Shown: one piece after another, positions 1-64,000 of the stretch
How positions within the stretch are numbered: the first letter of the stretch is position 1
Layout of the letters: each line of letters opens with the position of its first letter
NCBI RefSeq assembly: GCF_021049305.1
Contig: NZ_CP088081.1
Coordinates: 1,240,001-1,304,000, forward strand
DNA from: Ideonella dechloratans
Lineage (GTDB): Bacteria; Pseudomonadota; Gammaproteobacteria; Burkholderiales; Burkholderiaceae_C
Direction of reading: 5' to 3'
DNA length: 64,000 bases
Program-made: the position numbers and the translations under genes
The notes under the pieces: model-generated
What the model saw: only the letters and a program-made list of their open reading frames with translations
Told to the model about the DNA's origin: nothing
The model's database searches: none

Positions 1-500
1 ACCTGGTCCTGCCTGCGCTGACCGCGCGCTTCGTCCTGCTGGCCAACCACGTCCTGACGGCCGCCCCGGTGGCGCCGGAGCGCCTGAAGCCCCATGCCGG
101 GCGGGTGCTGAAGGTCGAGGTGGAGGGCTGGACCGGCCCGCTGCCCCCGCCGCCTCCGCTGGCCTTGCGGATCACCCCGGCCGGGCTGTTCGAAGCAGCC
201 GACGAGGCCGGTGCCGCGCCTGACGCGGACCTGCGCCTGCGCCTGGATGCGTCCCGTCCGCTGGATGCCGCGCGCCGCCTGGCCGGGGGCGAACTGCCGC
301 CGGTGCAGATCGAGGGCGACGCCGCCTTCGCGGCCGATGTGAACTGGGTGGTGGGCAATGTGCGCTGGGACATCGCCGCCGACCTGGAGCGCGTGATGGG
401 ACCCGGCCTGGCCGAGGGTCTCAGCCAGGCCGGCAGCCAGGCCCTGGGCGTGCTGCGCCAGATGGCTCAGGGTGTGGCCGGCTCGATGCAGCGACCCTGA
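1..500 (+). CDS. ubiJ: UbiJ-like SCP2-domain protein, 5' truncated by window edge
   Basis: The frame is open from base 3 to the stop at 498-500, so the true start lies before the window. The visible ~165 residues contain the N-terminal phrase LLANHVL and an SCP2-like lipid-carrier segment. UbiJ is an accessory factor that binds polyprenyl ubiquinone intermediates and helps the aerobic Ubi enzyme complex. The next gene, 14 bases downstream on the same strand, is ubiB, which matches the usual ubiE-ubiJ-ubiB order. Function is inferred from this context as much as from the weakly conserved sequence. Confidence 0.82.
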
Positions 501-514
501 GGACCGGCGCGCCC

Positions 515-2077
515 ATGCGGTATTTCATGCGTCTGGCCTTCATCGTCCTGACCCTGCTGCGGCACGGGGTGGACGATCTCGTGCTCTCCCGCTTCGACCA
601 GCACCGCTGGCTGCGGATGCTGTCCTGGGTCACGACCCGCGGCCGGCGCCTGGACGCGCCGCGCGGCCAGCGCCTGCGCCTGGCCCTGGAGGCCCTGGGT
701 CCCATCTTCATCAAGTTCGGCCAGGTGCTCTCCACCCGGCGCGATCTGGTGCCGCCGGACATCGCCGATGAGCTGGCCCGCCTGCAGGACCGGGTGCCCC
801 CCATACCCGCCGCCCAGGCCCGCCGCCTGATCGAGCAGGGCCTGGGGCAGCCGATCGAGGCGGTGTTCTCCAGCTTCGAGAGCGAGGCCGTGGCCAGCGC
901 CTCGATCGCCCAGGTGCACTTCGCGGTGCTCAAGGACGGCCGCGAGGTGGCGGTCAAGGTGCTGCGCCCGGGCATGCTGGACGTCATCGAGGACGACCTG
1001 GCCCTCTTGCACACGCTGGCCCGCTGGGTCGAGCGCCTGTCGGCCGATGGCAAGCGCCTGCGCCCGCGCGAGGTGGTGGCCGAGTTCGACACCTACCTGC
1101 ACGACGAACTGGACCTGGTGCGCGAGGCGGCCAACGCGGCCCAGCTGCGGCGCAACATGGCCGACCTGCCGCTGATCCTCGTGCCCGAGATGCACTGGCA
1201 GTGGTGCAGCGCCACCGTCATCGTGATGGAGCGGATGAAGGGCATCCCCATCAGCCAGACCGAACGCCTGCGCGAGGCCGGCGTGGACATCCCGAAGCTG
1301 GCCCGCGACGGCGTGACCATCTTCTTCACCCAGGTCTTCCGCGACGGCTTCTTCCACGCCGACATGCACCCGGGCAACATCCAGGTCAGCGTCGATCCGG
1401 CCACCTTCGGCCGCTACATCGCGCTGGACTTCGGCATCGTCGGCACCCTGACCCAGGTGGACAAGGAGTACCTGGCGCAGAACTTCCTGGCCTTCTTCCG
1501 GCGCGACTACCAGCGCGTGGCCGAGCTGCATGTGGAAAGCGGCTGGGTGCCTCCCAACACCCGGGTGGATGCGCTGGAGGCGGCCATCCGCGCCGTCTGC
1601 GAGCCGCACTTCGACCGGCCGCTGCGGGAGATCTCGCTCGGTCAGGTGCTGATGCGCCTGTTCCAGACCTCGCGCCGCTTCAACGTGGAGATCCAGCCCC
1701 AGCTGGTGCTGCTGCAGAAGACCCTGCTGAACGTCGAGGGCCTGGGCCGCGAACTGGACCCGGACCTGGACCTCTGGTCCACCGCCAAGCCCTTCCTCGA
1801 GCGCTGGATGAACGAGCAGCTGGGCTGGCGTGCCCTGGTGCGCCAGCTCAAGGCCGAGGCACCACGCTATGCCCAGCTGCTGCCCGAACTGCCGCGCCTG
1901 GTGCACCAGCGCCTGCAGGAACGCCCGGGCCGCGAGCCCGATCCCGTGCTGCTGGCCCTGCTGCGCGAGCAGCGCCGCACCAACCGCCTGCTGTCCGCCG
2001 GCCTGTGGAGTGCGCTGGGCTTCCTGCTGGGCGTGATGGTGGCCCGGCTGGTGGTGCAGCTGTACGGCGGCTACTGA
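515..2077 (+). CDS. ubiB: UbiB, ABC1/UbiB-family atypical kinase for ubiquinone biosynthesis
   Basis: A 520-residue protein of normal family length. It has the family-specific KFGQ motif (residues 67-70), an alanine-rich nucleotide loop (ASASIAQVH, about 127-135) in place of the glycine-rich loop, Lys148, the catalytic HADMHPGN (281-288) and the metal-binding DFG (305-307). One or two hydrophobic helices end the protein (about 493-515), anchoring it in the inner membrane. UbiB is thought to use ATPase or kinase activity to extract lipid intermediates of ubiquinone for the soluble Ubi enzymes. It follows ubiJ closely and is probably co-transcribed with it. All signature residues are present. 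Confidence 0.96.
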
Positions 2078-2183
2078 GCGAACTGCGCAATCCGTCACGC
2101 CCCGTCGCTTGCGGCGGGCCTCGACCGGCCGATAGAGGGGCAGATGCGGCCCCGGCGGGCCGCCGTGGACAGCGGAGACGACG

Positions 2184-2624
2184 ATGCGGGCAGTGGCAAA
2201 GTGGGGACGTCCGGTGCTGGCACTCGGGCTGGTCCTCGGCCTGGCGGCCTGCGGTGGCGGCCAGGGCGAAGGGTGGGGATCCACCTACCAGGCGGTGACC
2301 TATGCCGGGACGATGTCCGGCGGCCTGGCGGGCACGCTGAACTTCACCGCCGAGGACAAGTACGGCAACCTCAGCGGCAGCGCGACCGTGGACGGCCAGC
2401 CCTACTGCCTGATCGGCACCCAGGATGGCGACACCGTCGAGCTGACCCTCTCCGGCCCGGCCGGCAGCGGCCGGCTCAGCGCCCAGGTGGATGGCGAGGC
2501 CGTCCGCGGCCCATGGACCCTCGTGCTGGATGGGCAGACCCGCCGCGGGATGGCCACCGCCACCGAGGCTGCCGCCGTCAGCGACGACGGTGCCGGTGCC
2601 GATTGCGCGGCAGTGCAGGACTGA
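2184..2624 (+). CDS. Putative small secreted lipoprotein, function unknown
   Basis: A 146-residue protein. A positively charged start (MRAVAKWGRP) and a hydrophobic stretch lead to a lipobox LAAC, so Cys24 or so would be lipidated after signal peptidase II cleavage. The mature part is rich in Gly, Thr and Asp, with alternating short hydrophobic stretches suggesting a beta-sandwich. I recognise no family. It is preceded by about 100 bases of non-coding DNA and followed by a bidirectional terminator, so it is likely transcribed alone. Confidence 0.72.
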   Translation: MRAVAKWGRPVLALGLVLGLAACGGGQGEGWGSTYQAVTYAGTMSGGLAGTLNFTAEDKYGNLSGSATVDGQPYCLIGTQDGDTVELTLSGPAGSGRLSAQVDGEAVRGPWTLVLDGQTRRGMATATEAAAVSDDGAGADCAAVQD

Positions 2625-2652
2625 GCCCCGCGCCAGGCCGTCGACCATGAAA

Positions 2653-2676
2653 AAAGCCGCCCCACGGGGCGGCTTT
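2653..2676. terminator. Bidirectional Rho-independent terminator
   Basis: A perfect 11-bp inverted repeat (aaagccgcccc / ggggcggcttt) with a 2-base centre lies between two convergent genes. A-rich sequence precedes it and T-rich sequence follows, so it can serve both the lipoprotein gene (plus) and the potF-like gene (minus). Confidence 0.9.
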
Positions 2677-2693
2677 GTCTTGCCGGGGCGGAC

Positions 2694-3821
2694 TTACTTG
2701 CCGGCCTTGAAGTGGGTGAACACCCGGGTCTGCACCCGCTTGATGTCCTGCGGCACGCTGTCCGGCGGGGTCATCTTGGCCATGTCCGTGGCGCTCAGGA
2801 AGATGGTCGGGTTGCTGGCCACGTCCTTCTTCACGAACTTCAGCGAGGCCTTGTTCGGGTTGGCGTAGAACACCTTGTTCGTCAGACCGGCATGCACCTC
2901 GGGGCGCAGGATGTAGTTGATGAACTTCAGCGCGTTCTTCGGGTGCGGCGCGTCGGCGGGTATGGCCATCGAGTCGAAGAACAGCGTGGCGCCCTTCTCC
3001 GGGACCAGCGCTTCCAGCTTGACGCCGTTCTTGGCGTCGATCGCGCGAGCGCGGGCGATGTTGATGTCACCCGAGTAGCCCATCACCGCACACAACGAGC
3101 CCTGGGCCATCTCGTCGATGTAGCCCGAGGACGAGAAGCGGGTGACGTAGGGTCGGATCTTCTGCAGCATGTCCTCGGCGGCCTTGTAGTCCGCCGCGTT
3201 CTTGCTGTAGCCGGGCTTGCCCACGTACATCATGGCCACCGGCAGCACCTCGGAAGGCGAATCCAGGAAGCTCACCCCGCAGGACTTGAGCTTGGCCGCG
3301 TACTTCGGGTCGAAGATCAGCGACCAGGCGTTTTCGGGCATGGGCAGGTCGCCCAGGGCCTTCTTGACCTTGTCCACATTGATGCCCACGGTGACATAGC
3401 CCCACAGCCAGTCCACCAGGTACTGGTTGCCCGGGTCCACGCCTTCCATCTGCTTGAGCAGGGCCGGGTCCAGGTTGCCCCAGTTGCTCAGCTGGCTGCG
3501 GTCGAGCTTCTGGAACAGGCCCGCGGCGATCTGCTGCTTGGCGAAGTGGGCGCTGGGCACCACGATGTCGTAGCCCGTGCGGCCGGCCACCAGCTTGGCG
3601 TGCAGGATCTCGTTGTTGTCGTAGTTGTCGTAGTGGACCTTGATGCCGGTTTCCTTCTCGAAGTTGGCCAGCGTGTCCGGGGCGATGTAGTCGGACCAGT
3701 TGTAGATGTTGAGCACCTTGGGCTCGTCGGCGGCCAGGGCGGCACTGGCGGCCATGCCACCGAACAGCACGGCCAGAGTTGCGGGCAGCCAGCGGCGCCA
3801 TGCAGCGGTCTTCACATCCAT
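2694..3821 (-). CDS. potF: PotF-like periplasmic polyamine-binding protein
   Basis: A 375-residue solute-binding protein with a Sec signal peptide (cleavage near ALA-ADEP) and the family opening LNIYNWSDYI followed by FEKETGIKVHYD. It captures putrescine or spermidine in the periplasm for a PotGHI-type ABC importer. No transporter ATPase or permease gene lies beside it, so it may serve a transporter encoded elsewhere. Start choice is uncertain. The ATG at 3821 directly abuts the AAGGAG ribosome-binding site, with no spacer. The in-frame GTG at 3815 has a 6-base spacer and is the better-placed start, which would shorten the signal peptide by two residues. Confidence 0.93.
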   Translation of the reverse strand: MDVKTAAWRRWLPATLAVLFGGMAASAALAADEPKVLNIYNWSDYIAPDTLANFEKETGIKVHYDNYDNNEILHAKLVAGRTGYDIVVPSAHFAKQQIAAGLFQKLDRSQLSNWGNLDPALLKQMEGVDPGNQYLVDWLWGYVTVGINVDKVKKALGDLPMPENAWSLIFDPKYAAKLKSCGVSFLDSPSEVLPVAMMYVGKPGYSKNAADYKAAEDMLQKIRPYVTRFSSSGYIDEMAQGSLCAVMGYSGDINIARARAIDAKNGVKLEALVPEKGATLFFDSMAIPADAPHPKNALKFINYILRPEVHAGLTNKVFYANPNKASLKFVKKDVASNPTIFLSATDMAKMTPPDSVPQDIKRVQTRVFTHFKAGK

Positions 3822-3903
3822 CTCCTTTCAGCGAGGTTGCTGCCCTGCCGGGTGTCGCAGGGCGGCCGCATTCTAGGGCCCGCACCTGCGGGCGCACCTG
3901 AAC

Positions 3904-3932
3904 CTGCGTCAGACATGGGGGCTCCGTATAAT
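3904..3932 (+). promoter_or_regulatory. Candidate sigma-70 promoter for fmdB-DUF502-aspS
   Basis: A perfect TATAAT hexamer at 3927-3932 stands out in otherwise G+C-rich DNA, 34 bases before the fmdB start. The matching -35 region (about 3904-3909, ctgcgt) is a poor match, so strength is uncertain. Confidence 0.55.
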
Positions 3933-3966
3933 TCCGGGTTCATCCTGTTGTCTTCCCCTATCAGCC

Positions 3967-4278
3967 ATGCCGATCTACGCCTATCGATGCGCCGCCTGCG
4001 GCCACTCGCGGGACGTGCTGCAAAAAATGTCCGATGCGCCGTTGACCACCTGCCCGGTCTGCGGGGCTGAACAGTTCCAGAAGCAGGTGACCGCTGCCGG
4101 GTTCCAGCTCAAGGGCTCCGGCTGGTACGCCACCGATTTCCGCGGGGGCTCCGGCGGCACGTCCGCGGCCGCCCCGGCGGCCACTGCTGCGCCGGCGGCC
4201 GCCGACAGCGGCAGCAGCAGCGGTGGTGGCGACAGCGGTCCCTCCACCCCCTGTGGCGGCTCCTGCGCCTGCCACTGA
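3967..4278 (+). CDS. FmdB-family zinc-ribbon protein
   Basis: A 103-residue protein. It starts MPIYAYRCAACGH and carries a second CPVC pair around residue 37, giving the two CxxC knuckles of the FmdB/CxxC_CxxC_SSSS zinc ribbon. The C-terminal half is a low-complexity Gly/Ser/Ala tail ending in a Cys-rich stretch. The family was first linked to formamidase gene regulation, but its general function is unknown. It sits just upstream of the DUF502 gene and aspS, a common arrangement in beta- and gammaproteobacteria. Confidence 0.9.
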   Translation: MPIYAYRCAACGHSRDVLQKMSDAPLTTCPVCGAEQFQKQVTAAGFQLKGSGWYATDFRGGSGGTSAAAPAATAAPAAADSGSSSGGGDSGPSTPCGGSCACH

Positions 4279-4291
4279 ACGACTGCCCCCA

Positions 4292-4951
4292 GTGAAGAAA
4301 TACCTCATCGCCGGCCTGCTCACCTGGCTGCCCCTGGCCATCACGGTCTGGGTGCTGCTCTGGGTCCAGGGCCTGCTCGACGGCGTGTTCCGCATGCTGC
4401 TGAAGGTGGCTGGCGTGGTGCTGCCCGCCGGGGCGGCCGAAGGTCTGAGCCAGCTCGGTGCCTGGCCGGGGGTGGGGGTGCTGGTGATGCTGATGCTGAT
4501 GCTGGCCACCGGCATGTTCGTCACGAACATCTTCGGCCAGTGGTGGCTGCGCCAGTGGGATGCGCTGATGAGCCGCATTCCCATCGTCAAGTCCATCTAC
4601 AGCTCGGTCAAGCAGGTTTCCGACACGCTGTTTTCCAGCAACGGCAACGCCTTCCGCGAAGCCGTTCTCGTGCCGTACCCGCATGCCGGCTCCTGGACCA
4701 TCGCCTTCGTCACCGGCAAGCCCGGCGGCGAGGTGGCCAGCCAGCTGGGTGAGGAGCATGTCAGCCTGTACGTGCCCACCACGCCCAACCCGACCTCGGG
4801 CTTCTTCCTGATGATGCCGCGCAGCAGCGTGCGGCCGCTGCAGATGAGCGTGGACGAGGCCCTCAAGTACATCATCTCCATGGGCGTGGTCACGCCCCCG
4901 GCCGGGCATGCGCACGGGCCGGAGGAGGCCGACCCCAATCCGGTGGGCTGA
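4292..4951 (+). CDS. DUF502 family inner-membrane protein
   Basis: With the GTG start at 4292 the protein is 219 residues and begins VKKYLIAGLLTWLPLAITVWVL in the usual DUF502 fashion. The frame is open further upstream, but that would run through the end of fmdB. Two hydrophobic segments lie in the first 95 residues (about 5-30 and 68-92), followed by a soluble C-terminal domain with VPYPHAGSW and FVPTTPNPTSG-like family motifs (here YVPTTPNPTSGFF). Function is unknown. It lies between fmdB and aspS on the same strand. Confidence 0.88.
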   Translation: MKKYLIAGLLTWLPLAITVWVLLWVQGLLDGVFRMLLKVAGVVLPAGAAEGLSQLGAWPGVGVLVMLMLMLATGMFVTNIFGQWWLRQWDALMSRIPIVKSIYSSVKQVSDTLFSSNGNAFREAVLVPYPHAGSWTIAFVTGKPGGEVASQLGEEHVSLYVPTTPNPTSGFFLMMPRSSVRPLQMSVDEALKYIISMGVVTPPAGHAHGPEEADPNPVG

Positions 4952-5083
4952 ACGCATCCGGCCCACCCCGCGTTCAGTCCTGAGGGTCATCCCCCCGCCC
5001 CGGGCCGAGTTTTCCGAACCCCTGTCGGAGTCGGCGCCACCCGTGCCGCCTCCCCCCTGAATCCGAAGCACGGAGTGCATTCC

Positions 5084-6874
5084 ATGAGAACCACGTACTG
5101 CGGCCTGGTCAGCGAAGCGCTGATGGGCGAAACCGTCACCCTGATGGGCTGGGCCCACCGTCGCCGCGACCACGGTGGCGTCATCTTCATCGACCTGCGC
5201 GACCGCGAAGGCCTGGTGCAGATCGTCTGCGACCCGGACCGCCCGGACATGTTCAAGACCGCCGAAGGCGTGCGCAACGAGTTTTGCCTGAAGATCGTCG
5301 GCAAGGTGCGCGCCCGCCCGGCCGGCACCGAGAACGCCAACCTCGTCTCCGGCAAGATCGAGGTGCTGTGCCATGAGCTGGAGGTGCTGAACCCCTCCGT
5401 CACGCCCCCGTTCCAGCTTGACGACGACAACCTGTCGGAAACCGTGCGCCTGACCCACCGGGTGCTGGACCTGCGCCGCCCGCAGATGCAGCAGAACCTG
5501 AAGCTGCGCTACCGCGTGGCCATGGAGGTGCGCAAGTTCCTGGACGCCAACGGCTTCATTGACATCGAGACGCCGATGCTGACCAAGTCCACGCCCGAAG
5601 GTGCGCGCGACTACCTGGTGCCCAGCCGCGTGCACGACGGTCACTTCTTCGCGCTGCCGCAGTCGCCCCAGCTGTTCAAGCAGCTGCTGATGGTCGCGGG
5701 CTTCGACCGCTACTACCAGATCACCAAGTGCTTCCGTGACGAGGACCTGCGCGCCGACCGCCAGCCCGAGTTCACCCAGATCGACATCGAGACCTCCTTC
5801 CTCGGCGAGGAGGAGATCCGCGCCATGTTCGAGGGCATGATCCGCTCGGTGTTCAAGAACGCCATCGGCGTGGAACTGCCGGTCTACCCGGTCATGACCT
5901 ATGCCGACGCGATGTTCAAGTACGGCTCGGACAAGCCCGACCTGCGCGTCAAGCTCGAGTTCACCGAGCTGACCGACGTCATGAAGGACGTGGACTTCAA
6001 GGTCTTCTCGACCCCGGCCACCACCCCGGGCGGCCGTGTGGTGGCCCTGCGCGTGCCGGGCGGCGCCGACATGTCGCGTGGCGAGATCGACGGCTACACC
6101 GAGTTCGTCAAGATCTACGGCGCCAAGGGCCTGGCCTGGATCAAGGTCAACGACGTCGCCAAGGGCCGTGACGGCCTGCAGTCGCCGGTCGTGAAGAACC
6201 TGCACGACGCCGCCATCGCCGAGACCCTGGCCCGTACCGGGGCCTGCAACGGCGACCTGATCTTCTTCGGCGCCGACAAGGCCAAGGTGGTCAATGACGC
6301 CATCGGTGCGTTGCGCATCAAGATCGGCCACAGCGAGTTCGGCAAGTCCAAGGGCCTGTTCGACGACCGCTGGGCCCCGCTGTGGGTGATCGACTTCCCG
6401 ATGTTCGAGTACGACGAGGAAGAAGACCGCTGGAACGCCTGCCACCACCCCTTCACCAGCCCGAAGGACGGCCATGAGGAACTGATGGCCACCAACCCCG
6501 GCGCCTGCGTGGCCAAGGCCTACGACATGGTGCTCAACGGCTGGGAACTGGGTGGCGGCTCGATCCGTATCCACCGCGCCGACGTGCAGTCCAAGGTCTT
6601 CGAGGCCCTGAAGATCACGCCGGAGGAGCAGCGCATCAAGTTCGGCTTCCTGCTGGACGCGCTGCAGTACGGCGCGCCGCCGCACGGTGGCCTGGCCTTC
6701 GGCCTGGACCGCCTGATCACGCTGATGACCAAGGCCGAGTCGATCCGCGACGTGATCGCCTTCCCCAAGACCCAGCGTGCCCAGTGTCTGCTGACCGGTG
6801 CCCCGTCGATGGTCGACGAGAAGCAGCTGCGCGAACTGCACATCCGCCTGCGCAACGTGCAGGCCGCGGGCTGA
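5084..6874 (+). CDS. aspS: Aspartyl-tRNA synthetase, probably non-discriminating (AspRS)
   Basis: A 596-residue bacterial-type class II synthetase. The ATG at 5084 is preceded by CGGAG with an 8-base spacer and gives the normal N-terminus MRTTYCG. It has an N-terminal OB fold for anticodon binding (residues 1-105), motif 2 ([19 protein letters not shown]), the bacterial insertion domain, and motif 3 (GLAFGLDRL) near the end. In the OB fold it reads RRRDHGG with His30, where E. coli has Leu. His at this position marks enzymes that also charge tRNA-Asn, so Asp-tRNA-Asn is probably corrected by GatCAB. Confidence 0.97.
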
Positions 6875-6922
6875 GCCCTGGCCTGAGCGGCCCCGCGGCC
6901 GCTCGGGGCCCGGTTCGACAGG

Positions 6923-6956
6923 AGACGCCTCGGAGTGATCCGGGGCGTCTTTTTTT
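6923..6956 (+). terminator. Rho-independent terminator of aspS
   Basis: An 11-bp stem (agacgcctcgg / ccggggcgtct, one G-T pair) with a 6-base loop is followed by seven T residues, about 50 bases after the aspS stop codon. Confidence 0.93.
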
Positions 6957-7204
6957 GTGCCCGGGCGGGTCGGCCCGGCCGGACCGGGGTGATGACATAG
7001 GGGGATGAGGCCCGCCGGACGGGGAGGGACAGATTGCGGACAGGTTGGGCGCCGGCCGACGGCGCAGCATCCGTCGCCGGGCTTGCGCTGCTTCCGGGCC
7101 GCCGCAGCCCTGCGACCGAAAGTGCCCCTTGACCGGGTGCGCGTCCCACGAGGAGCGCCGACCCGAGGGGGTGGATGTTGTGACACTGCAAAGGAGTCAG
7201 GGAT
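6957..7204. other. Intergenic region upstream of the sedolisin gene
   Basis: About 250 bases with no recognisable gene. The only clear element is an AAGGAG ribosome-binding site at 7191-7196 serving the gene that starts at 7205. I see no convincing promoter or operator. Confidence 0.6.
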
Positions 7205-8392
7205 ATGCGAGGAATCAAGCTCCGTCATTGGGGCATGGCACTGGCCGTGGCGGCCCTTCAGCTGGCAGGTGCCAGCGCAAGTGCCCAGGATCTGACCGCC
7301 GGGTCGATCCTCAAGAAGGTGTTGACCCGCGAAGTCTGCGGGCATGACGTGGCCGTGGACCATGCGCGCTGCCATTCGCATGTGGTGCTGGACCGCAATG
7401 GCAACGATCTGGCCACGGCCACGCCCAGCGGCCTGAGCCCGGCCAGCCTGCGCTCGGCCTACAACGTGACGGGCAGCGGCAGCGCGGGCACCGTCATTGC
7501 CGTGGTGGATGCCTACCACTACGCCAACGCCGAATCCGATCTGGCCGTCTACCGCTCGCAGTTCGGCCTGCCGGCCTGCACCAAGGCCAACGGCTGCTTC
7601 AAGCAGGTCGACCAGAATGGCGGCACCAAGTACCCGTCGGGCAACAAGGGCTGGAACCAGGAGGCCGCGCTGGATCTGGACATGGTCAGCGCCATGTGCC
7701 CGTCCTGCAGCATCGTGCTGGTGGAGGCGTCTTCCAGCAGCATGAGCAACCTGGCCACGGCGGCCAACACCGCCGCACAGCTCAGCGGCGTGCGTGCGGT
7801 GAGCAACAGCTACGGCGGCAGCGAGTCGGGCAGCACCAGCTATGCGTCCCTCTACAACCACCTGAACGTGGCCATGGTGGTGAGCTCCGGCGACAGCGGC
7901 TACGGCGTGCAGTTCCCGGCGTCCTCGCCGCATGTGACCGCGGTGGGTGGCACCTCGCTGAAGACGGCCTCCAACAGCCGTGGCTGGACCGAGACCGCCT
8001 GGAGCGGCGCGGGCAGCGGCTGCAGCACGGTGTACGCCAAGCTCAGCTGGCAGACCGACAGCGGCTGCGCCATGCGCACCGTGGCCGATGTGTCGGCCGT
8101 GGCCGACCCGGCCACCGGCGTGGCCGTGTACGGCCCCAAGAAGATCGGCACCAAGTCCGCCTGGCAGGTCTACGGCGGCACCAGCGTGGCCGCGCCCATC
8201 ATCGCCGGCATCTACGGCGTCAACGGCGGCCCGGTGACCTACGGCGCCGACCCCTACAGCCACACCAACTCGCTGTACGACGTGACCTCCGGCAGCAACG
8301 GCAGCTGCAGCCCCAGCTATCTGTGCACCGCGACCGCGGGCTACGACGGCCCGACCGGCCTGGGCACCCCCAACGGCGCCACGGCGTTCTGA
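7205..8392 (+). CDS. Secreted sedolisin-type (S53) serine-carboxyl peptidase, compact form
   Basis: A 395-residue protein with a Sec signal peptide (cleavage near ASASA-QDL, residue 28). The S53 catalytic set is present: Glu153 and Asp157 in NQEAALDLD, the oxyanion Asp230 in SSGDSGYG, and the nucleophile Ser327 in GGTSVAAPI. A C-terminal calcium site is suggested by YDVTSGSNG and DGPTGLGTPNG. Several Cys pairs hint at disulfides. Classic sedolisins carry a pro-kumamolisin activation domain of about 150-200 residues. Here only about 55 residues separate the signal peptide from the catalytic domain, so it lacks the standard propeptide. It lies alone between two terminators. Confidence 0.92.
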   Translation: MRGIKLRHWGMALAVAALQLAGASASAQDLTAGSILKKVLTREVCGHDVAVDHARCHSHVVLDRNGNDLATATPSGLSPASLRSAYNVTGSGSAGTVIAVVDAYHYANAESDLAVYRSQFGLPACTKANGCFKQVDQNGGTKYPSGNKGWNQEAALDLDMVSAMCPSCSIVLVEASSSSMSNLATAANTAAQLSGVRAVSNSYGGSESGSTSYASLYNHLNVAMVVSSGDSGYGVQFPASSPHVTAVGGTSLKTASNSRGWTETAWSGAGSGCSTVYAKLSWQTDSGCAMRTVADVSAVADPATGVAVYGPKKIGTKSAWQVYGGTSVAAPIIAGIYGVNGGPVTYGADPYSHTNSLYDVTSGSNGSCSPSYLCTATAGYDGPTGLGTPNGATAF

Positions 8393-8432
8393 CACGCGAC
8401 CCTGCCGACCGGTGCCCCGCACCGGCCCACAG

Positions 8433-8455
8433 GCCCCGCCTCGGCGGGGCTTTTT
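8433..8455 (+). terminator. Rho-independent terminator of the sedolisin gene
   Basis: An 8-bp perfect stem (gccccgcc / ggcggggc) with a 2-base centre is followed by five T residues, 40 bases after the stop codon. Confidence 0.92.
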
Positions 8456-8529
8456 CATTTTGCGCCCTCACCCCGGACGCTTGACCGATCTCAAGCCGCA
8501 GGGCGGCAGGGGCCGCCATCCTTGTCGGC

Positions 8530-9462
8530 ATGAGGGAGACATCGATCCGTGCCCGGCCGAGGCGCTGGCTGCTGGCCAGCCGGCCGGGTTTCATCGTGGT
8601 GACCGTGGTGGCGGCCGCCCTGGGCATCGCCCAGGCCCAGGCCTGTGGTTGCGGCTGGGACGCTCCCGCGGCCGTGGCCACGCTGCTGCTGGCCACGCTG
8701 GCCCACGCCGCCATCAACCTCTACAACGACTACGGTGACGCGGTGGGGGGCTCGGATGCCGTCAACACCGGCCGGCTCTTTCCCTTCAGTGGCGGCTCCC
8801 GCGTGATCCAGGACGGCGTGTTCACCGCCCGGCAGGTGCGCGACGCGGCCCGCATGCTGGGCATCGTGGTGGTGGGCGGCGGCCTGGCGCTGGCCGCCCG
8901 CGCCGGTCCCGGCCTCTTGCTGGTGGGCCTGTGCGGCCTGCTGCTGGGCTGGGCCTACTCCAGCCCCCGGGTGGCGCTGATGTCGCGCGGGCTGGGCGAG
9001 CTGTCGGTGGGCCTGGCCTGGTGGGGCATCGTCGTCGGGGCGGACTATGTGCAGCGCCACGGCTTCAGCGCCATCGCCGCGCTGTCCGGCGTCAGCATCG
9101 CCTTGCTGGTGACGGCCATCCTCTGGGCCGCCGAATTCCCGGACGCGGTGGCCGATGCCCAGGTCGGCAAGCGAACCCTGGTGGTGCGCTGGGGCCCCGT
9201 GCCGGCGGCCTGGGGCTACACCGCCCTGGTGCTGCTCGCCCACGCCTGGGTGGCGCTCTGGTGGGCCTGGCAGTGGCTGCCGTCCACCGCCTGGTGGGGG
9301 CTGGGCTCGGCGCCGCTGTCGCTGGCCGCCGCCGGGCTGCTGCTGCGCCGTGCCCGCCAGCCCCAGCGCCTGCGGCCGGTCATGGCTTTGTCGATCGCCG
9401 CGGCGGTGCTGCATGGGGGGCTGCTGACGGCCGCCTTCCTGGCGATCGCCCGCCTGCGCTGA
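8530..9462 (+). CDS. UbiA-superfamily membrane prenyltransferase (MenA-like)
   Basis: A 310-residue, very hydrophobic protein with eight or nine predicted membrane helices. It carries the first Asp-rich motif as NDYGDAVGGSD (about residues 64-74) and the second as DAVADAQVGKR (about 206-216). Both bind prenyl diphosphate through magnesium. The overall form resembles 1,4-dihydroxy-2-naphthoate prenyltransferase more than UbiA or heme O synthase. No other menaquinone gene is visible here, so the acceptor substrate is uncertain. It sits between the sedolisin gene and nudB, on the same strand as both. Confidence 0.82.
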   Translation: MRETSIRARPRRWLLASRPGFIVVTVVAAALGIAQAQACGCGWDAPAAVATLLLATLAHAAINLYNDYGDAVGGSDAVNTGRLFPFSGGSRVIQDGVFTARQVRDAARMLGIVVVGGGLALAARAGPGLLLVGLCGLLLGWAYSSPRVALMSRGLGELSVGLAWWGIVVGADYVQRHGFSAIAALSGVSIALLVTAILWAAEFPDAVADAQVGKRTLVVRWGPVPAAWGYTALVLLAHAWVALWWAWQWLPSTAWWGLGSAPLSLAAAGLLLRRARQPQRLRPVMALSIAAAVLHGGLLTAAFLAIARLR

Positions 9463-9496
9463 GGCCGGGACTTTGCCGCCGCGCTACGATGCTGGC

Positions 9497-9979
9497 ATGA
9501 GCGACAGCCCCAAGCCGCCCAAGATCCCCGAATCGGTGCTGGTGGTCATCCACACCGCCGACCTGAACGTGCTGCTGATGGAACGTGCCGACGCGCCCGG
9601 CTACTGGCAGAGCGTCACCGGCTCCAAGGACACCCTGGACGAAGCCCTGCGCGAGACCTGCCGCCGCGAGGTGCTGGAGGAGACCGGCATCCGCATCGGC
9701 ACCGACGCCGTGCCGGACACAGCCCTGCGCGACTGGTCGCTGTCCAACGTCTACGAGATCTATCCGCGCTGGCGCCACCGCTACCCGCCCGGCGTGACGC
9801 ACAACACCGAGCATGTCTTCGGCCTGTGCGTGCCCGCGGGCACGCCGGTCACGCTGGCGCCGCGCGAACACCTGCAGTACCGCTGGCTGCCCTGGCAGGC
9901 CGCCGCCGATGCCTGCTTCTCGCCCTCCAATGCCGAGGCGATCCTGCTGCTGCCGCGTTTTGCGGCCTCCATCCCATGA
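9497..9979 (+). CDS. nudB: Dihydroneopterin triphosphate diphosphatase (Nudix, NudB)
   Basis: A 160-residue Nudix hydrolase. The Nudix box runs from GSKDTLDEAL to REVLEETGI (about residues 50-72) with the expected G-x5-E-x7-REVLEE-x-G pattern. NudB removes pyrophosphate from dihydroneopterin triphosphate in folate synthesis. The ATG at 9497 gives a normal N-terminus. The stop overlaps the next start as ATGA, indicating translational coupling. The substrate assignment follows from length and the conserved position near aspS and clsB. Confidence 0.9.
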   Translation: MSDSPKPPKIPESVLVVIHTADLNVLLMERADAPGYWQSVTGSKDTLDEALRETCRREVLEETGIRIGTDAVPDTALRDWSLSNVYEIYPRWRHRYPPGVTHNTEHVFGLCVPAGTPVTLAPREHLQYRWLPWQAAADACFSPSNAEAILLLPRFAASIP

Positions 9980-10800
9980 CACCCGTCGCACCGGTCCATC
10001 CTGGTCAGCTCAATGCCCTGCTGCCCGCGCAGCGCAGCGACACCCCGCGCCTGCGGGTGGCCACCTACAACATCCACAAGGGGGTGCGCGGGGTGGGGCC
10101 GGGCAAGCGGCTGGAGATCCACAACCTGGGCATGGGCGTGAAGGCCCTGGACGCCGACCTGGTGTTCCTGCAGGAGGTGCGGTTGTTCAACCAGCGCGAA
10201 GCCCGCCACTTCGACCGCACCTGGTTCGGCTGGCCGGAAGAAGGGCAGGCCGAGTTCCTGGCGCCCGAGGGCTACGAGGCCGCCTACCGTACCAATGCGG
10301 TCACCCGCGATGGCGAACACGGCAATGCGCTGCTCTCGCGCTGGCCCCTGGGCGAGATCCGCCACCATGACGTCTCCGACCACCGCTTCGAGCAGCGCGG
10401 CCTGCTCTACGTGCCGGTGAGCTGGCAGGGCGGGGTGGTGCACACCGTGGTGGCCCACCTGGGCCTGATCCACGCCAGCCGGGTGCGGCAGGTGCAGCGC
10501 CTGCACGACTTCATCGCCTCCCATGTGCCGGCCGGCGAGCCCCTGCTGGTGGCGGGCGATTTCAACGATTGGGGCGAGCGCCTGGACACGCCGATGGCCG
10601 GCCTGGGCCTGCTGCGGGCCCGCTCGCCCGATGGCCGCCTGTCCAGCCGCCTGACCTTCCCCTCGCGGGTGCCCATCTTTGCGCTGGACCGGGTCTACAC
10701 CCGGGGCTTCCGCTGCGTGCGCAGCAGCGTGCCGCGCGGGCCCGCCTGGGCCCGCATGTCCGACCACCTGCCCCTGCTGGTCGAGCTCGAGCTGAGTTGA
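9976..10800 (+). CDS. Endonuclease/exonuclease/phosphatase family protein
   Basis: A 274-residue protein of the EEP (DNase I-like) fold. It shows TYNIHKGVRG near residue 30, LVFLQEV (catalytic Glu) near 60, GDFNDWG near 195 and SDHLPLLVEL at the end, so the metal-binding and catalytic residues are all present. It overlaps nudB by four bases and ends one base before clsB. This three-gene order is common in Burkholderiales. Homologues are often called YbhP. They may act on phosphodiesters of lipids or nucleic acids; the substrate is unknown. Confidence 0.88.
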   Translation: MTPVAPVHPGQLNALLPAQRSDTPRLRVATYNIHKGVRGVGPGKRLEIHNLGMGVKALDADLVFLQEVRLFNQREARHFDRTWFGWPEEGQAEFLAPEGYEAAYRTNAVTRDGEHGNALLSRWPLGEIRHHDVSDHRFEQRGLLYVPVSWQGGVVHTVVAHLGLIHASRVRQVQRLHDFIASHVPAGEPLLVAGDFNDWGERLDTPMAGLGLLRARSPDGRLSSRLTFPSRVPIFALDRVYTRGFRCVRSSVPRGPAWARMSDHLPLLVELELS

Positions 10801-10801
10801 G

Positions 10802-12097
10802 ATGTCGCCCACCGACGCGTCAGACGATGACACGCCGGTCCATCCCGGCGCCTGGTACGTCTTCTCCCGGCCGGTCTTCTTCGGCCACAACGAGGTGCGC
10901 CTGCTGCGCGGCGGCGATGAGCTCTTCCCGCGCCTGATCGAGGCCATCGGCCATGCCCTGCACGAAGTCTGGCTGGCCACCTACATCTTCTACGACGACA
11001 GCGCGGCCGAGGCCGTGGCCCTGGCCCTGGCTGCCGCGGCGCGCCGCGGCGTGCGGGTGCGGGTGGTGGTGGACGGCTTCGGCTCCCACCGAAGCCTGCC
11101 CACGCTGCAGCGCTGGCTGGAGCCGGCCGGCGTGCATTTCACGGTCTTTCGCCCGCTGGAGCGCTGGTGGAACTGGCTGCAACCGGGGCAGATGCGCCGC
11201 CTGCACCAGAAGCTCTGCGTGGTGGACGGCCAGCGCGCCTTTGTCGGCGGCATCAACCTGATCGACGACCGCAACGACATCCACCACGGCCGCAGCGAGC
11301 GGCCGCGCCTGGACTTCGCGGCCGAGGTGCATGGCCCGGCCGCCATGCCCGTGGAGCAGACGGTGCGGGCCATCTGGACCCGCGCCGCCTTCGGCCAGGA
11401 CTGGCGCCAGGAAGTGCTGAACCTGGTGCGCAGCGCGCGGCCGGTGCGCTCGGCCCGCCAGTACCTGCGGCAGTTGCGCATCCTGCCGCCGCACCCCGCC
11501 TTGCCGCCGGGCGACGAGGCCCCGGTGCAGGTGGCCTTCGTCGTGCGCGACAACATGCGCCAGCGCCGGGCCATCGAGCGCAGCCTGATCGACGCCATCC
11601 GCCTGGCCGAGCGCCGGGTCGACCTGGTCACGCCCTATTTCTATCCGGGCCACTCGTTCCGCCGCGCGCTGATCAAGGCGGCGCGCCGGGGTGTGCGCGT
11701 GCGCCTGCTGCTGCAGGGCAAGCTGGACTACCGCATCGCCGGTCTGGCCGCGCGGGTGCTGTACGACGAACTGCTGGTCGAGGGCATCGAGATCTACGAA
11801 TACATGCCCGCTTTCCTGCACGCCAAGATGGCGATGGCCGACGAGGACTGGATCACCGTGGGCAGTTCCAACGTGGACCCGCTGTCCCTGCTGCTCAATC
11901 TGGAGGCCAATCTGGTGGTGCGCGACGAGGCGCTGACGGCCGCCGCCTCACGCGAGTTCGAGCTGGCGCTCACCCAGTCGCTGCACATCACGGTGGCGCC
12001 GCTGCGCCGGGGCTGGGCCGCCATGCTGGGCCGCGGCCTGGTGGCGTGGATGGCGCACTGGTACCTGCGCCTGGCGGGCTGGAACGAACGCTACTGA
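10802..12097 (+). CDS. clsB: Cardiolipin synthase B (phospholipase D family)
   Basis: A 431-residue protein with two HKD motifs: LHQKLCVVDGQRAFVGG near residue 140 and LHAKMAMADEDWITVGSSN near 340. These give the paired HxKx4D catalytic sites of the PLD superfamily. It lacks the two N-terminal membrane helices of ClsA, as expected for ClsB. It makes cardiolipin from phosphatidylglycerol at the inner membrane. The start follows the preceding stop by one base, so it closes the nudB-exonuclease-clsB operon. Confidence 0.93.
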   Translation: MSPTDASDDDTPVHPGAWYVFSRPVFFGHNEVRLLRGGDELFPRLIEAIGHALHEVWLATYIFYDDSAAEAVALALAAAARRGVRVRVVVDGFGSHRSLPTLQRWLEPAGVHFTVFRPLERWWNWLQPGQMRRLHQKLCVVDGQRAFVGGINLIDDRNDIHHGRSERPRLDFAAEVHGPAAMPVEQTVRAIWTRAAFGQDWRQEVLNLVRSARPVRSARQYLRQLRILPPHPALPPGDEAPVQVAFVVRDNMRQRRAIERSLIDAIRLAERRVDLVTPYFYPGHSFRRALIKAARRGVRVRLLLQGKLDYRIAGLAARVLYDELLVEGIEIYEYMPAFLHAKMAMADEDWITVGSSNVDPLSLLLNLEANLVVRDEALTAAASREFELALTQSLHITVAPLRRGWAAMLGRGLVAWMAHWYLRLAGWNERY

Positions 12098-12106
12098 GTC
12101 TGCGGG

Positions 12107-12517
12107 TCAGACCGTCGGCGGCGGGCCGTAGTCGTTGTCGCCCGGGGTGCCGCGCAGCATGCCGTTCTCGATCAGCACCCACAGCCAGCCCACCAGCGGG
12201 ATCAGGTTGACCAGCACCCACCAGGCCGAGCGGTTGCGGTCATGCCAGCGCTTGACCGAGATGGCCAGGGCCGGCCACAGCAGCAGCAGGTTGGTCAGCC
12301 CGTCGGCCTCTTCGGCCGTCAGGCCGACGATGCCCAGCAGGCCGTTGAACAGCAGCGTCATCAGCAGCAGCCACAGCACGCCGTGGCGCCAGAAGGTGGC
12401 GCGCGAAATGCGCCCTTGAAAGCTGAAGTACAGCCAGAACGGCGGCAGAGGATCGGCAAAGGGATTGCCCCCCTCGGCGGGCTGGGGCGGGGGAGAGAAC
12501 AGCGCGGGCGGCGACAT
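12107..12517 (-). CDS. DUF805 family small membrane protein
   Basis: A 136-residue protein. After a Pro-rich start, FWLYFSFQGRISRATFW (about 27-43) is the DUF805 hallmark. Three hydrophobic helices and the conserved VKRWHDRNRSAWW (about 87-99) follow. The C-terminus ends GTPGDNDYGPPP, typical of the family. Function is unknown. It converges on clsB with a 9-base gap and lies downstream of the minus-strand hut arm. Confidence 0.88.
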   Translation of the reverse strand: MSPPALFSPPPQPAEGGNPFADPLPPFWLYFSFQGRISRATFWRHGVLWLLLMTLLFNGLLGIVGLTAEEADGLTNLLLLWPALAISVKRWHDRNRSAWWVLVNLIPLVGWLWVLIENGMLRGTPGDNDYGPPPTV

Positions 12518-12550
12518 GGGCGCAGTATTCCATGCACCCTGGGGGCCGCC

Positions 12551-13960
12551 TCAATGCCACAGCGCGGACATCAGCCGGGTGTAAGCCAATGCCGGGTTCT
12601 CGGTGCCCCCGCAGTGGTCTGCGCGCAACATTGCGCCTTGCAGCACCCAGTCGCCGGCCACCATCACCGCCGCCCAGGGCGTGCCCGGGCCGGTCATCAC
12701 CAGTGCGTCCAGCCAGCGGTCCATCGGCAGGCCGGCGCACTCGGGCGCGGCCGCGTCGGCCACCAGCAGATCGGCCCGCGCGCCGGCCTGCAGGCCCCAG
12801 CGGGCGAAGCCCGCGGCCGCCTGCCCGCCACGCAGCGCGCTGCGCCACAGCCGCGTGCCGCCCGAGGGCTCGCCGCCGGTCGGATCGGCCGCCACATTGC
12901 GCTGCAGGCGCTGCAGGCGCTGGCCGTACTCCAGCCAGCGCAGCTCCTCGCGCCAGTCGCGGGTGACCTGGCTGTCCGAACCGATGGCCAGCGGCACGCC
13001 CGCGGCCAGCCAGCCGGGCAGATCGGCCAGGCCGTCGCCCAGGTTGGCCTCGGTGCCGGGGCACAGCACCACGCCCGCGCCGCTGGCCGCCACCGCGGCA
13101 ATCTCCTCGGGCGTGCTGTGGGTGGCGTGCACCAGCTGCCAGCGGGCATCCAGCAGGCCCTGGGCGGCCAGCCACTGCATCGGCCGCTGGCCGGTGGCGG
13201 CCAGGCAGTCGCGCACCTCGGCGGGCTGCTCGGCCACGTGGATGTGCAGCGGCACGGCCTGGCCGGCGGCCAGCGTGGCCAGGCGCTGCAGGCTCTCGGG
13301 CCGGGCCGCGCGCAGCGAATGCACCGCCATGCCGGCGTTCAGCCGCGCATGGCCCTGGGCATTGACCGCCTGGCAGATCGCCCAGGCGCCGTCGGCATCC
13401 AGCCGGAAGCGGGCCTGGTCGGGCCGCAGCTCGGGCTGGCTGAAGCCGGCGCGCTCGTAGATCACCGGCAGCAGGGTCAGGCCGATGCCGGTGTCGGCCG
13501 CCGCGTCGATCAGCGCGCGCGACAGGGCCAGCGGGTCGTCGTAGGGCGTGCCGTCGGGCTGGTGCTGCAGGTAATGGAACTCGCAGACCTGGGTGTAGCC
13601 GCCGCGCAGCAGCTCGCCGTAGAGCTGGCGGGCGATGGTGCGCAGCTCGGCCGGGCCCACGCGGCCGGCCACCCGGTACATGCGGTCGCGCCAGCTCCAG
13701 AAGTCATCCTCGGCGCGGGTGCGCTGCTCGGCCAGGCCGGCAAAGGCGCGCTGGAAGGCGTGGCTGTGCGCGTCCACCAGGCCGGGCAGCACCGGGGCCG
13801 CCAGCCGCTGCGCGCCGGACGGGCAGGGCTGGCCGGCCTGCACCGCGGCCCAGCGGCCCTGGGCATCCACGCTCAGCAGCACATCGGCCTGCCAGCCTTC
13901 GGGCAGCCAGGCCCAGGGGGCCCACAGGGGTCGGGTGGGGCTCTGCGTTGTCGCGTTCAT
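12551..13960 (-). CDS. hutF: Formimidoylglutamate deiminase (HutF)
   Basis: A 469-residue amidohydrolase. The zinc-site motif GLVDAHSHAFQRAFAGL lies near residue 55, with HIHVAEQPAEV, a downstream VHATHST and GSDSQVT completing the metal and substrate ligands. It deiminates N-formimino-glutamate to N-formyl-glutamate and ammonia, step four of the five-step histidine pathway. Its start overlaps the hutG stop as ATGA. It is the last gene of the minus-strand hut arm. Confidence 0.95.
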   Translation of the reverse strand: MNATTQSPTRPLWAPWAWLPEGWQADVLLSVDAQGRWAAVQAGQPCPSGAQRLAAPVLPGLVDAHSHAFQRAFAGLAEQRTRAEDDFWSWRDRMYRVAGRVGPAELRTIARQLYGELLRGGYTQVCEFHYLQHQPDGTPYDDPLALSRALIDAAADTGIGLTLLPVIYERAGFSQPELRPDQARFRLDADGAWAICQAVNAQGHARLNAGMAVHSLRAARPESLQRLATLAAGQAVPLHIHVAEQPAEVRDCLAATGQRPMQWLAAQGLLDARWQLVHATHSTPEEIAAVAASGAGVVLCPGTEANLGDGLADLPGWLAAGVPLAIGSDSQVTRDWREELRWLEYGQRLQRLQRNVAADPTGGEPSGGTRLWRSALRGGQAAAGFARWGLQAGARADLLVADAAAPECAGLPMDRWLDALVMTGPGTPWAAVMVAGDWVLQGAMLRADHCGGTENPALAYTRLMSALWH

Positions 13961-14802
13961 GCCGCGGTCCCCGGTCGCCAGGCCAGCATCGTCTCCACCA
14001 GCCGGCCCAGCAGGGGCTGCACCTGCGCGGCGTGGGCGGCGTCCCAGGCCCAGGGCGGGGCCTCGGTCATGTAGCAGGACCAGCACATCTCCAGCTGGAT
14101 GGCATGCCGGCCCTGGGCGGGCTGGCCGTGGTGGCGGGTGATGTGGCCGCCCTTGAAGCGGCCGTCCACCACCTGGGTGTAGGCGTCCTGGCCGGCCAGC
14201 ACCTCGGCCAGGCGCTGGCGCAGCAGCGGGTCGCAGCTGGCGCCACCCACGGTGCCCAGGTTCAGGTCGGGCAGCTTGCCTTCGAAGAGCCAGGGCAGTT
14301 CGGAGCGGATGCTGTGGCCGTCGAACAGCACCGCGTGGCCGTGGGCGGCCTGCAGGCGGGCCAGCTCCGCCTCCAGGGCGTCGTGGTAGGGCTGCCAGTA
14401 GCGGGCGCGGCGGCGCTGCACCTCGGCCGCGTCCGGCGCCTGGCCCTCGCGGTACAGCGGCTCGCCGCTGAAGAAGCGGGTGGGGCAGAGCTCGGTGTTG
14501 TTGGCGCCGGGGTACATCGGTGCGTTGTCGGGCGGCCGGTTCAGGTCGATGACGTAGCGCGCGAAACGGGGCACGACCAGGCTGGCGCCGCGCGCGCACA
14601 CGAAGGCGTAGAGCTTCTCCAGGTGCCAGTCGGCGTCCTCGGTGGCCAGGGCGCGCGGCACGAAGGCCGCTCGCAGAGCGTCCGGGATGGCGGTGCCGGC
14701 GTGCGGCACGCTCACCAGCAGCGGGCCGGTGCCGCGCCAGAGGGTGAAGGTGTCCGTCTCGAGGTCGGGGGCGCGGTCGATGACGAGGTCGGTGGCGTTC
14801 AT
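13957..14802 (-). CDS. hutG: N-formylglutamate deformylase (HutG)
   Basis: A 281-residue protein with [12 protein letters not shown] near residue 30, DWHLEKLY near 58, LNRPPDN near 86 and [11 protein letters not shown] near 165. These are hallmarks of the N-formylglutamate amidohydrolase family. It releases formate and glutamate, the last step of the HutF/HutG branch. It overlaps hutI and hutF by four bases each (ATGA), so the arm is translationally coupled. Confidence 0.95.
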
Positions 14803-16043
14803 GCAAGAACCTCCTGGACAGGCTGGCCGGCCCGCACGACGCGGCAGACCGGGCTGTGGCCGAAACGGTAGGCCAGTTCGTGGGGGTGGTCCACCGCCCA
14901 GTGGGCCCAGTCGGCCTGGCGGCCGGGGGTGAGCTGGCCCAGACGCTCATGCAGGCCCAGGGCCCGCGCCGCATGGCGGGTGAAGCCGGCCAGGGCTTCT
15001 TCCGGCGTCAGGCGGAACAGGGTGCAGGCCATGTTCATCATCAGGAGCGGCGACAGGGTGGGCGAGGTGCCGGGGTTGTGGTCGGTGGCCAGGGCGATGG
15101 GCACGCCCGCGGCGCGCAGCGCGGCCACCGGCGGCAGGTGGGTGTCGCGCAGGAAGTAGTAGGCCCCCGGCAGCAGCACGGCCACCGTGCCGGCCGCGGC
15201 CAGGGCCTGCACGCCGGCGTCGTCCAGGTGCTCCAGATGGTCGCAGCTCAGGCCCTGGTGGCGGCAGGCCAGGGCGGTGCCGCCGCTGTTGCTCAGCTGC
15301 TCGGCATGCAGCTTGACCGGCAGGCCCAGGGCGCGGGCGCGGCTGAACAGGCGGTCGATCTGCGCGGGGCTGAAGGCGATGTGCTCGCAGAAGCCGTCCA
15401 CCGCGTCCACCAGGCCCTCGGCCTGCCAGCCGGGCAGCCAGTCGCACAGGGCCTCGATGTAGTCGTCGGCCCGACCGGCGAACTCCGGCGGCAGGGCGTG
15501 GGCACCCAGGGCGGTGGTGCGCACCGTCATCGGCAGCCGCTCGCCCACGGCCCGCGCCACCCGCAGGCAGCGGGCCTCGTCGGCCTGGCTCAGGCCGTAG
15601 CCGGACTTGATCTCCACCGTGGTCACGCCTTCGCGCAGCAGCACCCGGGCACGGCCCAGCGTGGCGTCCAGCAGGGCCGCATCGCTGGCGTCGCGGGTGG
15701 CTTGCACGGTCGAGCGGATGCCGCCGCCGGCGCGGGCAATCTCCTCGTAGCTGGCACCCTGCAGGCGCAGCTCGAATTCGCGTGCCCGGTTGCCGCCATA
15801 GACCAGGTGGGTGTGGCAGTCGATCAGGCCGGGGGTGACGACGCCGCCGCCCCAGTCGTGCTCGGCGTCCACCGCCAGGCCGGCCGGCAGCGCGGCGGCC
15901 GGGCCCACCCAGGCGATGCGCTCGCCTTCGGTGACGATGGCGCCGTCGGGGATCCAGCCCCAGGGGCGGTCGGGGCGCAGGGTGGCCAGGTGGGCGCCGC
16001 GCCAGAGGGCGCGGTTGGGGCGGCGCACCGCGGGGGTGTTCAT
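14799..16043 (-). CDS. hutI: Imidazolonepropionase (HutI)
   Basis: A 414-residue amidohydrolase of normal length. It has the HxH metal site in [15 protein letters not shown] (about 69-83), [12 protein letters not shown] (about 245-256) and the catalytic ATDHNPGTS (about 320-328). It hydrolyses 4-imidazolone-5-propanoate to N-formimino-glutamate, step three of histidine degradation. The ATG at 16043 overlaps the hutD stop. This start fits the family better than the longer upstream open frame, which belongs to other genes. Confidence 0.96.
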
Positions 16044-16576
16044 GGCATGTCCTCCAGGGTGAGCCACCAGGCGCGGGCCGGCGGGTCGATCTGCCAGGCG
16101 CCGGGCGTGTCCTCGCTCCAGGCCAGGGTGTGCGGGGGCAGGGCCAGGGCCTGGGCGCCGGTCTGCAGCGTGGTGGCCTCGGCGGTGTAAAGGCCGCGCC
16201 AGCCGGTGCCGGCCTGCCAGGGCTGTGCGGCGGGCCACAGCCGGCCCCGGCCGCCGGCCACCATCAGGTTCAGGTCGCGGGTGGGGCCGGCCAGCAGTGT
16301 GCAGTCCGGGGCCAGGGCGCCGTCGAAGGCGTGGGGGAGGCTGTCCGGCGTGAGGTCCATGCCCCCAAGCCGCACGCCCGCGCCGCTGAGCACCTGGAAG
16401 CTGCGGTGCACGCCGGGAAAAGGCGAGAAGGGGCCATCGCGTTCGATGTCGGCCACGCTGACCCGCAGCCGCCAGCCGCCGGGCGCGGGCCAGGCCAGCA
16501 GCTCGCGGGTGCGGCCGCCGCCGTTGCGCCAGGGCTGCTCGGGCACCTCGGCCCAGCGGATGGTGTGCAGGCTCAT
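16040..16576 (-). CDS. hutD: HutD/Ves family cupin-like protein
   Basis: A 178-residue protein with the family motif [11 protein letters not shown] near residue 17 and [11 protein letters not shown] near 50. HutD is commonly embedded in hut operons. It has been proposed to act as a governor or sensor that limits operon expression, but the biochemical role is not settled. Both ends overlap neighbours by four bases. Confidence 0.92.
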
Positions 16577-17292
16577 GGGGTGAACTCCCCGGCGAGCTGG
16601 TAGCGCCGGCCCGGGTAGACCAGCCGGCCCAGGGTGATGGCGTGCTCGCGGCTGAAGGTGCGGCGCACCACCACCAGGCAGGGCTCGTCCTCGGCGATGC
16701 CCAGCAGCCGGGCCTCCTGCGCGGTGGGGCGGGCGGCCTCGATGGCGTACTGGGCACGCCACAGCGCGGTGGCCTCGAACAGGTACTGGGTGGGTGTGCG
16801 GCGGGTGAAGTCCTGTGCCAGGTAGTCCGGCGCGGCGGCGGGGTTCACATAGCGGTCCTCGCACTGCAGGGCCAGGCCGTTGTCGCGGTGCACGATCAGG
16901 GTGTGGAAGACGGTGGCGCCCTCGGCCACGCCCAGCTGGGCGGCCAGTGCGGCGCTGGCAGGCTCGGCCTGCTGCAGCACCACCTCGCTGTCGTGGCGGT
17001 GGCCGCGGGCGGCGATCTCCTCGTGCACATCGTGCAGGGTCAGCGTGGCCGAGACCTTGTTGAGCGCTGCGGCGAAGGTGCCCACACCCTGCACCCGGTC
17101 GACGAAGCCCTCGGCCTGCAGCTCCTTGAGCGCGCGGTTGACCGTCATGCGGCTGACGCCGAACTGGGCGACCAGCTCGGCTTCGGAGGGCATCTGCGCG
17201 CCCGGGGCCCAGTCGCCGGCGGCGAGCCGGTCCTTCAGGTGCTGCTTGACCCGGGCGTAGGGCGCCAGGGCGGCGGAGGTGTGCGTGACCAT
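16573..17292 (-). CDS. hutC: Histidine utilisation repressor (HutC), GntR family
   Basis: A 239-residue GntR/HutC-family regulator. Residues 1-75 form the winged helix, with the recognition segment [20 protein letters not shown]. Residues 95-235 form the UTRA ligand-binding domain, which in HutC proteins senses urocanate. It heads the minus arm, divergent from hutU, with an 87-base intergenic region bearing palindromes. Loss of DNA binding on urocanate would derepress both arms and hutC itself. Confidence 0.94.
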
Positions 17293-17301
17293 GGTGGGGC
17301 A

Positions 17302-17339
17302 GATGCTACTTGCATGAGCTTGTCTAGACAAGTAGCATC
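17302..17339. promoter_or_regulatory. HutC operator region with nested inverted repeats
   Basis: Two dyads overlap between hutC and hutU. A perfect 14-bp palindrome (cttgtctagacaag) sits at 17319-17332. An outer repeat of 11-base arms (gatgctacttg at 17302-17312 and caagtagcatc at 17329-17339) flanks it and shares its right half. The first palindrome resembles known GntR/HutC operators. The extra left half-site could allow two repressor dimers to bind or a loop to form. Confidence 0.8.
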
Positions 17340-17379
17340 CGCCCCATTCGATGTCTGGCCACCCTGTCTGGAGACCGCC

Positions 17380-19080
<1,701 letters not shown>

Positions 19081-19084
19081 GACC

Positions 19085-20632
19085 ATGACCGAGCTGACCC
19101 TGACCCCCGGCGCGCTGACGCTGGACCAACTGCTGGCGGTGCATGCCGGCGGCACCCGCCTGGTGCTGGACGAAGCGGCCCGCCCGGCCATCCGCGCCAG
19201 TGCGGCGGTGGTGCAGGCCGCTGCGGCGGGCGATGCGCCGGTCTACGGCGTGAACACCGGCTTCGGCAAGCTGGCCAACCAGCGCATCAGCGCGGCCGAT
19301 CTGGCCACGCTGCAGCTCAACCTGATCCGCTCGCACTCGGTGGGCGTGGGCGAGCCGCTGGCCCCGGCCGTGGTGCGGCTGATGCTGGCCACCAAGGCCG
19401 CCAGCCTGGCGCGCGCCCATTCCGGCGTGCGCGAGGTGGTCATCGACACCCTGCTGGCCGTGCTCAACGCCGGCCTGGTGCCGCTGGTGCCCAGCCAGGG
19501 CTCGGTGGGCGCCTCGGGCGACCTGGCGCCGCTGTCGCACATGACGCTGGCCCTGCTGGGCGAGGGCGAGTTCCTGGTCGATGGCCAGCGCCGCCCGGCG
19601 GCGGCCGTGCTGGTCGAGGCCGGCATCGCCCCGCTGGTGCTGGAGGCCAAGGAAGGCCTGGCGCTGATCAACGGCACCCAGACCTCCACCGCGCTGGCCC
19701 TGCACGGCTTCTTCAGCTTCGAGCCGGTGCTGGAATCGGCCCTGGTGATCGGCGCGCTGACGGTGGACGCCGCCCGCGGCAGCGACGGCCCCTTCGACCC
19801 GCGCATCCACGCGCTGCGCGGCCAGCCCGGCCAGATCGACGTGGCCCAGTACTACCGCAGCCTGCTGGCCGGCAGCGCGATCCGCCAGTCCCACACCGAA
19901 GGCGACGACCGGGTGCAGGACCCGTACTGCCTGCGCTGCCAGCCCCAGGTGGTGGGCGCCTGCCTGGATCAGCTGCGCCATGCGGCCCTGGTGCTGGTGC
20001 GCGAAGCCAACGCGGTGACCGACAACCCGCTGGTCTTCCCCGAAGACGGGGCGATGATTTCCGGGGGGAACTTCCACGCCGAGCCGGTGGCCCTGGCGGC
20101 CGATGCGATGGCGGTGGCCATCGCCGAGGTGGGGGCGATCGCCGAGCGCCGCATCGCCATGCTGATCGACGCCAGCGTCTCGCGCCTGCCGCCCTTCCTG
20201 ACCAGCAACGCCGGCCTGAACAGCGGCTTCATGATCGCCCACGTGACGGCCGCCGCCCTGGCCAGCGAGAACAAGTCCCTGGCCCACCCGGCCAGCGTGG
20301 ACAGTCTGCCCACCAGCGCCAACCAGGAGGACCATGTCTCGATGGCCACCTTCGCGGCGCGCCGCCTGCAGCCCATGATCGCCAACGTGGCGCACATCCT
20401 GGGCGTGGAGTGGCTGGCCGCGGCCCAGGGCATCGAGTTCCTGCGCCCGCTGGCCAGTTCGTCGGCGCTGGAAGAGGCGCATGCCCTGCTGCGCCGTCAC
20501 TGCGCGCCGATGCTGACCGACCACTACCTGGCGCCGGACATCGAGCGCGCCAGCGCGCTGGTGCGCGAAGGCGCGCTGTCGGGCATCTTCCGGGCGCTGC
20601 CGGACCTGCCCGCGCTGTGGACCCCGGCCTGA
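19085..20632 (+). CDS. hutH: Histidine ammonia-lyase (HutH)
   Basis: A 515-residue lyase. The Ala143-Ser144-Gly145 triplet in [10 protein letters not shown] cyclises to the MIO electrophile. Tyr54 in YGVNTGFG is the catalytic base, and the conserved HNQDxxS-like region appears as NQEDHVSMA. It removes ammonia from L-histidine to give urocanate, which is both the next substrate and the HutC inducer. With HutU, HutI, HutF and HutG the pathway to glutamate and formate is complete in this locus. Confidence 0.97.
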
Positions 20633-20640
20633 GGCCGGGG
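20622..20640 (+). terminator. Hairpin spanning the hutH stop codon
   Basis: A perfect 8-bp stem (ccccggcc / ggccgggg) holds exactly the TGA stop codon of hutH (20630-20632) as its 3-base loop. No T tract follows, so it is not a classical intrinsic terminator. It may protect the mRNA 3' end or act with Rho. Confidence 0.45.
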
Positions 20641-20644
20641 AGCC

Positions 20645-20980
20645 TCACCGGCCGTCGATGCCGTCCACGATGAAGCCGGGGGCGGCGCCGTCGCCGCCCG
20701 TCTGCCAGGCCCCCTGGTAGGCGGTGGTGGCGAAGAGGGGGCCGCGGGCGGCGGTCACCCACACCGGGTTCTGCAGCGCCGGTGCGGCCGATTCGGCCAC
20801 CACCCCGTCGCGGCGCCCGGCCTGCAGCCAGGGCTTGCTGGCGCTGGCGAAGAACTGCTTGACCGGGGTCCAGCCCAGGGTGTCCACCTTGGCGGTCCAG
20901 CGGCCGAGCGTGCTGCCGCTGGGCACCGACTGGCTGCCGCCTTCGTCCAGCGCATCGGTCTGCACGGAGACGGTGACCCG
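20645..20980 (-). pseudogene. C-terminal fragment of an unidentified protein
   Basis: About 110 residues read as plausible protein (RVTVSVQTDAL, WTAKVDTLGW, AYQGAW, ending GFIVDGIDGR) with a stop at 20645-20647. No start codon with a ribosome-binding site precedes it. The coding character ends near base 20980, where an oppositely oriented fragment begins. I do not recognise the family. It looks like the tail of a gene whose 5' part was lost in a deletion. Confidence 0.55.
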
Positions 20981-20998
20981 GCCCAGGCGGCGCCAGGC

Positions 20999-21425
20999 GT
21001 GCTGGACACCTACCTGCATGTCCGCCAGGTGGTGCAGCAGCGCACACCCGAGGCGATGGCCCGGGCCATCGTCCTGCTGCGGGCCTTGCTGCGAGAGCAC
21101 CCCGACTGCACGCCGGCGGCAGTCGCCCTGGCCGAGGCCCTGACCGCCGCGGTGGGCTGGGGCCAACTGAACACCCCGGCCGTGGTGCAGGACGGCCTGG
21201 CGGCTGACCGAAGGGCGCGACACACTGCCCTTTGTCTGGACGGCGCTGTCCTTCGTGCTGGCCCGGCTGCAGCAGCGCGAGCCGGCGCTGCTGCGCCGCG
21301 CCCTGGACGAGCGCTGCGGCATGCTGGCCATGGTGCTGCGCGACCCGGTGCATGCCGGCTGGCTGCCCCGGCATCCGGAGGGCCGCCGCCTGCTGGCGGC
21401 GGTGTTCGGGGCGGACGGCGCCTGA
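20999..21425 (+). pseudogene. Remnant of a TPR-containing regulator-type protein, truncated and frameshifted
   Basis: The first part (20999 to about 21200) encodes YLHVRQVVQQRTPEAMARAI and LLREHPDCTPAAVALAEAL. This strongly resembles the TPR segments that follow winged-helix or cyclase domains in CadC/BTAD-like proteins. Around base 21200 the sensible frame shifts, and a second part (about 21204-21425) reads [14 protein letters not shown] and so on to [17 protein letters not shown] and a stop. The N-terminal DNA-binding or catalytic domain is missing. The gene is therefore 5'-truncated and internally broken. Confidence 0.62.
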
Positions 21426-21681
21426 GGCCCACGGGCAGGGAACGGCGATCGGCCGCCGGGCGGTCAGGCCGGGGTCGGGCAAGGCCCGCTTGGGGCGGCG
21501 CCACGGGGCAGGGGCGAGCCCCCGAGGATGTGCGCCAGGTAAAGCTGCTTCATTGATGTCAAAAAGTGACGATCAGCTTCCGATCACACGCAAATACAGG
21601 CGTTTTTGCACACCACGTGGCTTGCACGACCGAAACTGTGGCTCGCGCGGCAATTGCTGCGCGTCTTGCCGTACCCCCACC

Positions 21682-23547
21682 ATGACCCAGCCTTTGCCGA
21701 CGGACGCCCTGACCCTGCGCGGTGGTGAAGCGCTCATTCGTCGTCTGGCCTGGCTGCTCATCACGGCCTCGTCGGTGCTGGAGGGACTGCAGCTGTTCTT
21801 CCTGCACCAGGTCCGGCTGGGCGCGGTGCTGAGCCTGCTGGCGGGCGTGGGCATGCTGACCCTGCTGCGGCTGGGCCGCTCGCGCTGGGCCGCCGGGGTG
21901 TTCCCGCTGTCGCTGGTGATCATCATTCCGCTGGCGGCCTACCAGGTGGCGGGCGTGCGCAACGCCGCCTGGGCCCTGCTGCCGCTGGCCACCATCCTGG
22001 CCGGTTGGATGCTGGGCCGTCGCGAGGCCTTCGTCACCGCACTGGCCGGCCTGTTGGGCCTGGGCCTGGTGTGGGGACTGAAGATGCGCGGCGTCGAGGT
22101 GGAGCCGGCGGTCCCGGGGGTCTATGCGGTGCTGTACGGCGTCATCGGGGTGATGGGCGCGGTGATCGGCACCGCCACGGCCACCAGCTTCGACAAGCAG
22201 ATTGCCCAGGTGACGGCCCTGACCCAGGCCCTGCAGCGCAGCAACGAGCACCTGGAAGCCCGGGTGCTGGAACGCACCCGCGAACTCATGGCCACCAACG
22301 AGGCACTGGCCCAGGCCAAGCAGGCCGCGGAAGGCGCGGCCCAGGCCAAGGCGGCCTTCCTGGCCAACATGAGTCATGAGATCCGCACGCCGCTCAATGC
22401 CATCCAGGGCCTCAGCCACCTGCTGCTGCAGACGCCGCTGGACGGCCGTCAGCGGGCCCACGTGGGGCAGCTGCACCAGGCCGGCAGCCACCTGCTGGCC
22501 ATCGTCAATGACATCCTGGACCTCAGCAAGGCCGACGCCGGCCGCATGACGCTGGCCACCGAGCCCTTTGCGCTGGACATGGTGCTCAGCCGCGTGCAGG
22601 CCCTGATCGGCGAGGCGGCCCAGCGCAAGCAGCTGCGGCTGAGCAGCCGCCTGGACCCGGCGGTGCCGACCTGGCTGATCGGTGACCCGCTGCGCCTGGG
22701 CCAGGTGCTCATCAACCTGGGCCACAACGCGGTGAAGTTCACCGACCAGGGCGAGGTGGCCCTGGAGGTGCAGGTGCTGGATCGTCTGCCCGACAGCGTG
22801 CGGCTGCACTTTGCGGTGCGGGACTCGGGGGTGGGCATCGCGCTGGAAGACCAGTCCCGCCTGTTCCAGGAATTCGAACAGCTCGACAACTCCTCCACCC
22901 GCCGACATGGTGGCACCGGCCTGGGCCTGGCCATCTCGCGCCAGCTGGTGCGCTTGATGGGCGGCGAGATCGGGGTGGACAGCCAGCCCGGGCAGGGCTC
23001 GACCTTCTGGTTCACCGTGCGGCTGCCGGTGGCCATGGCACCGGAGGCCGGTGGGCCGCTGCGCCCCGACACGCCGCCCGCACCCCGGCTGGATGGTCTG
23101 CGGGTGCTGCTGGCCGAGGACCATCCGGTCAACCAGTTGGTGGCCGCCGAATTGCTGCGGGCGCTGGGCGCCCAGGTGGATGTGGCCGAAGACGGCCGCC
23201 AGGCGGTGGCCATGGGCGAGGCCGGGCGCTACGACGCCGTGCTGATGGACCTGCAGATGCCCGGCCTGGACGGCGTGCAGGCCACGCGCGCACTGCGGCG
23301 GCTGCATGGCGCCGCCCGCCTGCCCATCATCGCCATGAGTGCCAGCGTGATGGCCGAGGACCGACAGCGCTGCCTGGATGCGGGCATGAACGACTTCGTG
23401 GCCAAGCCCTTCGAGCCGGAGGCGCTGTGCACCGTGCTGCTGCGCTGGACCGGGGCCGCCCGGCGCACGCAACTGCCTCGCTCAAGCCTCGAAGGCCCGC
23501 GGATCCAGGCGCTGGACCACGTGGTCCAGGAAGCTGGTGATGCGTGA
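21682..23547 (+). CDS. Hybrid sensor histidine kinase with receiver domain
   Basis: A 621-residue protein. Five or six membrane helices occupy residues about 18-167, followed by a coiled coil (172-225). The HisKA domain carries the phospho-accepting His232 in [16 protein letters not shown]. The ATPase domain has the N box (NLGHNAVKF, 346-354), DSGVG and [11 protein letters not shown]-terminal receiver domain (472-590) has AEDHPVN, phospho-acceptor Asp523 in VLMDLQMPG, and a conserved Lys in VAKPF. There is no HPt domain and no partner regulator adjacent, so its target is unknown. An in-frame ATG at 21556 is possible but lacks a better ribosome-binding site. The 3' end overlaps the convergent LysR gene by 66 bases. 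Confidence 0.93.
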
Positions 23548-24384
23548 GGACAGGGCGGTGTTGCGGTAGTAGACCGCGTGGATGGCCTGGCGGATGTCCA
23601 GGCTCTGCCGCACGAACAGCGGCACCAGCCGGTCGCTGCGGCGGTCCTCCAGGGTCATGAAATCGGACAGGCAGACGATGCCCGCGCCCGCCAGGGCCAG
23701 CTGACGCAGCGTCTCGCCGCTGGACGAGGCAATGGCCGGCGCGATACGCAGCGGTGTGCCCTCGGGCGTGCGCAGCGGCCAGTCGTTGAGCGCTTCCGGC
23801 TGGGTGAAGCCCAGCAGGGTGTGGCCGGCCAGGTCCTGCAGCCGCCGAGGTGTGCCGCAGCGGGCCAGGTAAGCCGGGCTGGCCAGCACCCGGATGCGGC
23901 TGCTGCCCAGGGGCCGGGCGTGCAGGGTGGAATCGCGCAGCGTGCCGATGCGAAAGGCCACATCGGTGCGGTGTTCGATCAGGTCGGTGATGCCCTCATT
24001 GCTGTGCAGCTCCAGCGTGACCTGCGGGTGTGCGGCCCGGTAGCTGTCCACCAGCGGGGCGATCACATGCAGCATGAAGGGCGTGGCCGCATCCACCCGC
24101 AGCCGGCCGGCCGGCTGCTCGCGCCGGGCGGCCATCTGCTCCTCAGCCTCGTCCACGGCGGCCAGGATCTGGCGCGCCCGGGCCAGGAAGACCTCACCTT
24201 CCTCGGTCAGTTCCAGGCGGCGGGTGGTCCGGCGCAGCAGGGTGGTGGCCAGCTTCTGCTCCAGCCGGCCCAGGCTGCGGCTGATGCCGGAGACGGTCTG
24301 GCCCAGCCGCTCGGCCGCGGCGGTGATGGAGCCGCCATCCACCACCGCGGCAAAGGCCTGGAGTTCATCGAGGGTGGTCTTCAT
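23482..24384 (-). CDS. LysR-family transcriptional regulator
   Basis: A 300-residue LTTR. The helix-turn-helix lies at residues 1-60 ([20 protein letters not shown] and [16 protein letters not shown]), and the LysR substrate-binding domain covers 90-295. It is divergent from an MFS exporter gene with about 100 bases between starts. This is the classic layout of an LTTR that controls its neighbour in response to a transported or toxic compound. The inducer cannot be read from the sequence. Confidence 0.93.
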
Positions 24385-24486
24385 TCTTGATTCCGCCGCA
24401 AGAGAGTTTCGTCGCCACACGGGTTTTTCGGCAAGTATCCCGCCGGCAGACTGCGCGCATTCCATTTCCATCCACAGGATGCCGCC

Positions 24487-25698
24487 ATGCCCATAGCCTT
24501 GCTGGCGCTGACGCTCAGCGCCTTCGCCATCGGAACCACCGAGTTCGTCATCGTCGGGCTGATCCCCACCATCGCCGCCGACCTGCAGGTCAGCCTGCCC
24601 TCGGCCGGGCTGCTGGTCAGCCTCTACGCCCTGGGCGTGGCCGTGGGCGCGCCGGTGCTCACCGCGCTGACTGGCCGCGTGCCGCGCAAGGCCCTGCTGC
24701 TGGGCCTGATGGCGCTGTTCACGCTGGGCAACCTGGCGGCCTGGCAGGCGCCGGGCTACGGCACCCTGGTGCTGGCGCGGGTGCTCACCGGCCTGGCCCA
24801 TGGGGTGTTCTTCTCCATCGGCTCCATCATCGCCACCAGCGTGGTGCCCAAGGACAAGGCCGCCAGCGCGATCGCCATCATGTTCACCGGCCTGACCGTG
24901 GCCCTGGTCACCGGCGTGCCGCTGGGCACCTTCATCGGCCAGCACTTCGGTTGGCGCGAGACCTTCCTGGCCGTGTCGGCGCTGGGCGTGCTGGCCTGCC
25001 TCGGCAGCCTGCTGTTCGTGCCGCGTGACGTGCACCACAGCGCGCCCGCCACACTGCGCCAGCAGCTGGCGGTGCTGGGGCAGCCGCGCCTGCTGCTGGT
25101 CTATGCGATGACGGCGGTGGGTTACGGCGGCTCCTTCGTCGCCTTCACCTTTCTCGCGCCCATCCTGCAGCAGGTCAGCGGCTACTCGGCGAATGCGGTC
25201 AGCGCGGTGATGTTGGTCTATGGCGTCTCGGTGGCCGCGGGCAATCTGTGGGGTGGCTGGCTGGCCGACCGGCGCGGCCCGGTGGCGGCGCTGGTCCTCA
25301 TCTTCGCGCTGCTGGCGCTGGTGCTGCTCGTGCTGCAGTTCACCGCGCCGCACCCGGTGGCGGTGCTGCTGACCGTGCTGGCCTGGGGTGCCGTGGCCTT
25401 CGGCAACGTGCCGGGCCTGCAGGTCTATGTGGTGCAGCAGGCCCAGCGCTTTGCGCCGCAGGCCGTGGACGTGGCCTCGGGTCTGAACATCGCCGCCTTC
25501 AATCTGGGCATTGCCGGCGGCGCCTGGCTGGGCGGTCACATCGTGGCCGGCTGGGGGCTGATGCACACGCCCTGGATCGGCGCGGTGGTGGTGTCGGGGG
25601 CCGTGGGCCTGACGGCCTGGAGCGGGTGGCTGGACCGGCGTCTGCCGGCGCCGGTCGGGCGGCGGGAAAACTCGACTTGTGCGGTTGCGCCGCGCTGA
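24487..25698 (+). CDS. MFS efflux transporter (DHA1/AraJ-YdhP type)
   Basis: A 403-residue protein with twelve predicted helices. It opens LALTLSAFAIGTTEFVIVGL, the signature of the AraJ/YdhP/SotB drug and sugar exporters. Motif A appears as LTGRVPRKALL in the loop after helix 2. It is probably regulated by the divergent LysR gene. The substrate is unknown. Confidence 0.92.
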   Translation: MPIALLALTLSAFAIGTTEFVIVGLIPTIAADLQVSLPSAGLLVSLYALGVAVGAPVLTALTGRVPRKALLLGLMALFTLGNLAAWQAPGYGTLVLARVLTGLAHGVFFSIGSIIATSVVPKDKAASAIAIMFTGLTVALVTGVPLGTFIGQHFGWRETFLAVSALGVLACLGSLLFVPRDVHHSAPATLRQQLAVLGQPRLLLVYAMTAVGYGGSFVAFTFLAPILQQVSGYSANAVSAVMLVYGVSVAAGNLWGGWLADRRGPVAALVLIFALLALVLLVLQFTAPHPVAVLLTVLAWGAVAFGNVPGLQVYVVQQAQRFAPQAVDVASGLNIAAFNLGIAGGAWLGGHIVAGWGLMHTPWIGAVVVSGAVGLTAWSGWLDRRLPAPVGRRENSTCAVAPR

Positions 25699-25727
25699 GG
25701 AGATCGGCGATCAGGCGCTGTGGTGTG

Positions 25728-25817
25728 TGGCGGAAGCGGTGAGATTCGAACTCACGGATGGGTTCCCCCATCGCTGGTTTTCAAGACCAGTGCCTTAAAC
25801 CGCTCGGCCACGCTTCC
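25728..25817 (-). tRNA. tRNA-Ser (anticodon TGA, reads UCA)
   Basis: A 90-base gene including an encoded CCA end. The minus strand begins GGAAGCGTGGCCGAGCGG, has the anticodon loop CTTGAAA within a perfect stem (CTGGT / ACCAG), a long type II variable arm, the T loop GTTCGAATC, and an acceptor 3' strand CGCTTCC followed by G and CCA. The long variable arm and D-loop are typical of serine tRNA. It is flanked by two MFS transporter genes. Confidence 0.97.
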
Positions 25818-25888
25818 TGAAGACGGCGCCGATTATGGCGCAGGAACTGCGAGCCGCCCTTCCCAGGGCGGCTCGCCGTGCGGCTGGG

Positions 25889-27226
25889 TCAGGCCTTGAC
25901 CAGGGTGAGGTCCAGCAGCCGCGTCTCGCGGGTGGCCAGCAGGGCCCCCAGGGTCAGCAGGCCGTTGGCGGCCAGGTACAGGCCCACGCCCCACAGGCCG
26001 AAGTTCTTGTTCAGGTCCAGGGCCACCAGGGTGGGGATGGAGGCGCCGACGATGGAGGCGAAGTTGTAGGCCAGCGAGGCCCCGGAGTAACGCACCTCGG
26101 TCGGGAACATCTCCGGCAGCAGCGCGGCCATGGGGCCGAAGGTGCAGCCCATGAGCGACAGGCCGATGATGATGAACACCAGCACGGTCATCGGGGTGCC
26201 GTGGGTCAGCAGCGCCGGCATGGCCAGGCCGAAGGCCATGATGCCCAACGTGACCAGGATGAGCCACAGGCGACGGCCCAGGGTGTCGGCCAGCACGCCC
26301 GACAGGCTGGTGAAGATGCCGAAGACGATGGCGCCGATCAGCAGGATGCCGGTGAAGGTGTTGGCCGGGATGCCCAGGCCGGTGGGGTGGCCGGCGGGCG
26401 AGACGCCCACGGGACTCTTCGAGTACACCTGCACGAAGGCCGTCATCAGGTAGAAGAGCACGTAGGTGGTGGTCATGATCAGCGTGCCCAGCAGGATGGC
26501 GCGGCCGTGCTGGCGCAGCACGGCGGCCACCGGGGCGTGCAGCTTGCGGCCCGCCTTTTCGGCCTGCTCGAAGACATGGCTTTCCTGCAGGTTCAGGCGC
26601 ACGTACAGGCCCACCAGCACCATCACGAAGGACAGCAGGAAGGGGATGCGCCAGCCCCAGGCCACCATGGTCTCGGCGCCCAGGAAATAGCTGACCAGGA
26701 AGAAGCCGCCGTTGGCCAGGAACAGGCCGATGGGCGCGCCCAGCTGCGGGAAGGTGCCGAACCAGCCGCGGCGGCCTTCCGGCGCGTTCTCGGTGGCCAC
26801 CAGCGCGGCGCCACCCCACTCGCCGCCCAGGCCGATGCCCTGGCCGATGCGGAACACGCACAGCAGGATGGGGGCCCAGACCCCGATCTGTTCATAGGAC
26901 GGCAGCATGCCGATGGCCACGGTGGACAGGCCCATGGTCAGCAGCGAAGCCACCAGGGTGCGCTTGCGGCCGATGCGGTCGCCGAAGTGGCCGAACAGGG
27001 CCGAGCCCACCGGCCGGGCCACGAAGGCCAGGGCCAGCGTGGACAGCGACAGCAGCGTGGCGATGGAGGCGTCGCCCTTGGGGAAGAACTGGGTGTTGAA
27101 CACCAGCACCGCGGCGGCGGCGTAGATGTAGTAGTCGTAGAACTCGATGGCGGTGCCGACCAGGGAGGCGATGGCGACCTGGCGGGCGGAATTGCGCGGC
27201 TGGACAGCGGCGGCGGGGGCGGACAT
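25889..27226 (-). CDS. MHS-family MFS transporter (ShiA/ProP/KgtP-like metabolite:H+ symporter)
   Basis: A 445-residue protein with twelve predicted helices. Family features are VGTAIEFYDYYIYA in helix 1, GDRIGRKRTL after helix 2 and GQGIGLGGEWGGAAL in helix 4. These mark the metabolite:H+ symporter family, which imports compounds such as shikimate, proline/betaine, citrate or alpha-ketoglutarate. The absence of a long C-terminal coiled coil argues against ProP itself. An inverted repeat lies about 200 bases upstream. The substrate is uncertain. Confidence 0.92.
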   Translation of the reverse strand: MSAPAAAVQPRNSARQVAIASLVGTAIEFYDYYIYAAAAVLVFNTQFFPKGDASIATLLSLSTLALAFVARPVGSALFGHFGDRIGRKRTLVASLLTMGLSTVAIGMLPSYEQIGVWAPILLCVFRIGQGIGLGGEWGGAALVATENAPEGRRGWFGTFPQLGAPIGLFLANGGFFLVSYFLGAETMVAWGWRIPFLLSFVMVLVGLYVRLNLQESHVFEQAEKAGRKLHAPVAAVLRQHGRAILLGTLIMTTTYVLFYLMTAFVQVYSKSPVGVSPAGHPTGLGIPANTFTGILLIGAIVFGIFTSLSGVLADTLGRRLWLILVTLGIMAFGLAMPALLTHGTPMTVLVFIIIGLSLMGCTFGPMAALLPEMFPTEVRYSGASLAYNFASIVGASIPTLVALDLNKNFGLWGVGLYLAANGLLTLGALLATRETRLLDLTLVKA

Positions 27227-27422
27227 GGAAACCTTTCAAGCAATGCGCGGCGGCGCAGGCGTGCGCGTGGCGCCTGCGGGCAGCGTCAGGGGCGTGGTCG
27301 GCCTCGGGGGTGTCAGGCCGTCCGCCAAGCAGGGCGGAATGTCGGTGTGGGGGGCATTCCGCCAGCCGGCGGTGCCAGGCCGGTGCATGAGCCGATGGAC
27401 CTGGCCTGGAAAAGCAGCAAGG

Positions 27423-27438
27423 GTAACTTGTGCGTTAC
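27423..27438. promoter_or_regulatory. Inverted repeat GTAAC-N6-GTTAC upstream of the MHS transporter
   Basis: Two perfect 5-base arms (27423-27427 and 27434-27438) with a 6-base spacer lie in the unusually A+T-containing stretch between the transporter gene (minus) and the 3' end of apaH. This is suited to binding of a dimeric regulator. No cognate regulator gene is adjacent. Confidence 0.4.
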
Positions 27439-27511
27439 GGGGATTCTACTGATCGTTCCATTGACAGGCGTCAGCAGGGTCTCTGGGGGGCGCCAACTCC
27501 CGGGCCCGGTG

Positions 27512-28339
27512 TCAGCCCTTGCCGGGGGCCTGGGCCTGGGCGCAACGCACCTGCACCACGTCGCGCCGCCCGCCATCCACCCGCACGGCGGTGAGGGCGC
27601 CGCCCCAGATGCAGCCGGTGTCGATGGCCAGCAGGGTGGGGCGGTTGATCAGCCCCAGGGTGGACCAGTGGCCGAAGGCGATGGGCTGGCTGACGGTGGC
27701 CCGGTGCGGGTGTTCGAACCAGGGGCGCATGCCGGGCGGCGCGGCCTCGGCGCTGTCCTTGGTCTCCAGGTCCAGCGTGCCATCGGCGGCACAGAAGCGG
27801 ATGCGGGTGAGCACGTTGACGATGGCGCGCAGGCGGTCCAGGCCCTGCAGATCGTCCTGCCAACGGGCCGGGTGGTTGCCGTACATCTGCTGCAGGAAGG
27901 CCGGCAGCTCGGGGCCGCGCAGCAGGTCTTCGACCTCGGCGGCCAGGGCCAGGGTCTTGGCGGTGTCCCATTGGGGCAGCACGCCGGCGTGCACCATCAA
28001 CCAACCCTGGTCCAGGTCGGCCAGCTTGCGCTGGCGCAGCCAGGCCAGCCAGCCTTCGCGGTCCTCGTCGGCCAGGATGGCGTCCAGCGTGTCCTTGCGG
28101 TTGGGGCGCTTCACACCGGCGGCCACCGCCAGCAGGTGCAGGTCGTGGTTGCCCAGCAGGCAGGTGGCGCTGCCCTCCAGGTCGCGCAGGCGGCGCAGCA
28201 CGCCCAGGGAATCGGGGCCGCGGTTGACCAGATCGCCCAGCAGGTGGAGGTGATCGCGCGAGGGGGAAAAGTCCAGTTCGGCCAGCAGCCGTTCGAAGGC
28301 GTCGCAGCAGCCTTGCAGGTCGCCGATGAGGTAGTGCAT
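27512..28339 (-). CDS. apaH: Symmetrical bis(5'-nucleosyl)-tetraphosphatase (ApaH)
   Basis: A 275-residue metallophosphatase. Motifs are IGDLQGCCDAF at the N-terminus, LLGDLVNRGPDSL near 35 and LLGNHDLHLL near 63, which give the Asp/His/Asn bimetal centre. It splits Ap4A into two ADP and thereby limits alarmone and capped-RNA levels. The ATG at 28339 gives the usual MHYLIGD start. A GTG one codon earlier is also possible. Normal family length. Confidence 0.95.
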   Translation of the reverse strand: MHYLIGDLQGCCDAFERLLAELDFSPSRDHLHLLGDLVNRGPDSLGVLRRLRDLEGSATCLLGNHDLHLLAVAAGVKRPNRKDTLDAILADEDREGWLAWLRQRKLADLDQGWLMVHAGVLPQWDTAKTLALAAEVEDLLRGPELPAFLQQMYGNHPARWQDDLQGLDRLRAIVNVLTRIRFCAADGTLDLETKDSAEAAPPGMRPWFEHPHRATVSQPIAFGHWSTLGLINRPTLLAIDTGCIWGGALTAVRVDGGRRDVVQVRCAQAQAPGKG

Positions 28340-28410
28340 CACACGATTCTGCTACGCTCCTGCCCCATTGCTTTCAGCTCCGCGGCGTGGAACTTGCTCC
28401 GCCGCCTCCC

Positions 28411-29721
28411 ATGGACTTTGCGTTACTTGCCTTCCTGATCCTCCTCAACGGCGTGTTCGCCATGTCCGAGATGGCCCTGGCCGCCAGCCGCAAGGCCCGG
28501 CTGCAGGTCATGGTGGAGGCGGGGGAGAAGGGCGCGGCCGTGGCCATGGAGCTGCAGGACCACCCCACCCACTTCCTGTCGACGGTGCAGATCGGCATCA
28601 CCTCGATCGGCGTGCTCAACGGCATCGTGGGCGAGTCGGCCTTCTCGGCAGGCTTGTCGCAATGGCTGCAATCGGTCTCGCCCCTGGCGGGCCGCACGGC
28701 CGACATCACGGCCACCGCGCTGGTGGTGGTGGTGATCACCATCCTGAGCATCATCTTTGGCGAGCTAGTGCCCAAGCGCCTGGGCCAGATGTACCCCGAG
28801 ACGGTGGCCCGCGTGGTCGCCGGCCCGATGAAGTGGCTGTCCATGGTGGCCAGCCCCCTGGTGGCCGTGCTGGCCGCCTGCACCGAGGCCGTGCTGCGCC
28901 TGCTGGGCATCCGCAGCGATCTGACCCGCAGCGTCACGGAAGAAGAAATTGCCGCCAGCTTGGAAGAGGGCCTGGATGCGGGCGTGATCGAGGCCCAGGA
29001 GCACCAGATGGTGCGCAACGTGTTCCGCCTGGACGACCGCCAGGTGGGCTCGATGATGATCCCGCGTGCCGAGATCCGCTGGCTGGACCTGAACGCTTCG
29101 ATCGAGCAGGTGCTGCACACCGTGGCCGAGGAGCAGCATTCCCGCTACCCGGTGTGCCGGGGCAGCCTGGACGATGTGGTGGGGGTGGTGGCCGCGCACG
29201 ATCTGCTGGCCCCCATGTCCCGCGGGCACATCGAATCCCTGGACGACTACATCCAGCCGCCGGTGTTCGTGCCCGAAACCCTGTCCGGCATGGAGCTGTT
29301 GGAGCACTTTCGCGGCACCCGTGCCGAGCTGGTGTTCGTGGTGGACGAATACGGCGCCGTGCAGGGCGTGATCACCGTGCGCGATGTGCTGGAAGCCATC
29401 ACCGGCGAGTTCGGCGCGCCCACGGACGATGATGCCTGGATGGTCCAGCGCGAGGATGGCAGCTGGCTGGTGGACGGCCTGATCCCGGTCCACGAACTCA
29501 AGGACCGGCTGGAACTGAAGGAATTGCCCGAGGAAGACCGCGGGCGCTACAACACCCTGGCGGGCATGATCATGCTGCTGCTGGGCCGGTTGCCGCACAC
29601 CGCCGACGCGGTGGAGTGGGGCGGCTGGCGCTTCGAGGTGGTGGACCTCGATGGCAAGCGCGTGGACAAGGTGCTTGCCAGCCCTTTGCTGAACACGGAG
29701 AACCCGATTGATCACCCCTGA
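28411..29721 (+). CDS. CNNM/CorC-like transporter or hemolysin-family protein (DUF21-CBS-CorC_HlyC)
   Basis: A 436-residue protein with the ATG at 28411. The DUF21 membrane domain spans about residues 1-190 (opening FALLAFLILLNGVFAMSE), a CBS pair follows (about 205-335, with DDVVGVVAAHDLL and ELVFVVDEYGAVQGV), and a CorC_HlyC domain ends the protein. Such proteins are implicated in magnesium or sodium-coupled cation transport. Its 3' end overlaps the start of the SapC gene by 14 bases. A GTG at 28387 could add eight residues. Confidence 0.9.
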   Translation: MDFALLAFLILLNGVFAMSEMALAASRKARLQVMVEAGEKGAAVAMELQDHPTHFLSTVQIGITSIGVLNGIVGESAFSAGLSQWLQSVSPLAGRTADITATALVVVVITILSIIFGELVPKRLGQMYPETVARVVAGPMKWLSMVASPLVAVLAACTEAVLRLLGIRSDLTRSVTEEEIAASLEEGLDAGVIEAQEHQMVRNVFRLDDRQVGSMMIPRAEIRWLDLNASIEQVLHTVAEEQHSRYPVCRGSLDDVVGVVAAHDLLAPMSRGHIESLDDYIQPPVFVPETLSGMELLEHFRGTRAELVFVVDEYGAVQGVITVRDVLEAITGEFGAPTDDDAWMVQREDGSWLVDGLIPVHELKDRLELKELPEEDRGRYNTLAGMIMLLLGRLPHTADAVEWGGWRFEVVDLDGKRVDKVLASPLLNTENPIDHP

Positions 29722-30469
29722 CCTGCACAAGAAGCCCGTCGGCCTGGACCGCGAAAAGCACAAGAACCTGAAGCTGCGCCGCGAGCTGAGCAATCTGCGT
29801 GCGGCCGCTGGCCTGAACGCCCTGTTCCTGACCGGCGCCGAGTTCGGCGATGCCTGCAAGGAATACCCCATCCTGTTCCTGAACGCCGGGCAGGATGACC
29901 AGGGCAAGACGCAGGTGGCCCCCGTGGCCGTCTTCGGCGTCACCCAGGGCGAGAACCTGTTCCTGCAGCCCGATGGCCGCTGGGATGCGTATTACGTGCC
30001 GGCCATGCTGCGCGCCTACCCGTTCACGATGGCCCGCCTGGACGCCGATCGCTACGTCGTGGTGTTCGACGAGTCCTACGACGGCCTGTCCGAGACGGAG
30101 GGGCAGCCCTTCTTCGACGAGAAGGGCGAGCCCACCGAGATGCTCAAGGAACTGCGCCAGTTCATCGAGAACATCGAGGTGGAGATCGAGCGCACCCGCC
30201 GCGCCGGCCAGCGCCTGATGGAGCTGAAGCTGCTGCAGCCCAAGCGTTTCGATGCCACGCTGCCCGACGGCACCCCCTTCGCGGTGGACGGCTTCCTGGC
30301 GCTGGACGAAGAGCGTCTGGCCCAGCTGAGCGACGCCGAGATGCTGGAGCTGACCCGCAGCGGCCTGCTGGCCCTGCTGCACGCGCACCAGATCTCGCTG
30401 TCCAACATGCGTCGCCTGCTGGACCGCCGCCTGGCCCTGCAGGCCGCGGCCGGCCAGACCCTCAACTGA
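29708..30469 (+). CDS. SapC-family protein
   Basis: A 253-residue protein with a TTG start inside the upstream gene, or translation by coupling. It opens with LHKKPVGLDREKHKNLKL followed by a region rich in conserved YPI and FLNAG, typical of the SapC family. Some homologues are annotated as S-layer-associated or peptide-transport-linked, but no activity is established. It overlaps the convergent DTW gene by eight bases at the 3' end. Confidence 0.82.
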   Translation: MITPDLHKKPVGLDREKHKNLKLRRELSNLRAAAGLNALFLTGAEFGDACKEYPILFLNAGQDDQGKTQVAPVAVFGVTQGENLFLQPDGRWDAYYVPAMLRAYPFTMARLDADRYVVVFDESYDGLSETEGQPFFDEKGEPTEMLKELRQFIENIEVEIERTRRAGQRLMELKLLQPKRFDATLPDGTPFAVDGFLALDEERLAQLSDAEMLELTRSGLLALLHAHQISLSNMRRLLDRRLALQAAAGQTLN

Positions 30470-31076
30470 CGCTCGGCTGAGGGGGCGGCAGGCCGGCCAT
30501 CCAGCGGGCCTGCTCCGCCACGAAGCCATCGAAGGCGGCCAGCAGCGCTTCGTAGTGCGCCGGCCGATCTTCCAGTTCGCCCAGGGCCTGGCAGCAGGCC
30601 TCCAGCGTGGACAGCTGGTGCGGCTGACGGGCCCGGCGGATGCGGTAGCGCGGGGCCGGCGTGTCCTGCAAGGCCAGGCGCGGCAGGGACTGCAGAAGCG
30701 GGTTGCCGGCCAGCATCCGCAGGCTCTTGCGCCAGGTGGCGTCGATGATCACCAGCTTGCGGATCTGGGGCGGCCGGGCGTCCGTCTCGGGGCCGAGCCC
30801 GGTGCGGGGATAGAGCAGGGCGGCACTGCGCAGCGGGCCGATCCACTCGCTCAGCTGTACCGGATCGAAGACCTCGCCCACCTCACGCCGACAGCGCGCC
30901 AGGCTGAGGGCCAACAGGCCCGCACTGTTCTTGGCGTGATGCCTCTCCTGGGGATGCTGCAGGATCAGCACCAACACCTGGTTGTCGGTCGGACGCGTCC
31001 AGTGGCACACACAGGCTGACAGAGGCCGCTCGCAGCGCGGGCAACGCGGGCGGGACGGAGCGGGCGCAGGGGACAT
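30462..31076 (-). CDS. DTW-domain tRNA-uridine aminocarboxypropyltransferase (TapT/YfiP-like)
   Basis: A 204-residue protein. The N-terminus carries a zinc-knuckle-like CPRCERPLSACVCHW. The core contains VLILQHPQERHHAKNS and the motif DATWRKS (the DTW-like catalytic signature) near residue 111. The family transfers the aminocarboxypropyl group of S-adenosylmethionine to uridine 47 of tRNA (acp3U). Convergent with the SapC gene. Confidence 0.88.
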   Translation of the reverse strand: MSPAPAPSRPRCPRCERPLSACVCHWTRPTDNQVLVLILQHPQERHHAKNSAGLLALSLARCRREVGEVFDPVQLSEWIGPLRSAALLYPRTGLGPETDARPPQIRKLVIIDATWRKSLRMLAGNPLLQSLPRLALQDTPAPRYRIRRARQPHQLSTLEACCQALGELEDRPAHYEALLAAFDGFVAEQARWMAGLPPPQPSVS

Positions 31077-31118
31077 CGCAGGGCTGGCGGCAAGGGCTCG
31101 CCACGATACCAGCGCGTG

Positions 31119-31949
31119 TCAGTGTCCGTCGATCGACGCGGGATCCAGCCGGAAGGCGGCCCCGTGGTAGCGGTCCAGGCTGTGCAGGTCATCGAAGGCG
31201 ACCCAGCAGCTCTTCTCGAGGTTTTCCCACCGGTCCAGCCGCCGGTAACCCAGCCGCAGGATGTCCTGGAAGAATCCGTCGTCATGCTGGATCCGGTAGG
31301 GGCAGTAAGCCGTGCCGATGCTCTGGACCGTCCAGTACCCGCGGGCCGGGTGCAGCGGCAGCAGGTTCACCAACAGCCATTCGGGTTGGCGGGGCAGCGA
31401 TGCCACCCGCTGCGCCAGGGTCTCCTGCAGATACTGGAGGCAGCCGGCGGTGAACAGCACGTCCGCCTGGGCAGCTTCTGCGAAGTCGGCCGTGAAGCGC
31501 AGGCGCCCGCTGCTGTCCCGCGCCGCGGCCTCGCGTCGACCGCTGTCCACGACCGCCGGAACATCGCAGACCTGCCAGGAGAGATCCTCCGGCAGCGCCA
31601 TGCGGGTGGCATAGCTGTAATAGGACAGCCCGATGTGCCCGCCCAGATCGAAGACCCGGCGCGCACCCAGGTCCAGGGCCCGCTGGAGCCAGAACATCAT
31701 CGGATAGTCGCTGGGGTAGATCTGACCGATCCGGTCGTGGTACATCCCGGCGGCATCGTCGTGGTCATAGCCCAGAGGGCGCGAAGCCGGGGCGGCGGCG
31801 GCGGCGGCTTCGTAGCTGTCGAAGACGCCGCGGCAGGTGCCCACGGCCTGTCCGTTCTCGAAACGGTTCCTGAAGCGCTCGTGGCGCCAATGGCGAATCC
31901 CAGGCAGGTCGCCGATGAAGCTTCTGGCCTTCGACAGGTGTTGTCCCAC
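31119..31949 (-). CDS. Putative methyltransferase of the TIGR04325 type
   Basis: A 276-residue protein. The GTG at 31949 is preceded by AAGGGG with a 5-base spacer and is preferred over a start 18 codons upstream. Features are GVFDSYEAAAAAAP, the SAM-site-like RRVFDLGGHIGLSYYSY (about 110-126), and LFTAGCLQYLQET (about 175-187). This pattern matches the TIGR04325 putative methyltransferase family, which often occurs near glycan or lipid biosynthesis genes. Here it stands alone, so its substrate is unknown. Confidence 0.75.
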   Translation of the reverse strand: MGQHLSKARSFIGDLPGIRHWRHERFRNRFENGQAVGTCRGVFDSYEAAAAAAPASRPLGYDHDDAAGMYHDRIGQIYPSDYPMMFWLQRALDLGARRVFDLGGHIGLSYYSYATRMALPEDLSWQVCDVPAVVDSGRREAAARDSSGRLRFTADFAEAAQADVLFTAGCLQYLQETLAQRVASLPRQPEWLLVNLLPLHPARGYWTVQSIGTAYCPYRIQHDDGFFQDILRLGYRRLDRWENLEKSCWVAFDDLHSLDRYHGAAFRLDPASIDGH

Positions 31950-32100
31950 GGAGCCCCCTTCCGGTGTGATGCGACAGCGCCGCGAATTCTTGCAGTTGCC
32001 CACCGATCACGACATCCGCAAATGTGCCCCTTTGTCGCGGATCGCGGCCGGGCCGGTGGGCACAATGTGATGTCTGCTTTCAACTGAGGATGCTTTGAGC

Positions 32101-33375
32101 ATGTCGGCCTCCACATCTGTTGCCGCCGCCGTCGCGGCGCCCCTGTCCGTTGCCGAGGCACGGCAGCGCATCGCGTCCGCTGTCGCCGGACATGGGCAGA
32201 AGGCGTGCGAGGTCGTCGACCTGATGGCCGCCCTGGGGCGGGTCTTGGCCGAGGATGTGCTGGCTCCCCAGGACGTGCCGCCCCACGACAACTCGGCCAT
32301 GGACGGCTTCGCCTTTGCGGGTCAGGCCCTGGTGGCAGGCCAGGCCACGCGGCTGCGGGTGGTGGGCCGGGCCCTGGCGGGGCATCCCTTTGCCGGGAGC
32401 GTGGCGCCCGGGGATTGTGTGCGCATCATGACCGGGGCCGTGATGCCGGCGGGGACCGACACGGTGGTGCCGTTCGAGCGCTGCGAGCAGCAGGACGACG
32501 TGGTGTTCATCGCGCCAAAGACCGTGCGGGCGGGCGACAACCGCCGCCATCGCGGCGAAGACCTGGCCGTGGGTGCCGTGGCGCTGCCGGCGGGCCGGCG
32601 CCTGCGGCCCGCGGACCTGGGGTTGGCGGCTTCACTGGGGCTCAGCCGGTTGAGCGTGCGCCGGCGTCTGGCCGTGGCGCTGTTTTCCAGTGGGGACGAG
32701 TTGCGTTCCCCTGGGGAGGCCCTGGCGCCGGGCTGCCTGTACGACAGCAACCGCTTCATGCTGGCGGCGACCCTGACACAACTGGGCTGCGAGGTGCTGG
32801 ACCTGGGCCGTGTGCCGGACGATCCCAAGGCCTTGGACGCGGTGCTGCACCAGGCCATCGAACGGGCCGATGCGGTGGTCACCAGCGGTGGCGTGAGTGT
32901 CGGCGACGCCGATCACACCCGGGCCGTGCTGGCCCGCCACGGACCGGTGGACTTCTGGTCGGTGGCCATGCGGCCGGGCCGTCCCTTTGCCTTCGGACGA
33001 CTGGAGCGACCTGACCGCGCGCCCTGCTGGTTCTTCGCGCTGCCTGGCAACCCGGTCGCGGCCCTGGTGAGCTTCCAGGTGCTGGCGCGGGAGGCCTTGC
33101 TGGCACTGGCGGGCGCAGAATGCGATGCCATACCGCCATTGGCGGCTCGCTGCGTGGAGCCCATTCGCAAGCGCCCCGGCCGCGCCGAGTTCGCACGCGT
33201 GCGCCTGTCCCTCGGCCCCGATGGCCATGCCCAGGCGCAAGCCTGGGGTGGACAGAGTTCGGCCGCCTTGAGTGCCCTGGTCGGAGCCCACGGGTTGGCG
33301 GTGCTCCAGTCACAACAGGGCGATGTCGGCATCGGTGACTGGATGGATGTCCTGCCATTCGAGGGGCTGTGCTGA
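32101..33375 (+). CDS. moeA: Molybdopterin molybdenumtransferase (MoeA)
   Basis: A 424-residue protein. Signatures are DNSAMDGFAF near residue 64, GAVMPAGTDTVVPFE near 112, SGGVSVGDADHT near 265 and ALPGNPVAALVSF near 315. MoeA inserts molybdate into adenylylated molybdopterin to make Moco. A TTG two codons earlier (32095) also lies within range of the GAGGA ribosome-binding site at 32086-32090. No other Moco genes are visible nearby. Confidence 0.95.
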   Translation: MSASTSVAAAVAAPLSVAEARQRIASAVAGHGQKACEVVDLMAALGRVLAEDVLAPQDVPPHDNSAMDGFAFAGQALVAGQATRLRVVGRALAGHPFAGSVAPGDCVRIMTGAVMPAGTDTVVPFERCEQQDDVVFIAPKTVRAGDNRRHRGEDLAVGAVALPAGRRLRPADLGLAASLGLSRLSVRRRLAVALFSSGDELRSPGEALAPGCLYDSNRFMLAATLTQLGCEVLDLGRVPDDPKALDAVLHQAIERADAVVTSGGVSVGDADHTRAVLARHGPVDFWSVAMRPGRPFAFGRLERPDRAPCWFFALPGNPVAALVSFQVLAREALLALAGAECDAIPPLAARCVEPIRKRPGRAEFARVRLSLGPDGHAQAQAWGGQSSAALSALVGAHGLAVLQSQQGDVGIGDWMDVLPFEGLC

Positions 33376-33440
33376 CCTCCCTGGCTTCGTAACATCGGTC
33401 ACTTGCCGCAAGGCGTGACAGGCTCAGGGAGGGCCGAGCG

Positions 33441-35410
33441 ATGTTGTTCACTCGTTGGGATGTGGTGCTGAGTGCACCGGCAGTTGCGTGTGTTGTCCTG
33501 TGGGGAGCCTGCATCTCGAGCCAGGCGGCCGAGAGCGCCTCTGCTCCCCTGCCAGTGGCAGCCTATGCCGCACGGCCCCTGCTCGGTCAGCTGAGCTATT
33601 CGCCCAACGGTCAGCGCCTGGTCGGGCTGATGCACAACGGCGACCAGACCGTGCTGTTCACGGCAGACGCCAGTGGCGGGCACATGCAGCCCCTCACGGC
33701 CACCGACAACGCCAAGTACCAGATCCGCTGGGTGGACTGGACCAGCGACAAGCAACTGATCTTCAGCCTGGGCTACCCGGCTTTTCGTCCGGGGGCGACG
33801 ACCCTAGAGACCCGCCTGTTCGCCATGGATGCCGACAGCGGGGTGTCCATCAACCTGGTTCCGCCAGCTCGTGACAAGTCCCTCGACATCGCGCAGATCG
33901 AGGACGACGTGATCGACATGATGGAAGGCGACGGTCAGCACATCATGCTGCAACTGCGTGAAACGCAAGGCATGGTTGAACCTTCTGTATTTCAGGTGGA
34001 GCTGGCAACTGGCAAGCGGTCGCAGGTGCAGGGCGCCATGCGCTTTGTCAACGAATGGATGACAGATCGGCAGCACCGGGTACGCATCGGCTTCCGCCTC
34101 GATGACAAGGAAAAGGATATGCAGATCATCGAGCGTGGCCCCGATGGCGGTAGCTGGCGCACGCTCTGGCGCTACCCACTTTTTGATGCGCATGCGGTGC
34201 GCCCCCTCCGCTTTGACGCCGACAACCCGCAGCGGCTGTATGTGTCCGCCAACCCCGAGGGCAAGGAGCGGGCAGTGTATCTGGCCAAGCTCGACCAACT
34301 GGACGCAGACGGCCATCCGGTGCTTGAGCCGGTGACACCGGCCAAACGCCCTGACTTCGCCCAGACGCGCGACCTCGGCGGCTTCAATGGCCTGGCGCGC
34401 GATGATCTGCGCTCGCAAAGCACGCGGGAACTGCAGCAGAGTGTCGATCAGGCACTGCCCGGGCGCTTCAACCAGCTCAGCGGCTTCTCAGGAGATCGCC
34501 AGAAGTACCTGGTGATCTCCAGTGGCAACGGCATACCGACCCAGATCTACACCGGCGATCGGACCACAGGCAAGCTGGCCTTGCTGACGGATGAGTTCCC
34601 AGCGCTGGCCGGGGCCAAGATGGTCGGCAAGACGACGGTGGAGTTCGCGGCCCGCGACGGCTTGACGCTGCACGGTTACCTGACCCGCCCTCTGGGACAG
34701 GCGCCCAATGGCTGGCCGCTGGTGCTGCTGCCTCACGGCGGCCCCCTGTCCTCAGACACCCTGGATTTCGACCCCTGGACCGAATTCCTGGCCAGCCGAG
34801 GCTATGCCGTGCTGCAGGTCAACTACCGAGGTTCCAGCAGCGAAAGCGACGGCTTCCGCAACGCGGGGCTCAAGCAATACGGTCTCAAGATGCAAGATGA
34901 CCTCACCGATGCGGTGACATGGGCAGTGCAGGACAAGCTGGCCGATCCCAAGCGAATCTGCATCGTGGGCGGCAGTTACGGCGGGTACGCCGCGTTGATG
35001 GGCGCCGTGAAGACGCCGGATCTGTTCCGATGCGCGGTCAGCCTCAACGGGTTGACCCAACTGGTGGACTTCTCCCGGCGTGCGGCGTCCTACGTCAACA
35101 TGCAGGCCGTGCTGGACCAGCAGATGGGCAACTACGCCCGCGACCGCGAGCAGTTGCTGGCCACTTCACCCGCGGCCCAGGCTGCGGCCATCCGCATTCC
35201 GGTGCTGGTGATGCACGGCACGGCCGACCGCACCGTGCCCTATGACCAAGCCGAAACCATGGTGGCGGCACTCAAGGCGGCGGGCAAGACCTACCGATTT
35301 GTGTCTCTGGAGGGGGCAGATCACCAACTCAGCCGCCAAAGTGATCGACTGAGGTTCCTGATGGAGTTGCAGCAGTTTCTCGACGCCAACATCGGGGCGA
35401 CAGCGACGGG

Positions 35411-35417
<7 letters not shown>
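33441..35417 (+). CDS. Secreted S9-family prolyl oligopeptidase-type serine peptidase
   Basis: A 658-residue protein with a Sec-type signal peptide (cleavage near SSQA-AES, about residue 30). An N-terminal beta-propeller spans about 40-390 and a C-terminal alpha/beta-hydrolase about 400-655. The catalytic triad is visible as Ser in GGSYGGYAA (about 512), Asp in HGTADRTVP (about 594) and His in GADHQLS (about 628). The family cleaves short peptides or dipeptides from N-termini. Codon use is less G/C-rich at third positions than in neighbouring genes, hinting at different ancestry. Its end overlaps the convergent activator gene by seven bases. Confidence 0.92.
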
Positions 35418-37453
<2,036 letters not shown>

Positions 37454-37533
37454 GGCGGGTTCCTCCGGGGGGCCGTCCATGGGCGGCCCCGAAGGCGCCA
37501 GTGTGCCTCAGCGCAGCGGTTGGGGGTGGCCCG

Positions 37534-40083
37534 TCAGCGTGTGTTGCTGGTGGCGCGCACTTCTTCCATGCTGGTGATGCCGGCCAGCACCTTCTCGATG
37601 CCGTCCTGCCGCAGGGTGCGCATGCCTTCGCTGAGAGCCTGCTGTTCGATGTCCTCGGCGTGGCCCTTGCCATGGATCAGCTGGCGCATGGCCCGGGAGG
37701 AGGTCATCAGCTCGTGGATGCCGGCGCGGCCGTGCAGACCGGTCTTGTTGCACTTGTCGCAGCCCGGGCTGTGGTAGCGCTTGAGCGTGCCTGCGGTGCC
37801 GTAGCGCTGCACCCACTCCTGGCGCAGGGTGGCGCGGTCGGGGGCGCCCACGCCGCCCTTCCAGGCGCTCAGGTAGTCGTCCAGCAGTTCCTCGATCCAC
37901 TCCTCGGGCGCAGGCTCGGCGCGGCGGCAGTCCGGGCACAGGCGGCGCACCAGGCGCTGGGCCAGCACGGCCAGCAGGGCGTCGGCGAAGTTGAAGGGGT
38001 CCAGGCCCATGTCCAGCAGGCGGGTGACGGTCTCGGCCGCACTGTTGGTGTGCAGCGTGGACATCACCAGGTGGCCGGTCAGCGAGGACTCGATGGCGAT
38101 GCTGGCGGTTTCCTCGTCGCGGATTTCGCCGACCATGATGACGTCCGGGTCGGCCCGCAGGAAGGCGCGCAGGGCCTTGGCAAAGGTCCAGTCGATCTTG
38201 GGGTTGACCTGCACCTGGCGCAGGCCGACCTGGGTGATTTCCACCGGGTCCTCGGCCGTCCAGATCTTGCGCTCGGGCGTGTTGATGCAGCTGAGGGCCG
38301 AATGCAGCGTGGTCGTCTTGCCCGAGCCGGTGGGGCCCACGCACAGCACCAGACCGTAGGGGCGGTTGATCGCCTCTTTCAGGGCCAGCAGGTTGTGCGG
38401 CGACAGGCCCAGCTTCTCGATGGGGGGCAGGGCCTTGTTGGACGCCAGCAGCCGCAGCACCACATCCTCCAGACCGTTGTTGGTCGGGATGGTGGCCACG
38501 CGCAACTCGATGGGGCAGGAGGGGACGAAGCGGGCGAAGTTGATCTTGCCGTCCTGGGGGCGCCGCCGCTCGGAGATGTCCAGGTCGCACATGATCTTGA
38601 TGCGGGCGACCAGGGCGTTGCGGTAGGTGTGCGGCAGCTCCAGGTAGGGCTTGAGCACGCCGTCCAGGCGGAAGCGCACCCGCAGCTTGCCGCGGCCCGG
38701 CTGGGGCTCGATGTGGATGTCGGAGGCGCCCTGGGCATTGGCCTCGACGATCATGGTGTTGATCAGCCGGACCAGGGTGTTGTCGGACTGCTCGATCGGC
38801 GGGTCTTCGAGGGCATCCGTCTCGCTCACCCGGATCTGCTCCAGATCCGCCAGCAGGTGCTCGGTGCCCTTTTCGTCGAAGCTCAGCCGGGTGGGCTCGT
38901 TGAGGTTGACCTGGGCCTGCTCGATCAGGCCGTGACGCTGATAGGCCGAGATGATGGGCTGTGTCAGGTCCTCGGTGGCGGCCAGCACCGGGATGACCTT
39001 GCTGCGCGAGGCGAAGCTCAGTTCGTCGATCAGGCTCTTGCGCGAGGGGTCGTCCATGGCCACGACCAGGCGGCCCGGCAGGGTCTGCAGCGGCAGCACG
39101 TTCAGACGCTGCGCCAGCCCGAAAGGCACCAGCCTCAGTGCGGCCGGGTCCACCGGGTAGGTCTCGATCTGCACCACCGGGTAACCCATCTTGCGGGCCA
39201 GGGCGGAGCGCAGGGCCTCGCGCTTGATGTAGCCGGCGCGCACCAGCAATTCGCCCAGCGGCACGGTGCGGTTGCTGCGCTGCTCGATCAGCGCCGCATC
39301 CAGCTGGTTCTGGCTGATGTAGCCCATGGCCAGCAGGGCTTCGCCGATGCGCACCATCGGCATGCTGGCCTGGGTTTCCAGGGCGGCTTCCAGCTGCTCG
39401 CGGGTGACCACATCCTGGCTCAGCAGCACATCGCCCAGACGGCGCTCGCGCAGCTGGCTCTGAACGGCCAGCACCTCGGCGATCTGGGCCGGGCTGGCGG
39501 TGTCTTCGGCCACCAGCATGCTGCCCAGGCTCTCGCCCAGCTGGAAGCGTGCGTAGACGTCACGCGGACAGAACAGGCGCTGCACGGTGCCCTGGTCGTC
39601 CAGCGGCGGGAAGAGGAAGAGGCCCTCGGGCAGCTCCACATGGCCCACGGTGCGGCCGGTCAGCACGCTGCCGTCCACCAGGTCCACACGGTAGTCGATC
39701 GAAGGATGGAAGTCGGTCAGCTCGGGCGGCACCGCGCCGCGGTCCATGAAGGAGGGCCGCATCGGCGTGAGCAGGGTGATGCGACGAAAGCGGCTGGGGC
39801 GCAGGGCCATGGCCTTGCGCGCGGGGGGCACCACCAGCTGGATCACGTTCTGGGCCGGCAGGTAGGCCAGCAGGCTGGCCTGCATCACCTTGCCGTTCTG
39901 CCCCTCGATCTCGCAGGGCTCCGGATCCTGCTGGGGCAGGCTGGTCGGGTAGATGGCATACGGCGGCGTGGGCCAGGCAAACGCCCCCGGATTCGCACCC
40001 GGGTTCGTCTCGGCCACGGGCGCGGCAAGATCGTCGTGTTGATCTGTCGTGAAGAAGGACGGCAGCTGCGACATGTTGCTCAT
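37534..40083 (-). CDS. GspE/PulE-type secretion or pilus ATPase with MshEN-like repeats
   Basis: An 849-residue protein. Residues 1-175 form an N-terminal region I do not recognise. Three or four 24-30-residue repeats follow (about 180-300), with RLGDVLLSQDVVTREQL, RIGEALLAMGYISQNQL and PLGELLVRAGYIKREAL. These match the c-di-GMP-binding MshEN motif. A GspE N2-like domain precedes the ATPase with Walker A GPTGSGKTT (about 583-591), an Asp box, Walker B and His box (STLHTN), and a tetracysteine zinc module (CPDC, CDKC). No T2SS or pilus membrane genes are adjacent. It could drive the type IV pilus whose minor pilins are encoded 12 kb away, or a separate machine. Confidence 0.9.
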   Translation of the reverse strand: MSNMSQLPSFFTTDQHDDLAAPVAETNPGANPGAFAWPTPPYAIYPTSLPQQDPEPCEIEGQNGKVMQASLLAYLPAQNVIQLVVPPARKAMALRPSRFRRITLLTPMRPSFMDRGAVPPELTDFHPSIDYRVDLVDGSVLTGRTVGHVELPEGLFLFPPLDDQGTVQRLFCPRDVYARFQLGESLGSMLVAEDTASPAQIAEVLAVQSQLRERRLGDVLLSQDVVTREQLEAALETQASMPMVRIGEALLAMGYISQNQLDAALIEQRSNRTVPLGELLVRAGYIKREALRSALARKMGYPVVQIETYPVDPAALRLVPFGLAQRLNVLPLQTLPGRLVVAMDDPSRKSLIDELSFASRSKVIPVLAATEDLTQPIISAYQRHGLIEQAQVNLNEPTRLSFDEKGTEHLLADLEQIRVSETDALEDPPIEQSDNTLVRLINTMIVEANAQGASDIHIEPQPGRGKLRVRFRLDGVLKPYLELPHTYRNALVARIKIMCDLDISERRRPQDGKINFARFVPSCPIELRVATIPTNNGLEDVVLRLLASNKALPPIEKLGLSPHNLLALKEAINRPYGLVLCVGPTGSGKTTTLHSALSCINTPERKIWTAEDPVEITQVGLRQVQVNPKIDWTFAKALRAFLRADPDVIMVGEIRDEETASIAIESSLTGHLVMSTLHTNSAAETVTRLLDMGLDPFNFADALLAVLAQRLVRRLCPDCRRAEPAPEEWIEELLDDYLSAWKGGVGAPDRATLRQEWVQRYGTAGTLKRYHSPGCDKCNKTGLHGRAGIHELMTSSRAMRQLIHGKGHAEDIEQQALSEGMRTLRQDGIEKVLAGITSMEEVRATSNTR

Positions 40084-40212
40084 GGCCAGGGGAGGTCTAC
40101 CCGACACGGAGGGTCGGCGATACAGGTGATCCTAGGCGTGCGACTCAACCGGCCATGCCGGAATAAGACCGTGGATTCCCGCCCAGCTTGATGTCAGGAT
40201 CCCCTTCGGGCC

Positions 40213-40446
40213 TCATCGTCCATCGCCCCGATCGTCGGGCGGCGCCGGCGGGTCGGTGTCGTCCCGGTAATGCTTCCAGCGGTCCACCGCCTGATGCATC
40301 ACCTTCATCTGTCTCAGAAAGCGCGGGCAGGGGTCGCAGATGGTGAGGTGCAGGCGCAGCTTCATGCGCTCGGCCAGGGTCAGGGGCCGGTCCTCGCTCT
40401 GCAGGATGAGGGCGGTGGCCTGTCGGCAGGAAATCTGGAACAGCAT
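40213..40446 (-). CDS. Small zinc-finger (ZAS) anti-sigma factor candidate
   Basis: A 77-residue soluble protein. It contains Cys7 and a HxxxCxxC motif (His33, Cys37, Cys40), the zinc-anti-sigma (zf-HC2) pattern. The C-terminal tail is charged and low-complexity, and there is no membrane helix. It lies 20 bases after the ECF sigma gene on the same strand. This suggests it binds and holds that sigma factor, releasing it on oxidation or metal binding of the Cys/His cluster. The family call rests on spacing and context. Confidence 0.75.
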   Translation of the reverse strand: MLFQISCRQATALILQSEDRPLTLAERMKLRLHLTICDPCPRFLRQMKVMHQAVDRWKHYRDDTDPPAPPDDRGDGR

Positions 40447-40466
40447 GGCAGAGGGGCTTCAGGGGA

Positions 40467-41039
40467 TCAGGCCGTCGCAGCGGTGGTGCTGCCGAACCAG
40501 TTGGCCTGCAGGCAGTCGCGCAGGCGCAGGCGGGCGCGGTGCAGCAGCACCCAGAGGTTGGCGCTGGTGATGGCCAGTTCCTGGCAGATCTCGTCGGTCT
40601 CCAGTTCCAGCCAGATGCGCATCATGAACACCCGGCCCTGCACCGGCGGCAAGTGGTCCATGCAGGCATCGAGCACCTGCAGGAACTGCTGCTGGCCCAG
40701 CAGGGCCTCGGGATGGGCATGCCACTCCACCGGGGTCTCGCGCCAATGGCCGGTGTCGTCGAACAGCAGCGGGTCCAGGTCCTCGGCGTCGTCGGCCTGC
40801 AGCACCGTGGCCTCGCGCGAATGACGGCGCAGCTGGTCCACCAGCTTGTGCTTGAGGATGCCCACCAACCAGGTCTTGAGCTGCGACTGGCCCGCAAAGG
40901 CCTGGGGCCGCTCCAGGGCGGCCAGCAGCGTGTCCGACACGGCATCCTCGGCCCAGGCTTCGTTGCGCAGCTGGGTGCGGGCATAGCGCATCAGTTGCGG
41001 GCGCAGCGCCTCGACGGCGCGCTGGAAATCGTCGGCCAT
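40467..41039 (-). CDS. ECF-family RNA polymerase sigma factor
   Basis: A 190-residue protein with start MADDFQRAVEAL. Region 2 includes LRPQLMRYARTQLRNEAWAE, DAVSDTLLAAL and LKTWLVGILKHKLVDQLRR. Region 4 includes PPVQGRVFMMRIWLELETDE and ICQELAITSANLWVLLHRAR. It is followed by a ZAS-type anti-sigma candidate and is divergent from the bufferin-type operon with about 120 bases between starts. It is therefore the likely activator of that operon. In Caulobacter the comparable operon is controlled by the ECF sigma SigF. Confidence 0.9.
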   Translation of the reverse strand: MADDFQRAVEALRPQLMRYARTQLRNEAWAEDAVSDTLLAALERPQAFAGQSQLKTWLVGILKHKLVDQLRRHSREATVLQADDAEDLDPLLFDDTGHWRETPVEWHAHPEALLGQQQFLQVLDACMDHLPPVQGRVFMMRIWLELETDEICQELAITSANLWVLLHRARLRLRDCLQANWFGSTTAATA

Positions 41040-41068
41040 GCGCGAAACAGGAGTCACAACACACCCAG

Positions 41069-41096
41069 TGTAAGGAATCGGGGATCTGCCGCGACC
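41069..41096 (+). promoter_or_regulatory. Candidate ECF-type promoter of the buf operon
   Basis: TGTAAGG at 41069-41075 and CGACC at 41092-41096 are separated by 16 bases, in the position and spacing of ECF promoters of the GTAAC-N16-CGA type. A start of transcription near 41103 would leave a leader of about 55 bases before the bufA start. The match is read by eye. Confidence 0.4.
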
Positions 41097-41159
41097 ACCG
41101 GATGAACGGCGGCGCAAGGGGCGCGGCCTTCGCAACCTTTCTCACTCCTGGAGCTTTCC

Positions 41160-41444
41160 ATGTCTTCGAACCATCTGCTCGTGTCTTCCGCCCTGACTGC
41201 CGTGCTGGCCATGGGCCTGGGCGCTTCCGCCCACGCCGAAACGGGGGCCAAGGAAAAGTGCTTCGGCATCGCCAAGGCGGGGGCGAACGACTGCGCCAAC
41301 CTCTCGGGATCCCACTCCTGCGCCGGCCTGGCAACGGTGGACAAGGGCGCCGACGAGTGGAACTACGTGGCCAAGGGCAGCTGCCACGCCAAGGGCGGCC
41401 GCACGCTGGACGAGGTCAAGGCGGGTGCCAGGGGCGGCAAGTGA
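41160..41444 (+). CDS. bufA: Bufferin-type copper-binding peptide precursor (DUF2282, BufA1-like)
   Basis: A 94-residue precursor. A Sec signal peptide (residues 1-26, cleavage at SAHA-ET) is followed by a small core with exactly four cysteines at 34, 45, 54 and 75. They occur in EKCFGIAKAGANDCA, SHSCAG and VAKGSCHAKGG. DUF2282 proteins of this form are exported, post-translationally modified peptides (bufferins) that bind copper. Some of the cysteines are converted to thiooxazoles by the adjacent MNIO enzyme. GGAG at 41150-41153 is a good ribosome-binding site. The stop overlaps the bufB start as GTGA. Confidence 0.93.
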   Translation: MSSNHLLVSSALTAVLAMGLGASAHAETGAKEKCFGIAKAGANDCANLSGSHSCAGLATVDKGADEWNYVAKGSCHAKGGRTLDEVKAGARGGK

Positions 41445-42328
41445 GGGCAACCGTGGCCAGCCCCTCCATCGGCATCGGCTGGAGGGCCCCGCATGCGCGG
41501 GATCTGCTGCAGCGCCGGCCGGCGCTGGGCTTCATCGAAGTCCACAGCGAGAACTTCTTCGCCCTCGGCGGGGAAGCCCGCGCCGCGCTGCGCGCGGCGG
41601 CCGAGCACCACCCGCTGAGCCTGCACGGCGTCGGCCTCGGGCTGGGCTCGGCCAGCGGGTTGGACCCTTGGCACCTGGACCGCCTGGCCGAACTCGTCGC
41701 CGATTTCCGGCCGCGCCATGTGTCCGATCATGCCGCCTTCACCCATGGCCCCGGCACGGACGCGGGCTGGGCCCATGCCGGGGACCTGCTGCCCATCGGC
41801 CTCAACCCCGCCTCGCTGGCCCTGATGGCCCGGCATGTGGACCAGGTCCAGCAGCGGCTGGGGCGGGTGCTGGCGGTGGAGAACATCAGCGCCTGCCTCT
41901 GGCGTGACGACGACGAGATCGCCGAGCCGGCCTTCTTCAACGCCCTGACCCGCATGACAGGCTGCCGCCTGCTGCTGGACCTGAACAACCTGGTGGTCAA
42001 TGCCCTGAACCGAGGTGCGGCCGACCCGGTGGCCCAGGCCTGCGCCTGGGTGGATGCGATCGATGCGCACAGCGTCGACGAGATCCACCTGGCCGGACAC
42101 GACGCCAGCGGGCCGCTGGTGGTGGACGACCACGGCAGCGCGGTGAGCGAGTCGGTTTGGGCCGTGTACCGCCATGCCCTGCATCGCCTGGGCCCGGTGC
42201 CCACACTGATCGAGTGGGACACCGCCCTGCCCGACTTCGACACCCTGCTGCAGGAGGCGGACCGCGTGGCCACCTGCCGGCCCCAGCCCTGGAGTTCGCC
42301 ATGGACGCCTCTGCCCCAAGCTGCCTGA
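41441..42328 (+). CDS. bufB: MNIO-family (DUF692) bufferin maturase
   Basis: A 295-residue TIM-barrel oxidase. The start is GTG at 41441, overlapping the bufA stop and placed 6 bases after AGGGG. Metal-ligand candidates are FIEVHSEN (Glu33, Glu37), SLHGVG (His62), VSDH (Asp96, His97), VEN (Glu147), LDLNN (Asp180, Asn182), EIHLAGH (His216, His220) and IEWD (Glu258). MNIO enzymes use two or three iron atoms and oxygen to modify cysteines of RiPP precursors. It acts in the cytoplasm on the unprocessed peptide before export. Confidence 0.94.
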   Translation: MRATVASPSIGIGWRAPHARDLLQRRPALGFIEVHSENFFALGGEARAALRAAAEHHPLSLHGVGLGLGSASGLDPWHLDRLAELVADFRPRHVSDHAAFTHGPGTDAGWAHAGDLLPIGLNPASLALMARHVDQVQQRLGRVLAVENISACLWRDDDEIAEPAFFNALTRMTGCRLLLDLNNLVVNALNRGAADPVAQACAWVDAIDAHSVDEIHLAGHDASGPLVVDDHGSAVSESVWAVYRHALHRLGPVPTLIEWDTALPDFDTLLQEADRVATCRPQPWSSPWTPLPQAA

Positions 42329-43131
42329 ACCCGGCGGCACTCACCCCCCAGGCCCTGCGCCTGGAGCAGGAACGCCAGGCGCAGCTGCTGGCGGCCATCC
42401 GGGCCGGTCACGGCCCGTTGCCTGCGGGCTGGGCTGGCCACCGCGTCGGGCTGCTGGCCCACCAGCGCCACGCACGGGCCACCGCACGGCGGGCGCTGGC
42501 GGGGGCCTACCCGGTGCTGGCAGCCTGGCTGGGCGAGGTCGAGTTCGAGGCCCTGGCCTGGCAGCATTGGTGCCAGACACCGCCCCGTCGGGGCGATCTG
42601 GCCCGCTGGGGCGCCGCCTTGCCCGAGGCCCTGGCCTCGGAGGGACCGGGGACCGGCACCGAGCACGCGAGCCTGGCGGCACTGGAGTGGGCCGTGCACG
42701 TGGCTGCCCGCGCGGCGGACCCCGTGCCCGGCCTGCCTCAGGGCCTGGACGCGTTGCAGACCACACCGCCCGAGGCGCTGTGGCTCTTGCCCCAGCCCGG
42801 TCTGGCGCTGCTGCCCTGCAGTCCGCAGGTGTGGGCGCGTTGGTGCGCGGCGCAGCCAATGCCGCCGCCCGGGTCGGAAGATCCGCCGATGCCCTGCGAG
42901 TGGGCTTTGGTTCGGCGGGTGGGTTGGCAGGTGGCGGTGCGGGCTCTGCCCGCCGACCAGGCCCGTTTCACGCACCGCTTGCTGGCGGGCGACAACCTGG
43001 GAGAAGCCTTGACCCGGGCCGCGCCCGGGAACTTTCAGGACTGGCTGCGCGATGCGCTGGCCGAGGGCTGGTGGCGCGCGGTCAGCACCGCGGCGCCGGG
43101 CAGCCTGCATGACGAGGATGAAGAACCATGA
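42301..43131 (+). CDS. bufC: DUF2063 partner protein (BufC-like)
   Basis: A 276-residue protein. The N-terminal half has the DUF2063 pattern of short helices (LEQERQAQLLAAIRAG, RALAGAYPVLAAWLGEVEFE). The C-terminal half ends with a RRE-like region (LPADQARFTHRLLAGDNLGE and EALTRAAPGNFQDWL). Such proteins form a complex with the MNIO enzyme and probably hold the precursor peptide. It overlaps bufB by 28 bases and bufD by four. Confidence 0.9.
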   Translation: MDASAPSCLNPAALTPQALRLEQERQAQLLAAIRAGHGPLPAGWAGHRVGLLAHQRHARATARRALAGAYPVLAAWLGEVEFEALAWQHWCQTPPRRGDLARWGAALPEALASEGPGTGTEHASLAALEWAVHVAARAADPVPGLPQGLDALQTTPPEALWLLPQPGLALLPCSPQVWARWCAAQPMPPPGSEDPPMPCEWALVRRVGWQVAVRALPADQARFTHRLLAGDNLGEALTRAAPGNFQDWLRDALAEGWWRAVSTAAPGSLHDEDEEP

Positions 43132-43589
43132 ACTTGTCGATGATTGAACGTGGCCAGGCCCTGTGGCGGCCGGTGGAGGCCACGCTGCGGGCGCTGCAGG
43201 CCCCGGCCCAACTGGCTGCCCGGCTGTATGTGGGCTCGGTGTTTTTCCGCTCCGGGCTGACCAAGCTGCGCGACTGGGACATCACGCTGGCGCTGTTCCA
43301 GGACGAATACCACGTGCCCCTGTTGCCGCCCGATGTGGCCGCCGTGGCCGGCACCACTGGGGAACTGGTGCTGCCGGTGCTGTTGGTGATGGGCCTGGCC
43401 GGGCGCTTTGCGGCGGCCGGCCTGAGCGTGGTGAACGTGGTGGCCGCCATCAGCCTGACGGACATCGCCGCGGCGGCCCTGACCCAGCACCAGTTCTGGG
43501 GCAGCCTGTTGCTGGCGCTGGTGCTGTGGGGGTCGGGGGCCTGGTCGGCAGACGCCTGGCTGCGCCGCCGCCTCAGTCCTTCGGCGTGA
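43128..43589 (+). CDS. bufD: DoxX-family membrane protein (BufD/HvfX-like)
   Basis: A 153-residue protein with four predicted membrane helices and the DoxX motif FFRSGLTKLRDWD near residue 40. DoxX-like proteins close many bufferin and related copper-RiPP operons. A role in modification, redox or export at the inner membrane is supposed but unproven. The start overlaps bufC as ATGA. The 3' end overlaps the convergent tolA by 17 bases. Confidence 0.88.
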   Translation: MNLSMIERGQALWRPVEATLRALQAPAQLAARLYVGSVFFRSGLTKLRDWDITLALFQDEYHVPLLPPDVAAVAGTTGELVLPVLLVMGLAGRFAAAGLSVVNVVAAISLTDIAAAALTQHQFWGSLLLALVLWGSGAWSADAWLRRRLSPSA

Positions 43590-44676
43590 AGCCGATCTCC
43601 ATCGTCGGCGGAATGGTGCCGTCCACATCGCGCGGCAGCTTGCCGGTGCGGTCGATGGCGCGCAGCACCGTTTCGTCCCAGTCGCGGTTGCCGCTGGAAT
43701 GGGTCAGGCGCCGGCCGATGATCGTGCCGTCCGGCGCGCAGCGCACCTCCACCACTGCGCGCGGGTTGCCGTCGATGCTGTCGAGTGAAACGATTTTGGG
43801 CCTGACGTAGGCCACGATGCGGCCCGCATAGTTGGCCGAAGGGCCGGACGTGCGCTGGGCCGTGCCGGTGCTGCCTTGGGCGCCGTTGGCGCCGGCCACG
43901 CCGGTGGGGCTGCCGAGCTGGGCGGCCATGCGGCGCAGCTGATCCTGGCGGGCGGCCTCGGCCAGCTTGGCCTGGCGCGCCTTGTCGGCCTTCTCCTTAG
44001 CGGCCTGCTCTTTGGCGGCCTGCTCCTTCGCGGCCTGCTCCTTGGCTGCCTTGTCTTTCGCGGCCTTGTCGGCCTTCTCCTTGGCCGCCTGCGCCTCCCG
44101 GGCGGCCTTGTCCTTGGCAGCCTTCTCCTCGGCGGCCTTGGCCTGGGCGGCCTTCTCCTTCTCCCGGGCGTCGCGCTCGGCCTGCTGGCGCTTTTCCCAG
44201 GCACGTTGGTCGCGTTCGCGGGCCAGCTCGGCCTCACGTTCTGCCTGCGCCTTCTCGGCGGCGGCCTTCTCCGCCGCCTTCTCGGCAGCCTTTTCGGCGG
44301 CAGCCTGTGCGGCCCGGGCCGCCTTCTGCTGGGCGGCCTGCTGTGCGGCCTGTTGGGCTGCAGCCTGCTCGGCAGCGGCCTGGGCCTGCTGCTGTGCCTG
44401 CTCCTGGGCCGCGGTGTCCTGGGGCGGCGTGGGCTGGGGCTGCGGCTGGCCATCGGCCTGACCCAGCGGGGCGGCCGCGATCTGCGGCACGGCCGACCAC
44501 AGTTCCGCGCTCACCCCTTCCGGGTCGGCGGTGTGCCATTGCACGCCCAGCGTCAGGGCCAGCACCAGCAGGGCATGGGCCAGCAGGGACATGACCCAGC
44601 CCGTGCGCGGGCTGTCCGCGGTGGGCGGGTGCAGGGCCTCGCGCGGCGTGGCCAGGGGCTGCAGCGGGCTGCTCAC
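43573..44676 (-). CDS. tolA: TolA, cell-envelope integrity protein
   Basis: A 367-residue protein. It has a short cytoplasmic N-terminus, a membrane helix (about 27-47), a very long Ala/Lys/Glu/Gln-rich helical domain (about 85-250) and a C-terminal TonB/TolA domain with RIVAYVRPKI and VEVRCAPDGTI. TolA spans the periplasm and couples TolQR proton-motive energy to the TolB-Pal complex. The tolB and pal genes do not follow. Instead the gene converges on the buf operon. Confidence 0.94.
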   Translation of the reverse strand: MSSPLQPLATPREALHPPTADSPRTGWVMSLLAHALLVLALTLGVQWHTADPEGVSAELWSAVPQIAAAPLGQADGQPQPQPTPPQDTAAQEQAQQQAQAAAEQAAAQQAAQQAAQQKAARAAQAAAEKAAEKAAEKAAAEKAQAEREAELARERDQRAWEKRQQAERDAREKEKAAQAKAAEEKAAKDKAAREAQAAKEKADKAAKDKAAKEQAAKEQAAKEQAAKEKADKARQAKLAEAARQDQLRRMAAQLGSPTGVAGANGAQGSTGTAQRTSGPSANYAGRIVAYVRPKIVSLDSIDGNPRAVVEVRCAPDGTIIGRRLTHSSGNRDWDETVLRAIDRTGKLPRDVDGTIPPTMEIGFTPKD

Positions 44677-44680
44677 GGCA

Positions 44681-45109
44681 TCAGCCTCCCTGGCGGACCG
44701 ACAGCCCCACGTGTTGCACGCCGCGGCGCTGCAAGGTGTCCATCACCTTCACCACGCTCTCGTAGCGCACCTGCTTGTCGGCCGAGATGATGACCGGCAC
44801 GTTGTCGCTGCCCGCCTGGGCGCCCAGCACCTGGTCGGCCAGGGCGTTCAGGGTGGTGGTCTGGGCCTCGCCCTTGTCGATCTTGAACTGCAGCTTGTCG
44901 TCGCTCTGCACGATGATCTCGACCACGCTCTGCGGGCGGGCCTTGGCCTTGCCCACGCTGGGCAGGTCCACCACGCCGGTGGTGATCATCGGGGCGCTGA
45001 CCATGAAGATGATGAGCAGCACCAGCATCACGTCGATGAACGGGACCATGTTGATCTCGTTCATCGAACGGCGCCGGCGGCCACCGCCGCGGGGAGCGAC
45101 TCCAGGCAT
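44681..45109 (-). CDS. tolR: TolR, ExbD/TolR-family protein
   Basis: A 142-residue protein with one membrane helix containing the proton-path Asp in NMVPFIDVMLVLLIIFMV (about residue 24). A periplasmic dimerisation domain completes it. The ATG at 45109 has AGGAG seven bases upstream. It is part of the TolQRA energy-transducing complex. Confidence 0.96.
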   Translation of the reverse strand: MPGVAPRGGGRRRRSMNEINMVPFIDVMLVLLIIFMVSAPMITTGVVDLPSVGKAKARPQSVVEIIVQSDDKLQFKIDKGEAQTTTLNALADQVLGAQAGSDNVPVIISADKQVRYESVVKVMDTLQRRGVQHVGLSVRQGG

Positions 45110-45124
45110 CTCGAGGCTCCTCGC

Positions 45125-45810
45125 TCAGTGGGTCGTCGCGCCACCGGCGCTGCCGACATTGCGCTGCAGGATGTTGGAGAACTCCTCGACGAAGCTCTCG
45201 AGCTGGATGGCGATGCGGTCGATGGTGCGGGCGAAGTGGTTGTAGGCCAGCACGGCGGGAATGGCCGCGAACAGGCCGATGGCCGTGGCCACCAGCGCCT
45301 CGGCAATGCCGGGGGCCACGGTGGACAGGGTGACCTGCTGCAGGTTGGACAGGCCGACGAAGGCGTGCATGATCCCCCACACCGTGCCGAACAGGCCCAC
45401 ATAGGGGCTGATGGAGCCCACCGAGGCCAGGAAGCCGATGCTGCCTTCCAGCGCGTCGAGCTCGCGCTGCAGGGTGGCCTTCATGGCACGGCGGGCGCCG
45501 TCGAGCTGGCTGCCGGCGTCGAGCTGGCGTTCGCGCAGCTTCATGAACTCGCGCATGCCGCTGGCGAACAGCCGCTCCATCGGACCGGTGTCGGGCTTGT
45601 TGCTGGCGGCGCGGTAGAGCTCGTTGAGGTTGCGGCCGGACCAGAACTCCTGCTCGAAGCTGCCGTCGCGCTCGCGGGTGCGGGACAAGCCCACCACCTT
45701 CGAGAAGATGACGCTCCAGCTGGCCAGCGAGATGAGCAGCAGCGCGGTGACCACCAACTGCACGATCAGGCTGGCGTGCATCAGCAGGGAGACGATGGAG
45801 AGGTCCTGGT

Positions 45811-45814
<4 letters not shown>
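45125..45814 (-). CDS. tolQ: TolQ, MotA/TolQ/ExbB proton channel protein
   Basis: A 229-residue protein with three membrane helices (about 13-40, 130-155, 168-195). The MotA/ExbB signature is FLASVGSISPYVGLFGTVWG followed by AEALVATAIGLFAAIPAV. The start overlaps the ybgC stop as ATGA. Confidence 0.97.
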
Positions 45815-46227
<413 letters not shown>

Positions 46228-46280
46228 GCGAAGCCGCGATGATACGCCCACCGCTGCAGCGCAGCAGCAGCGGGCCCTGT

Positions 46281-47327
46281 TCAGCTGCGATCGCCCCGCA
46301 GCCAGCCGAACAGACCGCGGCGGATGGGTTGGGTGGCTTCCAGGTCCGGATCCTGGCTGTGCTTCCATTCCCGTAGCGCATTGGCCATGTGGCGGGCCGA
46401 GGGAAAGCGGGCATCCGGGTTGCGGGCCATGGCCTGGGCGGCGATGGCCGAGAGCCCGTCGGGGGCCTGCGGATTCCACTGGCAGGCCACCGGCTGTGGT
46501 GAGGTGAGCACGGCGTCGATGATCTCTTCCATCGACCGACCGACGTAGGGTGCGCGGCCGGTGAGCAGTTCGAACAGCACGATGCCCAGCGAGTAGACAT
46601 CGCAGCGCCGGTCGATGGGCTGCTGGCGCAACTGCTCCGGCGAGAGGTAGTGCGGCGAGCCGATCGAGGCGGCCTGCACGGCGCTGCCGTCGCCACGCGC
46701 CAGCCGGGCGATGCCGAAGTCCAGCACCTTGGGCATGCGCCGATCGACCATGAAGATGTTGGCCGGCTTGATGTCGCAATGGATCACGCCCTTGCCGTGG
46801 GCATAGGCCAGGGCCTCGGCCACCCGCCGCACCAGGCTGGCGGCTTCCTGCGGATTGGGGCGCCAGCCCTGGCGCAGCAGCTGCCGCAGGTCCATGCCCT
46901 GCAGGGTCTCCATGGCGATGTAGATGCCTTCGGGTGAGGCGCCCGCATCGAAGACCGTCACGATGTGCGGGTGCGACAGCCGCGCAGCCGCCCGGGCCTC
47001 GTTGAGCACCAGCTCGGCGGCCGAGGACATGCCGGCCGTGGCGGGGGCTTCGTCCACCACCTGGCGCTTGAGCATCTTCACCGCGACGCGTCGAGAGAGC
47101 AGGGGATCCCAGGCACCGTACACGGTGCCCAGCCCACCCTCGCCCAGGATGGTGCGCAGCTCGTAGCGCCCCACCGTACCCAGCTCCCCCGGCGCCTCCT
47201 CTTGCTGGAGCAAGGCGTGCAGGGCATCGAACTGGCTGCGGTCACGGTCTTCGATGACCGTGCGCTGAAAGACCGACGAGGCGCTATCGGTACTGCTTTG
47301 ACGCGTCTTGAACGGATTCCACGACAT
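46281..47327 (-). CDS. Hanks-type Ser/Thr protein kinase, non-RD type
   Basis: A 348-residue soluble kinase. A glycine loop (GEGGLGTV, about 62-69), Lys84 (VAVKML), alpha-C Glu110, catalytic loop IHCDIKPANIF (Asp185) and DFGIARL are all present. The usual HRD reads HCD, so it is a non-RD kinase that probably needs no activation-loop phosphate. There are no PASTA repeats and no membrane helix. The C-terminus after the kinase domain is only about 30 residues. It has no phosphatase partner next to it, so its role is unknown. Confidence 0.9.
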   Translation of the reverse strand: MSWNPFKTRQSSTDSASSVFQRTVIEDRDRSQFDALHALLQQEEAPGELGTVGRYELRTILGEGGLGTVYGAWDPLLSRRVAVKMLKRQVVDEAPATAGMSSAAELVLNEARAAARLSHPHIVTVFDAGASPEGIYIAMETLQGMDLRQLLRQGWRPNPQEAASLVRRVAEALAYAHGKGVIHCDIKPANIFMVDRRMPKVLDFGIARLARGDGSAVQAASIGSPHYLSPEQLRQQPIDRRCDVYSLGIVLFELLTGRAPYVGRSMEEIIDAVLTSPQPVACQWNPQAPDGLSAIAAQAMARNPDARFPSARHMANALREWKHSQDPDLEATQPIRRGLFGWLRGDRS

Positions 47328-47398
47328 GGTGGCGGAGGATAAGCAATTCCGGGGCGGAGCGCCCCGGGATTGACACAAAGGAAACGGTCTCCCCTGGA

Positions 47399-48583
47399 TC
47401 AGCTTGCAACGAATTGTGAGAGGCGGCGAGCCGCCTCCTGCAACTGTTCCAGGCTGCTGGCGAAGGACAGACGCACGTAGCGTTCCGCTGCGGCGGGGCC
47501 GAAATCCCGCCCGGGGGTGAGGGCCACATGGGCTTCACGCATGGCGCGCAGGCAGAAGTCCCAGCTGCTGTCGGTGTAGCGGCTGCAGTCGGCCCAGGCG
47601 TAGAAGGCACCGTCGGGCATGACCGGCACGTTCAGCCCCATTGCATTGAGCGCCGGCACGATGAAGTCGCGCCGCTCGCGGAAGGCCTGGCGGCGCCGCT
47701 CGAACTCGGCCAGGGTGTCGGGCTGGAAGCAGGCCAGGGCGGCATGCTGGGCCACAGACGAGGCACAGATGTAGAGGTTTTGTTGCAATTTCTCGAGTGC
47801 AGGCACCAGGGCGGTGGGCACCACCAGCCAGCCCAGGCGCCAGCCGGTCATGCCGAAGTACTTCGAGAAGCTGTTGATCGAGATGATGTCCTCGCCCAGG
47901 GCCAGGGCGCTGTGGCCAAAGCGTTCGTCGTAGGACAGGCCCAGGTAGATCTCGTCCACCACCGTCACGCCGCCGCGCTGGCGCACCTCGCGCACGATGG
48001 CGGCCAGTTCGTCGGGGGCGATGGAGGTGCCGGTGGGGTTGGATGGCGAGGCCAGCAGCACGCCGCGGGTGGCGGGCGTCCAGTGCTCGGCCACCATGCG
48101 GGCATCCAGCTGGAAGCGCTGCTCCGGACCGGCCGGCAGCGAGACGGCGGTGGCGCCTGCGGCTGCCACGAAGTGCCGGTTGCAGGGATAGGCGGGGTCG
48201 GGCATCAGCACCTCGTCACCCGGTTCGAACAGGGCCAGGCTGGCCAGCTGCAGCGCGCCGGAGGCACCGGCCGTGATGACGAAGCGCTCGGGCGCGATGT
48301 CCAGGCCGAAGCGTTGGCGGTACCAGCCGGACAGTGCCTCGCGCAGGGCGGGCAGACCGTTGGCGTCGGTGTACTGGGTGCGGCCGGCGCGGATGGCGGC
48401 CTCGGCGGCCGCCTGCACGGCCGGCGGCGCGGTGAAATCCGGCTCGCCGATGTTCAGGTAGATCATCGGCGTGCCGCCCTGGGCCGGGTCGCACTCGGGC
48501 AGGCGGGCGATCTCCGACGCCGCCTTGGCGCACTCCATGACGTAGAAGGGGGCGATGTGGTCGAGGCGGCGGGCGAGCTTCAT
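47399..48583 (-). CDS. PLP-dependent class I/II aminotransferase
   Basis: A 394-residue fold-type I aminotransferase. Motifs are LNIGEPDF near residue 44, SNPTGT near 180, DEIYLGLSYDE near 212 and the PLP Lys in SINSFSKYFGMTGWRLG (about 243). It resembles the alanine/glutamate-type AspC-AlaA group and may supply alanine or another amino acid. It lies 61 bases after nusB on the same strand. Confidence 0.92.
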   Translation of the reverse strand: MKLARRLDHIAPFYVMECAKAASEIARLPECDPAQGGTPMIYLNIGEPDFTAPPAVQAAAEAAIRAGRTQYTDANGLPALREALSGWYRQRFGLDIAPERFVITAGASGALQLASLALFEPGDEVLMPDPAYPCNRHFVAAAGATAVSLPAGPEQRFQLDARMVAEHWTPATRGVLLASPSNPTGTSIAPDELAAIVREVRQRGGVTVVDEIYLGLSYDERFGHSALALGEDIISINSFSKYFGMTGWRLGWLVVPTALVPALEKLQQNLYICASSVAQHAALACFQPDTLAEFERRRQAFRERRDFIVPALNAMGLNVPVMPDGAFYAWADCSRYTDSSWDFCLRAMREAHVALTPGRDFGPAAAERYVRLSFASSLEQLQEAARRLSQFVAS

Positions 48584-48644
48584 GGCAGACAGGGTCGCCT
48601 GGAGGCGCCAGGCCCCCGGCGAAGGATCACGGGGGAGGGGGGCG

Positions 48645-49127
48645 TCAGCGCCGCGCGGCGCTGGTCTCGGCCGGACGCAGCGCCAGGGCCGCCTTGTCGA
48701 GCACGCCGTTGACATACTTGTGGCCGTCGGTGCCGCCGAAGCTCTTGGCCAGTTCCACCGCTTCGTTGATGGCGACCTTGTAGGGCACGTCCAGGCAGTG
48801 CTTGAGCTCGTAGGCGCCGATCAGCAACACGGCATGTTCCACCGGCGACAGCTCGGTGGTGGGGCGGTCCGCATGGGCGCCCAGCACGCCGTCCAGGTCG
48901 GCCGCTTCGGCGATGCAGCCGTGCAGCAGCGCGTCGAAGTGGGCCTGGTCGGCACGTTCGAAGTCGCCCTGTTCGCGCATGTGGGCATCGATGGTGCCGG
49001 CCTCGGCACCGGAAATCAGCCATTCGTAGAGGCCCTGCAGGGCCAGCTCGCGCGAACGGCGGCGGGCAGACTTGGGGGCCGCGCGCTTGGGGGCGGGGCG
49101 GGCCGGGGTGGGGGAGGTCGCGCTCAC
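48645..49127 (-). CDS. nusB: Transcription antitermination factor NusB
   Basis: A 160-residue protein. A basic Ala/Pro tail (1-22) is followed by [16 protein letters not shown] and the helical NusB fold, ending [27 protein letters not shown]. NusB with NusE (S10) promotes rRNA antitermination. The GTG start overlaps the ribH stop as GTGA. The ribH-nusB pairing is conserved. Confidence 0.95.
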
Positions 49128-49588
49128 GGCAGTTCGTTCATCAGGTTGGCCATCTCGATGGCGACGCGCGCAGCGTCGCGACCCTTCTCTTCGGTGCGGG
49201 CCCAGGCCTGGGCTTCGTTCTCGACCGTGAGGATGGCGTTGGCAATGGGGATCTGGTGGTCCAGGCTGACGCGGGTCACGCCCGCGCCACTCTCGTTGGA
49301 CACCAGCTCGAAGTGGTAGGTCTCGCCGCGGATGATGCAGCCCAGGGCGATCAGCGCGTCGTAGTCGTCGCTGTCGGCCAGGGCCTGCAGGGCCAGCGGC
49401 ACCTCCAGGGCGCCGGGCACGGTCAGCTGCTGGATGTCCTCGGCGCGCACGCCGCAGGCGGCCAGCTCGGCCAGGCAGCATTCGGCCAGCTTGCTGGTGA
49501 TGGCGTCGTTGAAGCGGGCCCGCACGATCCCGATGGTCAGCCCCTGGCCGTCCAGCGAACCGCTCTGTCCCTTGTCAGCGTCTTGCAT
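49124..49588 (-). CDS. ribH: 6,7-dimethyl-8-ribityllumazine synthase (RibH)
   Basis: A 154-residue lumazine synthase. [39 protein letters not shown] (catalytic His) and [15 protein letters not shown] are all in place. It condenses the ribBX product with the pyrimidine intermediate. It lies 16 bases after ribBX. Confidence 0.97.
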
Positions 49589-49604
49589 GGGTGTTCTTCC
49601 GGGC

Positions 49605-50705
49605 TCAGGGTTGGTCGTCGGGGCGGACGAAGCCGGTCACTTCCAGGCCGTAGCCGGTCATGCTGGGCATGCGGCGCGGGCTGGCCAGCAGCTTCATGCG
49701 GCTCACGCCCACGGTGCGCAGGATCTGGGCGCCCACACCGTAGGTGCGCAGGTCCACCGCATGCGGGGCGCGAGGCTCATCGCCGGGCAGCAGGCGGTCC
49801 AGCAGGGCGTCGCCGCTGTCCTTGCCGCAGTTCAGCAGGACGGCCACGCCCTTGCCGGCGCGCTGCAGCGTGTCCAGGGCCTGGGGCAGCGGCCAGGAGT
49901 GGGCGCAAGGGCCGGCGTCCAGCATGTCCAGCACGGACAGGGGTTCGTGCACCCGCACCAGCACCTCCTCGCCGGGGGCCCACTGGCCCACGGTCAGGGC
50001 CAGGTGCACGCCGCCGGAGCGGTCGCGGAACACATGGCTGTCGAAGGTACCCTGGGCCGTCTGCAGGGGGCGCTGGCCCACCCGGCTGACCAGGGTTTCG
50101 TTGCGGCTGCGGTACTGGATCAGGTCGGCGATGGTGCCGATCTTCAGGCCATGTTCCTCGGCAAAGCGCTGCAGGTCGGGCAGGCGGGCCATGGTGCCGT
50201 CGTCGTTCATCACCTCGCAGATGACGGCCGCGGGGGTCAGGCCGGCCATGGCGGCCAGGTCGCAACCCGCTTCGGTGTGACCGGCGCGCATCAGCACGCC
50301 GCCATCCTGGGCCTGCAAGGGGAAGATGTGGCCGGGCTGCACCAGGTCGCTGGCCTTGGCGTCGCGCGCCACGGCGGCCTGCACGGTGCGGGCCCGGTCG
50401 GCGGCGGAGATGCCGGTGGTCACGCCCTCGGCCGCCTCGATGGACACGGTGAAGGCGGTGCCATGCGGGGCGCCGTTGCGCACCGTCATCGGCTGCAGGT
50501 GCAGCTTTTCGCAGCGTTCGCGGGTCAGCGTCAGGCAGATCAAGCCCCGGCCGAACTTGGCCATGAAGTTGATCGCTTCGGGGGTGACATGGTCGGCGGC
50601 CAGGATCAGGTCGCCTTCGTTCTCACGGTCTTCTTCGTCGACCAGGATCACCATGCGACCGGCGGCCAGTTCGGCCACCAGCTCGGGAACAGGGGAGATG
50701 GGCAT
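49605..50705 (-). CDS. ribB: 3,4-dihydroxy-2-butanone-4-phosphate synthase fused to a degenerate GTP cyclohydrolase II-like domain (RibBX)
   Basis: A 366-residue protein. Residues 1-205 are a complete DHBP synthase: [32 protein letters not shown] and [10 protein letters not shown] are intact. Residues 206-366 are related to RibA, but the zinc and catalytic segment that should read like GDVLGSLRCDCG is replaced by [12 protein letters not shown]. The three zinc cysteines are therefore lost and cyclohydrolase activity is unlikely. This matches the RibBX type seen in many betaproteobacteria. A true ribA must lie elsewhere. Confidence 0.94.
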
Positions 50706-50726
50706 CCCCAGATTGTAGGCGGGCTG

Positions 50727-51866
50727 TCAGGTCGGCGTGGCTGCCCGGCGTCGCAGCAGCAGCCGCAGATCGTCGCCGACGCGGGCCTGATCGTGAAATG
50801 CATAACGCCAGGCGCCGTCAAGGGCGTCCAGTGTCGGCAGGGCGGCCATGCCCCGGCCCTGGCCCAGGAGCAGCGGCGCCAAGTAGACCAGGCACTCGTC
50901 CACCAGGTCGGCGGCGATCAGGCTGCCGTTCAGGCGCGGGCCGGCTTCGATGTGGAGTTCGTTGAGAGGGCGGCTCGACAGGTCGGCAAGCACGGCCGCC
51001 AGATCCACCCGGCCGGCGGCACCCGGCAGCGCGACGATTTCGGCACCGCGATCGGCAATGGCCGCCTGTCGCGCCGGGTCGGGATGGGCGACATAGAACA
51101 CCAGCGGGCCGTCCGCCTCGAAAAGACGTGCGGAGGGCGGGGTGTCGAGCCGGGCATCCACGACGGCGCGCAGCGGTTGCCTGGGGGTGTCCACCAGCCG
51201 CACATCCAGCCGGGGGTCGTCGGCCAGCACCGTGCCCACACCGGTGAGCAGGGCGCCCGCACGCCGCCGCCAGGCATGGCCGTCGCGCCGGGCGTCCGGG
51301 CCGGTGATCCATTGGCTCACGCCGTTGTCCAGCGCGGTGCGGCCATCCAGGGACGCCGCGACCTTCAGGCGCACCCAGGCCCGCCCCGTGCGCATGCGGT
51401 GGAAGAAGCCCACATTGAGCTCTTCCGCCGCCACCGCGTGCTCGGGGGGGCTGTTGACCACCGTGACGCCGGCGGCCCGCAGCCGGGCCAGGCCCTGGCC
51501 GTTGACCAGGGGGTTGGGGTCGCCCGCGGCCACCACCACGCGAGCCACGCCGGCGGCCACCAGGGCGTCGCAGCAGGGCGGGGTGCGGCCATGGTGGGCG
51601 CAGGGCTCCAGGGTCACATAGGCGGTGGCGCCGCGCACCTCGTGGCCCCGGGCGGCGGCGTCTCGCAGGGCCATCACTTCCGCGTGGGCCTGCCCCGCAG
51701 GCTGGGTGTGGCCTTCGCCCAGCAGCTGGCCGTCCTCCGAGGTGATGACGCAGCCCACCCGCGGATTCGGCTCGGTCAGGCCGACCGCCGATTCCGACAG
51801 GGCCTGAGCGCGCGCCATGAAGACGGCGTCCTGCGGGGTGAACACGAGGGAAGAAGGCTGGGGCAT
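50727..51866 (-). CDS. ribD: Bifunctional riboflavin deaminase-reductase (RibD)
   Basis: A 379-residue protein. The N-terminal deaminase domain carries the zinc site in HAEV and PCAHHGRTPPC (about 60-95). The C-terminal reductase domain (about 155-375) has LKVAASLDGRTA, GVGTVLADDPRLDVR and ELHIEAGPRLNGSL. It converts the GTP-derived pyrimidine to the ribityl-amino form. The next gene, 21 bases on, is ribBX. Riboflavin synthase, which often lies between them, is absent. I see no FMN riboswitch upstream. Confidence 0.96.
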   Translation of the reverse strand: MPQPSSLVFTPQDAVFMARAQALSESAVGLTEPNPRVGCVITSEDGQLLGEGHTQPAGQAHAEVMALRDAAARGHEVRGATAYVTLEPCAHHGRTPPCCDALVAAGVARVVVAAGDPNPLVNGQGLARLRAAGVTVVNSPPEHAVAAEELNVGFFHRMRTGRAWVRLKVAASLDGRTALDNGVSQWITGPDARRDGHAWRRRAGALLTGVGTVLADDPRLDVRLVDTPRQPLRAVVDARLDTPPSARLFEADGPLVFYVAHPDPARQAAIADRGAEIVALPGAAGRVDLAAVLADLSSRPLNELHIEAGPRLNGSLIAADLVDECLVYLAPLLLGQGRGMAALPTLDALDGAWRYAFHDQARVGDDLRLLLRRRAATPT

Positions 51867-52022
51867 GGGGCTGGGTCGGGCGGCGCCATCATCTGGCTGT
51901 GGGGATTCTCCCCCCAAAGGTGGGCCCACCGAGGAGGGAGTGACGCGCCTGCTCCGCACTTCCCAGAATCGGTCGCATCGTGAAACAGGTGGGGCTCGGC
52001 AGAGCCTGGCGGAGGGGCGGAC

Positions 52023-52604
52023 ATGGTTCACAGGCGAGGGGTGGCGGGAGGGCGCCGGCAGGCGCAGCGGGGCGTGACCCTGCTGGAATCCACCGTGGTG
52101 GCCGGCGTCGCGGCCGTGTTGATGGGGGTGGTGGTGCCTTCCATGCAGGCCGCGCTGCATCGGCAGGCCATCGTGGCCGAGGCCACCCAGTTCCGGGAGG
52201 GGGTGCACCGGGCCCGGTCCGAGGCGATGCGCCGCGGCGAGGTGGTGGTGTTGTGCGCGCTGGACGCCCTGCCCGACGAGACGGGCCGGCCGCGTTGCAG
52301 GGCATCCGGAAAGGATTGGAGCGAGGGCTGGCTGGCGTTTCTGGACCGCAATGGCAGCGGCAACCGTGACGAGGACGATCCGGTGCTCATCGTGCACCAG
52401 CACCGTGCGCTGGCCGGCACGGTCACCGCCACCCTGAGGTCCATCAGCTTCCATCCGCTCGGTTTCTCCACCAATGCTGCCTCGCATTTCCGGTACGTGC
52501 CGCCCGGCCAAGCGCCGGACACCCGGGGCGTGCCCGGCAGTCTGCTGCTCTGCGTCAACAAGCCGGGCCGGGTGCGGCTGACCGAGGCGGACGACTGCGC
52601 TTGA
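52023..52604 (+). CDS. Type IV pilus minor pilin, GspH/FimT family (first copy)
   Basis: A 193-residue prepilin. A basic leader ends RQAQRG, cleaved before VTLLESTVVAG, with Glu at mature position 5. The conserved GspH/FimT body includes ATQFREGVHRARSEAMRRG, WSEGWLAFLDRNG, and a C-terminal Cys pair. Minor pilins prime pilus assembly and may bind DNA. It begins the seven-gene minor pilin locus. Confidence 0.88.
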   Translation: MVHRRGVAGGRRQAQRGVTLLESTVVAGVAAVLMGVVVPSMQAALHRQAIVAEATQFREGVHRARSEAMRRGEVVVLCALDALPDETGRPRCRASGKDWSEGWLAFLDRNGSGNRDEDDPVLIVHQHRALAGTVTATLRSISFHPLGFSTNAASHFRYVPPGQAPDTRGVPGSLLLCVNKPGRVRLTEADDCA

Positions 52605-52703
52605 GAGCCGGAGACTCGCCCGTTCGGCACCGCTTGTCCGGACTCGGCGGCCGTTCGTCCGGACCGTCTGCGCAATGTGGAAACACGTCGGCAACATTCC
52701 GAC

Positions 52704-53288
52704 ATGTTTGCCCCCACGCTGACTTTCCCCACGCGCGCCCGCGGCCTTGCGCCTCAGCGCGGGCTCACGCTGGTCGAGTTGATGGTGACCCTGGCGGTGG
52801 CCGCCATCCTGGCGATGGTGGCGGTGCCGTCCATGCAATCCTTCCTGGCGGCGCGCTCTTCGGCGGGTGGGGCCGATCAATTGATGCAGGCGATCCGCCT
52901 GGCGCGTTCCGAGTCGCTCAAGCGGCTGGCGCCGGTGACCATCTGTGCCACCAGCGACCCCAATGCGGCGTCGCCCGACTGTGGTGAAGACTGGAAGTCC
53001 GGCTGGCTGGTGTTCGTGGACACCGACCGGGACGCCACCGTGGGTGCCAACGACATCGTGCTGAAGGTCGGGGCACCGCCGGCATCCATCGGGGGGCTGG
53101 CCGAAGACGGCGGCGCCGCCTCGGTGACTTTCGAGGCCAACGGTCTGGCGGGCAACGCCATGGCGTTCACCGTGACGCCCAATGTGTCCGACACGAGCAG
53201 CAGCACCTACACCGCCAACGTCCAGCATGTCTGCGTCACGGTGGCAGGTCAGATCCAGCTCAAGAAGGGGAGCGGCAGTTCATGTTGA
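52704..53288 (+). CDS. fimT: Type IV pilus minor pilin FimT (second copy)
   Basis: A 194-residue prepilin. The leader ends APQRG, with mature LTLVELMVTLAVAAIL and Glu at position 5. The body has DQLMQAIRLARSESLKR, CGEDWKSGWLVFVDTD and a terminal Cys pair. The ATG at 52704 is preferred over a GTG nine codons upstream. It ends with a 7-base overlap into pilV. Confidence 0.9.
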   Translation: MFAPTLTFPTRARGLAPQRGLTLVELMVTLAVAAILAMVAVPSMQSFLAARSSAGGADQLMQAIRLARSESLKRLAPVTICATSDPNAASPDCGEDWKSGWLVFVDTDRDATVGANDIVLKVGAPPASIGGLAEDGGAASVTFEANGLAGNAMAFTVTPNVSDTSSSTYTANVQHVCVTVAGQIQLKKGSGSSC

Positions 53289-53842
53289 AGCGCACAGGCC
53301 GCCGGGGCCAGCGGGGCGTGGCCCTGATCGAGGTGCTGGTGGCGATCTTGGTCGTGTCACTGGGCATGTTGGCGATGGCGGGTTTGCTCAGCACCTCCAC
53401 CCGCTTCGGCAAGACCTCCGAGTTCCGGTCCGTGGCCACCCTGCTGGCCAACGATCTGGCCGACCGCATGCGGGCCAACTTTGGCAAGGCGGCGGGCACG
53501 GTGTACGGGCAGCTCACCCCGAAGACCTTGGCCACCGGCATTCCGACCGCTGCCACCTGCGCTGACGCCAACGCCTGCACCCCGGCCGAGATGGCGGCGG
53601 TGGACGTGGCCCAATGGCAGGCGGCCTTGTTCAAGGCCCTGCCCAACGGCACTGGCTACATCAGCGCCAACGGGGACTTCACCTTGTACGACGTCTGGGT
53701 GATCTGGCGCGAGACCGATGCCGATTCGGCCGCGGTCACCGGCGTGAACAACGCCACCAACGTGGCCGGCAAGGACGGTTGTCCCCCGGATTTCTCGACG
53801 GAAGGCAGCCCCCGCTGCATGCACTTCCGCGTGGGGCTGTGA
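53282..53842 (+). CDS. pilV: Type IV pilus minor pilin PilV
   Basis: A 186-residue prepilin with the leader ending GQRG and mature VALIEVLVAILVVSLGML, typical of PilV. The body has FRSVATLLANDLADRMRANFG and an internal Cys-rich loop. It is translationally coupled to fimT and followed by pilW four bases later. Confidence 0.92.
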   Translation: MLKRTGRRGQRGVALIEVLVAILVVSLGMLAMAGLLSTSTRFGKTSEFRSVATLLANDLADRMRANFGKAAGTVYGQLTPKTLATGIPTAATCADANACTPAEMAAVDVAQWQAALFKALPNGTGYISANGDFTLYDVWVIWRETDADSAAVTGVNNATNVAGKDGCPPDFSTEGSPRCMHFRVGL

Positions 53843-53846
53843 GGAC

Positions 53847-54701
53847 ATGAAAATGAAGATGTCATCCTCCTTGCGCGCGCTGCGTGGCTTCACCCTGGTC
53901 GAGCTCATGGTGGCCATGGCCATTGGTCTGGTGGTGCTGGCAGCGATGTATTCCGGCTACCTCGGCTCCAGCCGCACCACCGGCGTGGGACGGGCCCTGT
54001 CCCAGATCACCGAAGACGCCAGCGCCGCCATGGGCGTGCTGCGCAGTCAGGTCAATGCGGCAGCCTACAGCGCCCCCACCGGCGGAGCGGCGGGCACGGG
54101 CACGGGCTTCACCTACAACGCGTCCACCAGCGACTGGGTGCGTGGCTGCGACACTGATTTCACGGACATGACGCAGCCCATCGGCTCGCTGGCTTGCAGC
54201 GGCAGTGGCAAGAACGCTCTGGCCGTGGCCTACGAGGCCAACGAGTTCAACAGCATCACCAAGCTGGTGGCCGGCGTGAAGACGCCGATGGATTGCCTGG
54301 GCAACACGCTGACGCTGACCAGCGGCTACTACCTGTCCTACAGCCGCTTCTACATCAACGACAACGCGCTGTATTGCCTGGGGCCGGGCAATGCCAATGG
54401 TCAGGCGCTGGTGGAAAACGTTTCCGACATGCAGATTACTTACGGCGTGGCGCCGGCCGGGGGGCACGTGGCGGCGTCCTACAAGACGGCCACCGAGGTT
54501 GAAGCCGCCGGGGCCTGGCCGCGTGTGGTGTCGGTGCGGGTGTGCCTGGTGGTGCGCAGTGCCGACGAGGTGCTGGACGCGCCCACCCCCTACCAGGGCT
54601 GCGATCCCTTCGCCGATCCGACGACGCCCGACGATCGTCGCATGTACCGCAGCTTCACCTCCACCTTCGTGATCCAGAACCGCAGGGGGACCGCGCTGTG
54701 A
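53847..54701 (+). CDS. pilW: Type IV pilus minor pilin PilW
   Basis: A 284-residue protein of normal PilW length. The leader ends ALRG, with mature FTLVELMVAMAIGLVVLAAM. The body includes VENVSDMQITYG, a conserved PilW segment, and VSVRVCLVVRS. Its TGA shares its last base with the ATG of pilX. Confidence 0.93.
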   Translation: MKMKMSSSLRALRGFTLVELMVAMAIGLVVLAAMYSGYLGSSRTTGVGRALSQITEDASAAMGVLRSQVNAAAYSAPTGGAAGTGTGFTYNASTSDWVRGCDTDFTDMTQPIGSLACSGSGKNALAVAYEANEFNSITKLVAGVKTPMDCLGNTLTLTSGYYLSYSRFYINDNALYCLGPGNANGQALVENVSDMQITYGVAPAGGHVAASYKTATEVEAAGAWPRVVSVRVCLVVRSADEVLDAPTPYQGCDPFADPTTPDDRRMYRSFTSTFVIQNRRGTAL

Positions 54702-55261
54702 TGACTTCGCGTTCCAGTTCCAGAGTGGGTGGCCGGGCCGAGCAGGGCGTGGCCCTGATCGTGGCCTTGGTGATGCTCGTGATCATCGCCCTGATGTCCG
54801 TGTCGGTCATCCGCGGCTCGCTGACCTCCGACCTGATCGCCAACAACGCCCGCTCCCAGAGCCTGGCCCAGCAGTCGGCCGAACTGGCGCTGCGCTACTG
54901 CGAGCGGCAGGCCGATGCCGAGATCAAAGCCGGAACGACCACCTTCATCCTGCCCGCCTTGTCCGACGACGACGGCAATCCCGCCAACGGCCGGCCCACA
55001 CGCTGGGACACCTTCACCAACTGGTTCGGCGGCGGGGCCGTGGCCGTCACGGTGCCCGATACGGTGCTGGTGTCGGTCGACAGCCCGGTCAAGCCGCCCA
55101 GCCCGCAGTGCTTGCCGGAATACACCTTTCTGAACGACGGCACCACCCAGGTGGTGCTGGTCACCGCACGGGGCTTCAGCCCCGATTACCAGCAGGACAG
55201 CACTGGGCGGACCACCGCAGGTTCCGTCGTCTGGTTGCAGTCCATGTTGAGGTTCAACTGA
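54701..55261 (+). CDS. pilX: Type IV pilus minor pilin PilX
   Basis: A 186-residue protein. The N-terminus EQGVALIVALVMLVIIALMS is the PilX form, lacking the position-5 Glu as usual for this subunit. It is followed by LIANNARSQSLAQQSAELAL. PilX is a tip-complex component that links with PilY1. Confidence 0.92.
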   Translation: MTSRSSSRVGGRAEQGVALIVALVMLVIIALMSVSVIRGSLTSDLIANNARSQSLAQQSAELALRYCERQADAEIKAGTTTFILPALSDDDGNPANGRPTRWDTFTNWFGGGAVAVTVPDTVLVSVDSPVKPPSPQCLPEYTFLNDGTTQVVLVTARGFSPDYQQDSTGRTTAGSVVWLQSMLRFN

Positions 55262-55298
55262 GCCGCCGCTTCGGGGTCCGGCATCAGGGAGTGGTCAG

Positions 55299-58200
55299 AT
55301 GAAAATGCATCAAGACATCGGCAGCCATGTGTTCGTCTCGCCCCGGCTTGCGGCCGGGATGAAGGCCGGGGTCAGTCTGCTGGCTGCGGTGGCAGCCTGC
55401 GCCGCCTGGGCCACCGAGCCCTCGCAGAAGCCGCTGACCAGCCAGTCCGGCTCCACCCCTCCGCCGAACGTGATGATCACGATCGACGACTCGGGCTCCA
55501 TGCTGTCCGACGCCATGCCTGAGGGGACGTTCTCGGTCAACGGCGTCAATGTCTCGCTCATCAGCTACTGGGTGGCCGGGTTCCCGGGAGACCCGCGCAA
55601 AGGCACGACCTATGGTCAATGCTATGTTCCTGCCGAGGCTGGATCGAACAGCCTTTATCAGCGCTGGTTCCGTTCCCCGGACATCAACACCATCTGGTAC
55701 AACCCCGAAGTCCGTTATCAGCCCTGGCTGAAGCCCAAACCGGCTGCGAATGGTTCCGGGGTGCGCATGGCGGACATCACCAACGCCAAGGCCGCGCCCT
55801 GGGACCCGGTGACCACCGGTTTGAACCCCGCCACCTTCGATCTGGTGACCAAACGAAACATCACCACGACTTGGTGCACGGCCGCGAACTACTCTGCCGG
55901 CAGCAGCAAGCGCAGCTTCAGTCCGGGCATCTATTACCGCCTGAAGCCCGGCGCCAAGCCTGACTCCACCGGCAGCTTCGTCCTCTACGATGTCAACAAC
56001 GTGGATGGACCCTATGCGCCGGATGTGAAGTCCGCGGATCGCATCGACTGCGCGGGCACCAAGTGCACCCAGGCCGAGGAACTGCGCAATTTCGCCAACT
56101 GGTTCACCTACTACCGCATGCGCGAGTCGATGGCCAAGGCGGCGGTCACCGAGTCCTTCTTCAACTTCAAGGACAAGTTGCGGGCCGGCTGGGGCCGCAT
56201 CAACAAGTCCAACGCCACCGCCGTGGACGGTGCAGGCGCCAGCAAGACCTTCTCGATCGTCGAGCTGGGCGTCAAGCAACTGGACGCCACGCAGCTGGAG
56301 GCTGTGCTGACCGGCGTGCAGGGCATCCAATCCTGGCCCTCCACGCCCTTGCGCACGGCCCTGGACGGCGTGGGCAAGTACTTCTACAAGCGCACCGATT
56401 CCTACAGCCCCTGGATGACCACGCCGGGCGCCACGTCGGCGCCTGGCAATGCCAAGCTGGCTTGCCGGCGCGCGGTCAATGTGCTGACGACCGACGGCTA
56501 TTACAACGACAACTACACCGCCGCGGGGGACAAGGACACCACCGCCAGCACCTTCAGCTATCCCTACGACGAGTCCAAGCCCGACCAGAACCCGGGCAAC
56601 TACAGCCCCTACACCTACACCCCGGGCCGGCCGTTCACCGATGCGCCCAACAAGTACACCAACACGCTGGCCGACGCAGCCATGCGCTGGTACATCGAGG
56701 ATCTGGACCCCACGATTGCGAACAAGGTGGCTCCGATCGATGGTGACATCGCCTTCTGGCAGCACCTGACGCAGTTCACGGTGGGCATTGGCGTGAAGGG
56801 CACCTTGGATGCCTCCTCGGACACGGCCAAGGCCTCCACGCTGGCGGCGCTCACCAAGGGCACGGCCACCTGGCCCGACCCGAGCAAGGGCAATCCGCAG
56901 AAGATCGATGACCTGTGGCATGCCGCGGTCAACACGGGCGGTGACTTCAACTCGGTCAAGAACGTGACCGAGCTGACCAATGCGCTCTCGGCCGCCTTCG
57001 GCAAGGCCGTGGGCAACACCGCGCGGGAATCGGGTGTGGCCACCGTGGCCTCCACCCTGGTGCTGGACAACATCAAGTTCGTGCCGGAGTACAAGTCGGG
57101 GGCCTGGTACGGCGATGTGCTGGCCTACAAGCTCGACACCAACGGCAACGTGATCGGCACCACCCCGGTCTGGAAGGCTTCGTCGGCTCTGCCCGCCTTC
57201 ACGGACCGCAATCTGTTCACCTGGAGCGGTTCCGAGCCGGAGGCGTTCAGCACGGCCGCGACCGGCGGGGTGGATGCCAGCGGCAAGGCCCTGATCGCCT
57301 CGACGGCAACTGAAGCGGACAAGCTCATCAACTACATCCGCGGAGACACCTCCAACGAGGGGGCTGCCTCGACCTACCGTGCCCGTGGCGGTCAGTTGCT
57401 TGGCGACTTCATCAACTCCCCGCCGGTGTATGTGAAGAACCTGGTGAACCTGGGCTATGACCTGCTGAGCAACAGCAACTGGCAGGGCGGCTACGCCGAC
57501 TACGTGGCCGCCAAGGCGAATCGCGCCGAGGGCGTGGTGGCCGTGGGCGCCAATGCAGGCATCTTCCACCTGTTCAAGGGCTCGACGGGCAAGGAGGTTT
57601 TCGGCTTCCTGCCGCGGCTGGGCTTCGGGCACTACGCCACGGTGGCCGAGAAGACTTACGGCAGCGACAGCAACTACCACCGCTTCTTCGTGGATGGGCC
57701 GACGGTGGAGTCGGATGCCTTCATTCAGCCGCGTGGCGAGAGCAGCGCGCGCTGGACCAATGTGTTGATCGGCAGCATGGGTGCCGGCGGACGGGACATC
57801 TTTGCCCTGAACCTGCCCACGGCCGATCCTTCCGCCGGGCTGGGGGCGGACAACGTGCAGTGGGAGTTGTCCGGGCATCCGGACCTGGGCTACGTCATCG
57901 GCGACATCCGCGTCGGTCCTATCCAGGGGGGAACGCTCACCGGTCACTCCGGCTGGTACGCCTTCGTGGGCAACGGCGCCTACAGCAGCAATGGTGGCGC
58001 TGCGCTGCTGGTGGTCGACGTGCAGACCGGTGCGGTCGTCAAATCCATCCAGGTGCCTGCCACTGGCGCCAACGGCCTGGGTGGGGTCTACCTGCTGCGC
58101 AACGCCCACCAGGAGGTCTATGCGGCCTATGCCGGGGACCTGCAAGGCAATCTGTGGCGTTTCGATTTCGGCAACGGTGCTGACACCAGCACTTGGAAGG

Positions 58201-59135
58201 TCTCCTTCGGTGGCCAGCCGCTGTTCCGTGCGCTCGACGCCAGCGGCACGCCGCAACCCATCACCGCCTCGCCGATGGTGATTGCCCACCCCAGCCAGGG
58301 CTATGTGGTGCTGTTCGGCACGGGCAAGCTGTTTGACGAAAGCGATGCCACCAGCACGTCCCCGCAGTCGTTCTACGGCGTGTGGGACGACACAGCCGCC
58401 GGCCACTTGGGCGGCAATGCGAGTCCCTTCTATGGGGCTTCCCAGGTCGTGGCCACGTCGCCCTATCGCAGCGTGCTGGTCCAGCAGACCATCAACACCA
58501 CCGATGTGGTGGTCGGGACCAAGGTGGTCAACGGCCAGACCGTGACCACCAACGAGCGCTTCTACAAGCTGTCCTCCAACAGCGTCGACTGGACCACGCA
58601 GAAGGGTTGGTATCTGGACCTGAACATCATGGGGGGGCAGCGGGTGGTGTATCCGCCGCAGGGTGTGCTGACCTTTGCCTACATCAACACCATCGTGCCC
58701 GCCCAGCCGGCGGCCCAGTGCGAGTACAACAGCGGTACCGGCTTCAACTTCGTGATCGACGCCTACTCGGGCGCAGCACCCACCTCGCCGGTGTTCGACA
58801 CCAATGGCGACGGTGTGGTGGACAGCTCCGACACGGTGGTGGCCGGGGCACAGAGCCTGGCCGACGGTATCGACAAGCTGCTGTCCGGTCAGGCCGATGT
58901 GGTCGGGGACCAGCCCACGGCTTCCAAGTGCCTGGAGGACAAGGAGGGGCGCTGTCCCGCGGGTTATTGCCTCACGGTCGCGGTCAACAGCACCGGTGAA
59001 GGCCAGGAGATGTGTCTGCCCGACAAGTGCACCATCGATCCCAGTTCCTGCACGCCGGCCACCCATGTGATCACCGACCGCGTCTGGCGCCAGATCCTCA
59101 ATCCGCCCACGCCGGCGGCAGCCCCCGCACCGTGA
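55299..59135 (+). CDS. pilY1: PilY1, type IV pilus tip adhesin/assembly protein
   Basis: A 1278-residue protein with a signal peptide (cleavage near residue 38). A von Willebrand A-like N-terminal half carries a MIDAS motif in MITIDDSGSML (Asp63, Ser65, Ser67). A C-terminal beta-propeller domain (about 700-1080) contains a region matching the PilC_beta form (RFFVDGPTVESDAF, GRDIFALNL). An EF-hand-like calcium loop, DTNGDGVVDSSD, lies near residue 1167. PilY1 sits at the pilus tip and contributes to adhesion, surface sensing and calcium-dependent retraction control. It follows pilX by 37 bases. Confidence 0.95.
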   Translation: MKMHQDIGSHVFVSPRLAAGMKAGVSLLAAVAACAAWATEPSQKPLTSQSGSTPPPNVMITIDDSGSMLSDAMPEGTFSVNGVNVSLISYWVAGFPGDPRKGTTYGQCYVPAEAGSNSLYQRWFRSPDINTIWYNPEVRYQPWLKPKPAANGSGVRMADITNAKAAPWDPVTTGLNPATFDLVTKRNITTTWCTAANYSAGSSKRSFSPGIYYRLKPGAKPDSTGSFVLYDVNNVDGPYAPDVKSADRIDCAGTKCTQAEELRNFANWFTYYRMRESMAKAAVTESFFNFKDKLRAGWGRINKSNATAVDGAGASKTFSIVELGVKQLDATQLEAVLTGVQGIQSWPSTPLRTALDGVGKYFYKRTDSYSPWMTTPGATSAPGNAKLACRRAVNVLTTDGYYNDNYTAAGDKDTTASTFSYPYDESKPDQNPGNYSPYTYTPGRPFTDAPNKYTNTLADAAMRWYIEDLDPTIANKVAPIDGDIAFWQHLTQFTVGIGVKGTLDASSDTAKASTLAALTKGTATWPDPSKGNPQKIDDLWHAAVNTGGDFNSVKNVTELTNALSAAFGKAVGNTARESGVATVASTLVLDNIKFVPEYKSGAWYGDVLAYKLDTNGNVIGTTPVWKASSALPAFTDRNLFTWSGSEPEAFSTAATGGVDASGKALIASTATEADKLINYIRGDTSNEGAASTYRARGGQLLGDFINSPPVYVKNLVNLGYDLLSNSNWQGGYADYVAAKANRAEGVVAVGANAGIFHLFKGSTGKEVFGFLPRLGFGHYATVAEKTYGSDSNYHRFFVDGPTVESDAFIQPRGESSARWTNVLIGSMGAGGRDIFALNLPTADPSAGLGADNVQWELSGHPDLGYVIGDIRVGPIQGGTLTGHSGWYAFVGNGAYSSNGGAALLVVDVQTGAVVKSIQVPATGANGLGGVYLLRNAHQEVYAAYAGDLQGNLWRFDFGNGADTSTWKVSFGGQPLFRALDASGTPQPITASPMVIAHPSQGYVVLFGTGKLFDESDATSTSPQSFYGVWDDTAAGHLGGNASPFYGASQVVATSPYRSVLVQQTINTTDVVVGTKVVNGQTVTTNERFYKLSSNSVDWTTQKGWYLDLNIMGGQRVVYPPQGVLTFAYINTIVPAQPAAQCEYNSGTGFNFVIDAYSGAAPTSPVFDTNGDGVVDSSDTVVAGAQSLADGIDKLLSGQADVVGDQPTASKCLEDKEGRCPAGYCLTVAVNSTGEGQEMCLPDKCTIDPSSCTPATHVITDRVWRQILNPPTPAAAPAP

Positions 59136-59155
59136 TCAACCCGCGAGACACCGTC

Positions 59156-59608
59156 ATGCATTTTTCCCGCCCCATCCGGATCCGGCGCTTGGCCCGGTCC
59201 CTGGCCGGCTTCACGCTGATCGAGCTGATGATCGTGGTCGCCATCGTGGCCATCCTGGCCTCGGTGGCCTACCCGGCCTACACCAGCCAGGTGCGCAAGA
59301 GCCGGCGGGCCGATGCCGAGACGGTCCTTCTGCAGGCCGAGCAGTACATGCAGCGCTACTACGCGACCAGCAGTTCCGGCTACACCGGGGCCGATCTTGC
59401 GAATCCAGGGCTCACCGCGTCTCCGGTCGGGGCCACCGGCAGTCAGAAGTACTACGACATCTCGGTGGAGATCCCGGACGACGGCCAGAGCTACACGCTC
59501 AGCGCCACGCCCACCCAGACGGGCGACCCCTGCGGCACGCTGACGCTGACCAGCACCGGGGCGAAGGGGCAGGCCAGTGGAGCCACCACGTCCCAGTGTT
59601 GGCAGTGA
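59156..59608 (+). CDS. pilE: Type IV pilin-like minor pilin PilE
   Basis: A 150-residue prepilin with leader ending SLAG and mature FTLIELMIVVAIVAILASVA. The ComP/PilE body has AYPAYTSQVRKSRRADAET and VLLQAEQYMQRYY, with a C-terminal Cys pair. It starts 20 bases after pilY1 and closes the fimT-pilV-W-X-Y1-E locus. The length and position fit a minor pilin rather than the main PilA subunit. Confidence 0.92.
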   Translation: MHFSRPIRIRRLARSLAGFTLIELMIVVAIVAILASVAYPAYTSQVRKSRRADAETVLLQAEQYMQRYYATSSSGYTGADLANPGLTASPVGATGSQKYYDISVEIPDDGQSYTLSATPTQTGDPCGTLTLTSTGAKGQASGATTSQCWQ

Positions 59609-59650
59609 ATCCGGCCCTCGACCGAGCGCGGCCGTTCTTTCCGGCTGGCC

Positions 59651-60094
59651 TCAGATCTCCTTGATCAGCCGGCTGAACTCGTCCACGTCCTCGAAGCTGC
59701 GGTAGACCGAGGCGAAGCGCACATAGGCCACCTTGTCCAGGCGCTTGAGTTCGCGCATCACCAGTTCGCCCACGCGGGTGGAGGGTACCTCGCGCAGGCC
59801 GCTGGCCAGCAGCTTGTCCTGGATGCGCTCGATGGCTGCATCCACCTGCTCGATGCTCACCTGACGCTTGCGCAAGGCCAGCGTCATCGAAGCGCGCAGC
59901 TTGGCAGGGTCGAATTCCACCCGGGCACCGCTGCGCTTGACCACCGCCGGCAGCGCGATTTCGGCGCGCTCGTAGGTGGTGAAACGCTTGTCGCACTTGG
60001 TGCAGCGTCGGCGCCGGCGCACCACATCGCCTTCGTCGGACTCGCGCGTTTCGACGACCTGGGTTTCATCGTGGGCACAGTAGGGGCAGCGCAT
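59651..60094 (-). CDS. nrdR: Transcriptional repressor NrdR
   Basis: A 147-residue repressor. The zinc ribbon [19 protein letters not shown] and [17 protein letters not shown] is followed by the ATP-cone ([18 protein letters not shown]). NrdR represses ribonucleotide reductase genes when dATP is bound. It lies downstream of glyA on the same strand, a conserved pairing, with a hairpin between. Confidence 0.96.
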
Positions 60095-60186
60095 GCGGGA
60101 CGCTCCAAGACAACAGCAACGACGCCGAGGCGCCGAATATGCCACGGGCCCGGCAACGGCTTGCGTTGGCGGGCCCGCGGGGCAGG

Positions 60187-60210
60187 GGAGGAAACCGGCT
60201 GGTTTCCTCC
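60187..60210 (-). terminator. Strong hairpin between glyA and nrdR
   Basis: A perfect 10-bp stem (ggaggaaacc / ggtttcctcc) with a 4-base loop lies 10 bases after the glyA stop. No T tract follows on the minus strand, so it may attenuate rather than fully stop transcription into nrdR. Confidence 0.5.
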
Positions 60211-60219
60211 GCGTTTGGG

Positions 60220-61470
60220 TCAGCGGTAGACCGGGAAGTCGCGGGTCAGCGCCGCGACCTGCTCACGCACACGGGCGATGTTCGCCTCGTCGTGCGGGTT
60301 GTCCAGCACGTCGGCGATCAGGTGGGCGGTGGCACGCACCTGCTCTTCCTTGAAGCCGCGGGTGGTCATGGCCGGGGTGCCCAGTCGGATGCCGCTGGTC
60401 ACCATCGGCTTCTGCGGATCGTTGGGGATGCCGTTCTTGTTGCAGGTCATGTGGGCGGCGCCCAGGATGGCCTCGGCTTCCTTGCCGGTCAGGCCCTTGG
60501 GGCGCAGGTCCACCAGCATCACGTGGCTTTCGGTGCGGCCACTGACGATGCGCAGGCCGCGCGAGATCAGGGTCTCGGCCAGCACCTTGGCGTTCTTGAC
60601 CACCTGTTCCTGGTAAGCCTTGAACTCGGGGCTCAGGGCTTCCTTGAAGGCCACGGCCTTGCCGGCGATGACGTGCATCAGCGGGCCGCCCTGGATGCCA
60701 GGGAAGATGGCCGAGTTGATCTTCTTGGCCACATCCTCGTTGTTCATCAGGATGATGCCGCCACGCGGGCCGCGCAGGCTCTTGTGGGTGGTGGAGGTCA
60801 CCACGTCGGCATGCGGCACCGGGTTCGGGTAGACGCCCGCAGCCACCAAGCCGGCGTAGTGGGCCATGTCCACCATGAAGTAGGCGCCGATTTCCTTGGC
60901 GATCTTGGCAAAGCGCTCGAAGTCGATGCGCAGGGCGAAGGCCGAGGCGCCGGCGATGATCAGCTTGGGCTTGTGCTCGCGCGCCAGGGCTTCCATGGCG
61001 GCGTAGTCGATGTCCTCGTTGGCATCCAGGCCGTAGCTGACGACCTTGAACCACTTGCCGGACATGTTCAGCGGCATGCCGTGGGTCAGGTGGCCGCCTT
61101 CGGCCAGGCTCATGCCCATGATGGTGTCGCCGGGCTGCAGCAGGCCGAAGAACACGGCCTGGTTGGCCTGGGAACCCGAGTTGGGTTGCACGTTGGCGAA
61201 GTTGGCGCCGAAGAGTCGCTTGACGCGGTCGATGGCCAGTTGCTCGACCACGTCCACGTTCTCGCAGCCGCCGTAGTAGCGCTTGCCGGGATAGCCTTCG
61301 GCGTACTTGTTGGTCAGCTGGCTGCCCTGCGCCTGCATCACGGCCGGCGAGGTGTAGTTTTCCGAGGCGATGAGCTCGATGTGCTCTTCCTGGCGCTTGT
61401 TTTCGGCCTGGATGGCGGCCCACAGGTCGGGGTCGACGTTGGCGATCGTCGATTGGGAACGGTCGAACAT
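60220..61470 (-). CDS. glyA: Serine hydroxymethyltransferase (GlyA)
   Basis: A 416-residue enzyme of normal length. The ATG at 61470 follows GAAGGA with a 7-base spacer. Features are [27 protein letters not shown] and the PLP Lys in [15 protein letters not shown] (about 230). It interconverts serine and glycine and supplies methylene-tetrahydrofolate. The leader carries a candidate ZTP riboswitch, fitting one-carbon control. nrdR lies downstream. Confidence 0.97.
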
Positions 61471-61529
61471 GGAAGCTTCCTTCAAGTCGGGGCGAGTTCA
61501 CCCGGCGGCCCGACGTGTTGCCACATCAG

Positions 61530-61620
61530 GTGCGGGTTGCCCAGGCGAACGGCAGAGTCGATGCGACCACGGCTCAGGCTGAGCCTCGGGCCGTGGTGCA
61601 CTTCACGCTTCCCGGTGGTG
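61530..61620 (-). promoter_or_regulatory. Candidate ZTP (pfl) riboswitch in the glyA leader
   Basis: Read on the minus strand, the leader holds CGGGAAGCGTGAAG (about 61613-61600), then a long G+C hairpin (CCACGGC / GCCGTGG) and then CGCCTGGGCA (61547-61538). The last is the most conserved element of ZTP riboswitches, and GCGTG is their 5' core. CGGG and CCCG can close the P1 stem. A further hairpin (GTCGGG / CCCGAC, 61486-61514) ends 8 bases before the glyA ribosome-binding site and could be the expression platform. ZTP signals low folate carriers, and glyA is a known target. Confidence 0.6.
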
Positions 61621-61701
61621 ATCCACCTCGCCGGTGACGGCGGGGCGTGTCGCCCGCTGCCACCCTCTATCGCCAGTCGCGTGAAGGTTGCTAGTGTACC
61701 G

Positions 61702-62628
61702 TCAGCCGGTCACCAGAGCGACATGCTCGCCCTTGCCATCGGGCAGTTGCCCCACCGGCGGCACCGTTTTCGGTGCCGGTTCGGCGTTGGGCAGCGGGGT
61801 GGCGTGGGAGGCCGCTTCGGCCGGGGCGGCTGCCACCGCATTCGAGGTGTACACCGAGATGTTCTGACCCGCGGCAACGCGGCGCAGGCGGTCCTGCTCG
61901 GCCAGCACGCGCACGGCATAGCCACCATCGGCATCCGAGTTGGCCGCACCCACGTAATAGCGCAGGCCAGCCTCGATGCCACCGGCCCGCGAGATGCACT
62001 CGCGCAGCACCTGCACGCCCACGCGCAGGTTGGACACCGGGTCGAAGGCCGCCAGCGTGCCGCCGAAGGCCTCGTACTTCTGGTTGTGCACGCGGGTCAT
62101 CACCTGCATCAGTCCCTGGGCGCCCACGGGGCTCTGGGCGAAGGGGTTGAAGTTGGATTCGATCGCGACCACGGCCAGGATCAGGGTCGGATCCATGCCG
62201 GTGCGCTGGCCCACATGCCAAGCTTCCTGCACCAGACGGGCCACGGGTTCGGGGGCCACCCGGTAGCGGCGGGCCAGCCAATTGGTCACCACCGCCTGCT
62301 GGCGGCTCAAGGTCTTGGGGTCCACGGCCAGGGCCTGGGCCAGGTTGGCATTGGTCGGGTCTTCGGGCAGCAAAGCGTCATCGGCCGGGCTCACGGCATC
62401 CGGCGGGGCCAGGCGGGCCTGCAGCCAGCCGTAGGCCTGTTGCTCGATGGACGCACGCAGGTCCGCGCGGCCGGCCAGGAAGATCGTGGCCGTGACGACC
62501 ACCAATCCCACCAAGGCCAGCATGTTGTGGCTGACGTCCAGCAGTCCGCGTCCCACGTCGCGCAGGAACACTCCTGCGCTGTGGCGCACTGCGTCGGTCA
62601 TGCGCTGCCACCATTGCGGTTCAGTCAT
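61702..62628 (-). CDS. Lytic transglycosylase (SLT domain)
   Basis: A 308-residue protein. The ATG at 62628 follows GAGGAAGGAC. A membrane helix (about 36-56) anchors it, and the SLT domain spans about 125-240. The catalytic Glu is in VVAIESNFNP and the family motif is SPVGAQGLMQVMT, with LRVGVQVL and LRYYVG downstream. It cleaves peptidoglycan glycan strands to 1,6-anhydromuropeptides. The Ala/Pro-rich C-terminus is probably disordered. Confidence 0.92.
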   Translation of the reverse strand: MTEPQWWQRMTDAVRHSAGVFLRDVGRGLLDVSHNMLALVGLVVVTATIFLAGRADLRASIEQQAYGWLQARLAPPDAVSPADDALLPEDPTNANLAQALAVDPKTLSRQQAVVTNWLARRYRVAPEPVARLVQEAWHVGQRTGMDPTLILAVVAIESNFNPFAQSPVGAQGLMQVMTRVHNQKYEAFGGTLAAFDPVSNLRVGVQVLRECISRAGGIEAGLRYYVGAANSDADGGYAVRVLAEQDRLRRVAAGQNISVYTSNAVAAAPAEAASHATPLPNAEPAPKTVPPVGQLPDGKGEHVALVTG

Positions 62629-62841
62629 GTCCTTCCTCACTTCTCGGGTCGCCGCCCCGTTCGTGGGTCTGTGCGGCGTCGCGCCGTCGGTCAGACCAGG
62701 GTGGCGATAATCGGATGCTTCGCGGTGCCGGGGCTGTGCTCGCCGGCCTTCACGTCGAAGCGGAAGGTTTCCCTGTCACGGCACCCCAGGGCGGGGCGCG
62801 GGCAAACCTGAAACTTCAGTTGTCGAAGCGGATTGTAGGAA

Positions 62842-62859
62842 GACCGGAAATAACCGGTC
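62842..62859. repeat. Inverted repeat GACCGG-N6-CCGGTC upstream of ubiD
   Basis: Two perfect 6-base arms flank AAATAA in the A+T-rich stretch 36 bases before the ubiD start. A smaller palindrome (CTGAAACTTCAG) lies at 62808-62819. Either could be a regulator site for ubiD or the divergent transglycosylase gene. Confidence 0.45.
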
Positions 62860-62894
62860 AAGCATATGGGTTTGATTCTTTATAACCAGAATCT

Positions 62895-64000
62895 ATGAAA
62901 TACCGTGACCTGAGGGACTTCGTCCAGGGGCTGGAACAGCAAGGTGAACTGTGCCGGGTGACCCAGCCGGTGTCGCCCCATCTGGAGATGACGGCCCTGG
63001 CCGACCGCGTGTTGCGGGCCGAAGGGCCCGCCCTGCTGTTCGAGCGGCCCACCGGCCACACCGTGCCCGTGCTGGCCAACTTGTTCGGCACGCCCAAGCG
63101 GGTGGCACTGGGCATGGGGGCGGCCTCCCTGGCCGAGCTGCGCGACGTGGGTCGCCTGCTGGCGGCGCTCAAGGAGCCGGAGCCTCCGCGCAGCCTGCGC
63201 GAGGCGGGCAAGCTCTGGGACATGGCCAAGGCCGTCTGGGACATGAAGCCCGCGCGGGTGGGCTCGCCGGCCTGTCAGGAGGTGGTGCTGGAAGGCGCGC
63301 AGGTGGACCTGGCTCACTGGCCGATCCAGCACTGCTGGCCAGGCGACGCCGCACCGCTGATCACCTGGGGATTGGTCATCACCCGGGGACCGCAGTCGGT
63401 GCCCCAGCCGCGCCAGCGCCAGAACCTGGGCATCTACCGCCAGCAGGTGATCGGCCGCAACGAGGTGATCATGCGCTGGCTGGCCCACCGGGGCGGCGCG
63501 CTGGATTTCCGCGAGTTCGCGCGGGTGAATGCCGGCCAGCCCTTTCCGATCGCGGTGGCGCTGGGGGCCGACCCGGCCACCACGCTGGGCGCCGTCACCC
63601 CGGTGCCCGACACCCTGTCCGAATACCAGTTCGCCGGCCTGCTGCGCGGTGGCCGCACCGAGCTGGCCGACACCCAGGTGGGCGAGGGCAGTCTCAAGTT
63701 GCAGGTGCCCGCCCGGGCCGAGGTGGTGCTGGAGGGGCACATCCCCACGGCCCCTGCGGGCTACAGCGGCCACAGCGAGCGCGGGGTGCCGGTCAAGGAG
63801 ATCGGTGGCTACCTGCACGCGCTGGAAGGGCCTTACGGCGACCACACCGGCTATTACAACGAGCAGGACTGGTTTCCGGTCTTCCGCATCGACCGCATCA
63901 CCCACCGGCGCGACCCGATCTACCACTCCACCTACACCGGCAAGCCGCCCGACGAGCCGGCCGTGCTGGGCGTGGCCCTCAACGAGGTGTTCGTGCCGCT
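62895..64000 (+). CDS. ubiD: UbiD, 4-hydroxy-3-polyprenylbenzoate decarboxylase, 3' truncated by window edge
   Basis: Open from the ATG at 62895 to the window end, giving 368 of about 500 expected residues. It begins [19 protein letters not shown], the typical UbiD opening. Later it shows [30 protein letters not shown] and [15 protein letters not shown], which include the prenylated-FMN and metal-binding Glu/Asp/Arg network. It decarboxylates the ubiquinone ring precursor with the prFMN cofactor made by UbiX. It joins ubiJ and ubiB as the third ubiquinone gene of the window. Confidence 0.95.

Follow-up and report, generated by a model that had tools for sequence, protein, structure and literature searches.

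A soluble zinc-finger protein as the probable anti-sigma factor over two bufferin operons in Ideonella dechloratans

In Ideonella dechloratans, a Buf1 bufferin operon (bufA, bufB, bufC and a DoxX gene) is divergent from a gene for an ECF sigma factor, which is followed by a gene for a small zinc-finger protein (ZAS). We consider it quite likely that this arrangement is a Burkholderiales form of the sigmaE-MseR and RpoE2-HrsE switches, placed over true bufferins, in which a ZAS-held sigma factor would serve two operons. What computation shows is the gene content, its conservation, a promoter motif, the two sites of this motif in the genome, and the match between promoter class and anti-sigma class. 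The predicted promoter and an unlinked BufA2 operon are new relative to the original prediction, which was made from the letters of this DNA. The relevant features of the window (the whole analysed stretch of 64,000 nucleotides) are as follows.

40213..40446, minus strand: putative ZAS anti-sigma of MseR/HrsE type, 77 aa (zf-HC2 and NF052368 profile matches)
40467..41039, minus strand: ECF sigma factor, 190 aa (TIGR02943 and PRK12520 profile matches)
41068..41095, plus strand: predicted ECF promoter facing bufA, with -35 GTGTAAGGA at 41068-41076 and -10 CGAC at 41092-41095 (motif search, conservation)
41160..41444, plus strand: bufA, Buf1 (DUF2282) bufferin precursor, 94 aa, Sec-type signal, four Cys (PF10048)
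41441..42328, plus strand: bufB, MNIO maturase (PF05114)
42301..43131, plus strand: bufC, DUF2063 partner protein (PF09836)
43128..43589, plus strand: DoxX-like membrane protein (PF07681)

The original prediction had described six genes here, four of them an overlapping, bufferin-type operon, and both coordinates and profile matches agree with it. All four operon proteins exceed their Pfam cut-offs: BufA for PF10048 (DUF2282; 73 bits, cut-off 22.4), BufB for PF05114 (DUF692/MNIO; 287.7, cut-off 25), BufC for PF09836 (DUF2063; 51.1, cut-off 27.2) and the DoxX-like protein for PF07681 (64.9, cut-off 23.6). The DUF2063 partner and DoxX are present in the Buf1 operon order. For BufB, the top NCBIfam model is MNIO_BufB (283.9 bits, the next model scoring 181.2); its cut-off of 310, which is not reached, is a naming score rather than a biochemical definition. 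BufB is also alignable to the solved DUF692 protein 3bww (E 2e-33), while a single-sequence search of the PDB matched no chain to BufC. Given a GTG start of bufB at 41441 (an alternative GTG is at 41453), the successive genes overlap by 4, 28 and 4 nt. The precursor has the four cysteines ascribed to it, at positions 34, 45, 54 and 75, and an N-terminus, judged by eye to be a signal peptide, that ends in AHA as for signal peptidase.

The sigma factor matches Sigma70_r2 (51.8 bits, cut-off 24) and r4_2 (46, cut-off 25.7) in Pfam, and TIGR02943 (228.1, cut-off 162.2) and PRK12520 (278.2, cut-off 255) in NCBIfam, in agreement with its description as the operon's own divergent ECF sigma. It is 96% identical to that of Ideonella oryzae (L210). 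The 77-residue protein had been described as a soluble zinc finger of an anti-sigma family, and it indeed scores above cut-off for zf-HC2 (Pfam; 25.4 bits, cut-off 22.2) and for NCBIfam NF052368 antisigmaE (70.1, cut-off 50), rather than falling into an unrelated family. Its ligand pattern is Cys7-x25-His33-x3-Cys37-x2-Cys40, and it lacks a membrane helix, the maximum 19-residue hydropathy being 0.36. Among the best 80 of 526 relatives, some of them from the same genome, the four ligands are kept in all 80 ZAS proteins and the exact spacing in 79 (that of L217 has one extra residue), and none has a hydrophobic stretch. Comparison of the ZAS profile with PDB sequences gave nothing relevant. Assignment to RsrA of the mycothiol system was rejected, as TIGR03988 scores 16.7 against a cut-off of 62.5. 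NrsF control was ruled out for I. dechloratans by the lack of any PF06532 match in its genome, as expected from the original description of the system as not of NrsF type.

The association of these genes extends to relatives. Within 120 family genomes, 39 of 81 DUF2282 loci have a ZAS gene within 4.5 kb, on the opposite strand in all 39 cases, and so the layout is not a matter of chance. DUF2282 is present in 49 of the 55 ZAS genomes (Fisher 7e-9 for co-occurrence).

While the operon type, the dedicated sigma factor and the soluble anti-sigma family all stand, the novelty of the switch was overstated: soluble zinc-finger control of such a cluster is already known from sigmaE-MseR (PMC2893595) and RpoE2-HrsE (PMC7907618). 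MseR of Neisseria meningitidis (NMB2145) has Cys4/His30/Cys34/Cys37 and is encoded after sigmaE, in an operon (NMB2140-NMB2145) whose products also include three proteins termed hypothetical at the time and a DoxX protein; its three cysteines matter, Cys-to-Ala changes releasing the targets, whereas His30 is dispensable (PMC2893595). Both systems thus have an ECF sigma with a ZAS directly downstream, identical Cys/His spacing and a linked DoxX-containing cluster. The Neisseria sigmaE promoter, GTMAGBWTT-N12/13-CGTCTAAH, shares the GTAAG-type -35 core and the spacing, although its -10 element has CGTC instead of CGAC. Neisseria has one autoregulated operon, whereas here the sigma and bufferin genes diverge and no motif points toward sigma, and the BufA2 promoter site is a further contrast.

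The Haemophilus influenzae protein HrsE is a ZAS of 67 aa, co-transcribed with the ECF sigma RpoE2, and the pair controls an HOCl-induced COG3767/COG3220/DUF2063/DoxX cluster (PMC7907618). The resemblance lies in a ZAS and an ECF sigma over a four-gene DoxX/DUF2063/COG3220 cluster, and in autoregulation that is very limited there and has no corresponding motif here. However, the H. influenzae cluster is away from the sigma gene, not adjacent and divergent. What the Neisseria and Haemophilus clusters produce is not a bufferin but a peptide of the sister EGKCG class (gonophorin, oxazolin): the gonococcal peptide is EGKCG-type where ours is DUF2282, and the H. influenzae cluster is of the EGKCG/oxazolin class if, as inferred, the RpoE2 cluster is the oxazolin cluster, whereas the present one is of true bufferin type. 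In the accessible literature we found no experiment that places a true bufferin, Buf1 or Buf2, under the control of a ZAS, and the accessible part of a 2025 bufferin survey places sigma and NrsF genes in Buf1 but not Buf2 clusters, without mention of zinc-finger anti-sigmas.

In our favored explanation, ZAS would bind zinc through Cys7, His33, Cys37 and Cys40 and, probably, hold the adjacent ECF sigma inactive in the cytoplasm. The switch probably responds to metal or to the oxidation of thiols: the thiol-zinc site might be disturbed by HOCl-type oxidation or by a thiophilic metal, e.g., Cu(I), displacing zinc and freeing the sigma factor. The sigma would then initiate transcription at GTGTAAGGA-N14/15-CGAC, Buf1 and the unlinked BufA2 operon would be co-induced, and Cys-modified, copper-chelating peptides would be sent to the periplasm. 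We infer zinc binding, sigma binding, promoter activity, signal and peptide modification. HOCl is a shown inducer in the RpoE2-HrsE system. However, the meningococcal sigmaE is unresponsive to peroxide, diamide and singlet oxygen (PMC2893595), and thiol oxidation is therefore not a safe choice of signal.

A variant of this explanation, differing on the signal, is that excess copper itself is sensed, with Cu(I) taking the cytoplasmic ZAS thiols and freeing the sigma, while bufferins buffer the periplasm. Cu(I) could plausibly be bound by the thiols of a CxxC motif, and bufferins are linked to copper in the accessible part of the bufferin literature. In the gigPABT-rpoQ-rsqA divergon of Cupriavidus metallidurans, an operon of the same four genes (gigPABT) diverges from the genes of an ECF sigma and an anti-sigma (rpoQ-rsqA), and gig is induced by copper and gold (PMC10304878). 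However, RpoQ control of gig is not proven, induction was attributed to a periplasmic signal, and RsqA is predicted to be membrane-bound (PMC10304878), unlike the soluble ZAS. Moreover, MsrAB repair genes are part of the characterized ZAS regulons of MseR/HrsE type, and HOCl, H2O2 and paraquat all induce rpoE2 of H. influenzae (PMC7907618). The accessible literature on ZAS-type systems contained no copper test of one. We regard direct copper sensing as a tentative possibility.

The promoter was analyzed with a strict motif, GTGTAAGGA-N14/15-CGAC, and a looser one, GTAAG-N15..18-CGAC. Among the best 80 of 526 sigma relatives, the looser motif is directed toward bufA in 57/58 loci where bufA is adjacent, in 0/3 where it is more than 2 kb away and in 3/19 without bufA; the reversed control matches 0/80. 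Conservation at the promoter extends to bases beyond the search pattern. In the sigma direction, the counts are 0/58, 0/3 and 1/19, respectively, and the window locus has no GTAAG site. Sigma autoregulation through the bufA-facing motif was rejected on these grounds. Sigma and ZAS would be transcribed from a different promoter, so the bufA-facing motif would give no positive feedback.

The strict motif has two sites in the I. dechloratans genome (reversed control 0): the Buf1 operon in the window and the unlinked BufA2 operon, where it begins 164 nt upstream of the BufA2 match. The ZAS switch appears, by sequence, to control two separate bufferin operons. The looser pattern has three sites against eight for its reverse, and the third match (L034) was rejected as a target for this reason. 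Within the family, with a single locus counted for each genome (G006 and G054 have more than one copy), the looser motif is upstream of BufA2 in 20/24 genomes (reversed control 0) and absent from four; by class, 20 promoters are ZAS-type and two SigF-type. The BufA2 tree includes 23 of the 24 loci. In an order-level scan, a BufA2 locus was found in 29 of 36 further BufA2 genomes, with the looser motif at 16/29, a SigF-type motif at 0/29 and one reversed-control match (L315); L321, L335 and L336 are cut by contig ends. A ZAS match (E <= 0.001) is present in 28/37 order-level BufA2 genomes, and NrsF exceeds its cut-off in 0/37.

Computation also shows that promoter class tracks anti-sigma class in the 120 family genomes, where a Buf1 locus is labeled by a profile match within 4.5 kb. 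ZAS-linked loci have a ZAS-type promoter in 28/39 cases and a SigF-type in none; in the other 11, no such motif lies within 900 nt, and 3/39 match the reversed control. NrsF-linked loci have 0/11 ZAS-type and 9/11 SigF-type promoters. The 31 of 81 DUF2282 loci with neither anti-sigma nearby comprise 18 with the ZAS-type motif, one SigF-type and 12 with none. The sigma factors of the two sides share a mean identity of 21%, based on the loci retrieved: 29 on the ZAS side (of 55 genomes) and 10 on the NrsF side (of 17).

This pattern bears on whether the motif belongs to a different regulator, the sigma serving other genes. Four of the five BufA2 genomes without a detected ZAS nonetheless have the looser motif, which means that a ZAS was overlooked or that a different sigma reads it. 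However, the published promoter of Neisseria sigmaE is similar in its spacing and its layout of two blocks, and ten NrsF loci have GTAACC-N15..17-CGAA and none the ZAS-type motif, with the same split at Buf1. We therefore consider a different regulator improbable. That ZAS is not the anti-sigma, the sigma being otherwise controlled and the zinc-finger protein having a different role, is more doubtful still, given its score above the cut-off of the characterized antisigmaE family and its position directly downstream of sigma in 80/80 loci (best 80 of 526 sigma relatives) and in the 10/10 best order-level ZAS loci inspected.

In Caulobacter SigF-NrsF, an ECF sigma similarly controls a DUF692/DUF2063 operon next to sigF and a second one at another site (PMC3511200), as predicted here for two operons, but NrsF has six membrane segments and the promoter is GTAACC-N16-CGAA. 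We see about an even chance that, within one family, the bufferin regulon (Buf1 and unlinked Buf2) has moved between the unrelated NrsF and ZAS switches, with the operon promoters changing to match. If so, the copper-peptide response would be envelope-driven in some species and driven by a cytosolic thiol or metal signal in close relatives. Our explanation joins the literature on meningococcal and Haemophilus sigma-ZAS repair regulons with that on copper-binding bufferins, and yields the rule that the class of anti-sigma predicts that of the bufferin promoter. It also suggests a possible role of bufferins in responding to thiol or oxidative damage, besides copper.

Unlike in Neisseria, where MsrAB is a sigmaE target, the MsrA gene and two MsrB genes of I. 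dechloratans have no motif upstream, and they were ruled out as targets. The 120 genomes contain 39 strict sites, against 24 for the reversed pattern, and eight of the 39 precede seemingly unrelated genes. In relatives, strict sites also precede genes for MsrA (2), MsrB, a catalase-family protein, DUF1223 (2), thioredoxin and a spondin-domain protein, the MsrA and MsrB sites paralleling the MsrAB of the Neisseria and Haemophilus regulons.

The window locus comprises six genes in two divergent units, with the following layout and neighbours:

Rightward unit: bufA (DUF2282), bufB (the MNIO maturase), bufC (DUF2063) and a DoxX protein gene, with an overlap at every junction
Leftward unit: an ECF sigma gene, then the gene of a 77-residue zinc-finger protein
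41068-41095, directed to bufA: predicted promoter, AGTGTAAGGA-N15-CGAC, inside the 120-bp gap between the units
43573-45904, minus strand: TolA/TolR/TolQ-like ORFs (named by eye), tail to tail with the DoxX gene, the frames overlapping by 17 nt
61532-61690, minus strand: ZMP/ZTP riboswitch (Rfam RF01750, 46.8 bits versus a gathering threshold of 39)

The arrangement bears out the original prediction of a four-gene bufferin-type operon divergent from an ECF sigma factor, and this bufferin/sigma system is real and well conserved. The whole genome holds one DUF2282 match, and the sigma factor is 96% identical to that of I. oryzae and 93% to that of Ideonella sp. B508-1. Profile searches matched the 77-residue protein to zf-HC2 and, over the cut-off, to the NCBIfam anti-sigma-E family, as expected of the soluble zinc-finger anti-sigma (ZAS) it had been taken to be; its predicted zinc ligands are Cys7, His33, Cys37 and Cys40. 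The sigma factor has 526 relatives; in each of the best 80, a ZAS of 63-81 residues directly follows the sigma gene, all 80 keep the four ligands (with exact spacing in 79 and one extra residue in L217) and none has a membrane-like stretch. The proposed contrast with NrsF, the membrane anti-sigma paired with SigF in Caulobacter, also stands: NrsF has no match in this genome.

The promoter motif was first spotted in relatives and counted afterwards. In these same best 80 of 526 relatives, bufA is adjacent at 58 loci, missing at 19 and more than 2 kb off at 3. The looser pattern GTAAG-N15..18-CGAC, directed to bufA and lying no more than 260 nt from the start of sigma, is present at 57 of the 58 bufA-adjacent loci; in the same orientation it is found at 3/19 and 0/3 of the other classes, and in the sigma direction at 0/58, 1/19 and 0/3, respectively. 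A reversed control pattern has no match at any of the 80 loci. Bases outside the pattern are conserved on both sides of GTAAG (5': C 0.82, A 0.96, G 0.98, T 1.00; 3': G 0.89, A 0.96). Thus the motif is associated with bufA rather than with sigma.

A stricter form, GTGTAAGGA-N14/15-CGAC, occurs twice in the 4.54-Mb genome (reversed control: 0). Far from the window site (contig coordinate 1281068), the second site (1715034) lies upstream of a BufA2-class operon, whose precursor scores 100.1 bits against a cut-off of 60 and whose MNIO passes the BufB cut-off (377.8 versus 310). A looser pattern has three sites versus eight for its reversed control, and therefore the strict pair alone is safe in this genome. 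The third, looser match (3830859-3830885) precedes a lipoprotein-like ORF, and a further ECF-like sigma ORF runs divergently from it (both judged by eye); it was rejected as a target, such matches being no commoner than chance gives. No such motif precedes the genome's MsrA gene or either of its two MsrB genes.

In certain relatives NrsF takes the place of ZAS, and promoter class changes with it. We scored the 81 DUF2282 loci of 120 family genomes within 900 nt upstream: 39 have a ZAS within 4.5 kb, 11 an NrsF within 4.5 kb and 31 neither. The ZAS-type motif is present at 28/39 ZAS-linked and 0/11 NrsF-linked loci, and the Caulobacter SigF-type motif (GTAACC-N15..17-CGAA) at 0/39 and 9/11. Counting against this rule, 11/39 and 2/11 of these loci have neither motif. 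The 31 unlinked loci include 18 with the ZAS-type motif and one with the SigF type, in a genome (G097) whose NrsF lies on a different contig. The reversed ZAS-type control matches 3/39, 0/11 and 0/31 loci, and the reversed SigF-type control none. All ten NrsF loci that were fetched have the SigF-type motif, seven of them on both strands, and none has the ZAS type. Sigma factors of the two sides share 21% mean identity and form separate groups (10 NrsF-side and 29 ZAS-side loci).

The BufA2 promoter class likewise follows the anti-sigma class. BufA2 precursors over the cut-off were found in 24 of 120 family genomes, one locus each. Of their promoters, 20 are ZAS-type (the looser motif, on the correct strand, about 111-193 nt ahead of the BufA2 profile match; reversed control: 0), two are SigF-type and two neither. 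One of the SigF-type genomes (G071) has NrsF and no ZAS that we found. The other (G027) carries both switches, with ZAS and the ZAS-type motif at Buf1, and NrsF and the SigF-type motif at BufA2. However, the ZAS-type motif is still present in 4/5 BufA2 genomes without a detected ZAS, which counts against the rule. In a tree of BufA2-side MNIOs (23 of the 24 loci), the two SigF-type operons sit at two separate supported positions among ZAS-type ones, which weakly suggests, from two cases only, two promoter switches. Across 300 genomes of the order, 28/37 BufA2 genomes have a ZAS match (Fisher 6e-5) and 0/37 an NrsF over the cut-off (Fisher 0.003). The BufA2 loci there have the looser motif in 16/29 cases and the SigF type in 0/29, and thus the change to SigF type is not seen again at this level.

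The closest characterised case is the meningococcal sigmaE-MseR operon, in which a ZAS with equal ligand spacing follows sigma and a DoxX protein is linked; full inhibition by MseR requires Cys4, Cys34 and Cys37, but not His30 (PMC2893595). The Neisseria sigmaE promoter (GTMAGBWTT-N12/13-CGTCTAAH) differs from the window motif chiefly in having CGTC instead of CGAC (PMC2893595). In H. influenzae, RpoE2-HrsE governs a HOCl-induced four-gene cluster of like kind to that in the window (PMC7907618). The gonococcal peptide gonophorin and oxazolin of H. influenzae belong to the EGKCG class, a sister class whose MNIOs are close relatives of those that serve bufferins (PMC13097082; PMC12452194). Caulobacter SigF-NrsF controls two DUF692/DUF2063 operons, so joint two-operon control is known, with another anti-sigma (PMC3511200). 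The C. metallidurans gig system has the same divergent layout (PMC10304878), and according to a 2025 MNIO survey, genes for sigma and NrsF occur in Buf1 clusters but not in Buf2 clusters (PMC12452194).

The new regulatory possibility in the original prediction stands in part. Control of such a cluster by a soluble ZAS has already been published, for the EGKCG class; we found no such report for Buf1 or Buf2. Four points are new, all of them computational: true bufferins as predicted objects of ZAS control, a predicted target set of two operons, no motif pointing towards sigma, and the rule that links promoter class to anti-sigma class. A literature search, with subscription journals mostly outside its reach, found no paper on ZAS-class regulation of Buf1 or Buf2 in Burkholderiales, and none describing the rule.

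A scan of the 120 family genomes gives 39 sites for the strict motif, spread over 27 genomes, versus 24 for the reversed pattern, and therefore location is more telling than number. By manual reading of the downstream genes, 20 sites belong to Buf1 (the one in G050 about 0.8 kb upstream), three to BufA2, eight to redox-repair or related genes (two MsrA, one MsrB, a catalase-family protein, two DUF1223, a thioredoxin and a spondin-domain protein) and eight to seemingly unrelated genes. In two genomes (loci L043 and L055), the gene for DUF1223, a CxxC-motif protein, starts 25-32 nt after the strict motif, and DUF1223 may be an additional regulon member.
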